Origin: a virus
IMG/VR virus record: IMGVR_UViG_3300050821_011524
Location: 1 to 39,380 of that record
Strand: one strand, 5' to 3'
DNA length: 39,380 nt
The notes below the pieces were generated by a model. That model worked only from the letters and a program-made list of their open reading frames with translations, was not told where the DNA came from and did no database searches. The position numbers were made by a program, and so were the translations under genes. This document shows, one piece after another, positions 1 to 39,380 of this stretch. Position 1 is the first letter of the stretch; every line of letters begins with the position of its first letter.

Positions 1-4
1 ATCG

Positions 5-10
5 TAGAGT
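5..10 (+). promoter_or_regulatory. -10 element of a recurrent phage promoter (partial)
   Basis: TAGAGT lies 5 nt before the ATG at 16, the same geometry as the complete promoters at 642, 20885, 23730 and 26481. The -35 half would fall before the window start, so only half of the motif can be seen. No Shine-Dalgarno precedes the ATG, so a leaderless transcript is predicted. Confidence 0.45.
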
Positions 11-15
11 AAGGT

Positions 16-177
16 ATGACCAACGACATCACTATCGATACGAAGATGCGTGATCACGCAATAAATGTCATCACCAAGGCGGCTGTCAGCACTAAGCTGT
101 CTAGAAAAGAATTTGTGGACAGACGTTATGCTGCCTCGCTGGGATGTTGCCAAAGACGAAATCGCTGCTATTTATGA
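16..177 (+). CDS. Small unknown protein (53 aa), possibly frameshifted
   Basis: A 53-codon ORF begins at the ATG just after the TAGAGT element. The first ~40 residues look like a normal charged small phage protein, including the segment TKLSRKEFVDRRYAAS. The end becomes Cys/Arg-rich, which is unusual. The +1 frame carries an ORF at 128-223 that reads WDVAKDEIAAIYDRVKTTRN and would make a more natural C-terminus if one base were removed near 139-142. So the gene may be a ~68-aa protein carrying a frameshift, or two overlapping ORFs. No family is recognised. Confidence 0.4.
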   Translation: MTNDITIDTKMRDHAINVITKAAVSTKLSRKEFVDRRYAASLGCCQRRNRCYL

Positions 178-190
178 CCGCGTGAAAACT

Positions 191-219
191 ACCCGAAACT
201 CAGATGAGTGCCGTAGAGT
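191..219 (+). promoter_or_regulatory. Phage promoter ACCCGA-N17-TAGAGT
   Basis: ACCCGA at 191-196 is followed after exactly 17 bp by TAGAGT at 214-219. The same two boxes with the same spacing recur at 642-670, 20885-20913, 23730-23758 and 26481-26509. The predicted transcript would start near 226, giving a short leader carrying GGAGG before the ATG at 239. Unlike its relatives, this copy therefore drives a gene with a Shine-Dalgarno. Confidence 0.6.
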
Positions 220-238
220 ATAGCGTGGAGGAAACAAC

Positions 239-382
239 ATGCGCACAGTTAGATTCAGCAAGCGGGATGCAGACGGTGAAGTAAGAATGGCGAAGTTTGT
301 TGCCCAACTGATTCGTGAAGGCATTGTCTACAAGCTCCGGCAGGACGATTACGAGTACGAAGTCGAACCGACAGGATTCTGA
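239..382 (+). CDS. Small unknown protein (47 aa)
   Basis: A 47-aa ORF follows a strong ribosome binding site, GGAGG at 227-231, eight bases before the ATG. The product is basic at the N-terminus (MRTVRFSKRDADGEV) and acidic and Tyr-rich near the C-terminus (RQDDYEYEVE). It lies directly behind the promoter at 191-219 and ends two bases before the next gene. I recognise no family, and the role is unknown. Confidence 0.55.
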   Translation: MRTVRFSKRDADGEVRMAKFVAQLIREGIVYKLRQDDYEYEVEPTGF

Positions 383-383
383 C

Positions 384-626
384 ATGAAGAACTGGTTTGG
401 AGAAGAAGCTCATTCCAGCGATTGCCTCATCCACTGGACTGAGGTAAAATCCCCCGGTGTCCGGGGTTACCAGGACTTCGCGAAGAAGCTGAAGGAAATT
501 CGTGAGGCTTGGGATGTGATTCACGCTGATCCTAAGACCGCCAAAGCTTTTGAAGTACTCCGCAGTGCTCATTATGATGTGGTGAGTTCTGACGCAGCAG
601 ATGCAGCAGCTGGGGAAGACATCTAA
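384..626 (+). CDS. Small unknown protein (80 aa)
   Basis: The frame is open from 315, but the ATG at 384 is preferred. It follows the stop of the 47-aa gene by one base and has AGGA seven bases upstream, whereas the upstream start would overlap that gene. The protein has an amphipathic middle (KKLKEIREAWDVIHADPKTA) and an Ala/Asp-rich tail. No family is recognised. Confidence 0.5.
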   Translation: MKNWFGEEAHSSDCLIHWTEVKSPGVRGYQDFAKKLKEIREAWDVIHADPKTAKAFEVLRSAHYDVVSSDAADAAAGEDI

Positions 627-641
627 CTCTCAAATAGAACT

Positions 642-670
642 ACCCGAATCTCAGAATAGGGACGTAGAAT
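642..670 (+). promoter_or_regulatory. Leaderless-type phage promoter ACCCGA-N17-TAGAAT
   Basis: ACCCGA at 642-647 and TAGAAT at 665-670 are separated by exactly 17 bp. The ATG of the next gene starts 5 nt after the -10 box, about where transcription should begin, and no Shine-Dalgarno is present. The promoter shares its upstream flank (AACTACCCGAA) with the copy at 191, suggesting duplication of a promoter module. Confidence 0.65.
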
Positions 671-675
671 AGAAC

Positions 676-831
676 ATGGATATGAACCAGACAAAGACTT
701 CTGAGATGAAAACCGCTGAAGTTAAGAAGACCGCTGCAGAAATCGAGCAGCTTCTGGCACAGACTCCTGCCGAACAGCAGCCACAAGTGCTCGCTGACTT
801 CGTGTTCGGAAAGGGTGTCACACTGGTCTAG
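676..831 (+). CDS. Small helical protein (51 aa), leaderless
   Basis: A 51-codon ORF starts 5 nt after a -10 box with no Shine-Dalgarno, so initiation on a leaderless mRNA is likely. The sequence is Lys/Glu/Gln-rich and probably helical (EVKKTAAEIEQLLAQTPAEQ), ending LADFVFGKGVTLV. Its TAG stop overlaps the GTG start of the next gene by one base. Function unknown. Confidence 0.5.
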   Translation: MDMNQTKTSEMKTAEVKKTAAEIEQLLAQTPAEQQPQVLADFVFGKGVTLV

Positions 832-1547
832 TGCCTCCACCAGTAGGTCACGACACTCTCCGACCCGGACCTTGGGTCCTAATCAACTTCCAGCAAATTC
901 CTCGCGAATCCATGGATCATATACTCTTGCGCCTGAAGCAGAGAGTATATAACATGGAAGATGTAGCCAAGATGCGCCTGTGGTCTCAAGGCGATGAGGA
1001 AGATCATCTAGCCCCGAATCAAGATTGGTACAAAGACTTCGGGAGCTTCTTCCTTGTAGGATATGGTCGCTCTGTCAGGAGCGTTTTGGACAAGAAGAAG
1101 ATCCCTTGGGGATACGCTCTCACAGGAGAGTCCCCACTTCAAGCAAATCTCCATCAGTTATTTCCCAAAGAGCTCCCTGTCTATCATGAGTCTTTTGTAC
1201 AGAATCTTGAGAGCATTCGACGCAGGGGTATTGATGGTTTTGAATCGGGAGAAGGGGATGGACTTGAAGGAGTGTTTGGGACTATCGGCAGACCTTCTGG
1301 ATTCATTACCAAGAAAGAGAAGATCATTGTGAAGTTTGTGATCCCCTCATCTCACTATAGACTGGTGAGCCCCGATATGCGGTACACCGATGAGAACAGT
1401 CTTCTGAGGAATCATCCCATGCTTGTAGGAGCAGACGTCTACTTCTCTCGCCCGGTCCCTCCCATATGGATAGAGAACATTGACAAGGCTGCCCATCAGT
1501 CCAAGCTCTTCCTCCAAAGAAGATATGCCGGTCACCCTCTCGAGTAA
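831..1547 (+). CDS. Possible ART-fold protein (238 aa)
   Basis: The GTG start overlaps the previous stop. A later ATG at 912 would remove ~27 residues and has no better ribosome site. Around residues 118-135 it reads VYHESFVQNLESIRRRGI, which resembles the first strand-helix unit of ADP-ribosyltransferase folds such as DarT or KptA (Y/L-H-x-[ST] ... NLxSIxxxGI). A Gly-rich segment (GVFGTIGRPSGF) and a strand-rich stretch (KIIVKFVIP) follow. The C-terminus, DVYFSRPVPPIWIENI, also resembles the closing element of such proteins. I cannot confirm the other two catalytic positions, so enzymatic activity is unproven. It could equally be another phage protein that only shares this motif. Convergent with the lipoprotein gene; a hairpin spans its stop codon. 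Confidence 0.4.
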   Translation: MPPPVGHDTLRPGPWVLINFQQIPRESMDHILLRLKQRVYNMEDVAKMRLWSQGDEEDHLAPNQDWYKDFGSFFLVGYGRSVRSVLDKKKIPWGYALTGESPLQANLHQLFPKELPVYHESFVQNLESIRRRGIDGFESGEGDGLEGVFGTIGRPSGFITKKEKIIVKFVIPSSHYRLVSPDMRYTDENSLLRNHPMLVGADVYFSRPVPPIWIENIDKAAHQSKLFLQRRYAGHPLE

Positions 1548-1555
1548 CCGGCATA
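1524..1555. terminator. Bidirectional hairpin between convergent genes
   Basis: TATGCCGGT at 1524-1532 pairs perfectly with ACCGGCATA at 1547-1555 around a 14-nt loop. The + strand gene stops inside the loop and stem, and the - strand gene ends at 1580. Neither side has a strong T-run (the - strand side reads TATCTTCTTT), so termination efficiency is uncertain. Confidence 0.5.
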
Positions 1556-1579
1556 GAATCTTCCGTTTGGTCTGTTCTT

Positions 1580-2161
1580 TTACTTCAGCTTGGCAGCGGC
1601 CAGCGCGGGGTTAGCCGCGACAACCAGATTCCACTGATGCTTGATAGCACCGATCACTGTAGGGTGCATGAGACTCTTCTTCGCCAAGGTAATACGACCA
1701 GAGTGAGACCACTGACCCTGTGGCTGGAATGCCTTTGCTGTCGCAGCGGCTGGACTCTGTGTCTGAATGGTTGTGATCACCAACTCAATGGCAGCCACTA
1801 GGATGTCAATCAGAGGACTGTAAGCGGCTGTGAAGGGGATCAGAGATGACACAGAAGCAATCGTGTTGAGAGCATCCTCTACGATTGCGATTGTGCTACC
1901 ACTCTTCCACTGGGACTCCGCCTGTTCGAGGCCATTCAAAGCTGCGGTCAAAGGAGCAACCCAAGGAGCATTTGGTTCCGCTACCTTGAGCACTGCCTCT
2001 GTGGCAGAAATGACAGCGTTAACGTCAGCCTCAACATTACTGGACGAGCACCCAGAAGCTGGTAGGATCATCCCGGTAGTCAGGAAACCCAGCAGCAAGG
2101 TGGAGATAAGTGCCCAGACATTGAGCTTGGCAGTTGTAGGGTACTTCGTCGCCAATTCCAT
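1580..2161 (-). CDS. Putative lipoprotein (193 aa)
   Basis: AGGAG lies nine bases before the start. A hydrophobic N-terminal segment (residues ~13-36) ends in a lipobox-like LPASGC, so the protein is probably a lipoprotein anchored by Cys38. The mature part is Ala/Val-rich with two further hydrophobic stretches around residues 100-135 and a Gln/Ser linker (AFQPQGQWSHSG) before the C-terminus. Such proteins in phages may act in lysis or superinfection exclusion, but nothing here decides that. It is one of only two long - strand genes in the window, and its promoter is probably the palindromic region at 2195-2228. Confidence 0.55.
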   Translation of the reverse strand: MELATKYPTTAKLNVWALISTLLLGFLTTGMILPASGCSSSNVEADVNAVISATEAVLKVAEPNAPWVAPLTAALNGLEQAESQWKSGSTIAIVEDALNTIASVSSLIPFTAAYSPLIDILVAAIELVITTIQTQSPAAATAKAFQPQGQWSHSGRITLAKKSLMHPTVIGAIKHQWNLVVAANPALAAAKLK

Positions 2162-2194
2162 AGATATAAACTCCTTTGTTGTGATTCCAGTGTT

Positions 2195-2228
2195 CTAATA
2201 CCTCAAAATCTCACAAATGAGGTATCAA
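2195..2228. promoter_or_regulatory. Divergent promoters built on a palindrome
   Basis: ATACCTCA at 2198-2205 and TGAGGTAT at 2218-2225 form a perfect 8-bp inverted repeat with a 12-bp centre. On the + strand ACCTCA is followed after 17 bp by TATCAA (2223-2228), seven bases before the ATG at 2236, which lacks a Shine-Dalgarno. On the - strand ACCTCA (2223-2218) is followed after 17 bp by TATTAG (2200-2195). The -35 of each promoter overlaps the -10 of the other, so the two promoters may exclude each other, and the palindrome may also be an operator. Confidence 0.5.
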
Positions 2229-2235
2229 TCTAACT

Positions 2236-2493
2236 ATGGACGTAAAAGTTGTTATTCTTCCAGCCAATCTTCATACCTACCTGCTTCATGTAGTCCAATC
2301 CTATACCCGAGCGGGCATTGATCCTAATGAGTGCCAGTTAGCGGCTGAGTTATGGGTCAGGATTACTGGAGCTCAGACTGTAGACTATTCTAAGCTGGGT
2401 CCAGTAGATGCCGAACTAACCAAGGATGGGATTGCACTGAACATAGATCCTACCAGTTTGGCGGTGCCCCCGGACCCGTCAGGAACTCAATAG
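2236..2493 (+). CDS. Small unknown protein (85 aa)
   Basis: An 85-aa ORF diverges from the lipoprotein gene and is probably leaderless. It has an alpha-helical N-terminal half (PANLHTYLLHVVQSYTRAGI) and a Pro-rich tail (SLAVPPDPSGTQ). Its last 44 bases overlap the 3' end of the opposing gene at 2450-2989, so the two transcripts converge. No family is recognised. Confidence 0.5.
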   Translation: MDVKVVILPANLHTYLLHVVQSYTRAGIDPNECQLAAELWVRITGAQTVDYSKLGPVDAELTKDGIALNIDPTSLAVPPDPSGTQ

Positions 2494-2989
2494 ACGCTGT
2501 ATCTTGAGTAAAGTCTATGTTTACTACGAGATTTGTCTGCAGGGACATCCCCGGATCAGGAAGACTTAGTGCACTGATAACTCCCTGTGCATAGCTGACT
2601 TCAGAGGCAGTGAAGCTAGAAATCCCATTGAAATTGTTGGTCAATAGATAATTGTCAGCTAGAACAAATTGCATCCACAGAGGAAGATTCTGCTGGGTCT
2701 CGTCGTAGATGGTGAGTGAGTTGGTAGAGAATAGGATGAGAGCACTCTGGGGGAACGCTCCAGAAGGACCTCTGAAGGGACCGGAGGACTCTGTGAACCA
2801 CGACGCCTGTTGGGATGGAGAAACTAAAACTCCCTCAGCATACAATTGACCATCAAAGGCATATCCGCTGTGCCCCGTTGTGGTGGGATTGAAGAAGGCG
2901 TCATTGTCTCTAGGGAAGGCGAGACAGGAAGAAACTCCTGGCTTCGGGATGATGAGATATGACTGTCCTAGATAGTTATACGACGCCAT
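2450..2989 (-). CDS. Unknown virion-like protein (179 aa)
   Basis: GAGG lies 11 nt before the start at 2989. The protein is rich in Ser, Thr, Phe and Gly (SSGPFRGPSGAFPQSALILF, LLTNNFNGISSFTASEVSYA) with no signal peptide or membrane segment. It looks beta-rich and structural, like its neighbours. It is transcribed away from the large fibre gene at 3097. It may be a small tail or decoration protein, but no family is recognised. Confidence 0.5.
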   Translation of the reverse strand: MASYNYLGQSYLIIPKPGVSSCLAFPRDNDAFFNPTTTGHSGYAFDGQLYAEGVLVSPSQQASWFTESSGPFRGPSGAFPQSALILFSTNSLTIYDETQQNLPLWMQFVLADNYLLTNNFNGISSFTASEVSYAQGVISALSLPDPGMSLQTNLVVNIDFTQDTASIEFLTGPGAPPNW

Positions 2990-3096
2990 TGAACTTTCTT
3001 CCTCTAACTAGATTTGAAAAACTGAAAAATGGATGTGAAGAAAAGCACTACACAATCGGTTTATAGGGGTGTTGTAGTTTCCCACATAAGGAAAAC

Positions 3097-6000
3097 ATGA
3101 AGACTTATCCTATCTCCGTTGTCTCTAGAACCTTAGATCCTACACAGAAATCCTTGACAACTGTCATGGGGATGTACGAGCATCATCTCTCCGATGCGGA
3201 TGTCAACCTCATTCAGGATCTACAGGACTACAAGAGAGAAAAGCTTCTTGCTGACGAAGTTGTCTCAGGAGCAGTGACTTGGTCTCCATTTCAATTTACC
3301 CCTCAGACAGCGAATACCTTCACCATCCCTGCCTTTGATCTCCTGTTCAACGGTCAGGTGGTCACCATTGGTGGAAATCTGTCTAGTGATATAACTGTCA
3401 ACAACATTGTTCTCCCCGCTCCCCAAGGCCAGTCTACTCTGGGAGCTCTTGCTTATGTGGTCTTCTTGCAGCTACGCTATACGACACTTCAAGACACCAC
3501 TTCCTATTATGCTGACAGCGGGAATGGATTGAACTATTTCTTCCCTAACGGTTGTCTAACAGCGGATATGCCTGACATTCTCTCGGGTAATCCAACCTTG
3601 ACGGCTGAGTTGCTTATGGATGTGGTGGACCCCTTCGAGAATGATCAGACAACCTCCAGAGCGTTGGTTGTTTGGCAGATCAATGTACAGCCAGTGACCC
3701 TGAATTATGACTTCTCTCAAGGCAGAAATGGGATGCTAGCAACCTATGACAGTACAGGAATTATTCTAGATCCCACTAACTCTGTTTTTGCTGAGGATGT
3801 TACGGGAACACCGATCATCTCAAATCAGTTTTCCTTCCTTTCCATGGCAAGTATAACTGGCGACAGTGGTCTATATAGAGCTGGAGATGGGTCCATCGCT
3901 AATGGTATTGGAGGCATTGATGGCTATGCCTATGGCTTCCCTCTTGCGGTTGTTTTCCAGAAGAATACCGGTAGCTTCCAGCTGAATACCAATCCGTTCG
4001 GATGCGGAGTTCCAGGTAATCTCAGCTCAGGATTGATTGCTACTGGTTTATCTGGTCGCATCGACATGAAATATGCCGACAGCATCTGGCCAGATGAAGT
4101 GGTGGATACCCGTTCCACCGTCTCACTGAAAGACTACAACTACGATGACACCCTGCGTAAGGGATTCGTCGATCTTATCACCGGTCAGACCCGTCATGTA
4201 GTGGGGAGGGGTACTACTCTTATCCCTCCTGCGCAGTCTATTGGTTCGTCTATCACCTACGATGTATCAGTGGCTCCAATAGCTGATTTGAACACGAACA
4301 ATTTAGGGGTATTCGACGGATACATGAATGGCTTCTGCTCAGACAGCAGAGTCTACTATTCTACACAAGCGGTATCCGTTAACAGTAAGAATGTCTCCGG
4401 TGTGATTGGTAATCCCTGGCAGTTGGGAGATGCTTTCTCTATCTCCATATCGCCTTCTCATGGGTACATTGAGTACGCGCAGGTTATGACTCTGGTGAAT
4501 AACCTCGATGGGACCAAGACTCCTGTGTTTCTCATGCCAGGACAGATCACCATCAGCGGCTTGGAAGCCAATAATCCTCAGACTGTAACCGTCACCCTCT
4601 CCACTAGCCTCACAGGGACGTCCTTTGACCCTGGAAGCAATCCTCTCTACCTGACGCTGGGTGTTCGCTACAGTGTAGGTGTGGGATTTGATCTAGAGCA
4701 GATTCCCACTCAGATCTACGGGGGATCCATAACGGATATGGCGAGTGGCAAGACTCTTCCCATCTATGCCATAGATGAATATGAACTCCAGTCCACCACA
4801 GGGAATCTAACCTCAATCAACACTGAGTACAGCAACAAGGTGTTCGGTACTAGATTCTCTCTTACTCTATACCCAGGATCTGCGGCTGCAACACCTTCCG
4901 GCTCATCCACCATAAGTATCCCAAACCCTTCTGTGAGCACCTCTTTCCTTCCCTCTCAGATTCAGGTTTGGAACGCGATAACCGGTCAATTCTACACCTG
5001 TACAGCGGTCTTGACGAGCAATACAATTCTGTCGTTCACTATCAGCAACACGATCTCTAATTCCACGATACTGGGAGTCACCACAGCCGGGTCTCAGACC
5101 ACCTTCCTTATCCCAAATCCGATCACCACTAATGCTGCTGGAGGAGCCATCAACGGTCTCCACATTATCAACGTGGCGGATCAGTCTGGGAATGTACAGG
5201 CTCCTCTCTTCACTTCTGTGACAGTGCCCTCTGCTACTCCAGTCAACGAGTTGTCTATTTCTCTTCTCGGTAATATGACAGTGCCGCTAGTGTTCACCAT
5301 CCTCTGTGCTAGCACTTGTCAGGTGACTTATAACTCTGCTGTAAGAGGAATCGTAGCCATAGAAGAGACTGTCTTGGCTGGAACCTTTCAGGACACCACT
5401 AACACCTACCTGATGGATACTAGAATTCAGGTGGTCTCAAATTCATTCAACTCAAGCACAAACACTGTCGTGCTTGCTGTAACCGGTTGCGTGCTCAAGG
5501 GTATCTCTGGTAACGACTCCTTGAAGTATGTGTGGGTCAATATTGGAAGCGGAGTGTTACAGGCCATTCCTATTACCTCGGTAGAGTTCACAAATACGGG
5601 ATTGATTACTCTTGTGATCCCTGGAACAGTGAACCTGGAAGTGCAGCAGTTCTTTATGGTCGCGGCGATTCTTCCCGCTCTAACCTCAGATAGCCAGATG
5701 ATTCTCTCCACCTTGATTTCCACTTATCAGGGAGAGGGAGTTGCTGGAAGAAACTATGATGTGCTCTACACCGAGGAACAGGCACTAATCACAACTAATG
5801 GAACTGGACTGGCTCCTCTGGTGGGAATTGCTGACGTCTATCCCTACAATAGAGAGCTTCCTATCATCACTTCTCTTCCCAACGGTGTAGCTTGGGCAGA
5901 CTCTGACTTACAGAATCAACCTGTCTCTTCGTACTTTGATTCTAACTTCGAAGCCAAGCTCTACAACAATGTGGAACACACCTTTGAAGTGCCTCTTTAC

Positions 6001-7047
6001 ACCAACGACTTCATTCAGCCAATAGCGGGAGACAAGCGCAAGCAGCTTCAGCTGGGAGTCCCAGCAAGCAGAGGATTTTCACAAATTCTACCTCACGTCG
6101 GATTTGCTGTCCATCGTCCAACTATCAGCACGGGTTCTGTGTACGCGACCACGACGTCTTCGCCTGTCAATATGTATGTCAATGCGGCAATTGGAAAGGA
6201 CACCAACGACGGGCTGTCTGCCCTGACACCCATGTTGACAGTGCAGGCTGCCTTGGCTGCCCTGCCTCCAATCCTTCTGCATCCTTGTGTCATCAATATG
6301 GCTGCGGTGTTGACTTCATCTAATGCTCCGATCCCTTATGCTCTCGCCACTTCCAATTTGGTTACGGCTAACATTGGTGGGGATGCTTCTACTCGTCCGA
6401 CTAAGTTCTACGCTCTGGGAATTATTTCTTTCAGCATACAAGACGAAGGTTCCCTCACCTTTAATGGTCAGGGAGCAGTTATTGATGGAACAGGGGTGTC
6501 ATTCGGGGATGGAGAGGTCTCCGCCTTCTTTGTTTCCCAGTCTAGAGTGGTCTTTAGTGGAATAACCTTCCAAGGTTTCGTGCAGGGAGCAGTCTCTGGA
6601 TCGAATTCGAATATTGAGTTCGATAATTGCGTCTTCCAGAATAACATTACAGCAGGATCTTTTGATCAGGGATGTAGCATAGAGATACACGAGGGCAATA
6701 TCAATCTGCTTCAAGGTGCGATTGGTATGATCCTGTCTGGATCTCAGATGGTATCCTCTAATGTCAATCTTGTGTGTACAACTAATCCGGGACCCTTTTA
6801 CTCAGTGCAGTTTGGTAGCTCACTGACGTTAGCAACTCATGAGCCTTCGCAAGAGACGGGTGTTCTTACATCTACGGTTGTGGTGCAGGCAAGTATTAAC
6901 TCATCTGTAGTCTGTAACCCAGACTTTAGTTCTGGAGGCTCCGCGGCTCTAACGATGTTATCAGTGCTATCGCGTACGACAACAAATCCGTTTTCTGGTG
7001 GTATAACTACAGACGCTTCATCTGCTGTTGCTCTAGCATTGAGTTAA
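3097..7047 (+). CDS. Tail fibre/spike-like protein with C-terminal beta-helix (1316 aa)
   Basis: The start has AGGA five bases upstream. The N-terminal ~90 residues include LIQDLQDYKREKLLADEVVS, which resembles the particle-attachment end of large phage fibre or baseplate proteins. The middle is Ser/Thr-rich beta structure. From about residue 1027 the segment NAAIGKDTNDGLSALTPMLT matches the usual opening of pectate-lyase-like parallel beta-helices in phage tail spikes, and repeated strand units follow (FVSQSRVVFSGITFQGFV; NSNIEFDNCVFQN). Such domains commonly bind or cut surface polysaccharide; no catalytic residues could be identified here. It begins the structural block, with the 1593-aa gene 20 bases downstream. 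Confidence 0.65.
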   Translation: MKTYPISVVSRTLDPTQKSLTTVMGMYEHHLSDADVNLIQDLQDYKREKLLADEVVSGAVTWSPFQFTPQTANTFTIPAFDLLFNGQVVTIGGNLSSDITVNNIVLPAPQGQSTLGALAYVVFLQLRYTTLQDTTSYYADSGNGLNYFFPNGCLTADMPDILSGNPTLTAELLMDVVDPFENDQTTSRALVVWQINVQPVTLNYDFSQGRNGMLATYDSTGIILDPTNSVFAEDVTGTPIISNQFSFLSMASITGDSGLYRAGDGSIANGIGGIDGYAYGFPLAVVFQKNTGSFQLNTNPFGCGVPGNLSSGLIATGLSGRIDMKYADSIWPDEVVDTRSTVSLKDYNYDDTLRKGFVDLITGQTRHVVGRGTTLIPPAQSIGSSITYDVSVAPIADLNTNNLGVFDGYMNGFCSDSRVYYSTQAVSVNSKNVSGVIGNPWQLGDAFSISISPSHGYIEYAQVMTLVNNLDGTKTPVFLMPGQITISGLEANNPQTVTVTLSTSLTGTSFDPGSNPLYLTLGVRYSVGVGFDLEQIPTQIYGGSITDMASGKTLPIYAIDEYELQSTTGNLTSINTEYSNKVFGTRFSLTLYPGSAAATPSGSSTISIPNPSVSTSFLPSQIQVWNAITGQFYTCTAVLTSNTILSFTISNTISNSTILGVTTAGSQTTFLIPNPITTNAAGGAINGLHIINVADQSGNVQAPLFTSVTVPSATPVNELSISLLGNMTVPLVFTILCASTCQVTYNSAVRGIVAIEETVLAGTFQDTTNTYLMDTRIQVVSNSFNSSTNTVVLAVTGCVLKGISGNDSLKYVWVNIGSGVLQAIPITSVEFTNTGLITLVIPGTVNLEVQQFFMVAAILPALTSDSQMILSTLISTYQGEGVAGRNYDVLYTEEQALITTNGTGLAPLVGIADVYPYNRELPIITSLPNGVAWADSDLQNQPVSSYFDSNFEAKLYNNVEHTFEVPLYTNDFIQPIAGDKRKQLQLGVPASRGFSQILPHVGFAVHRPTISTGSVYATTTSSPVNMYVNAAIGKDTNDGLSALTPMLTVQAALAALPPILLHPCVINMAAVLTSSNAPIPYALATSNLVTANIGGDASTRPTKFYALGIISFSIQDEGSLTFNGQGAVIDGTGVSFGDGEVSAFFVSQSRVVFSGITFQGFVQGAVSGSNSNIEFDNCVFQNNITAGSFDQGCSIEIHEGNINLLQGAIGMILSGSQMVSSNVNLVCTTNPGPFYSVQFGSSLTLATHEPSQETGVLTSTVVVQASINSSVVCNPDFSSGGSAALTMLSVLSRTTTNPFSGGITTDASSAVALALS

Positions 7048-7067
7048 CTTAAGAAAGTGGAGTAGGC

Positions 7068-10000
7068 ATGGCCTTATCTATCTCAACAACCTTTCTTCCC
7101 AGTGGTACAGTGGGTACCGCATATAACACTGCAATAGCCGTGTCGGGAGGAGTGAGTCCCTATAGTTTCAGTGCTGCTGGTCTACCCGCTGGTCTCACTA
7201 TCAATGGTTCTACGGGAGCGATTACAGGTACTCCCGTACAGAGTGCAATAGGAACAACGCCAGTTTCTTTCATCATAACTGACTCCACTTCCCCTACACC
7301 TCTGTCAACAACTGTCACACTTACCATCATCATTCAACCTAGTGCTCTGACTAATGCCATAACTCTAGGTTACATTGAACAGAATCTTCTTCTGACTCTA
7401 GCTTGGAGTCCAGTAGAAGTTGGCGGGGACGCTACTTACTCAATCTATGAAGACTGGAATATTTGGATTGAGCCTCAGACGACTGGAACCCCCATCCTGC
7501 AATCTGTGGAGAGCCATCTTCCCACAGGACTTGAGTTTGGAGGAACCGTTAGTGCCCGAACCTTCCAGTCTCAGTTGGCAGATCAGGACAATTACAGCAT
7601 CAGTATGCAGGCTCTGTCTTCCAATCCTGCTCAGTACACGAATGCTCAACCTTGGAGTTCCTATTTAAGCTTCCCGGCCATCTTCACTTCGGCCTCTGTC
7701 ATTGTCAGCGAAGTAACCGCGCAGATCAATCAGCCGATTCTCATCAGTCTCAATGACTACACCGGAGCAGATCAGTGGCGGTTGGTATTTCAAGATGGTT
7801 CTTCCACGGCATGGCTGCCTCTCAGTGTTATCAACATAACCTATGCCTTCTCAGCACCGGGAGCCTACACCTTCTCGGTTGAAGTACAGAAGAACTACAC
7901 CGGAAATAATCCACCGGTACAGCTTCGTCGCTCCATAAGCGAATCAGTATTCATCAACAACACAGTCTATGTGCCCACGCAGGTCTCAGAGCAGATTATC
8001 ACGGGAACTGTGGGTATGTATGGTGACGCTGGCTTCGAGATCATCGACGCCGTGCAGGGAGGAGTTCCTGAGCCATTCGCTGTCATTGTTAGATCTCTAG
8101 TAAGAGACACAGTGACAAATGAGTTGAAGCTCTTTGTAGCTCTATCCCGATATGAAAATGCAAGCTCTATTCTAGGAACTCTTGCTGCAGACGTATTCCC
8201 ACTAATCGGTAGACCTCAGATTCAGGATCTGATGGAGATTCCTGATGTGCTCACGGAGAATTCTGCCTCCAGTAACTCTCCTGTCAGCATCATCACGACT
8301 TCTCTTCCTCTAGTGAATCAAGTAGGTTCCACACCAGAGATCGATGTCATTGTCGGGCAGTCCATGGGAGAGATTCCCTTCACAGCTTCAGGTGGAAAGG
8401 CTCCCTACAGCTGGTATGCTGCAGACCTCCCGTTTGGTCTAAAGTTCACGATAGATGGAACTCTCTCGGGTGTTCCTATGCTTCTTGGTATCTACCAGAC
8501 GACTATCTCAGTCGTGGATAGTAGCAGTCCAGGATTCATCAACACTCTAGTTATCAACATCGCAGTTCGCAGCAATCTGAGCATCTCTACAGCAGGGTTA
8601 ACAATCACCGGAGGTAACATCTATCTTCCTGCTGCTCAGGTGATGACAGGCTATTCCTATCAGTTGTTGAACACCGGAGGTATCGCTCCCTTCACTTGGG
8701 CCGTGGCTCCTGGATCTGGAGGAGGACTCCCTGGTAATTTGACTGTGAGTCCTTCCGGGTTGATTTCTGGAACTCCTACGACGACAAATTCAACCACGGA
8801 TTTTCAGCAGCCCTTCTTTGTCACCATACAAGTCTCTGATGCTATCGGTGCTCAGGCTGAACAGTATTTCGGTATCAACCTCTCTCCAGCGGCTTTGACT
8901 ATTGACACTCGGATGCCTATCATCTTCCTGGATGACGTGGAGCGAGTAGCGATGGGTATCTTTGGAGGAAAAGCTCCCTACTCAGTAACTATGACTGGAG
9001 CACTGGGTATCGGATATGATTTTGGAGTGACTGACGGACGCTGGGAATTCAATCTTAATGTAGGTACTAACAACTATATCGGCGTTCAGTCTCTAGGATT
9101 CACAGTTACAGATTCAGCAAGCAACAATCTTACCACCACGAGCACCTACACGGTGGCTCCTAGAGTAGAACCTGTATTTGGAAACACCATTGTTGACTAC
9201 CTTTGGGAGAACGGAGATTCCTCGACTGTATCCCTGGCTTTGAGTTCCGGGCTGCTCGGTGGTCTGTCCCTAGGAACCTATGCTTCTTCCATTACGCCTA
9301 ACGGTATCCAGACAGTTGTCACGGGATCTGAGTTAGTCTTCTCTGAAGTCTCAAATACCAATCCTGGTAGCTATGCTCCTATTATCTCTATCCCAATTGC
9401 AGCAGGTCCAACTCAGGTCGCGACAGTAAGTCATGCGATAACTGTAGAGAACTCTTCTGGTGTCTTCGAAGGCACACCCGTAATTGCAGGAAATCTAACG
9501 ACAGCTGCGATGCCCTATCTATTAGGCACCCTAGTTACTGTCAATCCTCTGAAACCCTCGTATAACTCTCCCTCTTTCAGCATGGGAACAGGGGTTACCG
9601 CTCAGCTAGCATCTCCACTACCTGCTGGATTGTCTCTAGACTCTTCGACAGGTCTGATCTACGGTATTCTCGCAGACACTACAACTCTCTCTTCGTCAAT
9701 TGACTATGTCCTAGATGAAGTTATCACTGGTACTGTAACGATAGCCTGGACCAACTTCAACAGTGTCATGACATTGACGGATAATCTAGGCAATCCGAGA
9801 AATCCATACTGTACGATCCAACTTCCCTATTCTGGGACCATCCAGGCCGATAGAGCCTTGACAGGTGTAGCGATCGTAGCAGGTAGACTTCCTTCGGGTC
9901 TTTCTGCTGTAGTGAATAGTGTCAATCCCACACAGGTGGTTGTATCAGGAACGACCCTAGAAGCTGGATATTTTGATGTTTGGTTCCGTATGCTAGACGC

Positions 10001-11849
10001 AAGCGGGAACGTAGGTGTGCTCTACAAGAGATTTGTGTCTTCATATGTCACTCCTCTTGCTATCCTAACAAGTTCTCTCCCTGACATCATACCTTCGGTT
10101 GCCTACTCTGTCGCGTTACAGGCTGTGGGTGGAATTGGACCGTACACGTGGACTCTTACAGGAGGCAGTCTCCCTTCAGGCATCACGCTGGCTAGCACAG
10201 GTTTGATATCTGGAACGACGACTTCTCTGTCCTTTACAAGCACTCTCAATCTGACAGTGACAGACAGTCGTGGTATTCAGGTTGTGACAAACCTGGGCAT
10301 CACGATTAACGATACCCTGACGATCACGAATTCTTCACCACTTCCTAACGTCACGCAGTCTGCAAGTTACTCCGTGGCTTTGAAAGCTGTAGGAGGATCT
10401 GGAACCTATACTTCTTGGGCTATCACTGCAGGAAGTCTCCCTTCCGGGATCACTCTCAACACATCTACCGGAGTCATTAGTGGAACCGGACCGGGTAGCT
10501 TGTCTGGACCCCAGTCTGTAACCTTCCAAGTTACAGACTCCCTGTCTACCAATGCCACAAAGACATTCACTATCGCAGTTACACAGAACACAGGCATTCA
10601 AGTCAATTACTCAGGGGTAGGAGTTATCACGAGATCTCCTGTAGGTGGTACTGGGTACCTCGGCACCCTGACTGTAACTCAGCTCTCTAATCCTGGAGTA
10701 GGAGTGCCTCCCTACACTTGGAGCAGTGTGGCTCTACCAAACTATCTAGTTCTTAATTCTTCCACTGGAGTTATATCGGGAACCACTAATCAAGGAGCAC
10801 CGGGTAGCTCATCTTCACCAAACTCTCTGGGAAGCTTTGCTGTAACCGTCGTTGACAGTAATGGCTTGAATAATACAGAATCTGTCCCTCTAGAATCTGT
10901 GTCTTCGGTGGTTGTCACTACACTGTCCCTCCCGAATGGAACTTTGACAGCCAATTACTCTCAGCAACTGACAGCCACAACCAACAATCCTTCTATAGCC
11001 TCTTGGGCAATGAACTCTGGAGGACTTCCCACTGGTCTTTCCTTGAGTTCCTCAGGACTTGTCACAGGCATCCCCACGGCCACAGGAACATTTGCATTTA
11101 CAGTAATCTGTACAGACGCAATCGGAGATACAGGAACCTCTCAAGCCCTGAGTATCCTCGTACAAAACACCACACTTGTGATTGCCACCACATCCATTCC
11201 AAATGCTCTGGCTGGAGTCAGCTACACTGCTTTCCAGATGCAGGCAACAGGAGGAGACGGTTCATATATTTGGAGCATTGATCCGTCTTCGGTAGCTCAG
11301 CTCCCGCCTGGAATAACGATGACATCCAGCGGTCTGATAGTTGGAAACACCATAGCTTTGGGCAGCTCCAACATCACCTTCCGGCTTACGGATACCACAG
11401 GAGCCTATGTAACTGGGACCTTGACATTTACTGTGGCTTCCAATCTGACTCTTCAAACAGGAGTTGATTTTATTGACGGAACTTCCACGGGATACATTGG
11501 AGCAGTTGCGGCAGGAAATGTAAGCTCTATCAATCCTCGTCCTAATAACTCCTTCTATGTTCTGGCAAAGAACATCATATCTGCGACAACAAATCAGATA
11601 ACGGCTTCCACTTCGGTACCAGGCATCACAGCCACAGTTAGCTCCATAACTACCTACAACTCAGTTCGTGTAGCCTGGATACAACTAACTGGAAGCTTCA
11701 ATGGTCAGCTGGGAGATAATCCGATAACCATCTCAATAGTGGATAGCGGGGTTCCCGCTTCTGCCACCTTTAAGTGGTCCCAATACGTCAGTCTTCCAAT
11801 AGCAATCGTACCCTCTTCAGGGGCAATTCCGACATACTTTGTGGGTTAA
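7068..11849 (+). CDS. Giant Ig-repeat (He_PIG-type) virion protein (1593 aa)
   Basis: GGAG precedes the ATG. The chain contains about nine copies of a ~90-residue putative-Ig unit with the pattern LPxGxxGxxYxxxLxAxGGxxPYxW...LPxGLxLxxxxGxIxGTP. The clearest copies are near residues 5-90, 420-495, 505-610, 1000-1085, 1090-1175, 1280-1360 and 1365-1450. This matches the He_PIG family found in secreted and phage adhesion proteins, where the modules act as rods or carbohydrate-binding spacers. The repeats are diverged, so the array is old. About one residue in five of the first hundred is Thr, relevant to the Thr-heavy tRNA set at 22 kb. Likely a fibre or tail-surface protein. Confidence 0.65.
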   Translation: MALSISTTFLPSGTVGTAYNTAIAVSGGVSPYSFSAAGLPAGLTINGSTGAITGTPVQSAIGTTPVSFIITDSTSPTPLSTTVTLTIIIQPSALTNAITLGYIEQNLLLTLAWSPVEVGGDATYSIYEDWNIWIEPQTTGTPILQSVESHLPTGLEFGGTVSARTFQSQLADQDNYSISMQALSSNPAQYTNAQPWSSYLSFPAIFTSASVIVSEVTAQINQPILISLNDYTGADQWRLVFQDGSSTAWLPLSVINITYAFSAPGAYTFSVEVQKNYTGNNPPVQLRRSISESVFINNTVYVPTQVSEQIITGTVGMYGDAGFEIIDAVQGGVPEPFAVIVRSLVRDTVTNELKLFVALSRYENASSILGTLAADVFPLIGRPQIQDLMEIPDVLTENSASSNSPVSIITTSLPLVNQVGSTPEIDVIVGQSMGEIPFTASGGKAPYSWYAADLPFGLKFTIDGTLSGVPMLLGIYQTTISVVDSSSPGFINTLVINIAVRSNLSISTAGLTITGGNIYLPAAQVMTGYSYQLLNTGGIAPFTWAVAPGSGGGLPGNLTVSPSGLISGTPTTTNSTTDFQQPFFVTIQVSDAIGAQAEQYFGINLSPAALTIDTRMPIIFLDDVERVAMGIFGGKAPYSVTMTGALGIGYDFGVTDGRWEFNLNVGTNNYIGVQSLGFTVTDSASNNLTTTSTYTVAPRVEPVFGNTIVDYLWENGDSSTVSLALSSGLLGGLSLGTYASSITPNGIQTVVTGSELVFSEVSNTNPGSYAPIISIPIAAGPTQVATVSHAITVENSSGVFEGTPVIAGNLTTAAMPYLLGTLVTVNPLKPSYNSPSFSMGTGVTAQLASPLPAGLSLDSSTGLIYGILADTTTLSSSIDYVLDEVITGTVTIAWTNFNSVMTLTDNLGNPRNPYCTIQLPYSGTIQADRALTGVAIVAGRLPSGLSAVVNSVNPTQVVVSGTTLEAGYFDVWFRMLDASGNVGVLYKRFVSSYVTPLAILTSSLPDIIPSVAYSVALQAVGGIGPYTWTLTGGSLPSGITLASTGLISGTTTSLSFTSTLNLTVTDSRGIQVVTNLGITINDTLTITNSSPLPNVTQSASYSVALKAVGGSGTYTSWAITAGSLPSGITLNTSTGVISGTGPGSLSGPQSVTFQVTDSLSTNATKTFTIAVTQNTGIQVNYSGVGVITRSPVGGTGYLGTLTVTQLSNPGVGVPPYTWSSVALPNYLVLNSSTGVISGTTNQGAPGSSSSPNSLGSFAVTVVDSNGLNNTESVPLESVSSVVVTTLSLPNGTLTANYSQQLTATTNNPSIASWAMNSGGLPTGLSLSSSGLVTGIPTATGTFAFTVICTDAIGDTGTSQALSILVQNTTLVIATTSIPNALAGVSYTAFQMQATGGDGSYIWSIDPSSVAQLPPGITMTSSGLIVGNTIALGSSNITFRLTDTTGAYVTGTLTFTVASNLTLQTGVDFIDGTSTGYIGAVAAGNVSSINPRPNNSFYVLAKNIISATTNQITASTSVPGITATVSSITTYNSVRVAWIQLTGSFNGQLGDNPITISIVDSGVPASATFKWSQYVSLPIAIVPSSGAIPTYFVG

Positions 11850-11858
11850 GGGATAAAG

Positions 11859-13790
11859 ATGCCAATAGAAACTGTCAATTTCACGATTTCAGGGAGCAAT
11901 CCTAGGACTGGTTCTCTCCAGATTAATACGACTGGAGCAGGAGCAGGAAACGGTACCATTGTCGACCTAGGATCTGTCGCTGGAGTGGATAGCATTCAAG
12001 CGGCTATCACTTCACGTGGGATGACTTCCAATGCCGTGAATGTAATCTGGCAGGCCACGAACGGTCCCATTGCCGTGACCCCCGTGACTGTGTATGCTAC
12101 AGCAAACAGCTACAACGCCCAATTTCCAGCTGGTTTAACTTCAGGTACTTTTGGTGGTCCTGTCGCTACCAACATCAGCGGTCTGATGTTCAACACTCAT
12201 CCCAACACTCTATTTCCTGGAGATCCTCACGATAGTGGCAATCAGGCAGATCCCTTTGTAAACAACGTCATGAACTCTTCAGGAGGATATGCAGGAGATC
12301 AGGCTATATTCTCCGGCTCCTTCCTGATGTGCCTGACGGGAAGTTTTGTTGTAGCAGCGGCTGGTCAGATAACTCTTACAGCAGTCCTGAATTCCACTTG
12401 CATAATCGCAATCCCAGGTGCCAGCTATGTCAGTGGCCGACAGGGATTCAATGGGATGACGACTACTCCCATCATGGGATACAATCCTCTCGTAGGAGAT
12501 GCCGGATTAAGCTGGCTGGGTGGAAACAACCAGACCGACAACTTTGTCGTGAACTTCCCAGAAAAGGGTGTCTATCCCTTTGAGATCTGCTTTGCTACAG
12601 GTCCTGCGGGAGAGAGGCAATTTGATCTTCTGTATAACAACACGGAACTGATCCTTCCTGTGGCTTCCACGACTGTCCCTCCTGCCCCAGCAGTGGGAAC
12701 TGGAAACGTGATATTGACTCCCACGAGTCAAGGACCCTTCATCACAGGATCTGAAGCGCTGATAAGCGTACAGATTCAGGGAATCAATTACACCACCATC
12801 CCCTACCTTGGCTTGCTTGAGGGAACACCGGGTGTCTTATACATTACAAATAGCACTACAGGGGGAACTAACTTCACGCTGCCCACCTTTAATGGTCAGA
12901 CTCCTGGCGGGGCGGCTGAGACTTCGGCCTTTACCCTGACAGGAAATAATGGCAGTTGGTCCAATAAGCTTTCAGTTACAAATCCCGGAGGAGGCTTTGT
13001 TACTCTAGGCTATAACGGTGCTCCCAGTGATGCCAACGTAGCTAGTACAGAGATAACCCTGACTCAAGATGATGTATCTTGGTATAGTCCGTCTATTGGT
13101 ATTGACCTATTTCAGGCCACCAGTCAGGGAGGCGGACAGAGTTTCAGCATTCAGGTTCTGTGGCTGGTGAATGCTAACGTTACCGTCAGTCCTCTATCGG
13201 TGCAGGGTAATGGAGAAGCTGTAAACTTCACTATCAGTCTTGTCAAACCTCTCCCTCCTATTCAGAACAATACTTCTGCCCAGATGGCTTTCGACGCAGC
13301 CTTTGGCTCAGTGACGGTCGTGGCTAGTCCGGTTCTGAATAGTGCGGGATGGATCACCGCTTTTACTGCCACAGCCACTCCTGTATCTACTTCTAGCGCA
13401 AAGACCTCCAATGTACAGGTCACTGTGTTTGGACAATGCACCTATCTAGTGGGAACGTCGTTCACGACAGCCACAGTGAACTACTTCCAGCAGACCATTT
13501 CTATCGCAGTTGCTGCTCAGACCGGTGGCCCAATCATCTCGATGCCTAGCCTGACCTCTTCAGATACATACACTACCTTGGCCGAGCCTTCAGCCTATGT
13601 GACCATATCCGGAAACGGAACGGGTGCTACAGCAAGCGTACAGCTCAGGAACAACGGTGTTGCTCTTCATCCTTCTTGGGTAGTCTTAGGCACCACCATG
13701 ACTAACCCAGGAAATAACTACACCTTTGCCACAGAGACTCTCTTTGTCAATGGGAGTCCCGTAGCCAGCAGCTCTTGTACTTGCGTGTAA
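11859..13790 (+). CDS. Virion protein with possible PA14-like region (643 aa)
   Basis: AGGGAT lies a few bases before the ATG, and the gene starts 9 bases after the Ig-repeat gene. The protein is Gly/Ser/Thr-rich and beta-structured. Residues ~150-265 contain aromatic strands ending NFPEKGVYPFEICFATGPAG then RQFDLLYNN, which recalls PA14 or fibro-slime sugar-binding domains, though this is only a resemblance. No signal peptide or membrane segment is seen. It probably acts with the neighbouring fibre proteins in host contact. Confidence 0.5.
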   Translation: MPIETVNFTISGSNPRTGSLQINTTGAGAGNGTIVDLGSVAGVDSIQAAITSRGMTSNAVNVIWQATNGPIAVTPVTVYATANSYNAQFPAGLTSGTFGGPVATNISGLMFNTHPNTLFPGDPHDSGNQADPFVNNVMNSSGGYAGDQAIFSGSFLMCLTGSFVVAAAGQITLTAVLNSTCIIAIPGASYVSGRQGFNGMTTTPIMGYNPLVGDAGLSWLGGNNQTDNFVVNFPEKGVYPFEICFATGPAGERQFDLLYNNTELILPVASTTVPPAPAVGTGNVILTPTSQGPFITGSEALISVQIQGINYTTIPYLGLLEGTPGVLYITNSTTGGTNFTLPTFNGQTPGGAAETSAFTLTGNNGSWSNKLSVTNPGGGFVTLGYNGAPSDANVASTEITLTQDDVSWYSPSIGIDLFQATSQGGGQSFSIQVLWLVNANVTVSPLSVQGNGEAVNFTISLVKPLPPIQNNTSAQMAFDAAFGSVTVVASPVLNSAGWITAFTATATPVSTSSAKTSNVQVTVFGQCTYLVGTSFTTATVNYFQQTISIAVAAQTGGPIISMPSLTSSDTYTTLAEPSAYVTISGNGTGATASVQLRNNGVALHPSWVVLGTTMTNPGNNYTFATETLFVNGSPVASSSCTCV

Positions 13791-13799
13791 GGGAGGAAC

Positions 13800-14420
13800 A
13801 TGTCTACATCCTATGCTAACATTGGTCCTCCTTTCAATTTCCTAGGACATCTTTCTTATAGTCAGAAGACTTCCTTTGAAACTTGGATAAATGCTAGGAC
13901 GAAAAACTTCACTCCTATCCAGCAGCACCATCAGATGCGAGCTCAGCAAATGCGAAAGACAGCAGGAGTGTTAGAGAAATTCTATCAGCAGTACTGGACC
14001 GAGCCACTTGCTCCCAACTTCAGGAAGGGAGCATGGCAGCCGGGTCCCAACGGACACTTTGCCTACACCTACAGAAATGATCATGCTCCTATGGTGACTG
14101 TAACTGGGATCAAGGATAATTTCAAGGAGCAGCTCAATCGTCAGGACGAAGCTGTATTTGCGATGAATCATGTCCGAACCATGATAGAAATGAATGAGGA
14201 CAATGCTCAGTATGCCAATCAGGCTACAGCGGAAACAACAACTCAACTCCAGGCCCTAGACAACATGTTCTCTCAGCCTCAGTTTCAGGCTGTCTTGGTG
14301 CAGGATCAGAGTGACACCTATCAAGGAGTGTCTCGTTTTAGAGTAAGTCCCTTGGATCCTCCCACTCCTTGGGAACTAGCTATAGCTAATCGCACCTATA
14401 CACCACCGTCTTCTACTTAA
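13800..14420 (+). CDS. Unknown structural protein (206 aa)
   Basis: A strong GGGAGG sits just upstream of the ATG. Unlike its beta-rich neighbours, this protein is largely helical and rich in Gln, Asn and His (IQQHHQMRAQQMRKTAGVLE; NRQDEAVFAMNHVRTMIEMN), with a beta-like region near residues 75-100 (WQPGPNGHFAYTYRNDH). It lies between the fibre genes and the baseplate genes in one operon, so a role as a small tail or baseplate component is likely. No family is recognised. Confidence 0.5.
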   Translation: MSTSYANIGPPFNFLGHLSYSQKTSFETWINARTKNFTPIQQHHQMRAQQMRKTAGVLEKFYQQYWTEPLAPNFRKGAWQPGPNGHFAYTYRNDHAPMVTVTGIKDNFKEQLNRQDEAVFAMNHVRTMIEMNEDNAQYANQATAETTTQLQALDNMFSQPQFQAVLVQDQSDTYQGVSRFRVSPLDPPTPWELAIANRTYTPPSST

Positions 14421-14428
14421 GGGGTTTC

Positions 14429-15193
14429 GTGTCTTACGATCTATCGACCAAGTCGACGCACTGCGATCATCTGCAAACTCTTGAGCGGTATGTCATAAGT
14501 CCGTATGATAACAAGACTCTTCTTTTGGCTGCAGATACGGCTTATAGGATGCGTGCTCCTCTAAATGGCACGAGTTTGATTCGAGTTTCTCTTGGTGGAA
14601 CCTTAGTTCCTAAGAACAGTGCAACCTATGGTTACAATATCGCTCCTGATCCCGCTACGTTGTCTCTAGATGAACCCTTTTTTAAGATATACTTCAACAA
14701 AGAAGTGCGCCTCGCTCAGCCGTTGATAGAAGTAACCTACAGAACCTACATAGACTACTGTCTGAAGTGTAATGGGACAGGACGAATAAATGATTTGAAG
14801 ATTCTAAATTCCGGGAGCCTGCTTCATATTTGGGGGCAGGAAAAACTCATTCAGCGTGCCCGGAAGTGGATACTCACGTCTACTTGGGGATTTTATCCAC
14901 AGCTAGTTTGTCACATCAAGGACTACATAGGAAAGAAGTTTGGTATCACAATCACAGATTCCGATATCAGCCAGGAAATCACGAGTGCTCTGAATAATAT
15001 GCAGACTATCCAACAATCGCAGGCTACAGTCCAGCACTTAGATCCGTCTGAGATCCTTGTCTCTATTAATAGTGTGAGTGCTCAGCAAGACCCGACTAAT
15101 CCTACTCTTGTGCGAGTATCTTGTAGTGTGACCTCAAATCAAAGAGTATCAGCAGCTCAGTCCATAAACTTTACCTTGAGAGCGAATAACTAA
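14429..15193 (+). CDS. Baseplate-associated protein candidate (254 aa)
   Basis: A GTG start follows GGGG by a few bases. Residues ~110-120 hold CLKCNGTGRIND, a half zinc-knuckle. The following stretch (LIQRARKWILTSTWGFYPQL) and the C-terminal part (DPSEILVSINSVSAQQDP ... TLVRVSCSVTSNQR) resemble small baseplate-wedge proteins of gp25/W type, whose last domain has the form EPRI-V-V. Its position immediately before the J-like baseplate gene, with a one-base gap, supports this. The match is by pattern and synteny only. Confidence 0.5.
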   Translation: MSYDLSTKSTHCDHLQTLERYVISPYDNKTLLLAADTAYRMRAPLNGTSLIRVSLGGTLVPKNSATYGYNIAPDPATLSLDEPFFKIYFNKEVRLAQPLIEVTYRTYIDYCLKCNGTGRINDLKILNSGSLLHIWGQEKLIQRARKWILTSTWGFYPQLVCHIKDYIGKKFGITITDSDISQEITSALNNMQTIQQSQATVQHLDPSEILVSINSVSAQQDPTNPTLVRVSCSVTSNQRVSAAQSINFTLRANN

Positions 15194-15194
15194 G

Positions 15195-18100
15195 ATGACT
15201 TTGTTAGATATCTTGACGCCGAACGTTGCAGCAAACAGCACATTATCGGTTGACGTGTCTTCGCTCCCGTTTCAGGTACAGGTTGACAGTACTGTCGCTA
15301 ATGTCATTGTTCAGTTGTACAATGCCTCTACTGCTCTTACGCAGTCAACCTCTTTGTTTACTGTAACTGGATCTGTAACTACAGGGACATTCATTGCCAA
15401 CGAGCCAGTCACTCAGGCCAATAGCAATGCCAGCGCCAATCTTATAGGTACAGTGACGGGCAGTGGGACAATGATGCTTGGGACCATCACTGGGACCGCA
15501 GATAACAACGATATCTGGACAGGGACGACAAGTGGAGCAACCTACACCCCAACCGCAACTCCTGTTGGAGTGTTTGAAGGCAATATCTCTATTCAAAACA
15601 TCACTACACCAACACAGGCTGTAGTGATAGCGCAGGGACCTGAAGTGGATGGAAATATCCCTTCTCTAGCGAACATCCAATTCTATATTGTCTTCTACAA
15701 TGATCAGAATCTCGCCGCACTCATCTCTCCTCCATCGGGATTCAGTTGCTTCAAGCAGCAGAGCAATTGTATGCTCCAATGGGTCACGCCTCCCTATCAG
15801 GGACTGCTAGGAGTGCGTATCCAGATCAGTACAGACCCCACAGGTGTCACAGTTCCTTACACTCAGGTGGGCAATCTCGTGAATACCGTGAGTAGTTCTT
15901 CTAACACACTGATGAGTACGGTTAATACCAACACAGTAAACACTCCTGATCAGAACATACCAGGACAGTACACCCTGAACTACAATGTGACTGAGACGTA
16001 TCTGACGACGACTTACGGCTCAGTCACTATCTCATCCACCTATGTAAATTCAGATATATTCTATGCTGTAGCTTCTACGGTAATTCAGGATCCTGTTTCC
16101 AATCAGGTTTACGAGTCTCAGCAGATCGGACCTATAACCTGTGGTTTCGTGAATCTATCTGCCGTGAACCCTACAGACTTCCTCGCTCTGCAGAGGAAGG
16201 AAGACATCGCTCAGAGAATGATATCCCAGATCATTCGTGTCTACCCGGATCTAGATTTGACTCCTCACTCTGAGAATAGAGATCTCTTCATCGATCCAAT
16301 TGCTATTGAGATAAGCAATATGTCGGTGCGCCAGTGGTTTTCACTCTGCTGCCAGAGCATAGATGCCCTTGCTCAGATAGACAATGCCTCGGGAAATGGG
16401 TTTAGCGATCCTGTTTCTTCTTCACCAGTAAAGCAGCAACTGGCGAATGCCTTTGGACTCAATTCTAATGATATTCAGACCTACATCAATCATGCCTTCG
16501 ATGTAGCGGCTGATGCGGCTGGGTTGACTCGCGGAGGACCCACAACTTCTACAGGTGTAGTCACCTTCTACACCTACGTGCAGCCTACCGTCCTGATGAC
16601 TATCTCTGAGGGAGCCGTGGTCGCCACGATTGCTGACGCCAGCACAGCCTCTCTGAATTTCACGGTAGCAGGCACAGCGGTCATAGACCCTAAGTTTGCA
16701 AACAATCTCTACAATGCTGAGAAGGGCTGGTGGTCGGTAGATGTTCCGGTATTCTGTCAGACGGCGGGAAGCATAGGAACAGTCGGAGCCGGTTCTATTC
16801 GTCAGACAGTGTCCGGAGTGCCTCAAGGTCTCTCCTGTATAAATCAACTAGGCACTTCTCCAGCTGTAGATACAGAACTGAATTCCCGTCTAGCGGCTCG
16901 TATCAAGAACAAAGAGCTGGTTGGCGTTGACACTGGCACTCGCTATGGCTATTGGGGACAGGCAATCAATACACCGGGTATCGTACAGGCTACCGTCGTG
17001 GCGGCGGGTGATGACGAGATGCTTCGTGACTGGCTTCCAGCAGACATATCTGACTCCGGGTTGGTAATTGAGAGACCCGGTAAGCACATTTTTGGTTGCG
17101 TTGACGTCTACACTCGTGGGACAGCCTTCTCTGAGCAGGTGAATGAGGTAGTCTACAACTACACTCAGACTGGACTTCTCCCTCTGAAATTAATTGTCAA
17201 TTCACTAGGAGTTATTCAATTCAGTGTAACTACGACAGAACCTCTCTATACCGTTCTACAGATATCTGTAACTCAGACCCTGTCGGGAAAGGTTGTCTAT
17301 CTAGGAACTCAGCTCTGTCAGATATCTAATCAGAACGGGAATGCTTCTATCTTCATAAATCCCACGGAGTATACTTATACAATCACTAATGGAGTAAGCA
17401 CACCGACTAGTCAGACTAACCTGCAGTTCATGACCGGGATATCTACTAGCACGGTGACTTTTGCTCTCTCAGGTCGCTATCAGGATGATATCTATTTCAC
17501 TCCTCCAGAACAGCCAATCCTGAGTATAAATTCGGTAGTCGGACCCATCACTGGAGCCATATCACCTTCTTCTATCCAGCTTGTCTATACTCAGGACTTC
17601 CTCCTCGCGGGAGGTTCCAACCAAGCTGGAGATGTAGTGCAGGTTGACAGCACCCAGACTTCTGTTCAGCAGACAACTCTTGTATTCACAGGAGTTCTTA
17701 CGGACACGGGTCCCACCTATCTCTTGATTGATAGCAACATGGTGATGACCATTTCCAGTAACGGAGAGATCATTCCTCCTTCAGGATTCACAGTTACCAA
17801 TGCTTACGATCCCGTGGGTCCTCCCTACGTGTTTGGAGTAGATTACACGATATCCGCCGCTGGCCCATACCTACAATACTATCTCCAGCTGACCAACAAT
17901 TCCAGCATTCTCACCCAGCCAGGTATTCCCCTGAATGGTAGCCCTTCTGTTATAGTCACTTACTATAAATACATCTTAACAGAACACGTGAACCTACAGA
18001 CCGATACTCTCACTCTTACTGGTGTGGTTCCTTCCTATCTTAGCCAGGATGGATTCATCTACAACACCTGGCTTCCAAATAGCTATGGATTGACAACTCT

Positions 18101-19082
18101 CACGAGTGATGTAGCTCTATCTAATGCTGGGGTCGCTCTTACTTCTAGATACATCAAGGTTGTCTACAACAATGGCACCCCAAGTGTTCCCAATTACATC
18201 GTGCTTCAGGAAAATCGTGACTTCACCCTGAATGTCAGTGCTGCTTCGGGACAGACCACAATCACGGCTATCGTTGGTGGGGCTTCTCAGATGCCAATGG
18301 TGTCGGGTGGAGTGTCACTCCCGTTGACGATCACATATTACTACTCAGAGGTCTTTGCGATAAGCACCCAGATTCCCACATGGGTAGACCAATTGGCCAA
18401 CAACCTAGCAGTAACCAAGCACGCAGACGCTGATGTGCTCGTGAAGGCTCAGGTCGCCAGCCCGGTAGACATCACGATGACAGTGACGGTAAGCTCTACA
18501 GCAACAATTTCTACTGTAGACAATCTGGTACGCTCTGCCATCGGTGTCACACTGAATAACGCCAATACCAGTTTGAATCAGGCTCTCCTCGTACAGCAGG
18601 TCATGGCTCAGCCGGGAGTGACTAACGTCAATCTCCCCCTGACCAAGTGTGCGAAGTCTAACGGTGCCTATGATATTGGTTTCGTGATACCTTCCACTAC
18701 TCCTTGGGTGCAGTCTACAGATCCAACGATTTCTCTTTACAAGCAAGTCTACTATGCTCCAGGTGTGCTCCAGAATAGTACCTTAGACTCTGGTGGTCCA
18801 CCCAATGCTTACGTCGGTTTCCTCTATGAGAGCCAACCGTTCGCTAGAGCCTTAAGTCAAGCAGACTTCGATAGTAGAAGCGATGTATCCTTCTATCTGA
18901 CTGCCACAGGAGATATTTGGATTCGCATTCCAGCATATCAGAATTCTCCCAACGATGACTCTTACTTCTGTACCTATCAGGTATGGAATGAAGAAGGAGC
19001 CAAGGACATTACTACGTCTTCCACAGAGTATCTATCACCGGGTAACATCACCATCAATTACATTGTGGGGACAACGAACTGA
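15195..19082 (+). CDS. Baseplate J-like protein (1295 aa)
   Basis: Residues ~358-395 contain RDLFIDPIAIEISNMSVRQW, the N-terminal signature of large-phage baseplate J-like proteins. The J-like core follows at ~505-640: CQTAGSIGTVGAGSI, then TELNSRLAARIKNKELVGV, then YWGQAINTPGIVQATVV. A C-terminal alpha/beta segment at ~1075-1160 (VTNVNLPL) matches the end of such proteins. At 1295 aa it is far longer than T4 gp6 or P2 J because of beta-rich insertions at ~20-330 and ~680-1070. It should form the baseplate wedge ring of a contractile tail, which is the best evidence for a myovirus. Its TGA stop overlaps the next ATG. Confidence 0.75.
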   Translation: MTLLDILTPNVAANSTLSVDVSSLPFQVQVDSTVANVIVQLYNASTALTQSTSLFTVTGSVTTGTFIANEPVTQANSNASANLIGTVTGSGTMMLGTITGTADNNDIWTGTTSGATYTPTATPVGVFEGNISIQNITTPTQAVVIAQGPEVDGNIPSLANIQFYIVFYNDQNLAALISPPSGFSCFKQQSNCMLQWVTPPYQGLLGVRIQISTDPTGVTVPYTQVGNLVNTVSSSSNTLMSTVNTNTVNTPDQNIPGQYTLNYNVTETYLTTTYGSVTISSTYVNSDIFYAVASTVIQDPVSNQVYESQQIGPITCGFVNLSAVNPTDFLALQRKEDIAQRMISQIIRVYPDLDLTPHSENRDLFIDPIAIEISNMSVRQWFSLCCQSIDALAQIDNASGNGFSDPVSSSPVKQQLANAFGLNSNDIQTYINHAFDVAADAAGLTRGGPTTSTGVVTFYTYVQPTVLMTISEGAVVATIADASTASLNFTVAGTAVIDPKFANNLYNAEKGWWSVDVPVFCQTAGSIGTVGAGSIRQTVSGVPQGLSCINQLGTSPAVDTELNSRLAARIKNKELVGVDTGTRYGYWGQAINTPGIVQATVVAAGDDEMLRDWLPADISDSGLVIERPGKHIFGCVDVYTRGTAFSEQVNEVVYNYTQTGLLPLKLIVNSLGVIQFSVTTTEPLYTVLQISVTQTLSGKVVYLGTQLCQISNQNGNASIFINPTEYTYTITNGVSTPTSQTNLQFMTGISTSTVTFALSGRYQDDIYFTPPEQPILSINSVVGPITGAISPSSIQLVYTQDFLLAGGSNQAGDVVQVDSTQTSVQQTTLVFTGVLTDTGPTYLLIDSNMVMTISSNGEIIPPSGFTVTNAYDPVGPPYVFGVDYTISAAGPYLQYYLQLTNNSSILTQPGIPLNGSPSVIVTYYKYILTEHVNLQTDTLTLTGVVPSYLSQDGFIYNTWLPNSYGLTTLTSDVALSNAGVALTSRYIKVVYNNGTPSVPNYIVLQENRDFTLNVSAASGQTTITAIVGGASQMPMVSGGVSLPLTITYYYSEVFAISTQIPTWVDQLANNLAVTKHADADVLVKAQVASPVDITMTVTVSSTATISTVDNLVRSAIGVTLNNANTSLNQALLVQQVMAQPGVTNVNLPLTKCAKSNGAYDIGFVIPSTTPWVQSTDPTISLYKQVYYAPGVLQNSTLDSGGPPNAYVGFLYESQPFARALSQADFDSRSDVSFYLTATGDIWIRIPAYQNSPNDDSYFCTYQVWNEEGAKDITTSSTEYLSPGNITINYIVGTTN

Positions 19083-20140
19083 TGGCCTTCCAAGCAGACA
19101 TCGCCTATCTTCGCAGCAGAGAAGATCTGTTGCGGTACGAAGATGCTCGTTTCAATGCCCTCATGGCTGCGATGGTTAACTTCTACATCGCTAGAAACGA
19201 CAACTGTGTCTGGGGAGAAGTCCTGCGGTCCGTAGCTATAGAACTTGCCAAGGTAGAGTACCAGACAGCCTATGACATCGTAAGTAAGAATCCTAAGTAC
19301 CTGACTCCTCCGGATATCAAGCGTCGTTTCGCTGGTCCTCTCTATATAAACAGCGGAAGTTACCCTGGCACTACACAATATGACATAGACTACAAGAACA
19401 TGGTAGTGGAACTCATTGCTGCTTATAAACAGGGCTCTGTGGTTCCTGCTCTAGAGGAAATCATCTACGCCTACACTGGACAGAATATTGTCGTGCAGGA
19501 ACTTTACAAACTGATCGGTCAGGGATACGATATGACGGATCACAATGGAATTCGCATCTCCATAAACTATGGGAGTGGAAATCCTGCGGATCTCGAGACC
19601 GACATCGTGGATCTTAACCAGATCCAATTGATCACAAACAATCTCTATACGGCTATTGACTTGAACAAGCCCGCGCATATCGGCTTGGACTTCACAACAG
19701 TACAGACAGAGCTGCTCAGCATGGAGCAGATCCTTGATGCAATCACGGATTACCTTCGCATCTACGTTCGAGACACAGAGGGAGGCACCTGGGAGGCCAC
19801 CTTCACGCAGTCCCCGTTCTTCGATCCCACGATACCGGAGACTCAATTGTCCGCTCTAGGAAAAAATGTAGGAAAAGCATTCCCCATAGACTTCGGATCC
19901 ATTCTTACCCCCGTCCAGTACGCGGCTCTCCCCTTTGCCTCGTTCAAACTGGAATATCAGCTGCTCCCCTCGGGAAATTACGGTCTCAACCCGAATAATT
20001 TTCCGGACGTAGCGAGAGTAGACAGTAATGGAGACTACACTGGTGAGATCACCAATGCTCGTGGTCTTCTGGCTCCTCGGATAGACACAGTCTGGGAAAT
20101 TAGCGGTGGCGACACCCTAACCATTTTCAATCTTGTGTAA
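19082..20140 (+). CDS. Tail/baseplate protein of large phages (352 aa)
   Basis: The ATG overlaps the stop of the J-like gene, suggesting coupled translation. Residues ~55-90 read LAKVEYQTAYDIVSKNPKYL followed by TPPDIKRRFAGPLY, and ~115-150 read VVPALEEIIYAYTGQNIVVQ. I recognise this arrangement from conserved proteins that follow baseplate J-like genes in jumbo phages. The role is probably analogous to gpI-type proteins that sit at the baseplate rim and carry fibres. The mixed helical and strand content contrasts with the Thr-rich fibre genes upstream. Confidence 0.6.
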   Translation: MAFQADIAYLRSREDLLRYEDARFNALMAAMVNFYIARNDNCVWGEVLRSVAIELAKVEYQTAYDIVSKNPKYLTPPDIKRRFAGPLYINSGSYPGTTQYDIDYKNMVVELIAAYKQGSVVPALEEIIYAYTGQNIVVQELYKLIGQGYDMTDHNGIRISINYGSGNPADLETDIVDLNQIQLITNNLYTAIDLNKPAHIGLDFTTVQTELLSMEQILDAITDYLRIYVRDTEGGTWEATFTQSPFFDPTIPETQLSALGKNVGKAFPIDFGSILTPVQYAALPFASFKLEYQLLPSGNYGLNPNNFPDVARVDSNGDYTGEITNARGLLAPRIDTVWEISGGDTLTIFNLV

Positions 20141-20157
20141 GTAGAAGGAGTCTGACA

Positions 20158-20403
20158 ATGACCACGATGACGTTCACTTTGACTCGAGAAGTGTTCGAGA
20201 AATGCAGACGAGATCTAGCTGCAGAAGGCGTCCAGCTTGTGGGAGACAGCGGAGAGATGGGAAGACTAGGTGTAAAAGCCTCGTTTACCTTTGTCGAGCC
20301 TACTCTTACTATCACGATTCTAAAATCTGGCTTCTTCTCTTCTCAATACATTCAGTCAAAGATCGATTACTGGTTTAGTCAAGAAGGTGTCCAAGGAGAA
20401 TAG
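20158..20403 (+). CDS. Small unknown protein (81 aa)
   Basis: AAGGAG precedes the ATG by about eight bases. The sequence (MTTMTFTLTREVFEKCRRDL ... FVEPTLTITILKSGFFSSQY) suggests a small alpha/beta protein. The C-terminus is IDYWFSQEGVQGE. It follows the baseplate genes by 17 bases and leads into a series of small unknown genes. No family is recognised. Confidence 0.5.
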   Translation: MTTMTFTLTREVFEKCRRDLAAEGVQLVGDSGEMGRLGVKASFTFVEPTLTITILKSGFFSSQYIQSKIDYWFSQEGVQGE

Positions 20404-20406
20404 AGG

Positions 20407-20664
20407 ATGGCGGGTAGAAGGCGCGGCAACCCAAATTGGGGAGCAGTCAATCGCGGGCAGCTTATCATTCCAGTACAGAAGACTGGCTGGGAAAAGTTCA
20501 TAGCCGAAATCGGAATACAAGAACATGAGACCCTCAGGGTGTTGAGTTCTCGTAATGAGAAAAGCGCGAGCATCAGAAGCTGGGTGAACGCAAACTGTCG
20601 GAGCTCCTTTGTCCCAGAACCCGTTCTTGAGATGTTGGGTATAGAGGTTGTGGTAACCGACTAA
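20407..20664 (+). CDS. Small basic protein (85 aa)
   Basis: The start MAGRRRGNPNWGAVNRGQ is strongly basic, followed by KTGWEKFIAEIGIQEHETLR and a C-terminal half with RSWVNANCRSSFVPEPVLEM. It could bind nucleic acid, but no known domain is visible. It begins three bases after the previous stop behind GGAG and belongs to the same operon. Confidence 0.5.
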   Translation: MAGRRRGNPNWGAVNRGQLIIPVQKTGWEKFIAEIGIQEHETLRVLSSRNEKSASIRSWVNANCRSSFVPEPVLEMLGIEVVVTD

Positions 20665-20672
20665 GGGGATCC

Positions 20673-20894
20673 ATGAAATCTGGGGATACTGTAATTAGGA
20701 TGCTCGCAGGTTCTATTCCTATGGAGCTAAGAGTCCAATCCGTCACTCCCGAAAGAGTTGTCTGTGGAGGCGGCTGGGAATTCGATGTTCATACCGGAGC
20801 AGAAATTGATGACCTTCTTGACTGGGGTCCACCCCCGAAAATGACTGGGAGTTTCCTTAAAATGAAAGATGGGAAAATCCTCGTAACCGATTAG
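20673..20894 (+). CDS. Small conserved-type protein (73 aa)
   Basis: AGGGGA lies just before the ATG. The pattern GDTVIRMLAGSIPMELRVQS, then TPERVVCGGGWEFDVHTGAE, matches small bacterial and phage proteins with a beta-barrel-like core (xGDTVxRMLAGxIPM...V...I.CG.WEFD..TGAEID). Their function is unknown to me. The 3' end overlaps the -35 box of the promoter serving the next gene. Confidence 0.5.
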   Translation: MKSGDTVIRMLAGSIPMELRVQSVTPERVVCGGGWEFDVHTGAEIDDLLDWGPPPKMTGSFLKMKDGKILVTD

Positions 20895-20913
20895 CCCCGT
20901 TTCAGCGTAGAAC
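20885..20913 (+). promoter_or_regulatory. Leaderless-type phage promoter AACCGA-N17-TAGAAC
   Basis: AACCGA at 20885-20890 lies inside the end of the upstream gene and is followed after exactly 17 bp by TAGAAC at 20908-20913. The next ATG starts 6 nt later with no Shine-Dalgarno. Confidence 0.6.
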
Positions 20914-20919
20914 TTCTGT

Positions 20920-21114
20920 ATGGCAGCTAAGATGAAAGCAAAGGTCAGCAAAGTAAAGACTATCTCGCGCCGCGAGTTGGCAATGCTGGCCTTTACGAAT
21001 TCGAAGCGACTTCCCAAAATTGTGAACTTTGAGGGAAGACAGAAACGCTGGGTGGGCATCGGCTGGGTAGACGAGGGTGCAGCCACAGGTGATGAAGTCA
21101 AGGTGGTGGAATAA
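20920..21114 (+). CDS. Small basic protein (64 aa), leaderless
   Basis: The ATG lies six bases after the TAGAAC box and has no Shine-Dalgarno. The protein is Lys/Arg-rich at the start (MAAKMKAKVSKVKTISRREL) and acidic at the end (DEGAATGDEVKVVE). The middle (KIVNFEGRQKRWVGIGWVDE) looks like a small beta hairpin. Its TAA stop overlaps the next ATG. Function unknown. Confidence 0.55.
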   Translation: MAAKMKAKVSKVKTISRRELAMLAFTNSKRLPKIVNFEGRQKRWVGIGWVDEGAATGDEVKVVE

Positions 21115-21245
21115 TGCAATGTCAAGAAATCTACAATAGCCTGATGGAATTGGTGATAGTGGAATTGGTCCTGTTCGTTGCGGCTGGTTTTCTCGCGCTT
21201 CACTGGCGCGGCAAGTGGATCATCGAGAGGAGTAAGCATCGATGA
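21114..21245 (+). CDS. Small single-pass membrane protein (43 aa)
   Basis: The ATG overlaps the preceding TAA. After a short N-terminus, residues ~11-30 (ELVIVELVLFVAAGFLALHW region) form one transmembrane helix, followed by a basic tail WRGKWIIERSKHR, which predicts the C-terminus in the cytoplasm. The stop overlaps the next ATG. Small membrane proteins of this kind are frequent in phage early regions; no specific role can be given. Confidence 0.5.
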   Translation: MQCQEIYNSLMELVIVELVLFVAAGFLALHWRGKWIIERSKHR

Positions 21246-21523
21246 ACTTAGCCGCGTGCAAATCAATGACAAGCCAGGGGAGGACAGGCTCTAAAATGAA
21301 GAGTTATAAGTTGCTTATCGTCAGCAAGGTTTGTGAAACGGAACAGGTGTATGATGGTAGCTATGTTGGAAAAACGGTTGTCCGGAATATGGCGCTGTGC
21401 AGCACGGTTGTAGATTTCTCCTCAGCTAAAGAGGCAGAGGAAGCAATCAAAGCTGTGCAAGAGCGTGAAAAAGGTACGGCAGGACGGCAAGAAACGTTAT
21501 TCAGAAAACTCTGGAAGGATTAG
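21242..21523 (+). CDS. Small unknown protein (93 aa)
   Basis: The ATG at 21242 overlaps the previous stop (ATGA). An internal ATG at 21296 follows GGGGAGGACAGG and would give a 75-aa product beginning MKSYKLLIVSKVCETEQVYD, which looks like the real N-terminus of a folded domain, so the start is uncertain. The C-terminal part is helical and charged (KEAEEAIKAVQEREKGTAGR). It is the last gene before the tRNA leader region. Confidence 0.5.
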   Translation: MNLAACKSMTSQGRTGSKMKSYKLLIVSKVCETEQVYDGSYVGKTVVRNMALCSTVVDFSSAKEAEEAIKAVQEREKGTAGRQETLFRKLWKD

Positions 21524-21579
21524 TGTAGAAAGTAGCGAAGTAAAAATAATTCCGCTCAGGAAGAGCATTTTGAGGTAAT

Positions 21580-21660
21580 ATGAATTCAATGAAGCAGACG
21601 ACGCAAATTTGCACCACTATTACATGCACCCAAACAGGTGCTGGTGGCCGTCTGTGTTGA
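21580..21660 (+). CDS. Putative tRNA-operon leader peptide (26 aa)
   Basis: GAGGT lies five bases before the ATG. The 26-codon ORF contains the uninterrupted run QTTQICTTITCTQT (codons 6-19, 21595-21636): seven Thr, three Gln, two Ile, two Cys. These are exactly the isotypes of the six tRNA genes that follow (Ile-GAT, Thr-CGT, Thr-TGT, Thr-GGT, Gln-TTG, Cys-GCA). Codon use covers all four Thr codons (ACG twice, ACA twice, ACC twice, ACT once), CAA twice, CAG once, ATT twice and TGC twice, so each tRNA has at least two cognate codons. The remainder (GAGGRLC) is coded by bases that form arm 2 of the competing hairpins. The peptide itself probably has no function; its translation is the signal. 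Confidence 0.75.
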   Translation: MNSMKQTTQICTTITCTQTGAGGRLC

Positions 21661-21712
21661 AGTAGAGAGAAATCTCATACCAGACAGCCTCCTAAACAAG
21701 GGAGGCATTTTT
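21595..21712 (+). promoter_or_regulatory. Transcription attenuator with competing hairpins
   Basis: Three mutually exclusive pairings can be drawn. Arms 1:2: CAGACG (21595-21600), CACCA (21612-21616) and GCACC (21626-21630) pair in nested order with CGTCTG (21649-21654), TGGTG (21642-21646) and GGTGC (21637-21641). Arms 2:3: 21643-21654 pairs with 21681-21692 at 10 of 12 positions, including the whole 5' arm of the terminator. Arms 3:4: the terminator itself. Segment GGTGGC (21643-21648) mimics terminator arm 4, GGAGGC (21701-21706), with one mismatch. A ribosome stalled on the early cognate codons would cover arm 1 and favour the antiterminator; a ribosome reaching the stop at 21658 would mask arm 2 and allow termination. 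The folding is by hand, without energy calculation. Confidence 0.7.
21687..21712 (+). terminator. Intrinsic terminator of the tRNA attenuator
   Basis: GCCTCC (21687-21692) pairs perfectly with GGAGGC (21701-21706), extended by a T-G pair, around a loop of about six bases, and is followed by ATTTTTATT. It ends 6-12 bases before the next ATG, so it must be conditional for that gene and the tRNAs to be expressed from this side. The 3' arm also contains the only GGAGG upstream of the next gene, so the hairpin may block translation too. Confidence 0.75.
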
Positions 21713-21717
21713 ATTGT

Positions 21718-22068
21718 ATGGCCCATTTTAGCGAGCACTGTAGAGACTGTGAACGGATTCTAGGAAATCGATGTGAGAACGTCAACCACTGGATGGATGC
21801 AGAGTTTGTGAGGTTCGGTCCTCTGCATAGATTCTCTAGGCACCACTCGCAGGGAGTAGAAGAGGCGGGAGAGTTGTTTGGGCCTCTAGGACGCAAGGCA
21901 GCGATGATCCATATCCTGAAGGATTGTGGGTGGATCCCTAGGACAAGCGACTGGGCTGATGGACAGACGGTTGATAGTCTGGGAATAAAAGTGGGAAGCC
22001 GATTCAATGGCTATTGGGATTCCTTTGAGTTTGAAGAGGCAGCGAAGAAGTTAGTGAACGGCGGATAG
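21718..22068 (+). CDS. Small protein of the tRNA operon (116 aa)
   Basis: This is the first gene after the attenuator. The only upstream Shine-Dalgarno candidate, GGAGG at 21701-21705, is 12 bases away and inside the terminator stem. The sequence shows conserved-looking His/Trp features: NHWMDAEFVRFGPLHRFSRH, then HSQGVEEAGELFG. This layout (W-x-D ... HR ... HHxxG ... FG) resembles small phage and bacterial proteins I recall as DUF6915-like, of unknown function. The last ten bases, including the TAG stop, lie inside the tRNA-Ile gene. Confidence 0.55.
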   Translation: MAHFSEHCRDCERILGNRCENVNHWMDAEFVRFGPLHRFSRHHSQGVEEAGELFGPLGRKAAMIHILKDCGWIPRTSDWADGQTVDSLGIKVGSRFNGYWDSFEFEEAAKKLVNGG

Positions 22069-22134
22069 CTCAGTTGGTAGAGCAGACCCTTGATAAGGGT
22101 CAGGTCGGGAGTTCAAAGCTCTCTCCGCCGACCA
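22059..22134 (+). tRNA. tRNA-Ile (GAT)
   Basis: A 76-nt cloverleaf: acceptor stem CGGCGGA/TCCGCCG, anticodon stem GACCC/GGGTC with loop TTGATAA (anticodon GAT), T arm with TTCAAAG loop, discriminator A and encoded CCA. Positions 8-10 are TAG, which is also the stop codon of the upstream gene. Confidence 0.93.
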
Positions 22135-22160
22135 AGTTTTAGTTCGCGAAATAAGCGAAT

Positions 22161-22236
22161 GCTAGCGTAGCTCAGTTGGTAGAGCACCTGACCCGTAATC
22201 AGGATGTCACCAGTTCGATCCTGGTCGCTAGCTCCA
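22161..22236 (+). tRNA. tRNA-Thr (CGT) with C33
   Basis: Acceptor stem GCTAGCG/CGCTAGC, D arm GCTCAGTTGGTAGAGC, anticodon stem CCTGA/TCAGG, loop CCCGTAA, T arm ACCAG/CTGGT, discriminator T, encoded CCA. Anticodon CGT reads ACG. The base before the anticodon is C instead of the almost universal T33, which could weaken decoding or alter recognition of the loop. The discriminator T is shared with the other two Thr tRNAs. Confidence 0.88.
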
Positions 22237-22253
22237 TAGTATTAAGTTGTAAT

Positions 22254-22329
22254 GCTACCGTAGCTCAGCTGGTAGAGCATCTGATTTGTAATCAGAGGGC
22301 CGGGGGTTCAAATCCCTCCGGTAGCTCCA
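22254..22329 (+). tRNA. tRNA-Thr (TGT)
   Basis: Acceptor stem GCTACCG/CGGTAGC, anticodon stem TCTGA/TCAGA with loop TTTGTAA (anticodon TGT, reading ACA and probably ACG), T arm with TTCAAAT loop, discriminator T, encoded CCA. It is similar in body to the CGT tRNA 17 bases upstream, which suggests duplication. Confidence 0.93.
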
Positions 22330-22344
22330 AGTTTGGGAGAACCA

Positions 22345-22593
22345 ATGAAGGATCTGAAGGAATTCATCGAGCTGCGCCTCGCCTTCCTGGAAGCGGATAT
22401 GGCTTGGAGAGATAATATGAGAGGTACAAACACAACTCTCATGATCCGGGAGTACAAGGCTCTCCTGGAATTTATCACCAAGCAGGAAGAGAAGGATAGG
22501 CTAGGTATTCACGCGCATAATCACGTAGTCCGGATGATTGAAGAGGGAAGACTCGGACCTCATGTTGAGTGTGATGTCTTCAGACACGAATGA
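22345..22593 (+). CDS. Small helical protein (82 aa)
   Basis: The frame is open from a TTG at 22333, but the ATG at 22345 has GGGAGA five bases upstream and is preferred. The protein is helical and charged (MKDLKEFIELRLAFLEADMA; FITKQEEKDRLGIHAHNHVV). It starts 15 bases after the CCA of tRNA-Thr(TGT), and its stop overlaps the next ATG. No family is recognised. Confidence 0.5.
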   Translation: MKDLKEFIELRLAFLEADMAWRDNMRGTNTTLMIREYKALLEFITKQEEKDRLGIHAHNHVVRMIEEGRLGPHVECDVFRHE

Positions 22594-22760
22594 GTAAGAA
22601 ATCGAAGCAGGTTGAAGAGGCGTACAAGCAGCTCAAAGAAGCAGTGAGTCTTAAGGTCATGAGCGTTCCTGATCGCTTTGGTTTCTATCCTCATCACTAT
22701 GTAAGGTGGGATAAGAAGAAAGCCATCGCGATTCTTGAGGACTTGATTAATGCTAAGTGA
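22590..22760 (+). CDS. Small basic protein (56 aa)
   Basis: An ATGA overlap couples it to the upstream gene. The product begins MSKKSKQVEEAYKQLKEAVS, then DRFGFYPHHYVRWDKKKAIA, and ends LEDLINAK. It is likely helical at both ends with an aromatic centre. Function unknown. Confidence 0.5.
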   Translation: MSKKSKQVEEAYKQLKEAVSLKVMSVPDRFGFYPHHYVRWDKKKAIAILEDLINAK

Positions 22761-22860
22761 TGAGCAGAGGAAGAATAGGTATTTGGTTATAGCAATTGCC
22801 TACTTCATCATCGGATTCTTCGTAGGTGTAGGGGTTGCTGCATATTGTATGCCACGATAG
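22750..22860 (+). CDS. Tiny membrane protein ending inside a tRNA gene (36 aa)
   Basis: The ATG at 22750 overlaps the end of the previous gene. After a charged start MLSDEQRKNRYLV, one transmembrane helix follows (IAIAYFIIGFFVGVGVAAY), then CMPR. The last ten bases and the TAG stop are the first ten bases of tRNA-Thr(GGT), the stop being tRNA positions 8-10. The coherent charged-then-hydrophobic sequence supports a real gene despite its size. Confidence 0.45.
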   Translation: MLSDEQRKNRYLVIAIAYFIIGFFVGVGVAAYCMPR

Positions 22861-22926
22861 CTCAGTTGGTAGAGCAATGTCTTGGTAAGACATAGGTCAT
22901 CGGTTCAATCCCGATTCGTGGCTCCA
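22851..22926 (+). tRNA. tRNA-Thr (GGT)
   Basis: Acceptor stem GCCACGA/TCGTGGC, D arm GCTCAGTTGGTAGAGC, anticodon stem ATGTC/GACAT with loop TTGGTAA (anticodon GGT, reading ACC and ACT), T arm ATCGG/CCGAT, discriminator T, encoded CCA. With the CGT and TGT tRNAs it completes phage-encoded reading of all four Thr codons. Confidence 0.93.
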
Positions 22927-22939
22927 TTTTTGAGGATGT

Positions 22940-23203
22940 ATGAGCACAGTTCTGGAACTGCTAGATTCCGCACTAGAACCACGAGGAGCTAGCAGCACAG
23001 TTGTACTTCGTGCTACTCTGTACCTGGAACATGAGTTTGTTGTATCAGCACTGAATGAACTGAGACGCAAGCTGATGCTTACTCAAGCCGGAATAGACTA
23101 TCTATCTGACTTTGATAAGCTGGCGGTGATGTTCTTGATGGAAGCTGCAGGGATAAGCAAAGATGATTTTTCCTCTAGATCAATTGATATCGCGACTTTA
23201 TAA
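22940..23203 (+). CDS. Small helical protein (87 aa)
   Basis: GAGG precedes the ATG by four bases, 13 bases after the tRNA-Thr(GGT) CCA. The protein looks all-helical (MSTVLELLDSALEPRGASST; VVSALNELRRKLMLTQAGID). Its end may overlap the next gene by 41 bases. No family is recognised. Confidence 0.5.
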   Translation: MSTVLELLDSALEPRGASSTVVLRATLYLEHEFVVSALNELRRKLMLTQAGIDYLSDFDKLAVMFLMEAAGISKDDFSSRSIDIATL

Positions 23204-23429
23204 GAAGATTGTTCCCACTCTCATGGAGCGTGATATAGTTCGACTGGAGAGGAAGATAGCACGCGAGGAAGATCGCATGTCGGAGATATCCGACGACTTC
23301 TTTAAGAATGGTGGAGTTTGTTGCCCGTCGTGTGGAGTACCTGGATACTCTGACCTGCAATACAAGCAGGAACGTAGGGAAAGATGGTTGAAGATTCTTA
23401 AGGCGAAACGGGACAGTGGTCATGCGTGA
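23163..23429 (+). CDS. Small protein with CCPSC motif (88 aa)
   Basis: The longest frame starts at 23163 and overlaps the preceding gene by 41 bases. An ATG at 23223 (MERDIVRLERKIAREEDRMS) would avoid the overlap but lacks a clear ribosome site, so the start is uncertain. The N-terminal half is a charged helix, probably coiled coil. Residues ~50-58 contain GVCCPSCGVPG, half of a zinc site at most, followed by another charged helix. Function unknown. Confidence 0.45.
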   Translation: MIFPLDQLISRLYKKIVPTLMERDIVRLERKIAREEDRMSEISDDFFKNGGVCCPSCGVPGYSDLQYKQERRERWLKILKAKRDSGHA

Positions 23430-23631
23430 GTTTCTGATTGGCGAAAAAGTTCGAGCAAAGAAAGGCTGCCCAGAGTCTTGGTATGGACCTGTCCCTGAGT
23501 ATTTTATCGTCCGTGGACTGAAGTACAACGACAAAGGATCAATGAGTCTGCTGGTAGAGGATCCATCTAGAGAGAAAGATTCGTTCATGTCTCGACAATG
23601 GCACTTCGCTGGCTTCTTCTCTCAGTTTTAG
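23422..23631 (+). CDS. Small beta-rich protein (69 aa)
   Basis: The ATG at 23422 overlaps the end of the previous gene; a GTG six bases upstream is also in frame. The sequence MREFLIGEKVRAKKGCPESW, then YFIVRGLKYNDKGSMSLLVE, resembles a small SH3-like barrel with the pattern GxxVRxK...W. It ends 20 bases before tRNA-Gln. Function unknown. Confidence 0.5.
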   Translation: MREFLIGEKVRAKKGCPESWYGPVPEYFIVRGLKYNDKGSMSLLVEDPSREKDSFMSRQWHFAGFFSQF

Positions 23632-23651
23632 GTGGAAAAGCGCCTAATTGA

Positions 23652-23725
23652 TCCGATGTCGTTCAATGGTAGGACATGGGCCTTTGGATCCCAGAATGGT
23701 GGTTCGAATCCACCCGTCGGAGCCA
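23652..23725 (+). tRNA. tRNA-Gln (TTG)
   Basis: Acceptor stem TCCGATG/CGTCGGA (one T-G pair), anticodon arm TGGGC-CTTTGGA-TCCCA with anticodon TTG and a mismatch at the loop-closing pair, T arm GGTGG/CCACC, discriminator G as in Gln tRNAs, encoded CCA. Length 74 nt. Confidence 0.9.
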
Positions 23726-23729
23726 GATT

Positions 23730-23758
23730 ACCTGATCATCAGAGATCTTAGGTAGAGT
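23730..23758 (+). promoter_or_regulatory. Leaderless-type phage promoter ACCTGA-N17-TAGAGT
   Basis: ACCTGA at 23730-23735 begins four bases after the tRNA-Gln CCA and is followed after 17 bp by TAGAGT at 23753-23758. The ATG at 23765 lies six bases further, without a Shine-Dalgarno. This gives the second half of the tRNA region, including tRNA-Cys, a promoter of its own. Confidence 0.62.
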
Positions 23759-23764
23759 AGTCAT

Positions 23765-23947
23765 ATGCCGAACACTCAAGTAACCGTCGAAGAGCGAAAC
23801 CGGATTCTTAAGGATCTCGAGTTTGCCGAGAAAGACATGGACCGGATGACTGGATCACGAAGGCCAGAATATATGGCCGAGGATGTGGAAATTCTGAAGG
23901 GTGTCTGCTCCCGATTGATGTGGACTATCCGGGAGATTCTCCAATGA
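23765..23947 (+). CDS. Small helical protein (60 aa), leaderless
   Basis: The start is six bases after the -10 box with no ribosome site. The whole chain appears helical and charged (TVEERNRILKDLEFAEKDMD; EDVEILKGVCSRLMWTIREI). Its TGA overlaps the next ATG. No family is recognised. Confidence 0.55.
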   Translation: MPNTQVTVEERNRILKDLEFAEKDMDRMTGSRRPEYMAEDVEILKGVCSRLMWTIREILQ

Positions 23948-24327
23948 AGAAACTCCTGATCATCAAGGCTGATACCAATGATGGTGACTATGTCACTGCC
24001 ATGCACGAAGTGACAGAGGAGTACATCAAGGCTTTGGAGCCGGTATTTAAGGCCATCAGCGAATTCAAGCCTTATCGGACAGAAAAGGTAGAAGGGATGC
24101 AGAGTGCGGGCTGGACGCATAATCACAATTGGCCTTGTGGGAATGATCTGCCTCGCTTGGACCTAGGAGAAAAGTATCCTCAGGATATTTATCCTCAACT
24201 CTCAAACGAAGATGTTGAGGAATTCAATCAGTTGTGTCCAACTGCGGAATATGGAATCCATACAATAGTGGATATCCGAGTTCTTGATGTGGCGGACGAA
24301 AAGGTATATTACGAACACAAGTATTAA
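23944..24327 (+). CDS. Conserved-type phage hypothetical protein (127 aa)
   Basis: The frame extends upstream to a GTG at 23920, but the ATG at 23944 overlaps the previous stop and has GGGAG nearby, so it is preferred. The N-terminus MKKLLIIKADTNDGDYVTAM, then HEVTEEYIKALEPVFKAISE, matches a recurrent phage hypothetical family whose function I do not know. His/Asn-rich WTHNHNWPCG and the C-terminus (HTIVDIRVLDVADEKVYYEH) suggest an alpha/beta fold. It ends four bases before tRNA-Cys and is probably co-transcribed with it. Confidence 0.55.
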   Translation: MKKLLIIKADTNDGDYVTAMHEVTEEYIKALEPVFKAISEFKPYRTEKVEGMQSAGWTHNHNWPCGNDLPRLDLGEKYPQDIYPQLSNEDVEEFNQLCPTAEYGIHTIVDIRVLDVADEKVYYEHKY

Positions 24328-24331
24328 CTGA

Positions 24332-24424
24332 GCACCTGTGGCGAAGTGGCTTAACGCGGTGGTCTGCAAAACCACTATAGGGGTCAAACCTCGATCGCTG
24401 GTTCAAATCCAGTCAGGTGCTCCA
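24332..24424 (+). tRNA. tRNA-Cys (GCA) with long variable arm
   Basis: 93 nt. Acceptor stem GCACCTG/CAGGTGC; a 3-bp D stem GCG/CGC with an 11-nt loop; anticodon stem GTGGT/ACCAC with loop CTGCAAA (anticodon GCA); a 21-nt variable region able to form a GGGG/CCTC hairpin; T arm GCTGG/CCAGT; discriminator T; encoded CCA. The GCA anticodon and T73 are Cys identity elements. The long variable arm and 3-bp D stem are class II features normally found in Leu, Ser and bacterial Tyr tRNAs, so the molecule is a hybrid. Confidence 0.85.
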
Positions 24425-24445
24425 AAATCTCAGTATTACCCTCCT

Positions 24446-24604
24446 ATGCTTCTACGTCAAATACTCCTAGACGCACTCGCGATTCACTCCATATTTCAGA
24501 TCCTCGCCTTTGGTCTGGCTTATGCTTGCTCCGGGGTCTTAAGTGTTTGGACTGGACATGATATCGTGAAGGAAGCACTTCCATTTCTCAAGGCAGGAAA
24601 CTGA
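24446..24604 (+). CDS. Small membrane protein (52 aa)
   Basis: The longer frame runs back through the tRNA, so the ATG at 24446 is taken as the start; it is preceded by CCCTCCT and has no Shine-Dalgarno. A hydrophobic stretch (SIFQILAFGLAYACSGVLSV) forms one transmembrane helix, followed by WTGHDIVKEALPFLKAGN. The stop overlaps the next ATG. Function unknown. Confidence 0.45.
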   Translation: MLLRQILLDALAIHSIFQILAFGLAYACSGVLSVWTGHDIVKEALPFLKAGN

Positions 24605-24846
24605 TGACACCTCTAGAGAAAGCTTTCCGCATTCTACCCTCCTGTGTCTCTCCTACCACAAAGAGCTCCACTGATCTCGCGACCCTACGTCTAAGAGTCC
24701 AGAAGGACCTGAATAATCTACAGATCATGCTCATGGAGAAGATCAACGAGACGCATAGTGGTACCTTCAACACCAAGGAAGCAAAAGAGATCGACCGCAA
24801 GGTAGATCAGCTTCAGAGGTTCTTAGAGGCGACTAATGTGGAGTGA
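24604..24846 (+). CDS. Small helical protein (80 aa)
   Basis: An ATGA overlap links it to the upstream gene. Residues ~25-78 are a long charged helix with coiled-coil-like spacing (DLATLRLRVQKDLNNLQIML; EAKEIDRKVDQLQRFLEATN). No signal peptide. Function unknown. Confidence 0.5.
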   Translation: MTPLEKAFRILPSCVSPTTKSSTDLATLRLRVQKDLNNLQIMLMEKINETHSGTFNTKEAKEIDRKVDQLQRFLEATNVE

Positions 24847-25216
24847 TGAACGGTCAGAGATGCTGACAGCGGCACTCACCTGCTGTCTGATAGTAGACGT
24901 GCTCATGACTTTCATTGATGAGGGAAAGACTCATTCTAGGTCAGAAAAAGCCATCCAGGCAATAGCGGACGCTCGTCGGAGTCTCCTCTTCATAACTGGC
25001 CAAACTAGTACCAGGAGATTCTGGGATAGAAGACAGGAGAATTTCGATCGTCTATCCCAACAGAAGCTTCTCAAGGAAGTCGTGGACAGTATGAATTGGC
25101 GCACTTGGAGAGATGATCTTGAGCAGTGGCTCCTCAATGCCGAAAAGGTACTGGAGTTCTTTGGCAATGTTCAAGATGTAGCCAACGGAAGATGTTCTCA
25201 TCATGGCTGCTTCTGA
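24836..25216 (+). CDS. Unknown helical protein (126 aa)
   Basis: The ATG overlaps the end of the previous gene by 11 bases. The protein starts MWSDERSEMLTAALTCCLIV and is helical throughout, with Trp-rich segments (STRRFWDRRQENFDR; MNWRTWRDDLEQWLLNAEKV) and a Cys/His-rich end (GRCSHHGCF). It may bind a partner or metal, but no domain is recognised. Confidence 0.5.
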   Translation: MWSDERSEMLTAALTCCLIVDVLMTFIDEGKTHSRSEKAIQAIADARRSLLFITGQTSTRRFWDRRQENFDRLSQQKLLKEVVDSMNWRTWRDDLEQWLLNAEKVLEFFGNVQDVANGRCSHHGCF

Positions 25217-25344
25217 TCCTCGTGGAACAGCGAATCTATGTCTTTCTGCGTTTTCTTGTCTGAAATCCCAGAAACAAGCCCGAAGATGAAACCTATCACC
25301 AGGCATAGAAAGCAAGCGGCACTTAGAAAAAGAAAAGAAACCAT
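25201..25344 (-). CDS. Possible small membrane protein on the opposite strand (47 aa)
   Basis: The - strand ORF MVSFLFLSAACFLCLVIGFI continues into FGLVSGISDKKTQKDIDSLF and ends HEDQKQP. It has one convincing transmembrane helix and a charged cytoplasmic tail, fills a gap otherwise without genes, and its stop overlaps the end of the + gene by 16 bases. No good Shine-Dalgarno is seen, although TATTGA lies five bases before the ATG. The competing + strand ORF here is short and basic. Confidence 0.35.
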   Translation of the reverse strand: MVSFLFLSAACFLCLVIGFIFGLVSGISDKKTQKDIDSLFHEDQKQP

Positions 25345-25355
25345 CTAGCTCAATA

Positions 25356-25383
25356 CCCCGATTCCTTTTATTACCCGTAGAAC
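25356..25383 (+). promoter_or_regulatory. Variant phage promoter CCCCGA-N16-TAGAAC
   Basis: CCCCGA at 25356-25361 and TAGAAC at 25378-25383 resemble the recurrent promoter but with a 16-bp spacer and an altered first base. Transcription would begin near 25390, giving the collagen-like gene a leader of about 50 nt with GGAGG before the ATG. The gap 25217-25441 holds this site and the possible - strand ORF. Confidence 0.4.
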
Positions 25384-25441
25384 AAAGCAGTATCCTATTT
25401 GGTCTAGAAATAGGCCGGAGCAAAATTGTCTTGGAGGAACC

Positions 25442-26440
25442 ATGAAAGTTTGGAAAGTAATTCCTGCGCTCCTAGTGCTTTTGATGTCACTAGCGGCTAG
25501 TGCTGCCAATCAACCAGTTGTGGTGGACAGTGCGCTGATCAACTACAGCAACAACCAGATCACCCTCACAGGGTCAGGGTTTGAGCCTGTGACGAAGGTA
25601 CCCACATTCAGTTTCAATGGTGCGAGTATCGCTGTGGTGTCAGCGACCGGAACCAAGGTCGTTGCTACATTACCTTCGGTTGCAGCTGGAACCTATGAGG
25701 CGATCTTAACCAATAGCGAGGGACTGTCCTCAACCTTCTATGTGACCTATGGAGCAACTGGACCGCAGGGACCTCAAGGTGCCCAAGGACCGCAAGGTCT
25801 TACAGGCGTACAAGGAGTCCAAGGACCTCAAGGAGCAACGGGATCACAGGGAGCGACTGGCCCTCAGGGAGCCGTGGGACCAGCAGGGCCAACAGGTGCG
25901 CAGGGCGCGGCAGGGGTTGCCAGCGTCTACTATAACACCCTTTCTACTGCCAACCAAGCTCTGGAGTCTAGTCTAGCTGGTTTCCCTGCGCCGATTTCCA
26001 CGAGTGGCCCCGAGACCATAATCTCTCTGAACCTTCCTCCCGGGACCTATCTCCTGCAGGCCAGCTATTCTGGTTACACACTCAACAATGGGACTAGGAG
26101 TGAGGTCTCTCTCCTGAGTTGTAGCTTCTCTCCGGCGACTAATCATCCGGCAGCGGGATCTCCACAAGGCACGAGTAACTCACTAGTCCCAATTGGTGGT
26201 GAGGATCTCGATAGCGTCAACCTGATTGACTACACTGAGATTTCCACATCAACTTTGGTCTCACTTTCCTGTACTCAGGGAGGTCTGGGAGAGATTCTCC
26301 CTAATGTGGGCTATGTGGTCTACTCCCCGGACATCGTGTCCTACGTTTCTGCAGTTACGATAACTGCTATCCCTATTGGGGGTAACGTCTACGATCAGAC
26401 CACGTCCATCCCTCCTCCCAATCCTGCTGTATTTCGCTAG
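25442..26440 (+). CDS. Secreted IPT/collagen-like protein (332 aa)
   Basis: GGAGG lies three bases before the ATG. Residues 1-22 form a Sec signal peptide ([20 protein letters not shown], cleavage near ASA-AN). Residues ~25-102 fit an IPT/TIG Ig-like domain ([20 protein letters not shown]). Residues ~103-158 are Gly-X-Y collagen-like repeats, mostly GPQ, GAT and GPA types. A C-terminal beta domain of ~170 residues follows and may trimerise. Phage collagen repeats usually sit in fibres, but a signal peptide points to export by the infected or lysogenic host, as in bacterial surface proteins. The gene has its own upstream promoter-like site and a strong terminator behind it, so it may be an independently acquired cassette. 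Confidence 0.65.
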
Positions 26441-26449
26441 AAGGAAGAA

Positions 26450-26480
26450 GGTTCGGGGACTAATAATCTCCGAACCTTTT
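26450..26480 (+). terminator. Intrinsic terminator after the collagen-like gene
   Basis: GGTTCGGGGA (26450-26459) pairs with TCTCCGAACC (26467-26476) over ten positions, one of them G-T, around a 7-nt loop, followed by TTTT. The next base begins the -35 box of the following promoter, so one transcription unit ends exactly where another starts. Confidence 0.8.
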
Positions 26481-26509
26481 AACCGATTTCCTCTAATCGA
26501 CAGTAGAAT
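26481..26509 (+). promoter_or_regulatory. Leaderless-type phage promoter AACCGA-N17-TAGAAT
   Basis: AACCGA (26481-26486), 17 bp, TAGAAT (26504-26509), then five bases to the ATG at 26515, with no Shine-Dalgarno. It directly abuts the upstream terminator, which supports its assignment as a true promoter. Confidence 0.68.
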
Positions 26510-26514
26510 AGTAC

Positions 26515-27891
26515 ATGGCTACAACAACTGCTTCTGCCGTGACTGTCTTAGAGATCAAACGCTATATTGCAGTTGATCCGAAGAACAATAACAACAAGTA
26601 CTGGCAGTACGAACGGCTGAGCACGATAGTCTCCGAACCTGGAAAGAAAGGTGTCATGGAGACCGGTGACGTCCGCATCACTTGGGGTCGCGTGGGTTGT
26701 GACAAACCGGACAGCCAACTTATCATGTTCGGGGATGGTAAAGTCCTCGCCTCCAAAATCAAGTCCAAGACCAACAAGCCAGCCGGGGAGCCTTCCTACA
26801 CGGAAGTGATCATTGTTGGCTCCGGTAATGTAGGTCATAGAGACAATAGCAGCAGCCAGTCACTCGCCAAAGAGGAAGTGAAGCGGCGTGCGGTCGACGA
26901 GATCGCGGGTAGCTGCAAGATCACGGCGGAATTGGTTCGCAAACTCGCGGAAGCCAACAAGCACGAACTCATCGTTGCCACAGGCGGCAAGATGAACATC
27001 GATCTGGAGACGGGCATCATCAGCACCGCCATGGGCGTGGTCACGCTGGATGCTGTGAAGTCTGCCCGTACCCTTCTGGACCAGATGGCTCCCTACGTCA
27101 GCAGCAATAACACGGACAATGACACCTATGCCAAGATGCTAGGTGACTATCTCCGGTTGGTTCCTCAGCAGACTCCGGCGCGGCGAGGATGGCACACTAC
27201 ATTTATCGTTCTTGACAAGCAGACTTCCTTGCTCGATCAGCTGGAAGCTTCTATCGAGATGGCTGAGAAGCGCGTGGTGGATGCCACCAAGGCGGCAAAT
27301 GGAGGCGTGGTTCCCAAGTTCTTCGAAGTGAAGATGAAACTGGTTGACGACTCTAAGGTCTGGGACAAGGTCAAGAAGATGTTCTATGACACTGTCAACC
27401 ACGGTCACACGTCTGCAGCTTTGAAGCCGGTTCGGGTGTACGAGATTGAGATTCCTCACATGGCCCAGGCTTTCGAAGCTGACGGTCGCAAGGTGGGAAA
27501 CGTGAAGCTCTTGTGGCACGGCACTCGTATGTTCAACGTGCTGTCCATCCTGAAGCGTGGATTCGTTCTGCCCAACCAGCTGAGCACGATGCAGATGACC
27601 GGTGCGATGTATGGTCCCGGACTGTACTTCTCTGACCAGAGCACCAAGTCGCTGAACTACAGCTACGGGTACTGGGACGGTGGGAGCCGGGACAACAACT
27701 GCTACATGTTCTTGGTGGATGTAGCTATGGGTCGTGAGTATGTTCCTAGCAGTTCGGGCAATGGCAAACGGTCAGGCTATGACTCTTGCCACGCAGTACC
27801 GGGTCGCAGCGGTATCCGGAACGACGAGCAGATTGTCTATCGCACTTCACAGGCCAACATTCGGTATCTGGTTGAGTTCAACAACCGGTAG
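26515..27891 (+). CDS. WGR/PARP-type poly(ADP-ribose) polymerase (458 aa)
   Basis: A complete PARP-like protein that would transfer ADP-ribose from NAD+ to protein or nucleic acid targets. Residues ~27-75 resemble a WGR domain (NKYWQYERL ... VRITWGRVG), the DNA-end-sensing module of PARPs. A helical region at ~200-270 (YLRLVPQQTPARRGWHTTFI, then SLLDQLEASIEMAEKRVVDA) corresponds to the PARP regulatory helices. The catalytic domain has all three H-Y-E positions: His335 in LLWHGTR, Tyr371 in MYGPGLYFSD and Glu438 in RNDEQIVY. Glu in the third position is typical of chain-forming PARPs. It starts from a leaderless-type promoter just after a terminator. The gene is somewhat richer in G and C at third positions by eye than its neighbours, so recent transfer is possible. 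Confidence 0.85.
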   Translation: MATTTASAVTVLEIKRYIAVDPKNNNNKYWQYERLSTIVSEPGKKGVMETGDVRITWGRVGCDKPDSQLIMFGDGKVLASKIKSKTNKPAGEPSYTEVIIVGSGNVGHRDNSSSQSLAKEEVKRRAVDEIAGSCKITAELVRKLAEANKHELIVATGGKMNIDLETGIISTAMGVVTLDAVKSARTLLDQMAPYVSSNNTDNDTYAKMLGDYLRLVPQQTPARRGWHTTFIVLDKQTSLLDQLEASIEMAEKRVVDATKAANGGVVPKFFEVKMKLVDDSKVWDKVKKMFYDTVNHGHTSAALKPVRVYEIEIPHMAQAFEADGRKVGNVKLLWHGTRMFNVLSILKRGFVLPNQLSTMQMTGAMYGPGLYFSDQSTKSLNYSYGYWDGGSRDNNCYMFLVDVAMGREYVPSSSGNGKRSGYDSCHAVPGRSGIRNDEQIVYRTSQANIRYLVEFNNR

Positions 27892-27897
27892 GAGAAT

Positions 27898-28152
27898 ATG
27901 AAAAACGGGTATACTTGGCTCTTCATCGCTTTTTGTCTCTTCATGACTGGCTGTGGACAGAACGCATCCACAGTCAGTGCTAGCACTGCTCAAGATCTAG
28001 TCAACCACCTGACCTACTTCAAAGATTCGCGAGCGAAACTCTGCTATGCTGTCGTAGCTTCTCGGTTGGATTTTGAAGCACATCAGAATGGTCTGACCAT
28101 CACCTATGTTCCCTGTACTCCAGAGGTGGAGGCAGCGATAGCGGCAAGATGA
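27898..28152 (+). CDS. Small lipoprotein (84 aa)
   Basis: AGGAG precedes the ATG. The signal MKNGYTWLFIAFCLFMTGC ends in a clear lipobox (FMTGC), so the mature protein should be lipid-anchored at Cys19. The mature part has two further Cys residues (RAKLCYAVVAS, TYVPCTPEVE) that could form a disulfide. Small phage lipoproteins can be spanin components or exclusion proteins; the short length would suit an outer-membrane o-spanin, but it is not Pro-rich. It follows the PARP gene by six bases. Confidence 0.55.
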   Translation: MKNGYTWLFIAFCLFMTGCGQNASTVSASTAQDLVNHLTYFKDSRAKLCYAVVASRLDFEAHQNGLTITYVPCTPEVEAAIAAR

Positions 28153-28334
28153 TCCATTGTGTGGTGAAGGCAGCGTGTCAAAGTGCTGCGCGGGAAATTT
28201 GCGAGACCTACGAAATCGCTTCGCCGCGAGGAAGAAGTTTCGCCAATTCGCCAGAAGTAACGATAGCCATCATTATCGAGCAAGCGATTCTTGCCGCGCT
28301 GTCCTCTGCTCTACCTGATACGGAGGGGAAGTGA
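28149..28334 (+). CDS. Small unknown protein (61 aa)
   Basis: An ATGA overlap links it to the lipoprotein gene. The N-terminus is Cys-containing and helical (MIHCVVKAACQSAAREICET) and the C-terminal half is a hydrophobic helix (VTIAIIIEQAILAALSSALP). Its end overlaps the GTG start of the next gene. Function unknown. Confidence 0.45.
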   Translation: MIHCVVKAACQSAAREICETYEIASPRGRSFANSPEVTIAIIIEQAILAALSSALPDTEGK

Positions 28335-28549
28335 GCGAACGATTGAGCACGAGCGAGAAGTGTATCGCCTCAGGACTTTGGGCGCTCCTAACCTCGTTAA
28401 TTGAGGTTGTGGAAGGATTGGACTCGGGTTCCCATGGCTTCACGTTCCCAGCGTCCATAGTGTTTCTTGTGACTGGCATCGTATTTCTGGTATTCGCCAT
28501 CATCAAACGCGAACGCCCTGCTGACCAAAGTGAGGAGACGAAGCCATGA
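28331..28549 (+). CDS. Small membrane protein (72 aa)
   Basis: The GTG start overlaps the preceding TGA. Residues ~40-60 (FPASIVFLVTGIVFLVFAII) form a transmembrane helix followed by a charged tail KRERPADQSEETKP; a weaker hydrophobic stretch lies at 13-28. Together with the lipoprotein and the tiny ORF behind it, the arrangement could be a lysis or exclusion group, but no diagnostic motif supports that. Confidence 0.45.
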   Translation: MSERLSTSEKCIASGLWALLTSLIEVVEGLDSGSHGFTFPASIVFLVTGIVFLVFAIIKRERPADQSEETKP

Positions 28550-28611
28550 AAGCAACGAAGCTATCTCGGAAAGGTAGAAACAGCCTACCTCAAGAAATTG
28601 AAGGAGAATAG
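28546..28611 (+). CDS. Tiny ORF (21 aa)
   Basis: The ATG overlaps the previous stop, and TAG is followed immediately by the ATG of the next gene. The product is basic then acidic (MKATKLSRKGRNSLPQEIEG). The perfect overlaps suggest it is translated, but it may only couple its neighbours. Confidence 0.3.
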   Translation: MKATKLSRKGRNSLPQEIEGE

Positions 28612-28884
28612 ATGACCAAGAAGATCATCTCTATGCATCAGTTTTCCTCTCTGGAAGGTCTTATCAAGAGCCTTCAGGGAGCCACCAAGATTGTAGAAAC
28701 CCTGGGTGGGACTTCGTCCCAGATGACGATCGATGGTATCTTAACCATAGGCGATGGTATCTTAACCATGTTCCAGCGCGAGAATGACAACGGTTCCACG
28801 GAGTATGTTCTCACCATGAGAACTGTGAAGGAACTCTCTGAGGACCTCAATGTCAAACTAGAGGAGCCGAGCAGCGTTGTCTGA
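28612..28884 (+). CDS. Small unknown protein with internal duplication (90 aa)
   Basis: GGAG precedes the ATG by six bases. The middle carries an in-frame 21-bp tandem duplication (18 identical bases at 28731-28748 and 28752-28769) coding DGILTIGDGILTM. The flanks are helical (SLEGLIKSLQGATKIVETLG) and beta-like (NDNGSTEYVLTMRTVKELSE). No family is recognised. Confidence 0.5.
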   Translation: MTKKIISMHQFSSLEGLIKSLQGATKIVETLGGTSSQMTIDGILTIGDGILTMFQRENDNGSTEYVLTMRTVKELSEDLNVKLEEPSSVV

Positions 28885-29167
28885 AAAAGGTCTGTACTCC
28901 AAGTATTACGAGAAGGAAGTCAATCTTCCCGATGGACGCTCCGTCTGGATCCAGAGGAAGATGTTCACCTATGCCATTCTCATCGGACCAACCAATGGAC
29001 TAGTCTATGATCAACATTGGTGCTACGAGACTAAGGTGGCTGCTGAGAAGGCTCTAGATGAGTGGGATCCGTTCACGCAACCAGAACCACAGGGTTGGAT
29101 ACGTCATCCTGTATCAGGCCGGAGAAGGCCACACGGGGATGCTTCAAAGGAATACATAGCACTCTGA
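28877..29167 (+). CDS. Small unknown protein (96 aa)
   Basis: A TTG start with GAGGAG about nine bases upstream overlaps the previous gene's end; no closer ATG gives a fuller product. The sequence begins MSEKGLYSKYYEKEVNLPDG, then aromatic strands (WIQRKMFTYAILIGPTNGLV) and a helix (CYETKVAAEKALDEWDP), ending in a basic loop and KEYIAL. It looks like a small alpha/beta protein. Function unknown. Confidence 0.45.
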   Translation: MSEKGLYSKYYEKEVNLPDGRSVWIQRKMFTYAILIGPTNGLVYDQHWCYETKVAAEKALDEWDPFTQPEPQGWIRHPVSGRRRPHGDASKEYIAL

Positions 29168-29180
29168 AAGGAACGCTACT

Positions 29181-29786
29181 ATGCTCGCTGGACTCTTTGA
29201 GTTTTTCGCTGTAGGAGCCTTTGGCTTTTACCTCCTTCTATTTCTACTCTTTGTGCTGATTACGGCGTTCGAGGAAAACGACAAAGACATATCGGCTTTG
29301 ATTACCCTGATAGCCGGTTTCGCCTTCTGCCAATGGGTTTGCCATCTCCAGGTCTTTCATTGGATCGGTCACCATATTCTAGGGACAATCGGCTACGTTC
29401 TTCTCTACTTTGCTTTCGGAGGGTTATGGGGACTATTCAAGTGGGTGCTCTTCCTCCGCACTAGATTGGAGGATTACAAACGTGTCAAGGAAGGCTTCTC
29501 CGCTTGGAAAGAAGCCTCTCCCGCTTGGAAAGGAAAGGAGTATACTGCGCTAAAAGACTTTCTCCAAGAGCGGGGAGCCACAGGGATGATGAAACCTCCG
29601 CAGGTTCGTGACTACAAGGGTAAAGTAACCCATTGGATGACTTACTGGCCCTTCTCCTTGATTTGGTTCCTGATACACGATCCCATTACCCGATTCTTCA
29701 AGACCTTATTCAATTTTATGTCGGGGACCTTCCAGAGTATCAGCAACCGCATGTTCGCTTCTGTAGAAAAGGACCTAGAGAAATGA
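29181..29786 (+). CDS. Multi-pass membrane protein of large phages (201 aa)
   Basis: AAGG precedes the ATG. Three or four transmembrane segments are visible: GFYLLLFLLFVLITAF near 16-31, SALITLIAGFAFCQWV near 38-55, and ILGTIGYVLLYFAFGGLWGL near 65-85. A soluble charged region of ~80 residues follows, then WMTYWPFSLIWFLIHDPITR and FFKTLFNFMSGTFQSISNRM. The final pattern (W..WP.SL.W....DP....FK..FN...G..Q.IS) recurs in membrane proteins of T4-like and jumbo phages, whose role is unknown to me. Confidence 0.55.
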   Translation: MLAGLFEFFAVGAFGFYLLLFLLFVLITAFEENDKDISALITLIAGFAFCQWVCHLQVFHWIGHHILGTIGYVLLYFAFGGLWGLFKWVLFLRTRLEDYKRVKEGFSAWKEASPAWKGKEYTALKDFLQERGATGMMKPPQVRDYKGKVTHWMTYWPFSLIWFLIHDPITRFFKTLFNFMSGTFQSISNRMFASVEKDLEK

Positions 29787-29920
29787 AGGACTTGTTGATT
29801 GTGGGTATCATCCTCGTTATCCTGGTTGCAACCGACATTGTTCATCAGATACGTGTCTCACAATTGTCAAAGCGTATCGATGAATTAGAGAAGCACAATC
29901 CTTCTGTGAGGAAACTATGA
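29783..29920 (+). CDS. Tiny membrane protein with coiled-coil tail (45 aa)
   Basis: The ATG overlaps the preceding TGA. Residues 3-20 (DLLIVGIILVILVATDIV) form a transmembrane helix, followed by a charged helix (IRVSQLSKRIDELEKHNPSV). This simple layout is common in phage inner-membrane accessory proteins. The stop overlaps the next ATG. Confidence 0.5.
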   Translation: MKDLLIVGIILVILVATDIVHQIRVSQLSKRIDELEKHNPSVRKL

Positions 29921-30120
29921 TATCCGATCCCTCCCCCATCACTTATCGGATGCTTCATGAAGAAGCAGCAGGGATGGGCCTCGATCCCATCTTCTTCCGG
30001 CTGAGCGGCGTTGATCCCGATGCTGCGGTTACTTGTAACTGTAACTTCGTGGAAGGACATGAATCGAGCTGTGACATCGTTGCTGCTCATGAACTGCGAC
30101 AAAAGCTGATGAGTAAATGA
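29917..30120 (+). CDS. Small protein with CNC motif (67 aa)
   Basis: An ATGA overlap joins it to the upstream gene. Residues ~40-52 contain CNCNFVEGHESSC, three Cys and one His that could bind zinc. The first part (PSPITYRMLHEEAAGMGLDP) is helical. No family is recognised. Confidence 0.45.
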   Translation: MISDPSPITYRMLHEEAAGMGLDPIFFRLSGVDPDAAVTCNCNFVEGHESSCDIVAAHELRQKLMSK

Positions 30121-30573
30121 ATGAGTCGTCTAGCATCATCTTTTATTCTGGAGGTAGACTGGTCTTCAAGGAATCAGGAAGGGAAGGTGTATGGACGACA
30201 GGGTATCTCCACGATGTACATAAGGGGTTCCTTGTTGAACGAGCTGTTTCACGCTCATGAAAAATGGCCCAAGGCTAGGTGTTTCAGAATAAGATTGAGT
30301 CACAACCTAGACAGGAAACCTTGGTTTGAGTGGGAGTTACAACCAGTGAAGTGTCCTAAATGCGGTGATACAGGAGTGCTTGTAACTGGAAACAATGACC
30401 TCCCTTGTGACTGTCCTCAAGGAGACATAGCTCTCTTCAACGAAGCAGGTATAGGCTGTGTCACTGGTGCTGAGATCAAGCGGCACTTCCTCAACACATC
30501 CCCGGAACCAATTGATACTCTCGAGGAATTAAATGAGAAGCGTTGTCAGAACACAAACTCTACTGAAAATTGA
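30121..30573 (+). CDS. Zinc-ribbon-containing protein (150 aa)
   Basis: The ATG follows the previous stop directly. The first ~75 residues are beta-rich (SFILEVDWSSRNQEGKVYGR; KARCFRIRLSHNLDRKPWFE). Residues ~79-101 contain CPKCGDTGVL and LPCDCPQGD, a four-Cys zinc ribbon similar to the CxxCxGxG knuckles of DnaJ-like proteins. A helical end follows. It lies four genes upstream of the E2-like protein. Function unknown. Confidence 0.5.
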   Translation: MSRLASSFILEVDWSSRNQEGKVYGRQGISTMYIRGSLLNELFHAHEKWPKARCFRIRLSHNLDRKPWFEWELQPVKCPKCGDTGVLVTGNNDLPCDCPQGDIALFNEAGIGCVTGAEIKRHFLNTSPEPIDTLEELNEKRCQNTNSTEN

Positions 30574-30742
30574 GTTTCTCAAATCCACAGGACTTCCTAC
30601 TGGTAGACAGAAAGTATACCATCGCGTGGTTGCCGGCATGCTGGGTAACTGTGGACACGAGCATACGAGTCTAGTCACGGCAGAGAAGTGTCTTAAGAAG
30701 ATGAAGGTCCGCTATCGTAAGGCACGTTGGGGGAAGAAGTGA
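30533..30742 (+). CDS. Small basic protein (69 aa)
   Basis: It overlaps the previous gene by 41 bases. The C-terminal half (AGMLGNCGHEHTSLVTAEKC; KKMKVRYRKARWGKK) is strongly basic with a Cys/His pair, suggesting nucleic-acid contact. An alternative internal ATG at 30638 (MLGNCGHEHT) would avoid the overlap, so the start is uncertain. Confidence 0.4.
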   Translation: MRSVVRTQTLLKIEFLKSTGLPTGRQKVYHRVVAGMLGNCGHEHTSLVTAEKCLKKMKVRYRKARWGKK

Positions 30743-30927
30743 GACCAGACTATTGTAGAGCAGAACCCGGAAAACCTTGTCCTGACTGCGGAGCCACGGA
30801 AGAAGGTAATGATCGTGTCAAGGGTATCTGTCAAGCAAGATACTCAGGACCCTCGCCTGAAGAAAGAAATGCAGCCTATCCCCAGTTCATCTTAGTGGAT
30901 AGAGACACGGGAGAACGTGTGTGTTGA
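30739..30927 (+). CDS. Small zinc-knuckle protein (62 aa)
   Basis: GTG at 30739 overlaps the previous TGA and has a purine-rich GGGGGAAG a few bases upstream; a TTG at 30727 is also in frame. The protein contains Cys6, CPDC (16-19), Cys33 and a terminal Cys, with GATEEGNDRVKGICQARYSG between them, likely a zinc knuckle. It ends RDTGERVC. The next gene begins inside its last codons. Confidence 0.45.
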   Translation: MRPDYCRAEPGKPCPDCGATEEGNDRVKGICQARYSGPSPEERNAAYPQFILVDRDTGERVC

Positions 30928-31319
30928 GCGATATTGCTGAAGGAATTCAGAGGTTGCGCGTGTATTGGCCCCAATCTCACGCTGTCGAGGGCGAGCGCGG
31001 TCATCATCTCATTGTCGTGCCCTCCGTTGTGCCTGCGAGAGGCTACGACAAGAGCATTTGCACGGTACTCTTTATCGCTCCAGCTGGGTTCCCCGCTGCG
31101 CGTCCTTGGAAATTTTGGACAGACGCGGAAATTCGATTGGCAAATAACTCGTTTCCTCGTATGACCACATGGGGATGCGACTTGGCGGACTATGGATGGC
31201 CCCAATGGAAAGACTTGCAGCTCTGGCACTGGAAGTTGCAAATGTGGAATCCTAATACTGACACCCTGTTCACGTTTATGAACGTGATCAAGGAGCGCCT
31301 ATGTGCGTGGGCTCGCTAG
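30921..31319 (+). CDS. Putative E2-like (Prok-E2_E type) protein (132 aa)
   Basis: GTG at 30921 follows GGGAGA by six bases. Residues ~45-75 read CTVLFIAPAGFPAARPWKFW, then TDAEIRLANNSFP. The C-terminal part reads LWHWKLQMWNPNTDTLFTFM, then NVIKERL. This order (strand, P.GYP..xP..F..D, then W-x6-W-x-P-x2-D-x-L-x3-L) is that of the prokaryotic E2 family E (UBC fold), which is linked to bacterial ubiquitin-like conjugation operons. Which Cys would be catalytic is unclear; candidates are in SICTV and WGCDL. No E1 or JAB partner is in the window, so a host partner or an unrelated role is possible. Confidence 0.5.
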   Translation: MLSDIAEGIQRLRVYWPQSHAVEGERGHHLIVVPSVVPARGYDKSICTVLFIAPAGFPAARPWKFWTDAEIRLANNSFPRMTTWGCDLADYGWPQWKDLQLWHWKLQMWNPNTDTLFTFMNVIKERLCAWAR

Positions 31320-31380
31320 AGCGGAAGCTTTAGAGAGATTTCTCGAGGAAAACGATGATTCTCCAGTATTAAGCAAGTAA
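31303..31380 (+). CDS. Tiny ORF (25 aa)
   Basis: GTG at 31303 has a strong AAGGAG seven bases upstream and lies inside the end of the E2-like gene. The product is helical (LARAEALERFLEENDDSPVL), and its TAA overlaps the ATG of the PLP-enzyme gene. It is the best explanation for translation reaching that ATG, which lacks its own Shine-Dalgarno. Confidence 0.4.
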   Translation: MRGLARAEALERFLEENDDSPVLSK

Positions 31381-32486
31381 TGAATACAATATTTCCTGTG
31401 TTATCTATTGATCGCAAGATTAGTCGGTGGGAAGAGAACCTGTATACCCCGACACCGATTGAGAAGATCGGAAGCTTTCATTTCAAGCGTGAAGATTTCT
31501 TTTGCCCACTTGGCTACGGTGGGATAAATGGAAGCAAGCTTCGACAGGCCATCTGGCTCATCAAGAATGCTGTGGACAAAGGAGCGATAGGAGTTGTCTC
31601 GGGAGCAGTGACAGGTTCTCCTCAGCATCCCATGATAGCGGCTATCTCGGCACACTACGGGGTTCCAGCAGTGAGTGTGATAGGCACGAAAGAACCCGGC
31701 AAGCATGAGAATCTCATCATGGCAAAGTGGCTGGGTGCTTCCTTCCTAGAGTCCAATGTAGGTTACGCTAAGACCCTAGAGCACAAAGCTGTCAAGGCTG
31801 TAGAGGGAGACTATAAGGGGTATTTCCTTCTAGAGACCAACATCACGGTAGAGACCAAGCGCAACCCAGCATCCACCATCGAAGCATTTCACAGAGTCGG
31901 AAGTGAGCAAGTATGTAATGTAGAGAATGTAGAGACTCTCATGATCCCGGCTGGATCCTGCAATAGCGTGGTCTCTGTCCTGTATGGAATCTCTAGATTC
32001 AGACCCAAAGGATTGAAGAGAATCGTTCTCATGGGGATAGGCAACTATGGTTCCGGAAATCCTGGATATGTCTACGACAGACTCCGAGTTATTGAAGAAG
32101 CACTGGGGGATGGTGATTCAACCATCCGACACCTGTTCCGACCCCACTTTCTACATGACAGAGGGAAGGAACCAATGGGTGACTATGGGAAAGCTCCCTA
32201 TGATCTATTCCACTTCAACGTCAATAATGGTTGCGGTGAGGATAGTTGTGACAAATGCCGAGACGGGTACTGTTCGTACAGTGATCTCATGCCCGCCACC
32301 TATCAGGGGATCGAATTACACCCCCGCTACGAAGCCAAAACCTTCCACTTCATGCACGACCACAAAGAAGCGTTCAAAGCGGTGTTGGGAGACGGAGAAC
32401 GTCTTTACTGGATCATTGGCTCAGCGCCTCAAGCCAAAGCGATGGCAGAGGTATTGAAATCTAGATTTGGAGCGTTAGTCGCATGA
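31380..32486 (+). CDS. PLP-dependent enzyme, ACC deaminase/cysteine desulfhydrase-like (368 aa)
   Basis: Fold-type II PLP enzyme. HFKREDFFCPLGYGGINGSK contains the KRED element and Lys53 in NGSKLRQ, matching the Schiff-base lysine of ACC deaminase and D-cysteine desulfhydrase (GGNKxR). GVVSGAVTGSPQHPMIAAIS aligns with the substrate-carboxylate loop, and MIPAGSCNSVVSVLYG with the phosphate-binding GxGS/T loop. A Cys-rich insert near residues 283-298 (CGEDSCDKCRDGYCSY) is unusual for the family and may bind metal. Phage members of this group have been discussed in connection with amino-acid modification of DNA bases, and a candidate DNA-hypermodification gene lies 870 bases downstream. The ATG overlaps a preceding TAA. 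Confidence 0.7.
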   Translation: MNTIFPVLSIDRKISRWEENLYTPTPIEKIGSFHFKREDFFCPLGYGGINGSKLRQAIWLIKNAVDKGAIGVVSGAVTGSPQHPMIAAISAHYGVPAVSVIGTKEPGKHENLIMAKWLGASFLESNVGYAKTLEHKAVKAVEGDYKGYFLLETNITVETKRNPASTIEAFHRVGSEQVCNVENVETLMIPAGSCNSVVSVLYGISRFRPKGLKRIVLMGIGNYGSGNPGYVYDRLRVIEEALGDGDSTIRHLFRPHFLHDRGKEPMGDYGKAPYDLFHFNVNNGCGEDSCDKCRDGYCSYSDLMPATYQGIELHPRYEAKTFHFMHDHKEAFKAVLGDGERLYWIIGSAPQAKAMAEVLKSRFGALVA

Positions 32487-33070
32487 AATATCCTCAGCCT
32501 CCCTCTGCTCGAGCCGTCATCATTTTTATCGGCCTGTGTATTCTCTGTCTAGCACTAGGTATCCTCTGGCAGGAACTCGCTACCCCCAAGCCTAAGCCAC
32601 AGAAGCAGACCATCTTAGCTCTCCCGGCTCCAGTGTACAGTGAATATCGTGTAGTTGCAGATGGGGTTTTAGAAAACAACCTGACTCTTACTCCTGGTGC
32701 TGTAACTTCCATGACAAAGGAGGAGTTGTGCGCTCCCTCCTTTCATACGAAGGATATTCGCAACTATGCTCACAAGGAAGCAGTCTGTATGGCATATGGA
32801 GTGGATCCCGCTCACTGCAACGGAAAAGAGTATGAGATCGATCATCTCATTCCTCTAGAGCTAGGCGGCTCTAATGACATCAAGAATAAGTGGCCCCAGC
32901 CCAAGACTCATCCGGGTGCTCATGAGAAAGACATCCTAGAGAATTTTATGCACCGAGAAGTCTGCAGTGGTCGTATGCCTCTAGATGAAGCCCAGAAATC
33001 TATTGCCTTAGATTGGTATACCGGATACAAGATGATAGAGGGCCTAGATAAAAATGGAGAATCTAGATAA
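32483..33070 (+). CDS. Membrane-anchored HNH-type nuclease (195 aa)
   Basis: The ATG overlaps the previous stop. Residues ~11-30 form a transmembrane helix (VIIFIGLCILCLALGILWQE), then a Pro/Lys linker. The C-terminal domain has YEIDHLIPLELGGSNDIKNK, then WPQP, then HEKDILENFMHREVCSGRMP, then AQKSIALDW. This is the HNH arrangement (DH-x-IPLELGG...N..N.WP...KD) seen in small bacterial and phage nucleases. Membrane anchoring suggests it acts at the cell envelope, for example degrading host or incoming DNA; the topology would place the nuclease outside the cytoplasm, but this is inferred. Confidence 0.7.
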   Translation: MKYPQPPSARAVIIFIGLCILCLALGILWQELATPKPKPQKQTILALPAPVYSEYRVVADGVLENNLTLTPGAVTSMTKEELCAPSFHTKDIRNYAHKEAVCMAYGVDPAHCNGKEYEIDHLIPLELGGSNDIKNKWPQPKTHPGAHEKDILENFMHREVCSGRMPLDEAQKSIALDWYTGYKMIEGLDKNGESR

Positions 33071-33362
33071 GACTTTCTATCTGAGTGGATGGCAGAGAAG
33101 CTTGAGTTCTCTTCCAGCAGGGACACCAGTTTATGTTGTCTTTGGAGCAACAAAGGAACCAGAAGCAGTATTCCTCAGTTACGTGGGAGCTACCTTGTGG
33201 ATAGGTAGGAAAGGATCATTAGACTTCAGGACTCAAGGATTTCATGTAGAGCCCAGAGTCAGTAATGTCACTCTTCTACGCTCTGGTGCTCCTTCTTTGG
33301 AAGAGTACCAAAGTCCATTTCTAGCTCCCATCCCCACAGATAAAGAGTATGAGGATTCATGA
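33054..33362 (+). CDS. Small unknown protein (102 aa)
   Basis: It overlaps the HNH gene by 17 bases, with GATAAAAATGGAG around its start. The sequence is beta-rich (SLPAGTPVYVVFGATKEPEA; VFLSYVGATLWIGRKGSLDF) and ends in a Pro-rich tail (SPFLAPIPTDKEYEDS). It may be an SH3-like fold. It stands directly before the split hypermodification gene. Function unknown. Confidence 0.5.
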   Translation: MENLDKTFYLSGWQRSLSSLPAGTPVYVVFGATKEPEAVFLSYVGATLWIGRKGSLDFRTQGFHVEPRVSNVTLLRSGAPSLEEYQSPFLAPIPTDKEYEDS

Positions 33363-33961
33363 ACGATATTCAGTATCTCTGCAACGTAGATGAAACCGCT
33401 CCTCGTCGCTACTGTGACCTCATGGGAATTCCTGAGATTTCCAAGCTTGAGAAGGGAATGGATTTCAGACATCCTCAATATCGCAGAGAAGTCTTCCTTC
33501 GTTTCTACGAATGCCACCTACGTCTAGGAGCTCATCCGGGATTGGTGTATCTCCTGATGCCTTATTTCTACCAGAAATACAAATGGGATGTTGAGCAGAG
33601 ACTCTGGTTTGCTTTTATCAACGGCAACACACAGAACCCTGTAACCTCTCGCCTCATCTTTGATAGGTTTCAGTTTCGAGATAACCCAGATGACCTCGAA
33701 AAGTGGTTCAATGAAGAGTACAAGCGACTGGAGTTTGATTCTGATAGAAAGTGGCAGAAGAAAGATTTCATCAAGTCGGTCAGGTGCTACAAAAGATTGT
33801 GTGGGTTGAATGGCTGGTCTCAGGAAGACTTCTTCCTCAGCATCATGCCCTCCGACGATGAGTATGAGAATTTCCGTACAGCGTGGCCCGTAGTGCGGAA
33901 TAAGTTTGAGTCCTTGGTCGTCTATCCACTTTCAGCTATCTTGAGTACCTTCGTGTCATGA
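33359..33961 (+). CDS. DNA-hypermodification-type protein, N-terminal part (frameshifted)
   Basis: The sequence RYCDLMGIPEISKLEKGMDF, then YRREVFLRFYECHLRLGAHP, then FINGNTQNPVTSRLIFDRFQ, then LEFDSDRKWQKKDFIKSVRC is a pattern I associate with phage proteins annotated alpha-glutamyl/putrescinyl thymine pyrophosphorylase or amino acid:DNA transferase, involved in making hypermodified thymines. The ORF ends in an atypical tail (VVYPLSAILSTFVS), while the other frame is open from 33910 and reads LGRLSTFSYLEYLRVM into the next ORF. So a -1 shift near 33908-33916 appears to split one ~390-residue protein. No canonical slippery heptamer is seen there. Confidence 0.5.
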   Translation: MNDIQYLCNVDETAPRRYCDLMGIPEISKLEKGMDFRHPQYRREVFLRFYECHLRLGAHPGLVYLLMPYFYQKYKWDVEQRLWFAFINGNTQNPVTSRLIFDRFQFRDNPDDLEKWFNEEYKRLEFDSDRKWQKKDFIKSVRCYKRLCGLNGWSQEDFFLSIMPSDDEYENFRTAWPVVRNKFESLVVYPLSAILSTFVS

Positions 33962-34551
33962 TGTTACCCATTGACTGTGACAATCTCCTTCTAGAGGACA
34001 TGAGTGGTTCCAAGTCACATCGTAATGGTCTCTCCAAGGTATTGGGTCTTGATGTTTGGGACTGGCATACCTCAAATCCAGGTTTCACAGGTAGATATAC
34101 TCCAGAGATGATGACCTTTCTCAACAAGGAAGGTGCCCAGATATTGAAAGAGGCCAAGGAGAGGTTCAAGGGACAGCCCTTCGAGCGAGACGTCTCCTAC
34201 TTCACCCTCGAGAGCACATTCTGTACTTTCAAGGGAGGCTACAGGAAGAATCGTCGCTATCCCGGAGTCTACATTGATATGCATCACGACAGGATCAAAA
34301 GAGCAGAAGCTCTTTGGCCAGATGTAGACTTTTCTGATCAATGGAATGCTCGCAAGTCGAGGATTCCAAAAATCTTCAGGTTAGAAGATAATCCAGGAGT
34401 ACCAGGACTTTGTCCAGAAAAGCAGAATCATTTTCGGAATACTGGTCAGATGATCATGCTGCGTAGTTTTGATAGTGCCTTTGATAATGACTTCGAGAGT
34501 CGCTATTATGGACCACTTATTGACTCAAGCACTGAGACAAAAGCAACCTGA
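33958..34551 (+). CDS. DNA-hypermodification-type protein, C-terminal part (197 aa)
   Basis: The ATGA overlap would allow separate translation, but the frame is open upstream to 33910 and continues the protein of the preceding ORF. Conserved-looking blocks are LLLEDMSGSKSHRNGLSKVL, GLDVWDWHTSNPGFTGRYTP, PFERDVSYFTLESTFCTFKG, RRYPGVYIDMHHDRIKRAE, and PEKQNHFRNTGQMIMLRSFD. These are the blocks I recall from the C-terminal part of the same phage family. The final residues (RYYGPLIDSSTETKAT) overlap the homing endonuclease gene and may be replaced sequence. Confidence 0.5.
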   Translation: MMLPIDCDNLLLEDMSGSKSHRNGLSKVLGLDVWDWHTSNPGFTGRYTPEMMTFLNKEGAQILKEAKERFKGQPFERDVSYFTLESTFCTFKGGYRKNRRYPGVYIDMHHDRIKRAEALWPDVDFSDQWNARKSRIPKIFRLEDNPGVPGLCPEKQNHFRNTGQMIMLRSFDSAFDNDFESRYYGPLIDSSTETKAT

Positions 34552-35233
34552 CCAGATTTGGTTAGAAAAATATATCTCTTGGATAGAAAACTGTCTTAGC
34601 CCTGAATCTGGAATAAGAGAAGCACATCATATCCTTCCTAGTAAGATGTTTCCAGAATATCGAAGATTCTCTTTATTTCCTCAAAATAGAAAATGGTTTA
34701 CTCCTAGAGATCATCTTATTGCTCATTATTATCTATTCAGAATGTGGCCTGAGGAATGGTCCGTATCTCTAGCTATTTATCACATGATCAATAGAAGTAA
34801 AACTAAGATTGATATCTTGTCAACTTCTATTGATGACAGTAGAGTACAAGAAATTGCTAATAATTATCATGAAATTAGAACAATAGCTATCCAGAAAATC
34901 ACTGAAATGAAAAGAACTAAGGAGGCTAGAGAAAAAGTATCTAAGGAATCAAAAGAAAGATGGAAAGATCCTAGCACTAGAGAAAAAATCAGGAAAGGAA
35001 TAAAGAAATGGTGGGAAGCTCACCCTCATGAGAGGAGTCCAGAACACTGTAAAGCCATTTCTGTTGCTAAGAAGGGTAAATCTCAACCAAGATCTCAGAG
35101 GGAGAAAACCTCCAGAGCACTAAAAGGAAGGAAAAGATCTCCTGAACATCAAGAGAAATTAGCAGCATCTCTCAGAGGAAGAGTATTTCCTAGGGCTGCA
35201 AATGGGCGTATAATCGGGCCACCACAAACATGA
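34508..35233 (+). CDS. HNH homing endonuclease (241 aa)
   Basis: The frame is open from 34469, but the ATG at 34508 limits overlap with the upstream gene. Residues ~35-75 carry an HNH-like core: REAHHILPSKMFPEYRRF, then NRKWFTPRDHLIAHYYLFRM. The C-terminal ~100 residues are Lys/Arg-rich, with repeated NUMOD3-like DNA-binding units (REKVSKESKERWKDPSTREK; SPEHCKAISVAKKGKSQPRS; RKRSPEHQEKLAASLRGRVF). The gene is visibly A/T-rich compared with its neighbours, typical of a mobile free-standing endonuclease, and sits at the very end of the hypermodification-type gene. Confidence 0.75.
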   Translation: MDHLLTQALRQKQPDQIWLEKYISWIENCLSPESGIREAHHILPSKMFPEYRRFSLFPQNRKWFTPRDHLIAHYYLFRMWPEEWSVSLAIYHMINRSKTKIDILSTSIDDSRVQEIANNYHEIRTIAIQKITEMKRTKEAREKVSKESKERWKDPSTREKIRKGIKKWWEAHPHERSPEHCKAISVAKKGKSQPRSQREKTSRALKGRKRSPEHQEKLAASLRGRVFPRAANGRIIGPPQT

Positions 35234-35251
35234 ATCAGAAGAGAGCTTCGC

Positions 35252-35449
35252 TTGCCTCCACACTCTAGTCCCGATCATACTACTTCAGACTATTTGCTGA
35301 GCGTATTCTCTGGGACATTACTCTGGATATTTTGGATCAGTGACCATCAGGGACTAGCACTTGGCTGGGCACTATTCTGTATCATGATGATTCTCTATCG
35401 AGTGACTTGGCTGCTTTCCTATTTGATAGCAGCTGTCAAGAAAGTGTAA
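35252..35449 (+). CDS. Small membrane protein (65 aa)
   Basis: No ATG is available; TTG at 35252 follows a purine-rich AAGAGAG. Two hydrophobic segments are seen: YLLSVFSGTLLWIFWI near 14-29, and LALGWALFCIMMILYRVTWL near 35-55, ending AAVKKV. The TAA overlaps the ATG of the PP2C gene. Function unknown. Confidence 0.5.
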   Translation: MPPHSSPDHTTSDYLLSVFSGTLLWIFWISDHQGLALGWALFCIMMILYRVTWLLSYLIAAVKKV

Positions 35450-36210
35450 TGATGAAGATCACAAAGGAAACGGCGCAGGGGAAACGTTCCTATCAGGAAG
35501 ACCGACTTGTTGTCAAAGAGTTGGAAGAGGGAACTCTGCTTGCGGTTTTCGATGGTCATGGAGGAGCAAATACAGCTTGTCTATGCAAAGACAACTGCGC
35601 GAAGTTTTGGCAGAGAACAGATAAGAAACTGTCGCCCATGACGCGACTTACCCAACTCTTTGGGGCTCTAGACAAACTTACAGCTGAAGAGCGTGCAGGA
35701 TCTACGGCTTCCGTGGTGTTTATCCCCACCTTCGAGCCCTTCAAATACGCATACCCCAACATCTTCATTGCTACCTTGGGGGACTCTCCCGTGATATGGA
35801 AAGACTACAAGGGAGACATCAAACAAGCAGCAGAGCATAATGTTGCCACCAATAAGCGCGAGTGCGCGGCGGCTGTCAAACGTGGAGGAATCTACGACGG
35901 CCACACCTACATCTGGAACGACCGTGGACCCTACAGCGATCTAGGAGTTGGTCTTCAGATGTCCCGCTCTTTTGGCGATAAGTTGCTACGTGGAGTAGTC
36001 ATTCAGAAGCCAACAGTGAGATCCAGCTGCATCGCCCTTGATGGATGGATAGTAGTCGCCACGGATGGGATATCGAGATCTCATGGTTCCCTTAAGAAAT
36101 ACGTGGGAGAAAAGATGGCTGCGGGTGCAGATGCCACAGACTTTGTACAGCTGGCCCTGGCTGTCCCTACTAGGGACAATGTCACCGCAATTACAGTGAG
36201 GTGGAAATGA
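35449..36210 (+). CDS. PP2C-family Ser/Thr phosphatase (253 aa)
   Basis: The ATG at 35449 overlaps the previous TAA; the frame extends upstream but within the membrane-protein gene. Metal-site and structural motifs of PP2C are present: SYQEDR (first Asp), LLAVFDGHGG (metal Asp and Gly), AGSTASVVF, ATLGDSPV (Asp), MSRSFGDK, WIVVATDGISRS (Asp) and the terminal PTRDNVTAITV (Asp-Asn). The length suits a minimal cytoplasmic PP2C. It would remove phosphate from Ser/Thr of host or phage proteins. No partner kinase is visible in the window. Confidence 0.85.
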   Translation: MMKITKETAQGKRSYQEDRLVVKELEEGTLLAVFDGHGGANTACLCKDNCAKFWQRTDKKLSPMTRLTQLFGALDKLTAEERAGSTASVVFIPTFEPFKYAYPNIFIATLGDSPVIWKDYKGDIKQAAEHNVATNKRECAAAVKRGGIYDGHTYIWNDRGPYSDLGVGLQMSRSFGDKLLRGVVIQKPTVRSSCIALDGWIVVATDGISRSHGSLKKYVGEKMAAGADATDFVQLALAVPTRDNVTAITVRWK

Positions 36211-36581
36211 AGATCGTAGCGGTTCTAGCGTTTATTTTTCTTGTAGCATCAGCAGGAGCACAGAATGCTAAGGTTGTTGCTCTTGATGCCCAAGACGCGG
36301 CCAAGGCAAAGGAGCTCGAGCAGAAGGTTACGGATGCTCTCAAGGCTCGTGCCGACTTCAATAATCAGATAGAGAAGAAGTATCTCCAGGCTGCAGCCGG
36401 TGAGGACTACCTGATCATTGAGGGACAGTTTCATCTCAAGCACGGCTGGGAGGGAGGATTTGAGTACAGCGAGAACTTTCAATTCATCGTTCCCGTTGTT
36501 CGGATGATCCCAACGGCTGGTGGTGGAAGCGGATGTCTTTACGTCACTCCTGTCACGGGAGGTTTAAGTGTTGCAAACTGA
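36207..36581 (+). CDS. Secreted small protein (124 aa)
   Basis: The ATG overlaps the PP2C stop. Residues 1-18 (MKIVAVLAFIFLVASAGA) form a Sec signal peptide with cleavage near AGA-QN. A charged helix follows (AKAKELEQKVTDALKARADF), then a beta region (EDYLIIEGQFHLKHGWEGGF) ending in a Gly-rich, single-Cys tail. It is probably periplasmic. No family is recognised. Confidence 0.5.
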   Translation: MKIVAVLAFIFLVASAGAQNAKVVALDAQDAAKAKELEQKVTDALKARADFNNQIEKKYLQAAAGEDYLIIEGQFHLKHGWEGGFEYSENFQFIVPVVRMIPTAGGGSGCLYVTPVTGGLSVAN

Positions 36582-37032
36582 GATGCCATCTTTAGAAGAA
36601 CGCGTCAAGGAAGCAGAAGCTGCCAACGAATATGATCGCAGCGAACTGTGCCAAGCTATCGTGGTCATGCGTGAGGCTCTACGACAGCGAGAGTGGCTGG
36701 CTTCTGGTCGAGGATGTTATGAGTACGACGATGACCGCTGGTATAAGGAATTCTCCGCAGCCTTCAATGAAATACATGCGGCTCTTGAAGGACTACAGAG
36801 AATTGCCTCCGCTTCTTTTGCCTCCACGCTGAAGTATGCTAGGACAGGCGAGAGTCTGGCTGAGGCAAGGATCAACATCAAGAGACGGTTAGCCGTAGCA
36901 GAGCAGGCTCTTCACCTTGCGGCAAGGGAATCTCTTCCTGAGGGAGCCAAAGAGGATCCTAACCTAGTTGTGCAATCTTGGAAAGAACGTGCAGAATATA
37001 TCCTGACTCATTCTCAACCAAAGAAGGTTTGA
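36568..37032 (+). CDS. Helical protein (154 aa)
   Basis: GTG at 36568 has GGGAGG five bases upstream and overlaps the previous gene; an ATG at 36583 is a weaker alternative. The protein is almost entirely helical and charged (PSLEERVKEAEAANEYDRSE; LAEARINIKRRLAVAEQALH), with a Tyr/Asp-rich loop (GRGCYEYDDDRWYKE). It may form a coiled-coil bundle. Function unknown. Confidence 0.5.
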   Translation: MLQTEMPSLEERVKEAEAANEYDRSELCQAIVVMREALRQREWLASGRGCYEYDDDRWYKEFSAAFNEIHAALEGLQRIASASFASTLKYARTGESLAEARINIKRRLAVAEQALHLAARESLPEGAKEDPNLVVQSWKERAEYILTHSQPKKV

Positions 37033-37033
37033 C

Positions 37034-37264
37034 ATGCGGCAGAAAATTGAAGTGGTCATCTGTGATCACTGTAAGGATAAATTCGAGGAGCCTCGCTACG
37101 ACTACACTCATTTCTATGTCAAGGCCGAGACTGAGGATGTCACCTTTGACCTGTGTGCCCCGTGTCAGTTCAAACTCCTGACCCTTCTGCTGGCTGAGAA
37201 GGATTTCGCTCCTGAAGCTTTGACCTATGTAATGAAATTTGCTCCAACTGCGGTGCTGCTATGA
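37034..37264 (+). CDS. Small zinc-binding protein (76 aa)
   Basis: CDHC (residues 10-13) and CAPC (41-44) form a four-Cys zinc site around a beta hairpin (FYVKAETEDVTFDL), then a hydrophobic helix. This resembles small treble-clef proteins used for DNA or protein binding. The stop overlaps the next ATG, linking it to the zinc/HTH protein. Confidence 0.55.
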   Translation: MRQKIEVVICDHCKDKFEEPRYDYTHFYVKAETEDVTFDLCAPCQFKLLTLLLAEKDFAPEALTYVMKFAPTAVLL

Positions 37265-38301
37265 GAAAGCATTTTGACTGCAAGAAATGTGGTAAGCCTA
37301 ACCCCAAGGGGAAGAGTTACTGCTCTCGCGAGTGTCGTAGATCAATTGTCAACCAAAGACAACTTCTCGATAAAGAAAGACGACTCTCTGCAGCCTTGTG
37401 TTCAGGGAGAACAAATCCCTGTTTCCGCTGTGTAAAGCGAGATGCTGTTCCCGGAAGGAGAACCTGTCAGCACTGTCTGGATTATGCCCGCAACGGGAAG
37501 GCTGATCCTAGGAAGTACCAACTGGACCGTTTCAAGATACACGACACCGTAGCTCAGCATCCTGAACTGACTTACAGGGAACTGGCTAAGATAATTGGTT
37601 GCTCTCATATATCCCTGAGTAGAATCATCAATAATGAGTTCCCAGAACTGAAAGCAGTAAGACCCGGGAAGACTGGAAACAACCGTGGAGGAAGGCTGTC
37701 AAAACTCAGGCATAGTGATGAGAGAGTTGTTGAATTTTGTCTAGCTAATCCTAAGCTTACGACCGCGGAGACCGCAAAGGCACTTGGTTACACTTCTAGA
37801 GGAAGCTGGCGTAAACGGACCAAACGTCTAGGTCTTACGCACAAGAACCACGTCTGGGAGATGAAGAATCAAACAAACACAGCTTCTGTTTCAGTTTTCA
37901 GCACTCACTCTTTCCATCAACCTCTTTATCCTATCCCCTCGGTCAGTTGGCCGTACCGTCACCATTTGTACCAGAGATCAGTAGTAACACCAGTTAGTGT
38001 CAATCCTCCTCCATTTTTGGATAGGAAGACCAGATTTGGTGCTGCAGTGATGTCGGTGTTAGACATTTTAAGAAAACCGAGTCCGAGTATCCATCATTTC
38101 ACCCCTGTCGAGCCTCTGGACGACTACAAGGGTCGTGAAGGTTATCAGCGCATAATCCACAAGGCTCCATTCTTCAAGCCTCTGTATCTACCTCTACGCT
38201 TCAACCCTCCTTGCCAGCACACTGAGAAAGTTAGCAATGGGAATTGCACCTTCTGTAAGAGATGTGGGCAGAAACTAAGTGACTGGGTTCTAGAGAAGTG
38301 A
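37261..38301 (+). CDS. Zinc-finger/HTH DNA-binding protein (346 aa)
   Basis: An ATGA overlap joins it to the upstream zinc protein. Residues 7-25 contain CKKC and YCSREC, a zinc ribbon, and ~47-73 contain CSGRTNPCFRC then CQHC, a second Cys cluster. Residues ~103-130 (LTYRELAKIIGCSHISLSRI) form a helix-turn-helix, and ~165-190 (LTTAETAKALGYTSRGSWRK) look like a second one. A basic, Pro/Ser/His-rich linker follows, and the C-terminus has CQHTE ... CTFCKRC. The combination suggests a phage transcription regulator or recombination accessory protein. No exact family is recognised. Confidence 0.6.
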   Translation: MRKHFDCKKCGKPNPKGKSYCSRECRRSIVNQRQLLDKERRLSAALCSGRTNPCFRCVKRDAVPGRRTCQHCLDYARNGKADPRKYQLDRFKIHDTVAQHPELTYRELAKIIGCSHISLSRIINNEFPELKAVRPGKTGNNRGGRLSKLRHSDERVVEFCLANPKLTTAETAKALGYTSRGSWRKRTKRLGLTHKNHVWEMKNQTNTASVSVFSTHSFHQPLYPIPSVSWPYRHHLYQRSVVTPVSVNPPPFLDRKTRFGAAVMSVLDILRKPSPSIHHFTPVEPLDDYKGREGYQRIIHKAPFFKPLYLPLRFNPPCQHTEKVSNGNCTFCKRCGQKLSDWVLEK

Positions 38302-38316
38302 ACAGTATTAGTCCTT

Positions 38317-39380
38317 GTGGAACTTAACGAAGAACAAAGAGCAGTCGTACAACACCCTATAGGCACACCTATCTGCTTAGTGGCGGGAGCGGGATCCGGC
38401 AAAACTAGAGTCATGACGGAGCGCGTAAGATGGCTCATCAATAGTGGTGTAGAACCTCGCAAAATCTGTACTCTAACTTTCACGAATCGTGCTGCTGGGG
38501 AGTTATCTCATAGACTAGGGATAACCCCTGAAACTCCTCGTGATCAAGTCCCTAGAGTAACTACCATTCACAGTCTTGCGCTTGCCGCTATCAGGAGAAA
38601 TCCCAAAGGATTTGGTCTTCAAGAGCGTGTCTCTCTTCTTGATGACTATGATCAGGGTATCTTGATGAGGAAGGTTATTGACCGGGAGATATTGAAGGAA
38701 GAAGATCGTGCGGAATTCAATCCTTGGAATATCCTAGAGAAGATAGCCTACCATCGTGCCAGAGGAGTAGGTTTCCACGTAGATTATACTCCTGAGGTAC
38801 ATCGTCAGGCTGAGCACTCTCACTCAGGATACCACGCCCTGAGTAAAGACCTCCTTCAACTCTGGAAAGCCTATGAGAAAGAGAAGGTCAACACAAGCAC
38901 TCTTGACTTTGATGATATGCTTCATCTGGTTGTCCGTAGAGTGCAAAGTGATAAGTCCTGGGCAGTAGCCTGGTCTAAGATGTTCAAGTTTGTACTAATG
39001 GATGAAGCCCAGGATACCAATCCAATTCAGTGGGCTCTGGTGAACAGTCTCCTAGAGGAAGAGAACCTGAATTTCTGTGCGGTGGGTGATATCTCTCAAA
39101 GCATCTATGGTTTCAATGGAGCGGCTCCTGAGATCCTGAAAGCCTACAGCGAGGGCTGGCGCGGAGTCGTGCCAAAGATCTATCGGCTGGCCTACAACTA
39201 CCGGAGTGTTCCTGAGGTCGTCAATCTCGCCAATGCTGTACAGCAGAAGATGACCATGACGATTCCGCTCACTATGAAGTCTGCTCGTGGAGAGAAGGGT
39301 GAGAAGGGTAAGACGGTTCTGCTGAAGCCTAGCAACTCATCCTACAATCCTCTGGCCTATAAAGATGACAGCGGTACCCC
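38317..39380 (+). CDS. UvrD/PcrA-like SF1A helicase, 5' part
   Basis: GTG at 38317 is the only start after the in-frame stop at 38299, without a clear Shine-Dalgarno. Motifs in order: Q motif NEEQ (4-7), Walker A GAGSGKT (24-30), motif Ia LTFTNRAAGEL, motif II DEAQDTN, motif III GDISQSIYGFNGA, motif IV YNYRSVPEVVNLAN. A UvrD/PcrA-type ATP-driven 3'-5' DNA helicase would serve phage replication or repair. The gene continues past the window end, so domain 2B and motifs V-VI are not seen. A Gly/Lys insert GEKGEKGK lies near the end. Confidence 0.88.
   Translation, partial: MELNEEQRAVVQHPIGTPICLVAGAGSGKTRVMTERVRWLINSGVEPRKICTLTFTNRAAGELSHRLGITPETPRDQVPRVTTIHSLALAAIRRNPKGFGLQERVSLLDDYDQGILMRKVIDREILKEEDRAEFNPWNILEKIAYHRARGVGFHVDYTPEVHRQAEHSHSGYHALSKDLLQLWKAYEKEKVNTSTLDFDDMLHLVVRRVQSDKSWAVAWSKMFKFVLMDEAQDTNPIQWALVNSLLEEENLNFCAVGDISQSIYGFNGAAPEILKAYSEGWRGVVPKIYRLAYNYRSVPEVVNLANAVQQKMTMTIPLTMKSARGEKGEKGKTVLLKPSNSSYNPLAYKDDSGT

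Follow-up and report, generated by a model that had tools for sequence, protein, structure and literature searches.

Why phages carry tRNA genes has been debated for decades, with codon compensation set against the replacement of tRNAs destroyed by the host. The window (by which we mean the whole stretch of DNA analysed here, 39,380 nucleotides, a 39-kb IMG/VR virus record) puts this question in a particular form: ahead of its tRNA cluster lies a short open reading frame (ORF) made up largely of the codons that these very tRNAs read. What does such an ORF do? Judging from the sequence, we consider it very probable that it encodes the leader peptide of a ribosome-mediated transcription attenuator, which controls the phage tRNA operon and senses the supply of the tRNAs encoded in it. 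We hold this view above all because of comparative evidence, as such leaders recur and are rewritten according to the tRNA set.

The leader ORF and the tRNA cluster of the window

The ORF at 21580-21660 (plus strand; 26 codons and TGA, MNSMKQTTQICTTITCTQTGAGGRLC) is closely preceded by an in-frame stop codon and has a ribosome binding site, GAGGT, at 21572-21576 (plus strand). Its codons 6-19 (21595-21636, plus strand; CAG, ACG, ACG, CAA, ATT, TGC, ACC, ACT, ATT, ACA, TGC, ACC, CAA, ACA) specify Gln, Thr, Ile or Cys only, 14 in succession, and contain all four Thr codons. The ORF with its ribosome site, the uninterrupted run and the full range of Thr codons had been described in the original prediction and were borne out when the sequence was read again. 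Six tRNA genes lie downstream of the leader, all found on the plus strand by tRNA search: tRNA-Ile(GAU) at 22059-22134, tRNA-Thr(CGU) at 22161-22236, tRNA-Thr(UGU) at 22254-22329, tRNA-Thr(GGU) at 22851-22926, tRNA-Gln(UUG) at 23652-23725 and tRNA-Cys(GCA) at 24332-24424. The leader contains cognate codons for 6/6 of these anticodons, and 15 of 25 codons are cognate. The window has no tRNAs besides these; the claim that there are six and no others is valid for the cluster and the window, but not for the genome, because the record is a fragment. The tRNA-Cys (93 nt) has a long, class II-like variable arm and U73, which is unusual for tRNA-Cys. Shortly 3' of the cluster, a PARP-type ADP-ribosyltransferase (PF00644, E 6e-26) is encoded at 26515-27888.

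Of the runs of Ile, Thr, Gln and Cys in any of the six frames of the window, that of the leader is the longest with its 14 residues, the runner-up having 7, and in 200 third-order Markov simulations of the window such a run never exceeded 10. Together with the permutation tests described below, these simulations rule out chance or low complexity as the source of the leader's composition. A degenerate DNA pattern of the window peptide had no match in viral contigs, as is expected if composition alone is conserved. No consensus promoter was found directly upstream of the window leader.

Two features that had gone unmentioned in the original prediction lie between the leader and the first tRNA. 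An intrinsic terminator (21687-21713, plus strand, with the hairpin at 21687-21706 and ATTTTTATT following the stem), recognized by sequence and folding, begins 26 nt past the leader stop codon and has the stem GCCTCC/GGGAGGC and the T-rich tail ATTTTTA. The first gene after it (21718-22068, plus strand) encodes a DUF6915 protein and overlaps tRNA-Ile with its 3' end; a homologue occupies the same place in phage G001 (locus L003). Alignment of the DUF6915 region revealed nothing beyond these same two loci, and no leader was found with the DUF6915 relatives in Streptomyces phages or in T4. The tail protein encoded at 19082-20137 of the window had no relatives among the sequences searched.

Folding predicts three further segments on the plus strand. 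Segment 1 (21592-21603, AAGCAGACGACG) pairs in the ribosome-free fold with segment 2 (21643-21654, GGTGGCCGTCTG), which lies within the 3' end of the leader ORF and is the predicted 5' half of an antiterminator. Its predicted 3' half, segment 3 (21681-21692, CAGACAGCCTCC), overlaps the 5' arm of the terminator. The computed energy of the 2:3 duplex is -19.3 kcal/mol, and the antiterminator scored better than those of shuffled ORFs (p=0.007). With the A site of a model ribosome at any of codons 6-19 the antiterminator core formed, in shortened form at codon 19; with the A site at codon 20, the first non-cognate codon, the antiterminator shrank, and it was lost by codon 23. The boundary of antiterminator freedom lies exactly after codon 19, and the cognate run therefore spans the positions where a stall would rescue transcription. 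At equilibrium the terminator wins once it is fully made, so that the switch would have to be kinetic. Known attenuators likewise switch kinetically, and segments 1 and 2 pair in classical leaders. The protector hairpin 1:2 is seen in the window fold; across the leaders described below, the ribosome-free state favours the antiterminator on average. The likeness to the thr, trp and his leaders that had been drawn earlier is matched in the sequence by a terminator, a predicted antiterminator pairing and the placement of the codons.

Leaders and tRNA sets in huge phages

The DUF6915 homologue led to G001, a 455-kb huge phage with 64 tRNA matches; its tRNA clusters are separate and sorted by amino acid. 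A leader was found upstream of every one of six clusters: MNMTSQTRTTTSTQRITTATTGGFTFEDGWDG for the Ile/Thr/Gln operon, MNFNFTNAGWQTGAVGAVAAVCEAEGIVAAGAADSVPSEGWDD for Val/Gly/Ala/Cys/Asp/Glu, MNRVFLASLRLYSYLSGGFGERVRWRGW for Tyr/Leu, MTLMRPTPTFRPCTPTVRGGIGHTL for Pro/Met/Phe, MVRIHALSSSSSSSRSGSGGVGVCL for Ser/Leu(UAA) and MTFMTAKSSRKHQRRNNRWFGTGLFSEGWGA for Trp/Gln/His/Arg/Asn/Lys. Promoter-like sequences occur at all six operons (TTGACA-type with an extended -10 in five), and 5/6 leaders have a canonical terminator. Whether scored on codon counts, fractions, observed/expected values or anticodon coverage, the true pairing of leaders with operons was the best of 720 permutations.

A conserved protein of the G001 Pro/Met/Phe operon, which had no Pfam match and which we read as RNA-ligase-like, extended the search to 32 huge-phage loci, many with tRNAs nearby. 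tRNA clusters were taken from ten records, and leaders were found for the sorted clusters in these. The main set comprises 32 leaders from 11 records; one leader from G003 and an independent second set of 14 from Tunturi_5, LR756502 and LR745206 bring the total to 47 leaders from 15 records of huge phages. A single genome has as many as six, and every leader is rich in the codons of its own cluster.

The groupings seen were Ser; Leu+Tyr; Pro+Met+Phe; Ala/Val/Gly/Asp/Glu/Cys; Lys/Arg/His/Asn/Gln/Trp; and Gln only (leader QQQQQQQ). tRNAs are grouped differently between phages, and the leaders differ to match. In G009, MKATFTTRTHTATTMSVRATAFAGGIDIVIDTIAATAAAA precedes an Ala/Cys/Asp/Thr cluster, MRNVNYNTANILSAISLPSLPLPATLSGLRLPPLR a Pro/Leu cluster (with Ile UAU) and MTNVANKRNGNTARCARGNRFVTFNWCGSRFNGRVKRG a mixed cluster, and the G003 leader MKNVLLSTPSSSPLTVVGLPLSPSSLPSLLS belongs to a Pro/Leu/Ser cluster. 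Examples from LR756502 and LR745206 (635-642 kb) are MTTSFQQQQQQQINRTD for four Gln tRNAs, MRTINKHKHFSKLNKWFSNHRFEAKAFC for Phe/His/Trp/Lys and MKTMNLNMNLNTLTVVNNTLCIRPCEGFDLFNDL for Asn/Leu/Val/Ile/Thr/Met. The cultured phage Tunturi_5 (PP885688; host Tunturiibacter psychrotolerans X4BP1) has three leader-bearing tRNA operons with terminators, among them Leu/Cys/Tyr/Ser with the leader MKTLCLSSYCLSSSLSLSDGWDLRTGRDADMI; its predicted leaders are located at about 231156-231254, 239222-239335 and 251573-251722, each closely followed by its terminator. The Cys codons of the window leader go with a tRNA-Cys gene; G001-type Ile/Thr/Gln clusters are without tRNA-Cys. The match extends to single codons. 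UUA is present only in two leaders, whose operons both carry tRNA-Leu(UAA), and AUA only in three, two of whose operons carry tRNA-Ile(UAU); the operon of the third, the Ser cluster of G001, probably carries tRNA-Ile(UAU) as well, misread by ARAGORN.

In the main set, the codon fraction for a leader's own operon was typically 0.3-0.8, compared with ~0.1 for the other operons of the same phage. Within-phage permutation (32 leaders, 11 records) gave an observed match of 12.56 against a null mean of 5.98 (sd 0.94), with 0/100,000 permutations as high, and the true pairing ranked first in 8/8 main-set phages with at least two operons. As a control for selection bias, the best of all ATG ORFs per region was scored against own and foreign operons; with this bias removed, 0/50,000 shuffles reached the observed match and the ranks were the same. 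The true pairing ranked 1/6, 1/720 and 1/120 in Tunturi_5, LR756502 and LR745206, respectively, and came first among all permutations in 11/11 phages tested. The check proposed earlier was whether, among related phages, the codons of the leader vary along with the tRNA isotypes; they did so strongly, every permutation rank being the first. A tRNA set kept without its leader, named beforehand as counterevidence, did not occur among the amino-acid-sorted clusters examined.

A canonical intrinsic terminator follows 25 of the 32 main-set leaders, the window included; the seven without a canonical U-tract terminator comprise every G009 leader (three) and, in four phages, the Pro/Met/Phe leader. Stop codon and terminator are mostly 20-26 nt apart in the main set, and in the second set a terminator lies 17-33 nt past the stop codon in 14/14 leaders. 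The pairing between the 3' end of the leader and the 5' arm of the terminator beat shuffled ORFs (p<0.05) in 25/32 main-set leaders, and in 24/25 of those with a canonical terminator; in the AT-rich second set it did so in only 4/14. The predicted sequestering of the terminator arm fell from 0.65 for a ribosome placed at cognate codons to 0.12 for one at the stop codon, a difference that is partly built into the masking. Many leaders were predicted to form the antiterminator even when no ribosome was present (mean 0.68). The position of cognate codons, which is less open to this masking artefact, was compared in 25 leaders: 298/530 codons (56%) before the point of antiterminator loss were cognate versus 43/226 (19%) after it, and the cognate fraction was higher upstream in 25/25 leaders (Fisher p about 4e-22; Wilcoxon 6e-8).

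Less certain cases in two genomes stand outside the 47 leaders. A mini-ORF, MNKPYYKRYYAKA, precedes Lys/Lys/Tyr tRNA genes in Xanthomonas phage XacN1 (AP018399, L088:3429-3470), and another, MRFFTTTRTRTAGLTRKG, precedes three Thr tRNA genes in LR745208 (L085, L086, L087). These have cognate codons and no obvious intrinsic terminator, and they perhaps use another output mechanism. Long unsorted tRNA arrays of huge phages (L023, L034, L039, L044) and T4 yielded no convincing leader, the search being limited in some by short flanks; as several phages with unsorted arrays have none, the device is not universal. In Daubenski, which has no sorted cluster, the composition score alone put two ORFs at p about 8e-4. 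Such false positives mean that the composition score by itself is no proof, and we therefore put the weight on permutation tests, terminators and covariation.

Several features were observed in and around these operons. A class A RNase P RNA gene (RF00010, 167-208 bits) lies inside the Val/Gly/Ala/Asp/Glu/Cys operon in 5/5 huge phages scanned (L008:6129-6503; L052:9812-10132; L056:8708-9030; L058:6419-6717, minus strand; L066:9610-9960), which suggests that the phages supply this tRNA-processing ribozyme themselves, under the leader of that operon. Directly before the RNA-ligase-like gene in a G001 tRNA operon lies a gene for an RF-1-type release factor (L009:9758-11019; related loci L016-L047). 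tRNA-like genes with a CUA anticodon (called Pyl) occur, one to three each, in several of these phages (L020, L024, L027, L051, L059, L007); those in L007 are upstream of the Ile/Thr/Gln cluster, and in G001 one adjoins a tRNA-like gene with a gcaa anticodon loop. They are possibly amber suppressor tRNAs involved in stop-codon recoding. A C-terminal E(D)GW(D/G) motif is common to otherwise different leaders of G001 (L007 reverse complement, L008, L011) and L059. It falls outside the regulatory codons and suggests either that these leaders share an ancestor or that their final codons have a function.

Proposed mechanism, trigger and alternatives

The ORF, the content and placement of its codons, the terminator, the complementarity and the covariation across phages are seen in the sequences; from these we infer that the leader is translated, that ribosomes stall in it and that antitermination controls the operon in vivo. 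RNA polymerase would transcribe the leader during its translation by a ribosome. With Gln, Thr, Ile and Cys tRNAs plentiful and charged, the ribosome would reach the stop codon and cover segment 2; the terminator (3:4) would then form, leaving the tRNA genes off. If any one of these tRNAs were scarce, the ribosome would stall within codons 6-19, segment 2 would pair with segment 3, no terminator would form, and the DUF6915 gene and the Ile/Thr/Gln/Cys tRNA genes would be expressed. Huge phages would have up to six such units per genome, one per tRNA group.

The usual trigger would be a loss of host tRNAs through depletion or cleavage, as anticodon nucleases could bring about. Phage tRNAs have been proposed to replace host tRNAs lost to anticodon-nuclease cleavage (PMC10264068; jumbo-phage review PMC7824862), in papers in which a search for leader and attenuation terms gave no match, and replacing cleaved host tRNAs is likely the purpose of the operons described here. 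The replacement tRNAs are sometimes accompanied by genes for repair or processing (RF-1-type release factor, RtcB, RNA-ligase-like protein, RNase P RNA). We are inclined to think that the leaders act as modular codon-supply sensors, each of which would keep testing one host tRNA group throughout infection and release the exact replacements on depletion; the tRNA supply would then be an inducible counter-defence and not a constitutive codon compensation.

The architecture is inherently one of negative feedback on tRNA supply, and clusters with many tRNA copies would need such control. The leader could accordingly be a homeostatic valve, through which the phage's own tRNAs, as they accumulate, speed translation of the leader and close the operon, host defence playing no part. 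We take this to be a real possibility while leaning away from it; it is also compatible with depletion sensing, being the same circuit viewed from the product side.

The same attenuator might instead respond to amino-acid starvation, that is, to uncharged tRNA generally as in the thr and his operons, and not to tRNA loss. The leader alone cannot distinguish uncharged from absent tRNA, and the known leaders of such design sense amino acids (for example PMC1183508). However, the product of the operon is tRNA, which gives no relief from amino-acid starvation. Unrelated amino acids are grouped and isoacceptors of one amino acid are split: tRNA-Leu(UAA) lies in a different operon from the remaining Leu tRNAs, the leader of that operon alone containing UUA, and the same applies to Ile(UAU). 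Moreover, some operons contain translation-repair genes (RF-1-type release factor, RNA-ligase-like protein, RtcB). Because of the product, the mixing of amino acids with splitting of isoacceptors, and the repair and processing genes, we favour tRNA depletion as the signal and consider starvation unlikely.

Control of the output could also be translational or Rho-dependent, as the leaders of LR745208 and XacN1 are without evident U-tract terminators and some main-set terminators are weak. Intrinsic terminators at a constant distance in 25/32 and 14/14 leaders argue against this, as does the fact that the regulated genes are mostly tRNAs and hence untranslated, and we regard intrinsic termination as the likely output and the alternative as quite improbable. 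We give hardly any credence to the ORF being a functional small peptide of coincidental or low-complexity composition: the leaders have some low-complexity character and one in Tunturi_5 is annotated as a hypothetical protein (gp308), but the codon run has no constant sequence, varies with the tRNA set across 15 phages, and the permutation tests contradict this explanation. A T-box-like element, which would also exert tRNA-charging control through a terminator/antiterminator switch and would sense tRNA directly without translation, is just as implausible, since T-boxes need no codon runs in an ORF; this identity was rejected because Rfam scans of the window and of the loci of ten relatives gave no T-box match, and hence neither a conserved stem I specifier loop nor a T-box antiterminator sequence.

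Comparison with known attenuators

The earlier remark that no description of a phage tRNA operon regulated in this way was known agrees with the open full-text papers searched, in which attenuation of tRNA operons through anticodon-matching leaders did not turn up. Leaders that read the codons of their own tRNAs would amount to built-in evidence that tRNA supply is sensed in infection and that tRNA expression is conditional. They would form a natural family of modular sensors, each specific to certain codons, and provide a sequence signature for finding regulated tRNA operons, and the cultured phage Tunturi_5 makes the system directly testable.

The T-box riboswitch, like the design proposed here, couples tRNA charging to transcription termination before translation-related genes, but its RNA binds the tRNA directly and there is no leader peptide. 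In the E. coli pheST attenuator, a leader with Phe codons controls an aminoacyl-tRNA synthetase. The use of leader codons and attenuation is the same, and the pheST target is part of the charging machinery; in contrast to this host gene, which responds to one amino acid, the targets here are phage tRNA operons. Ribosome-mediated attenuation and multivalent leaders are already known, thrL and ilvL sensing more than one amino acid. Like thrL, hisL, trpL and ilvL, the phage units have a short leader ORF with regulatory codons, a predicted antiterminator over the 5' arm of a terminator, and the terminator before the operon. Unlike these, they are found in phages, with several units per genome, their leader codons match the operon's anticodons, even at the level of single isoacceptors, and the codon set can serve at least ten anticodons, and the operon products are tRNAs, not biosynthetic enzymes. 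These products replenish what the regulatory codons read, the cognate tRNAs, and in this the phage operons depart from the known members of the attenuator class.
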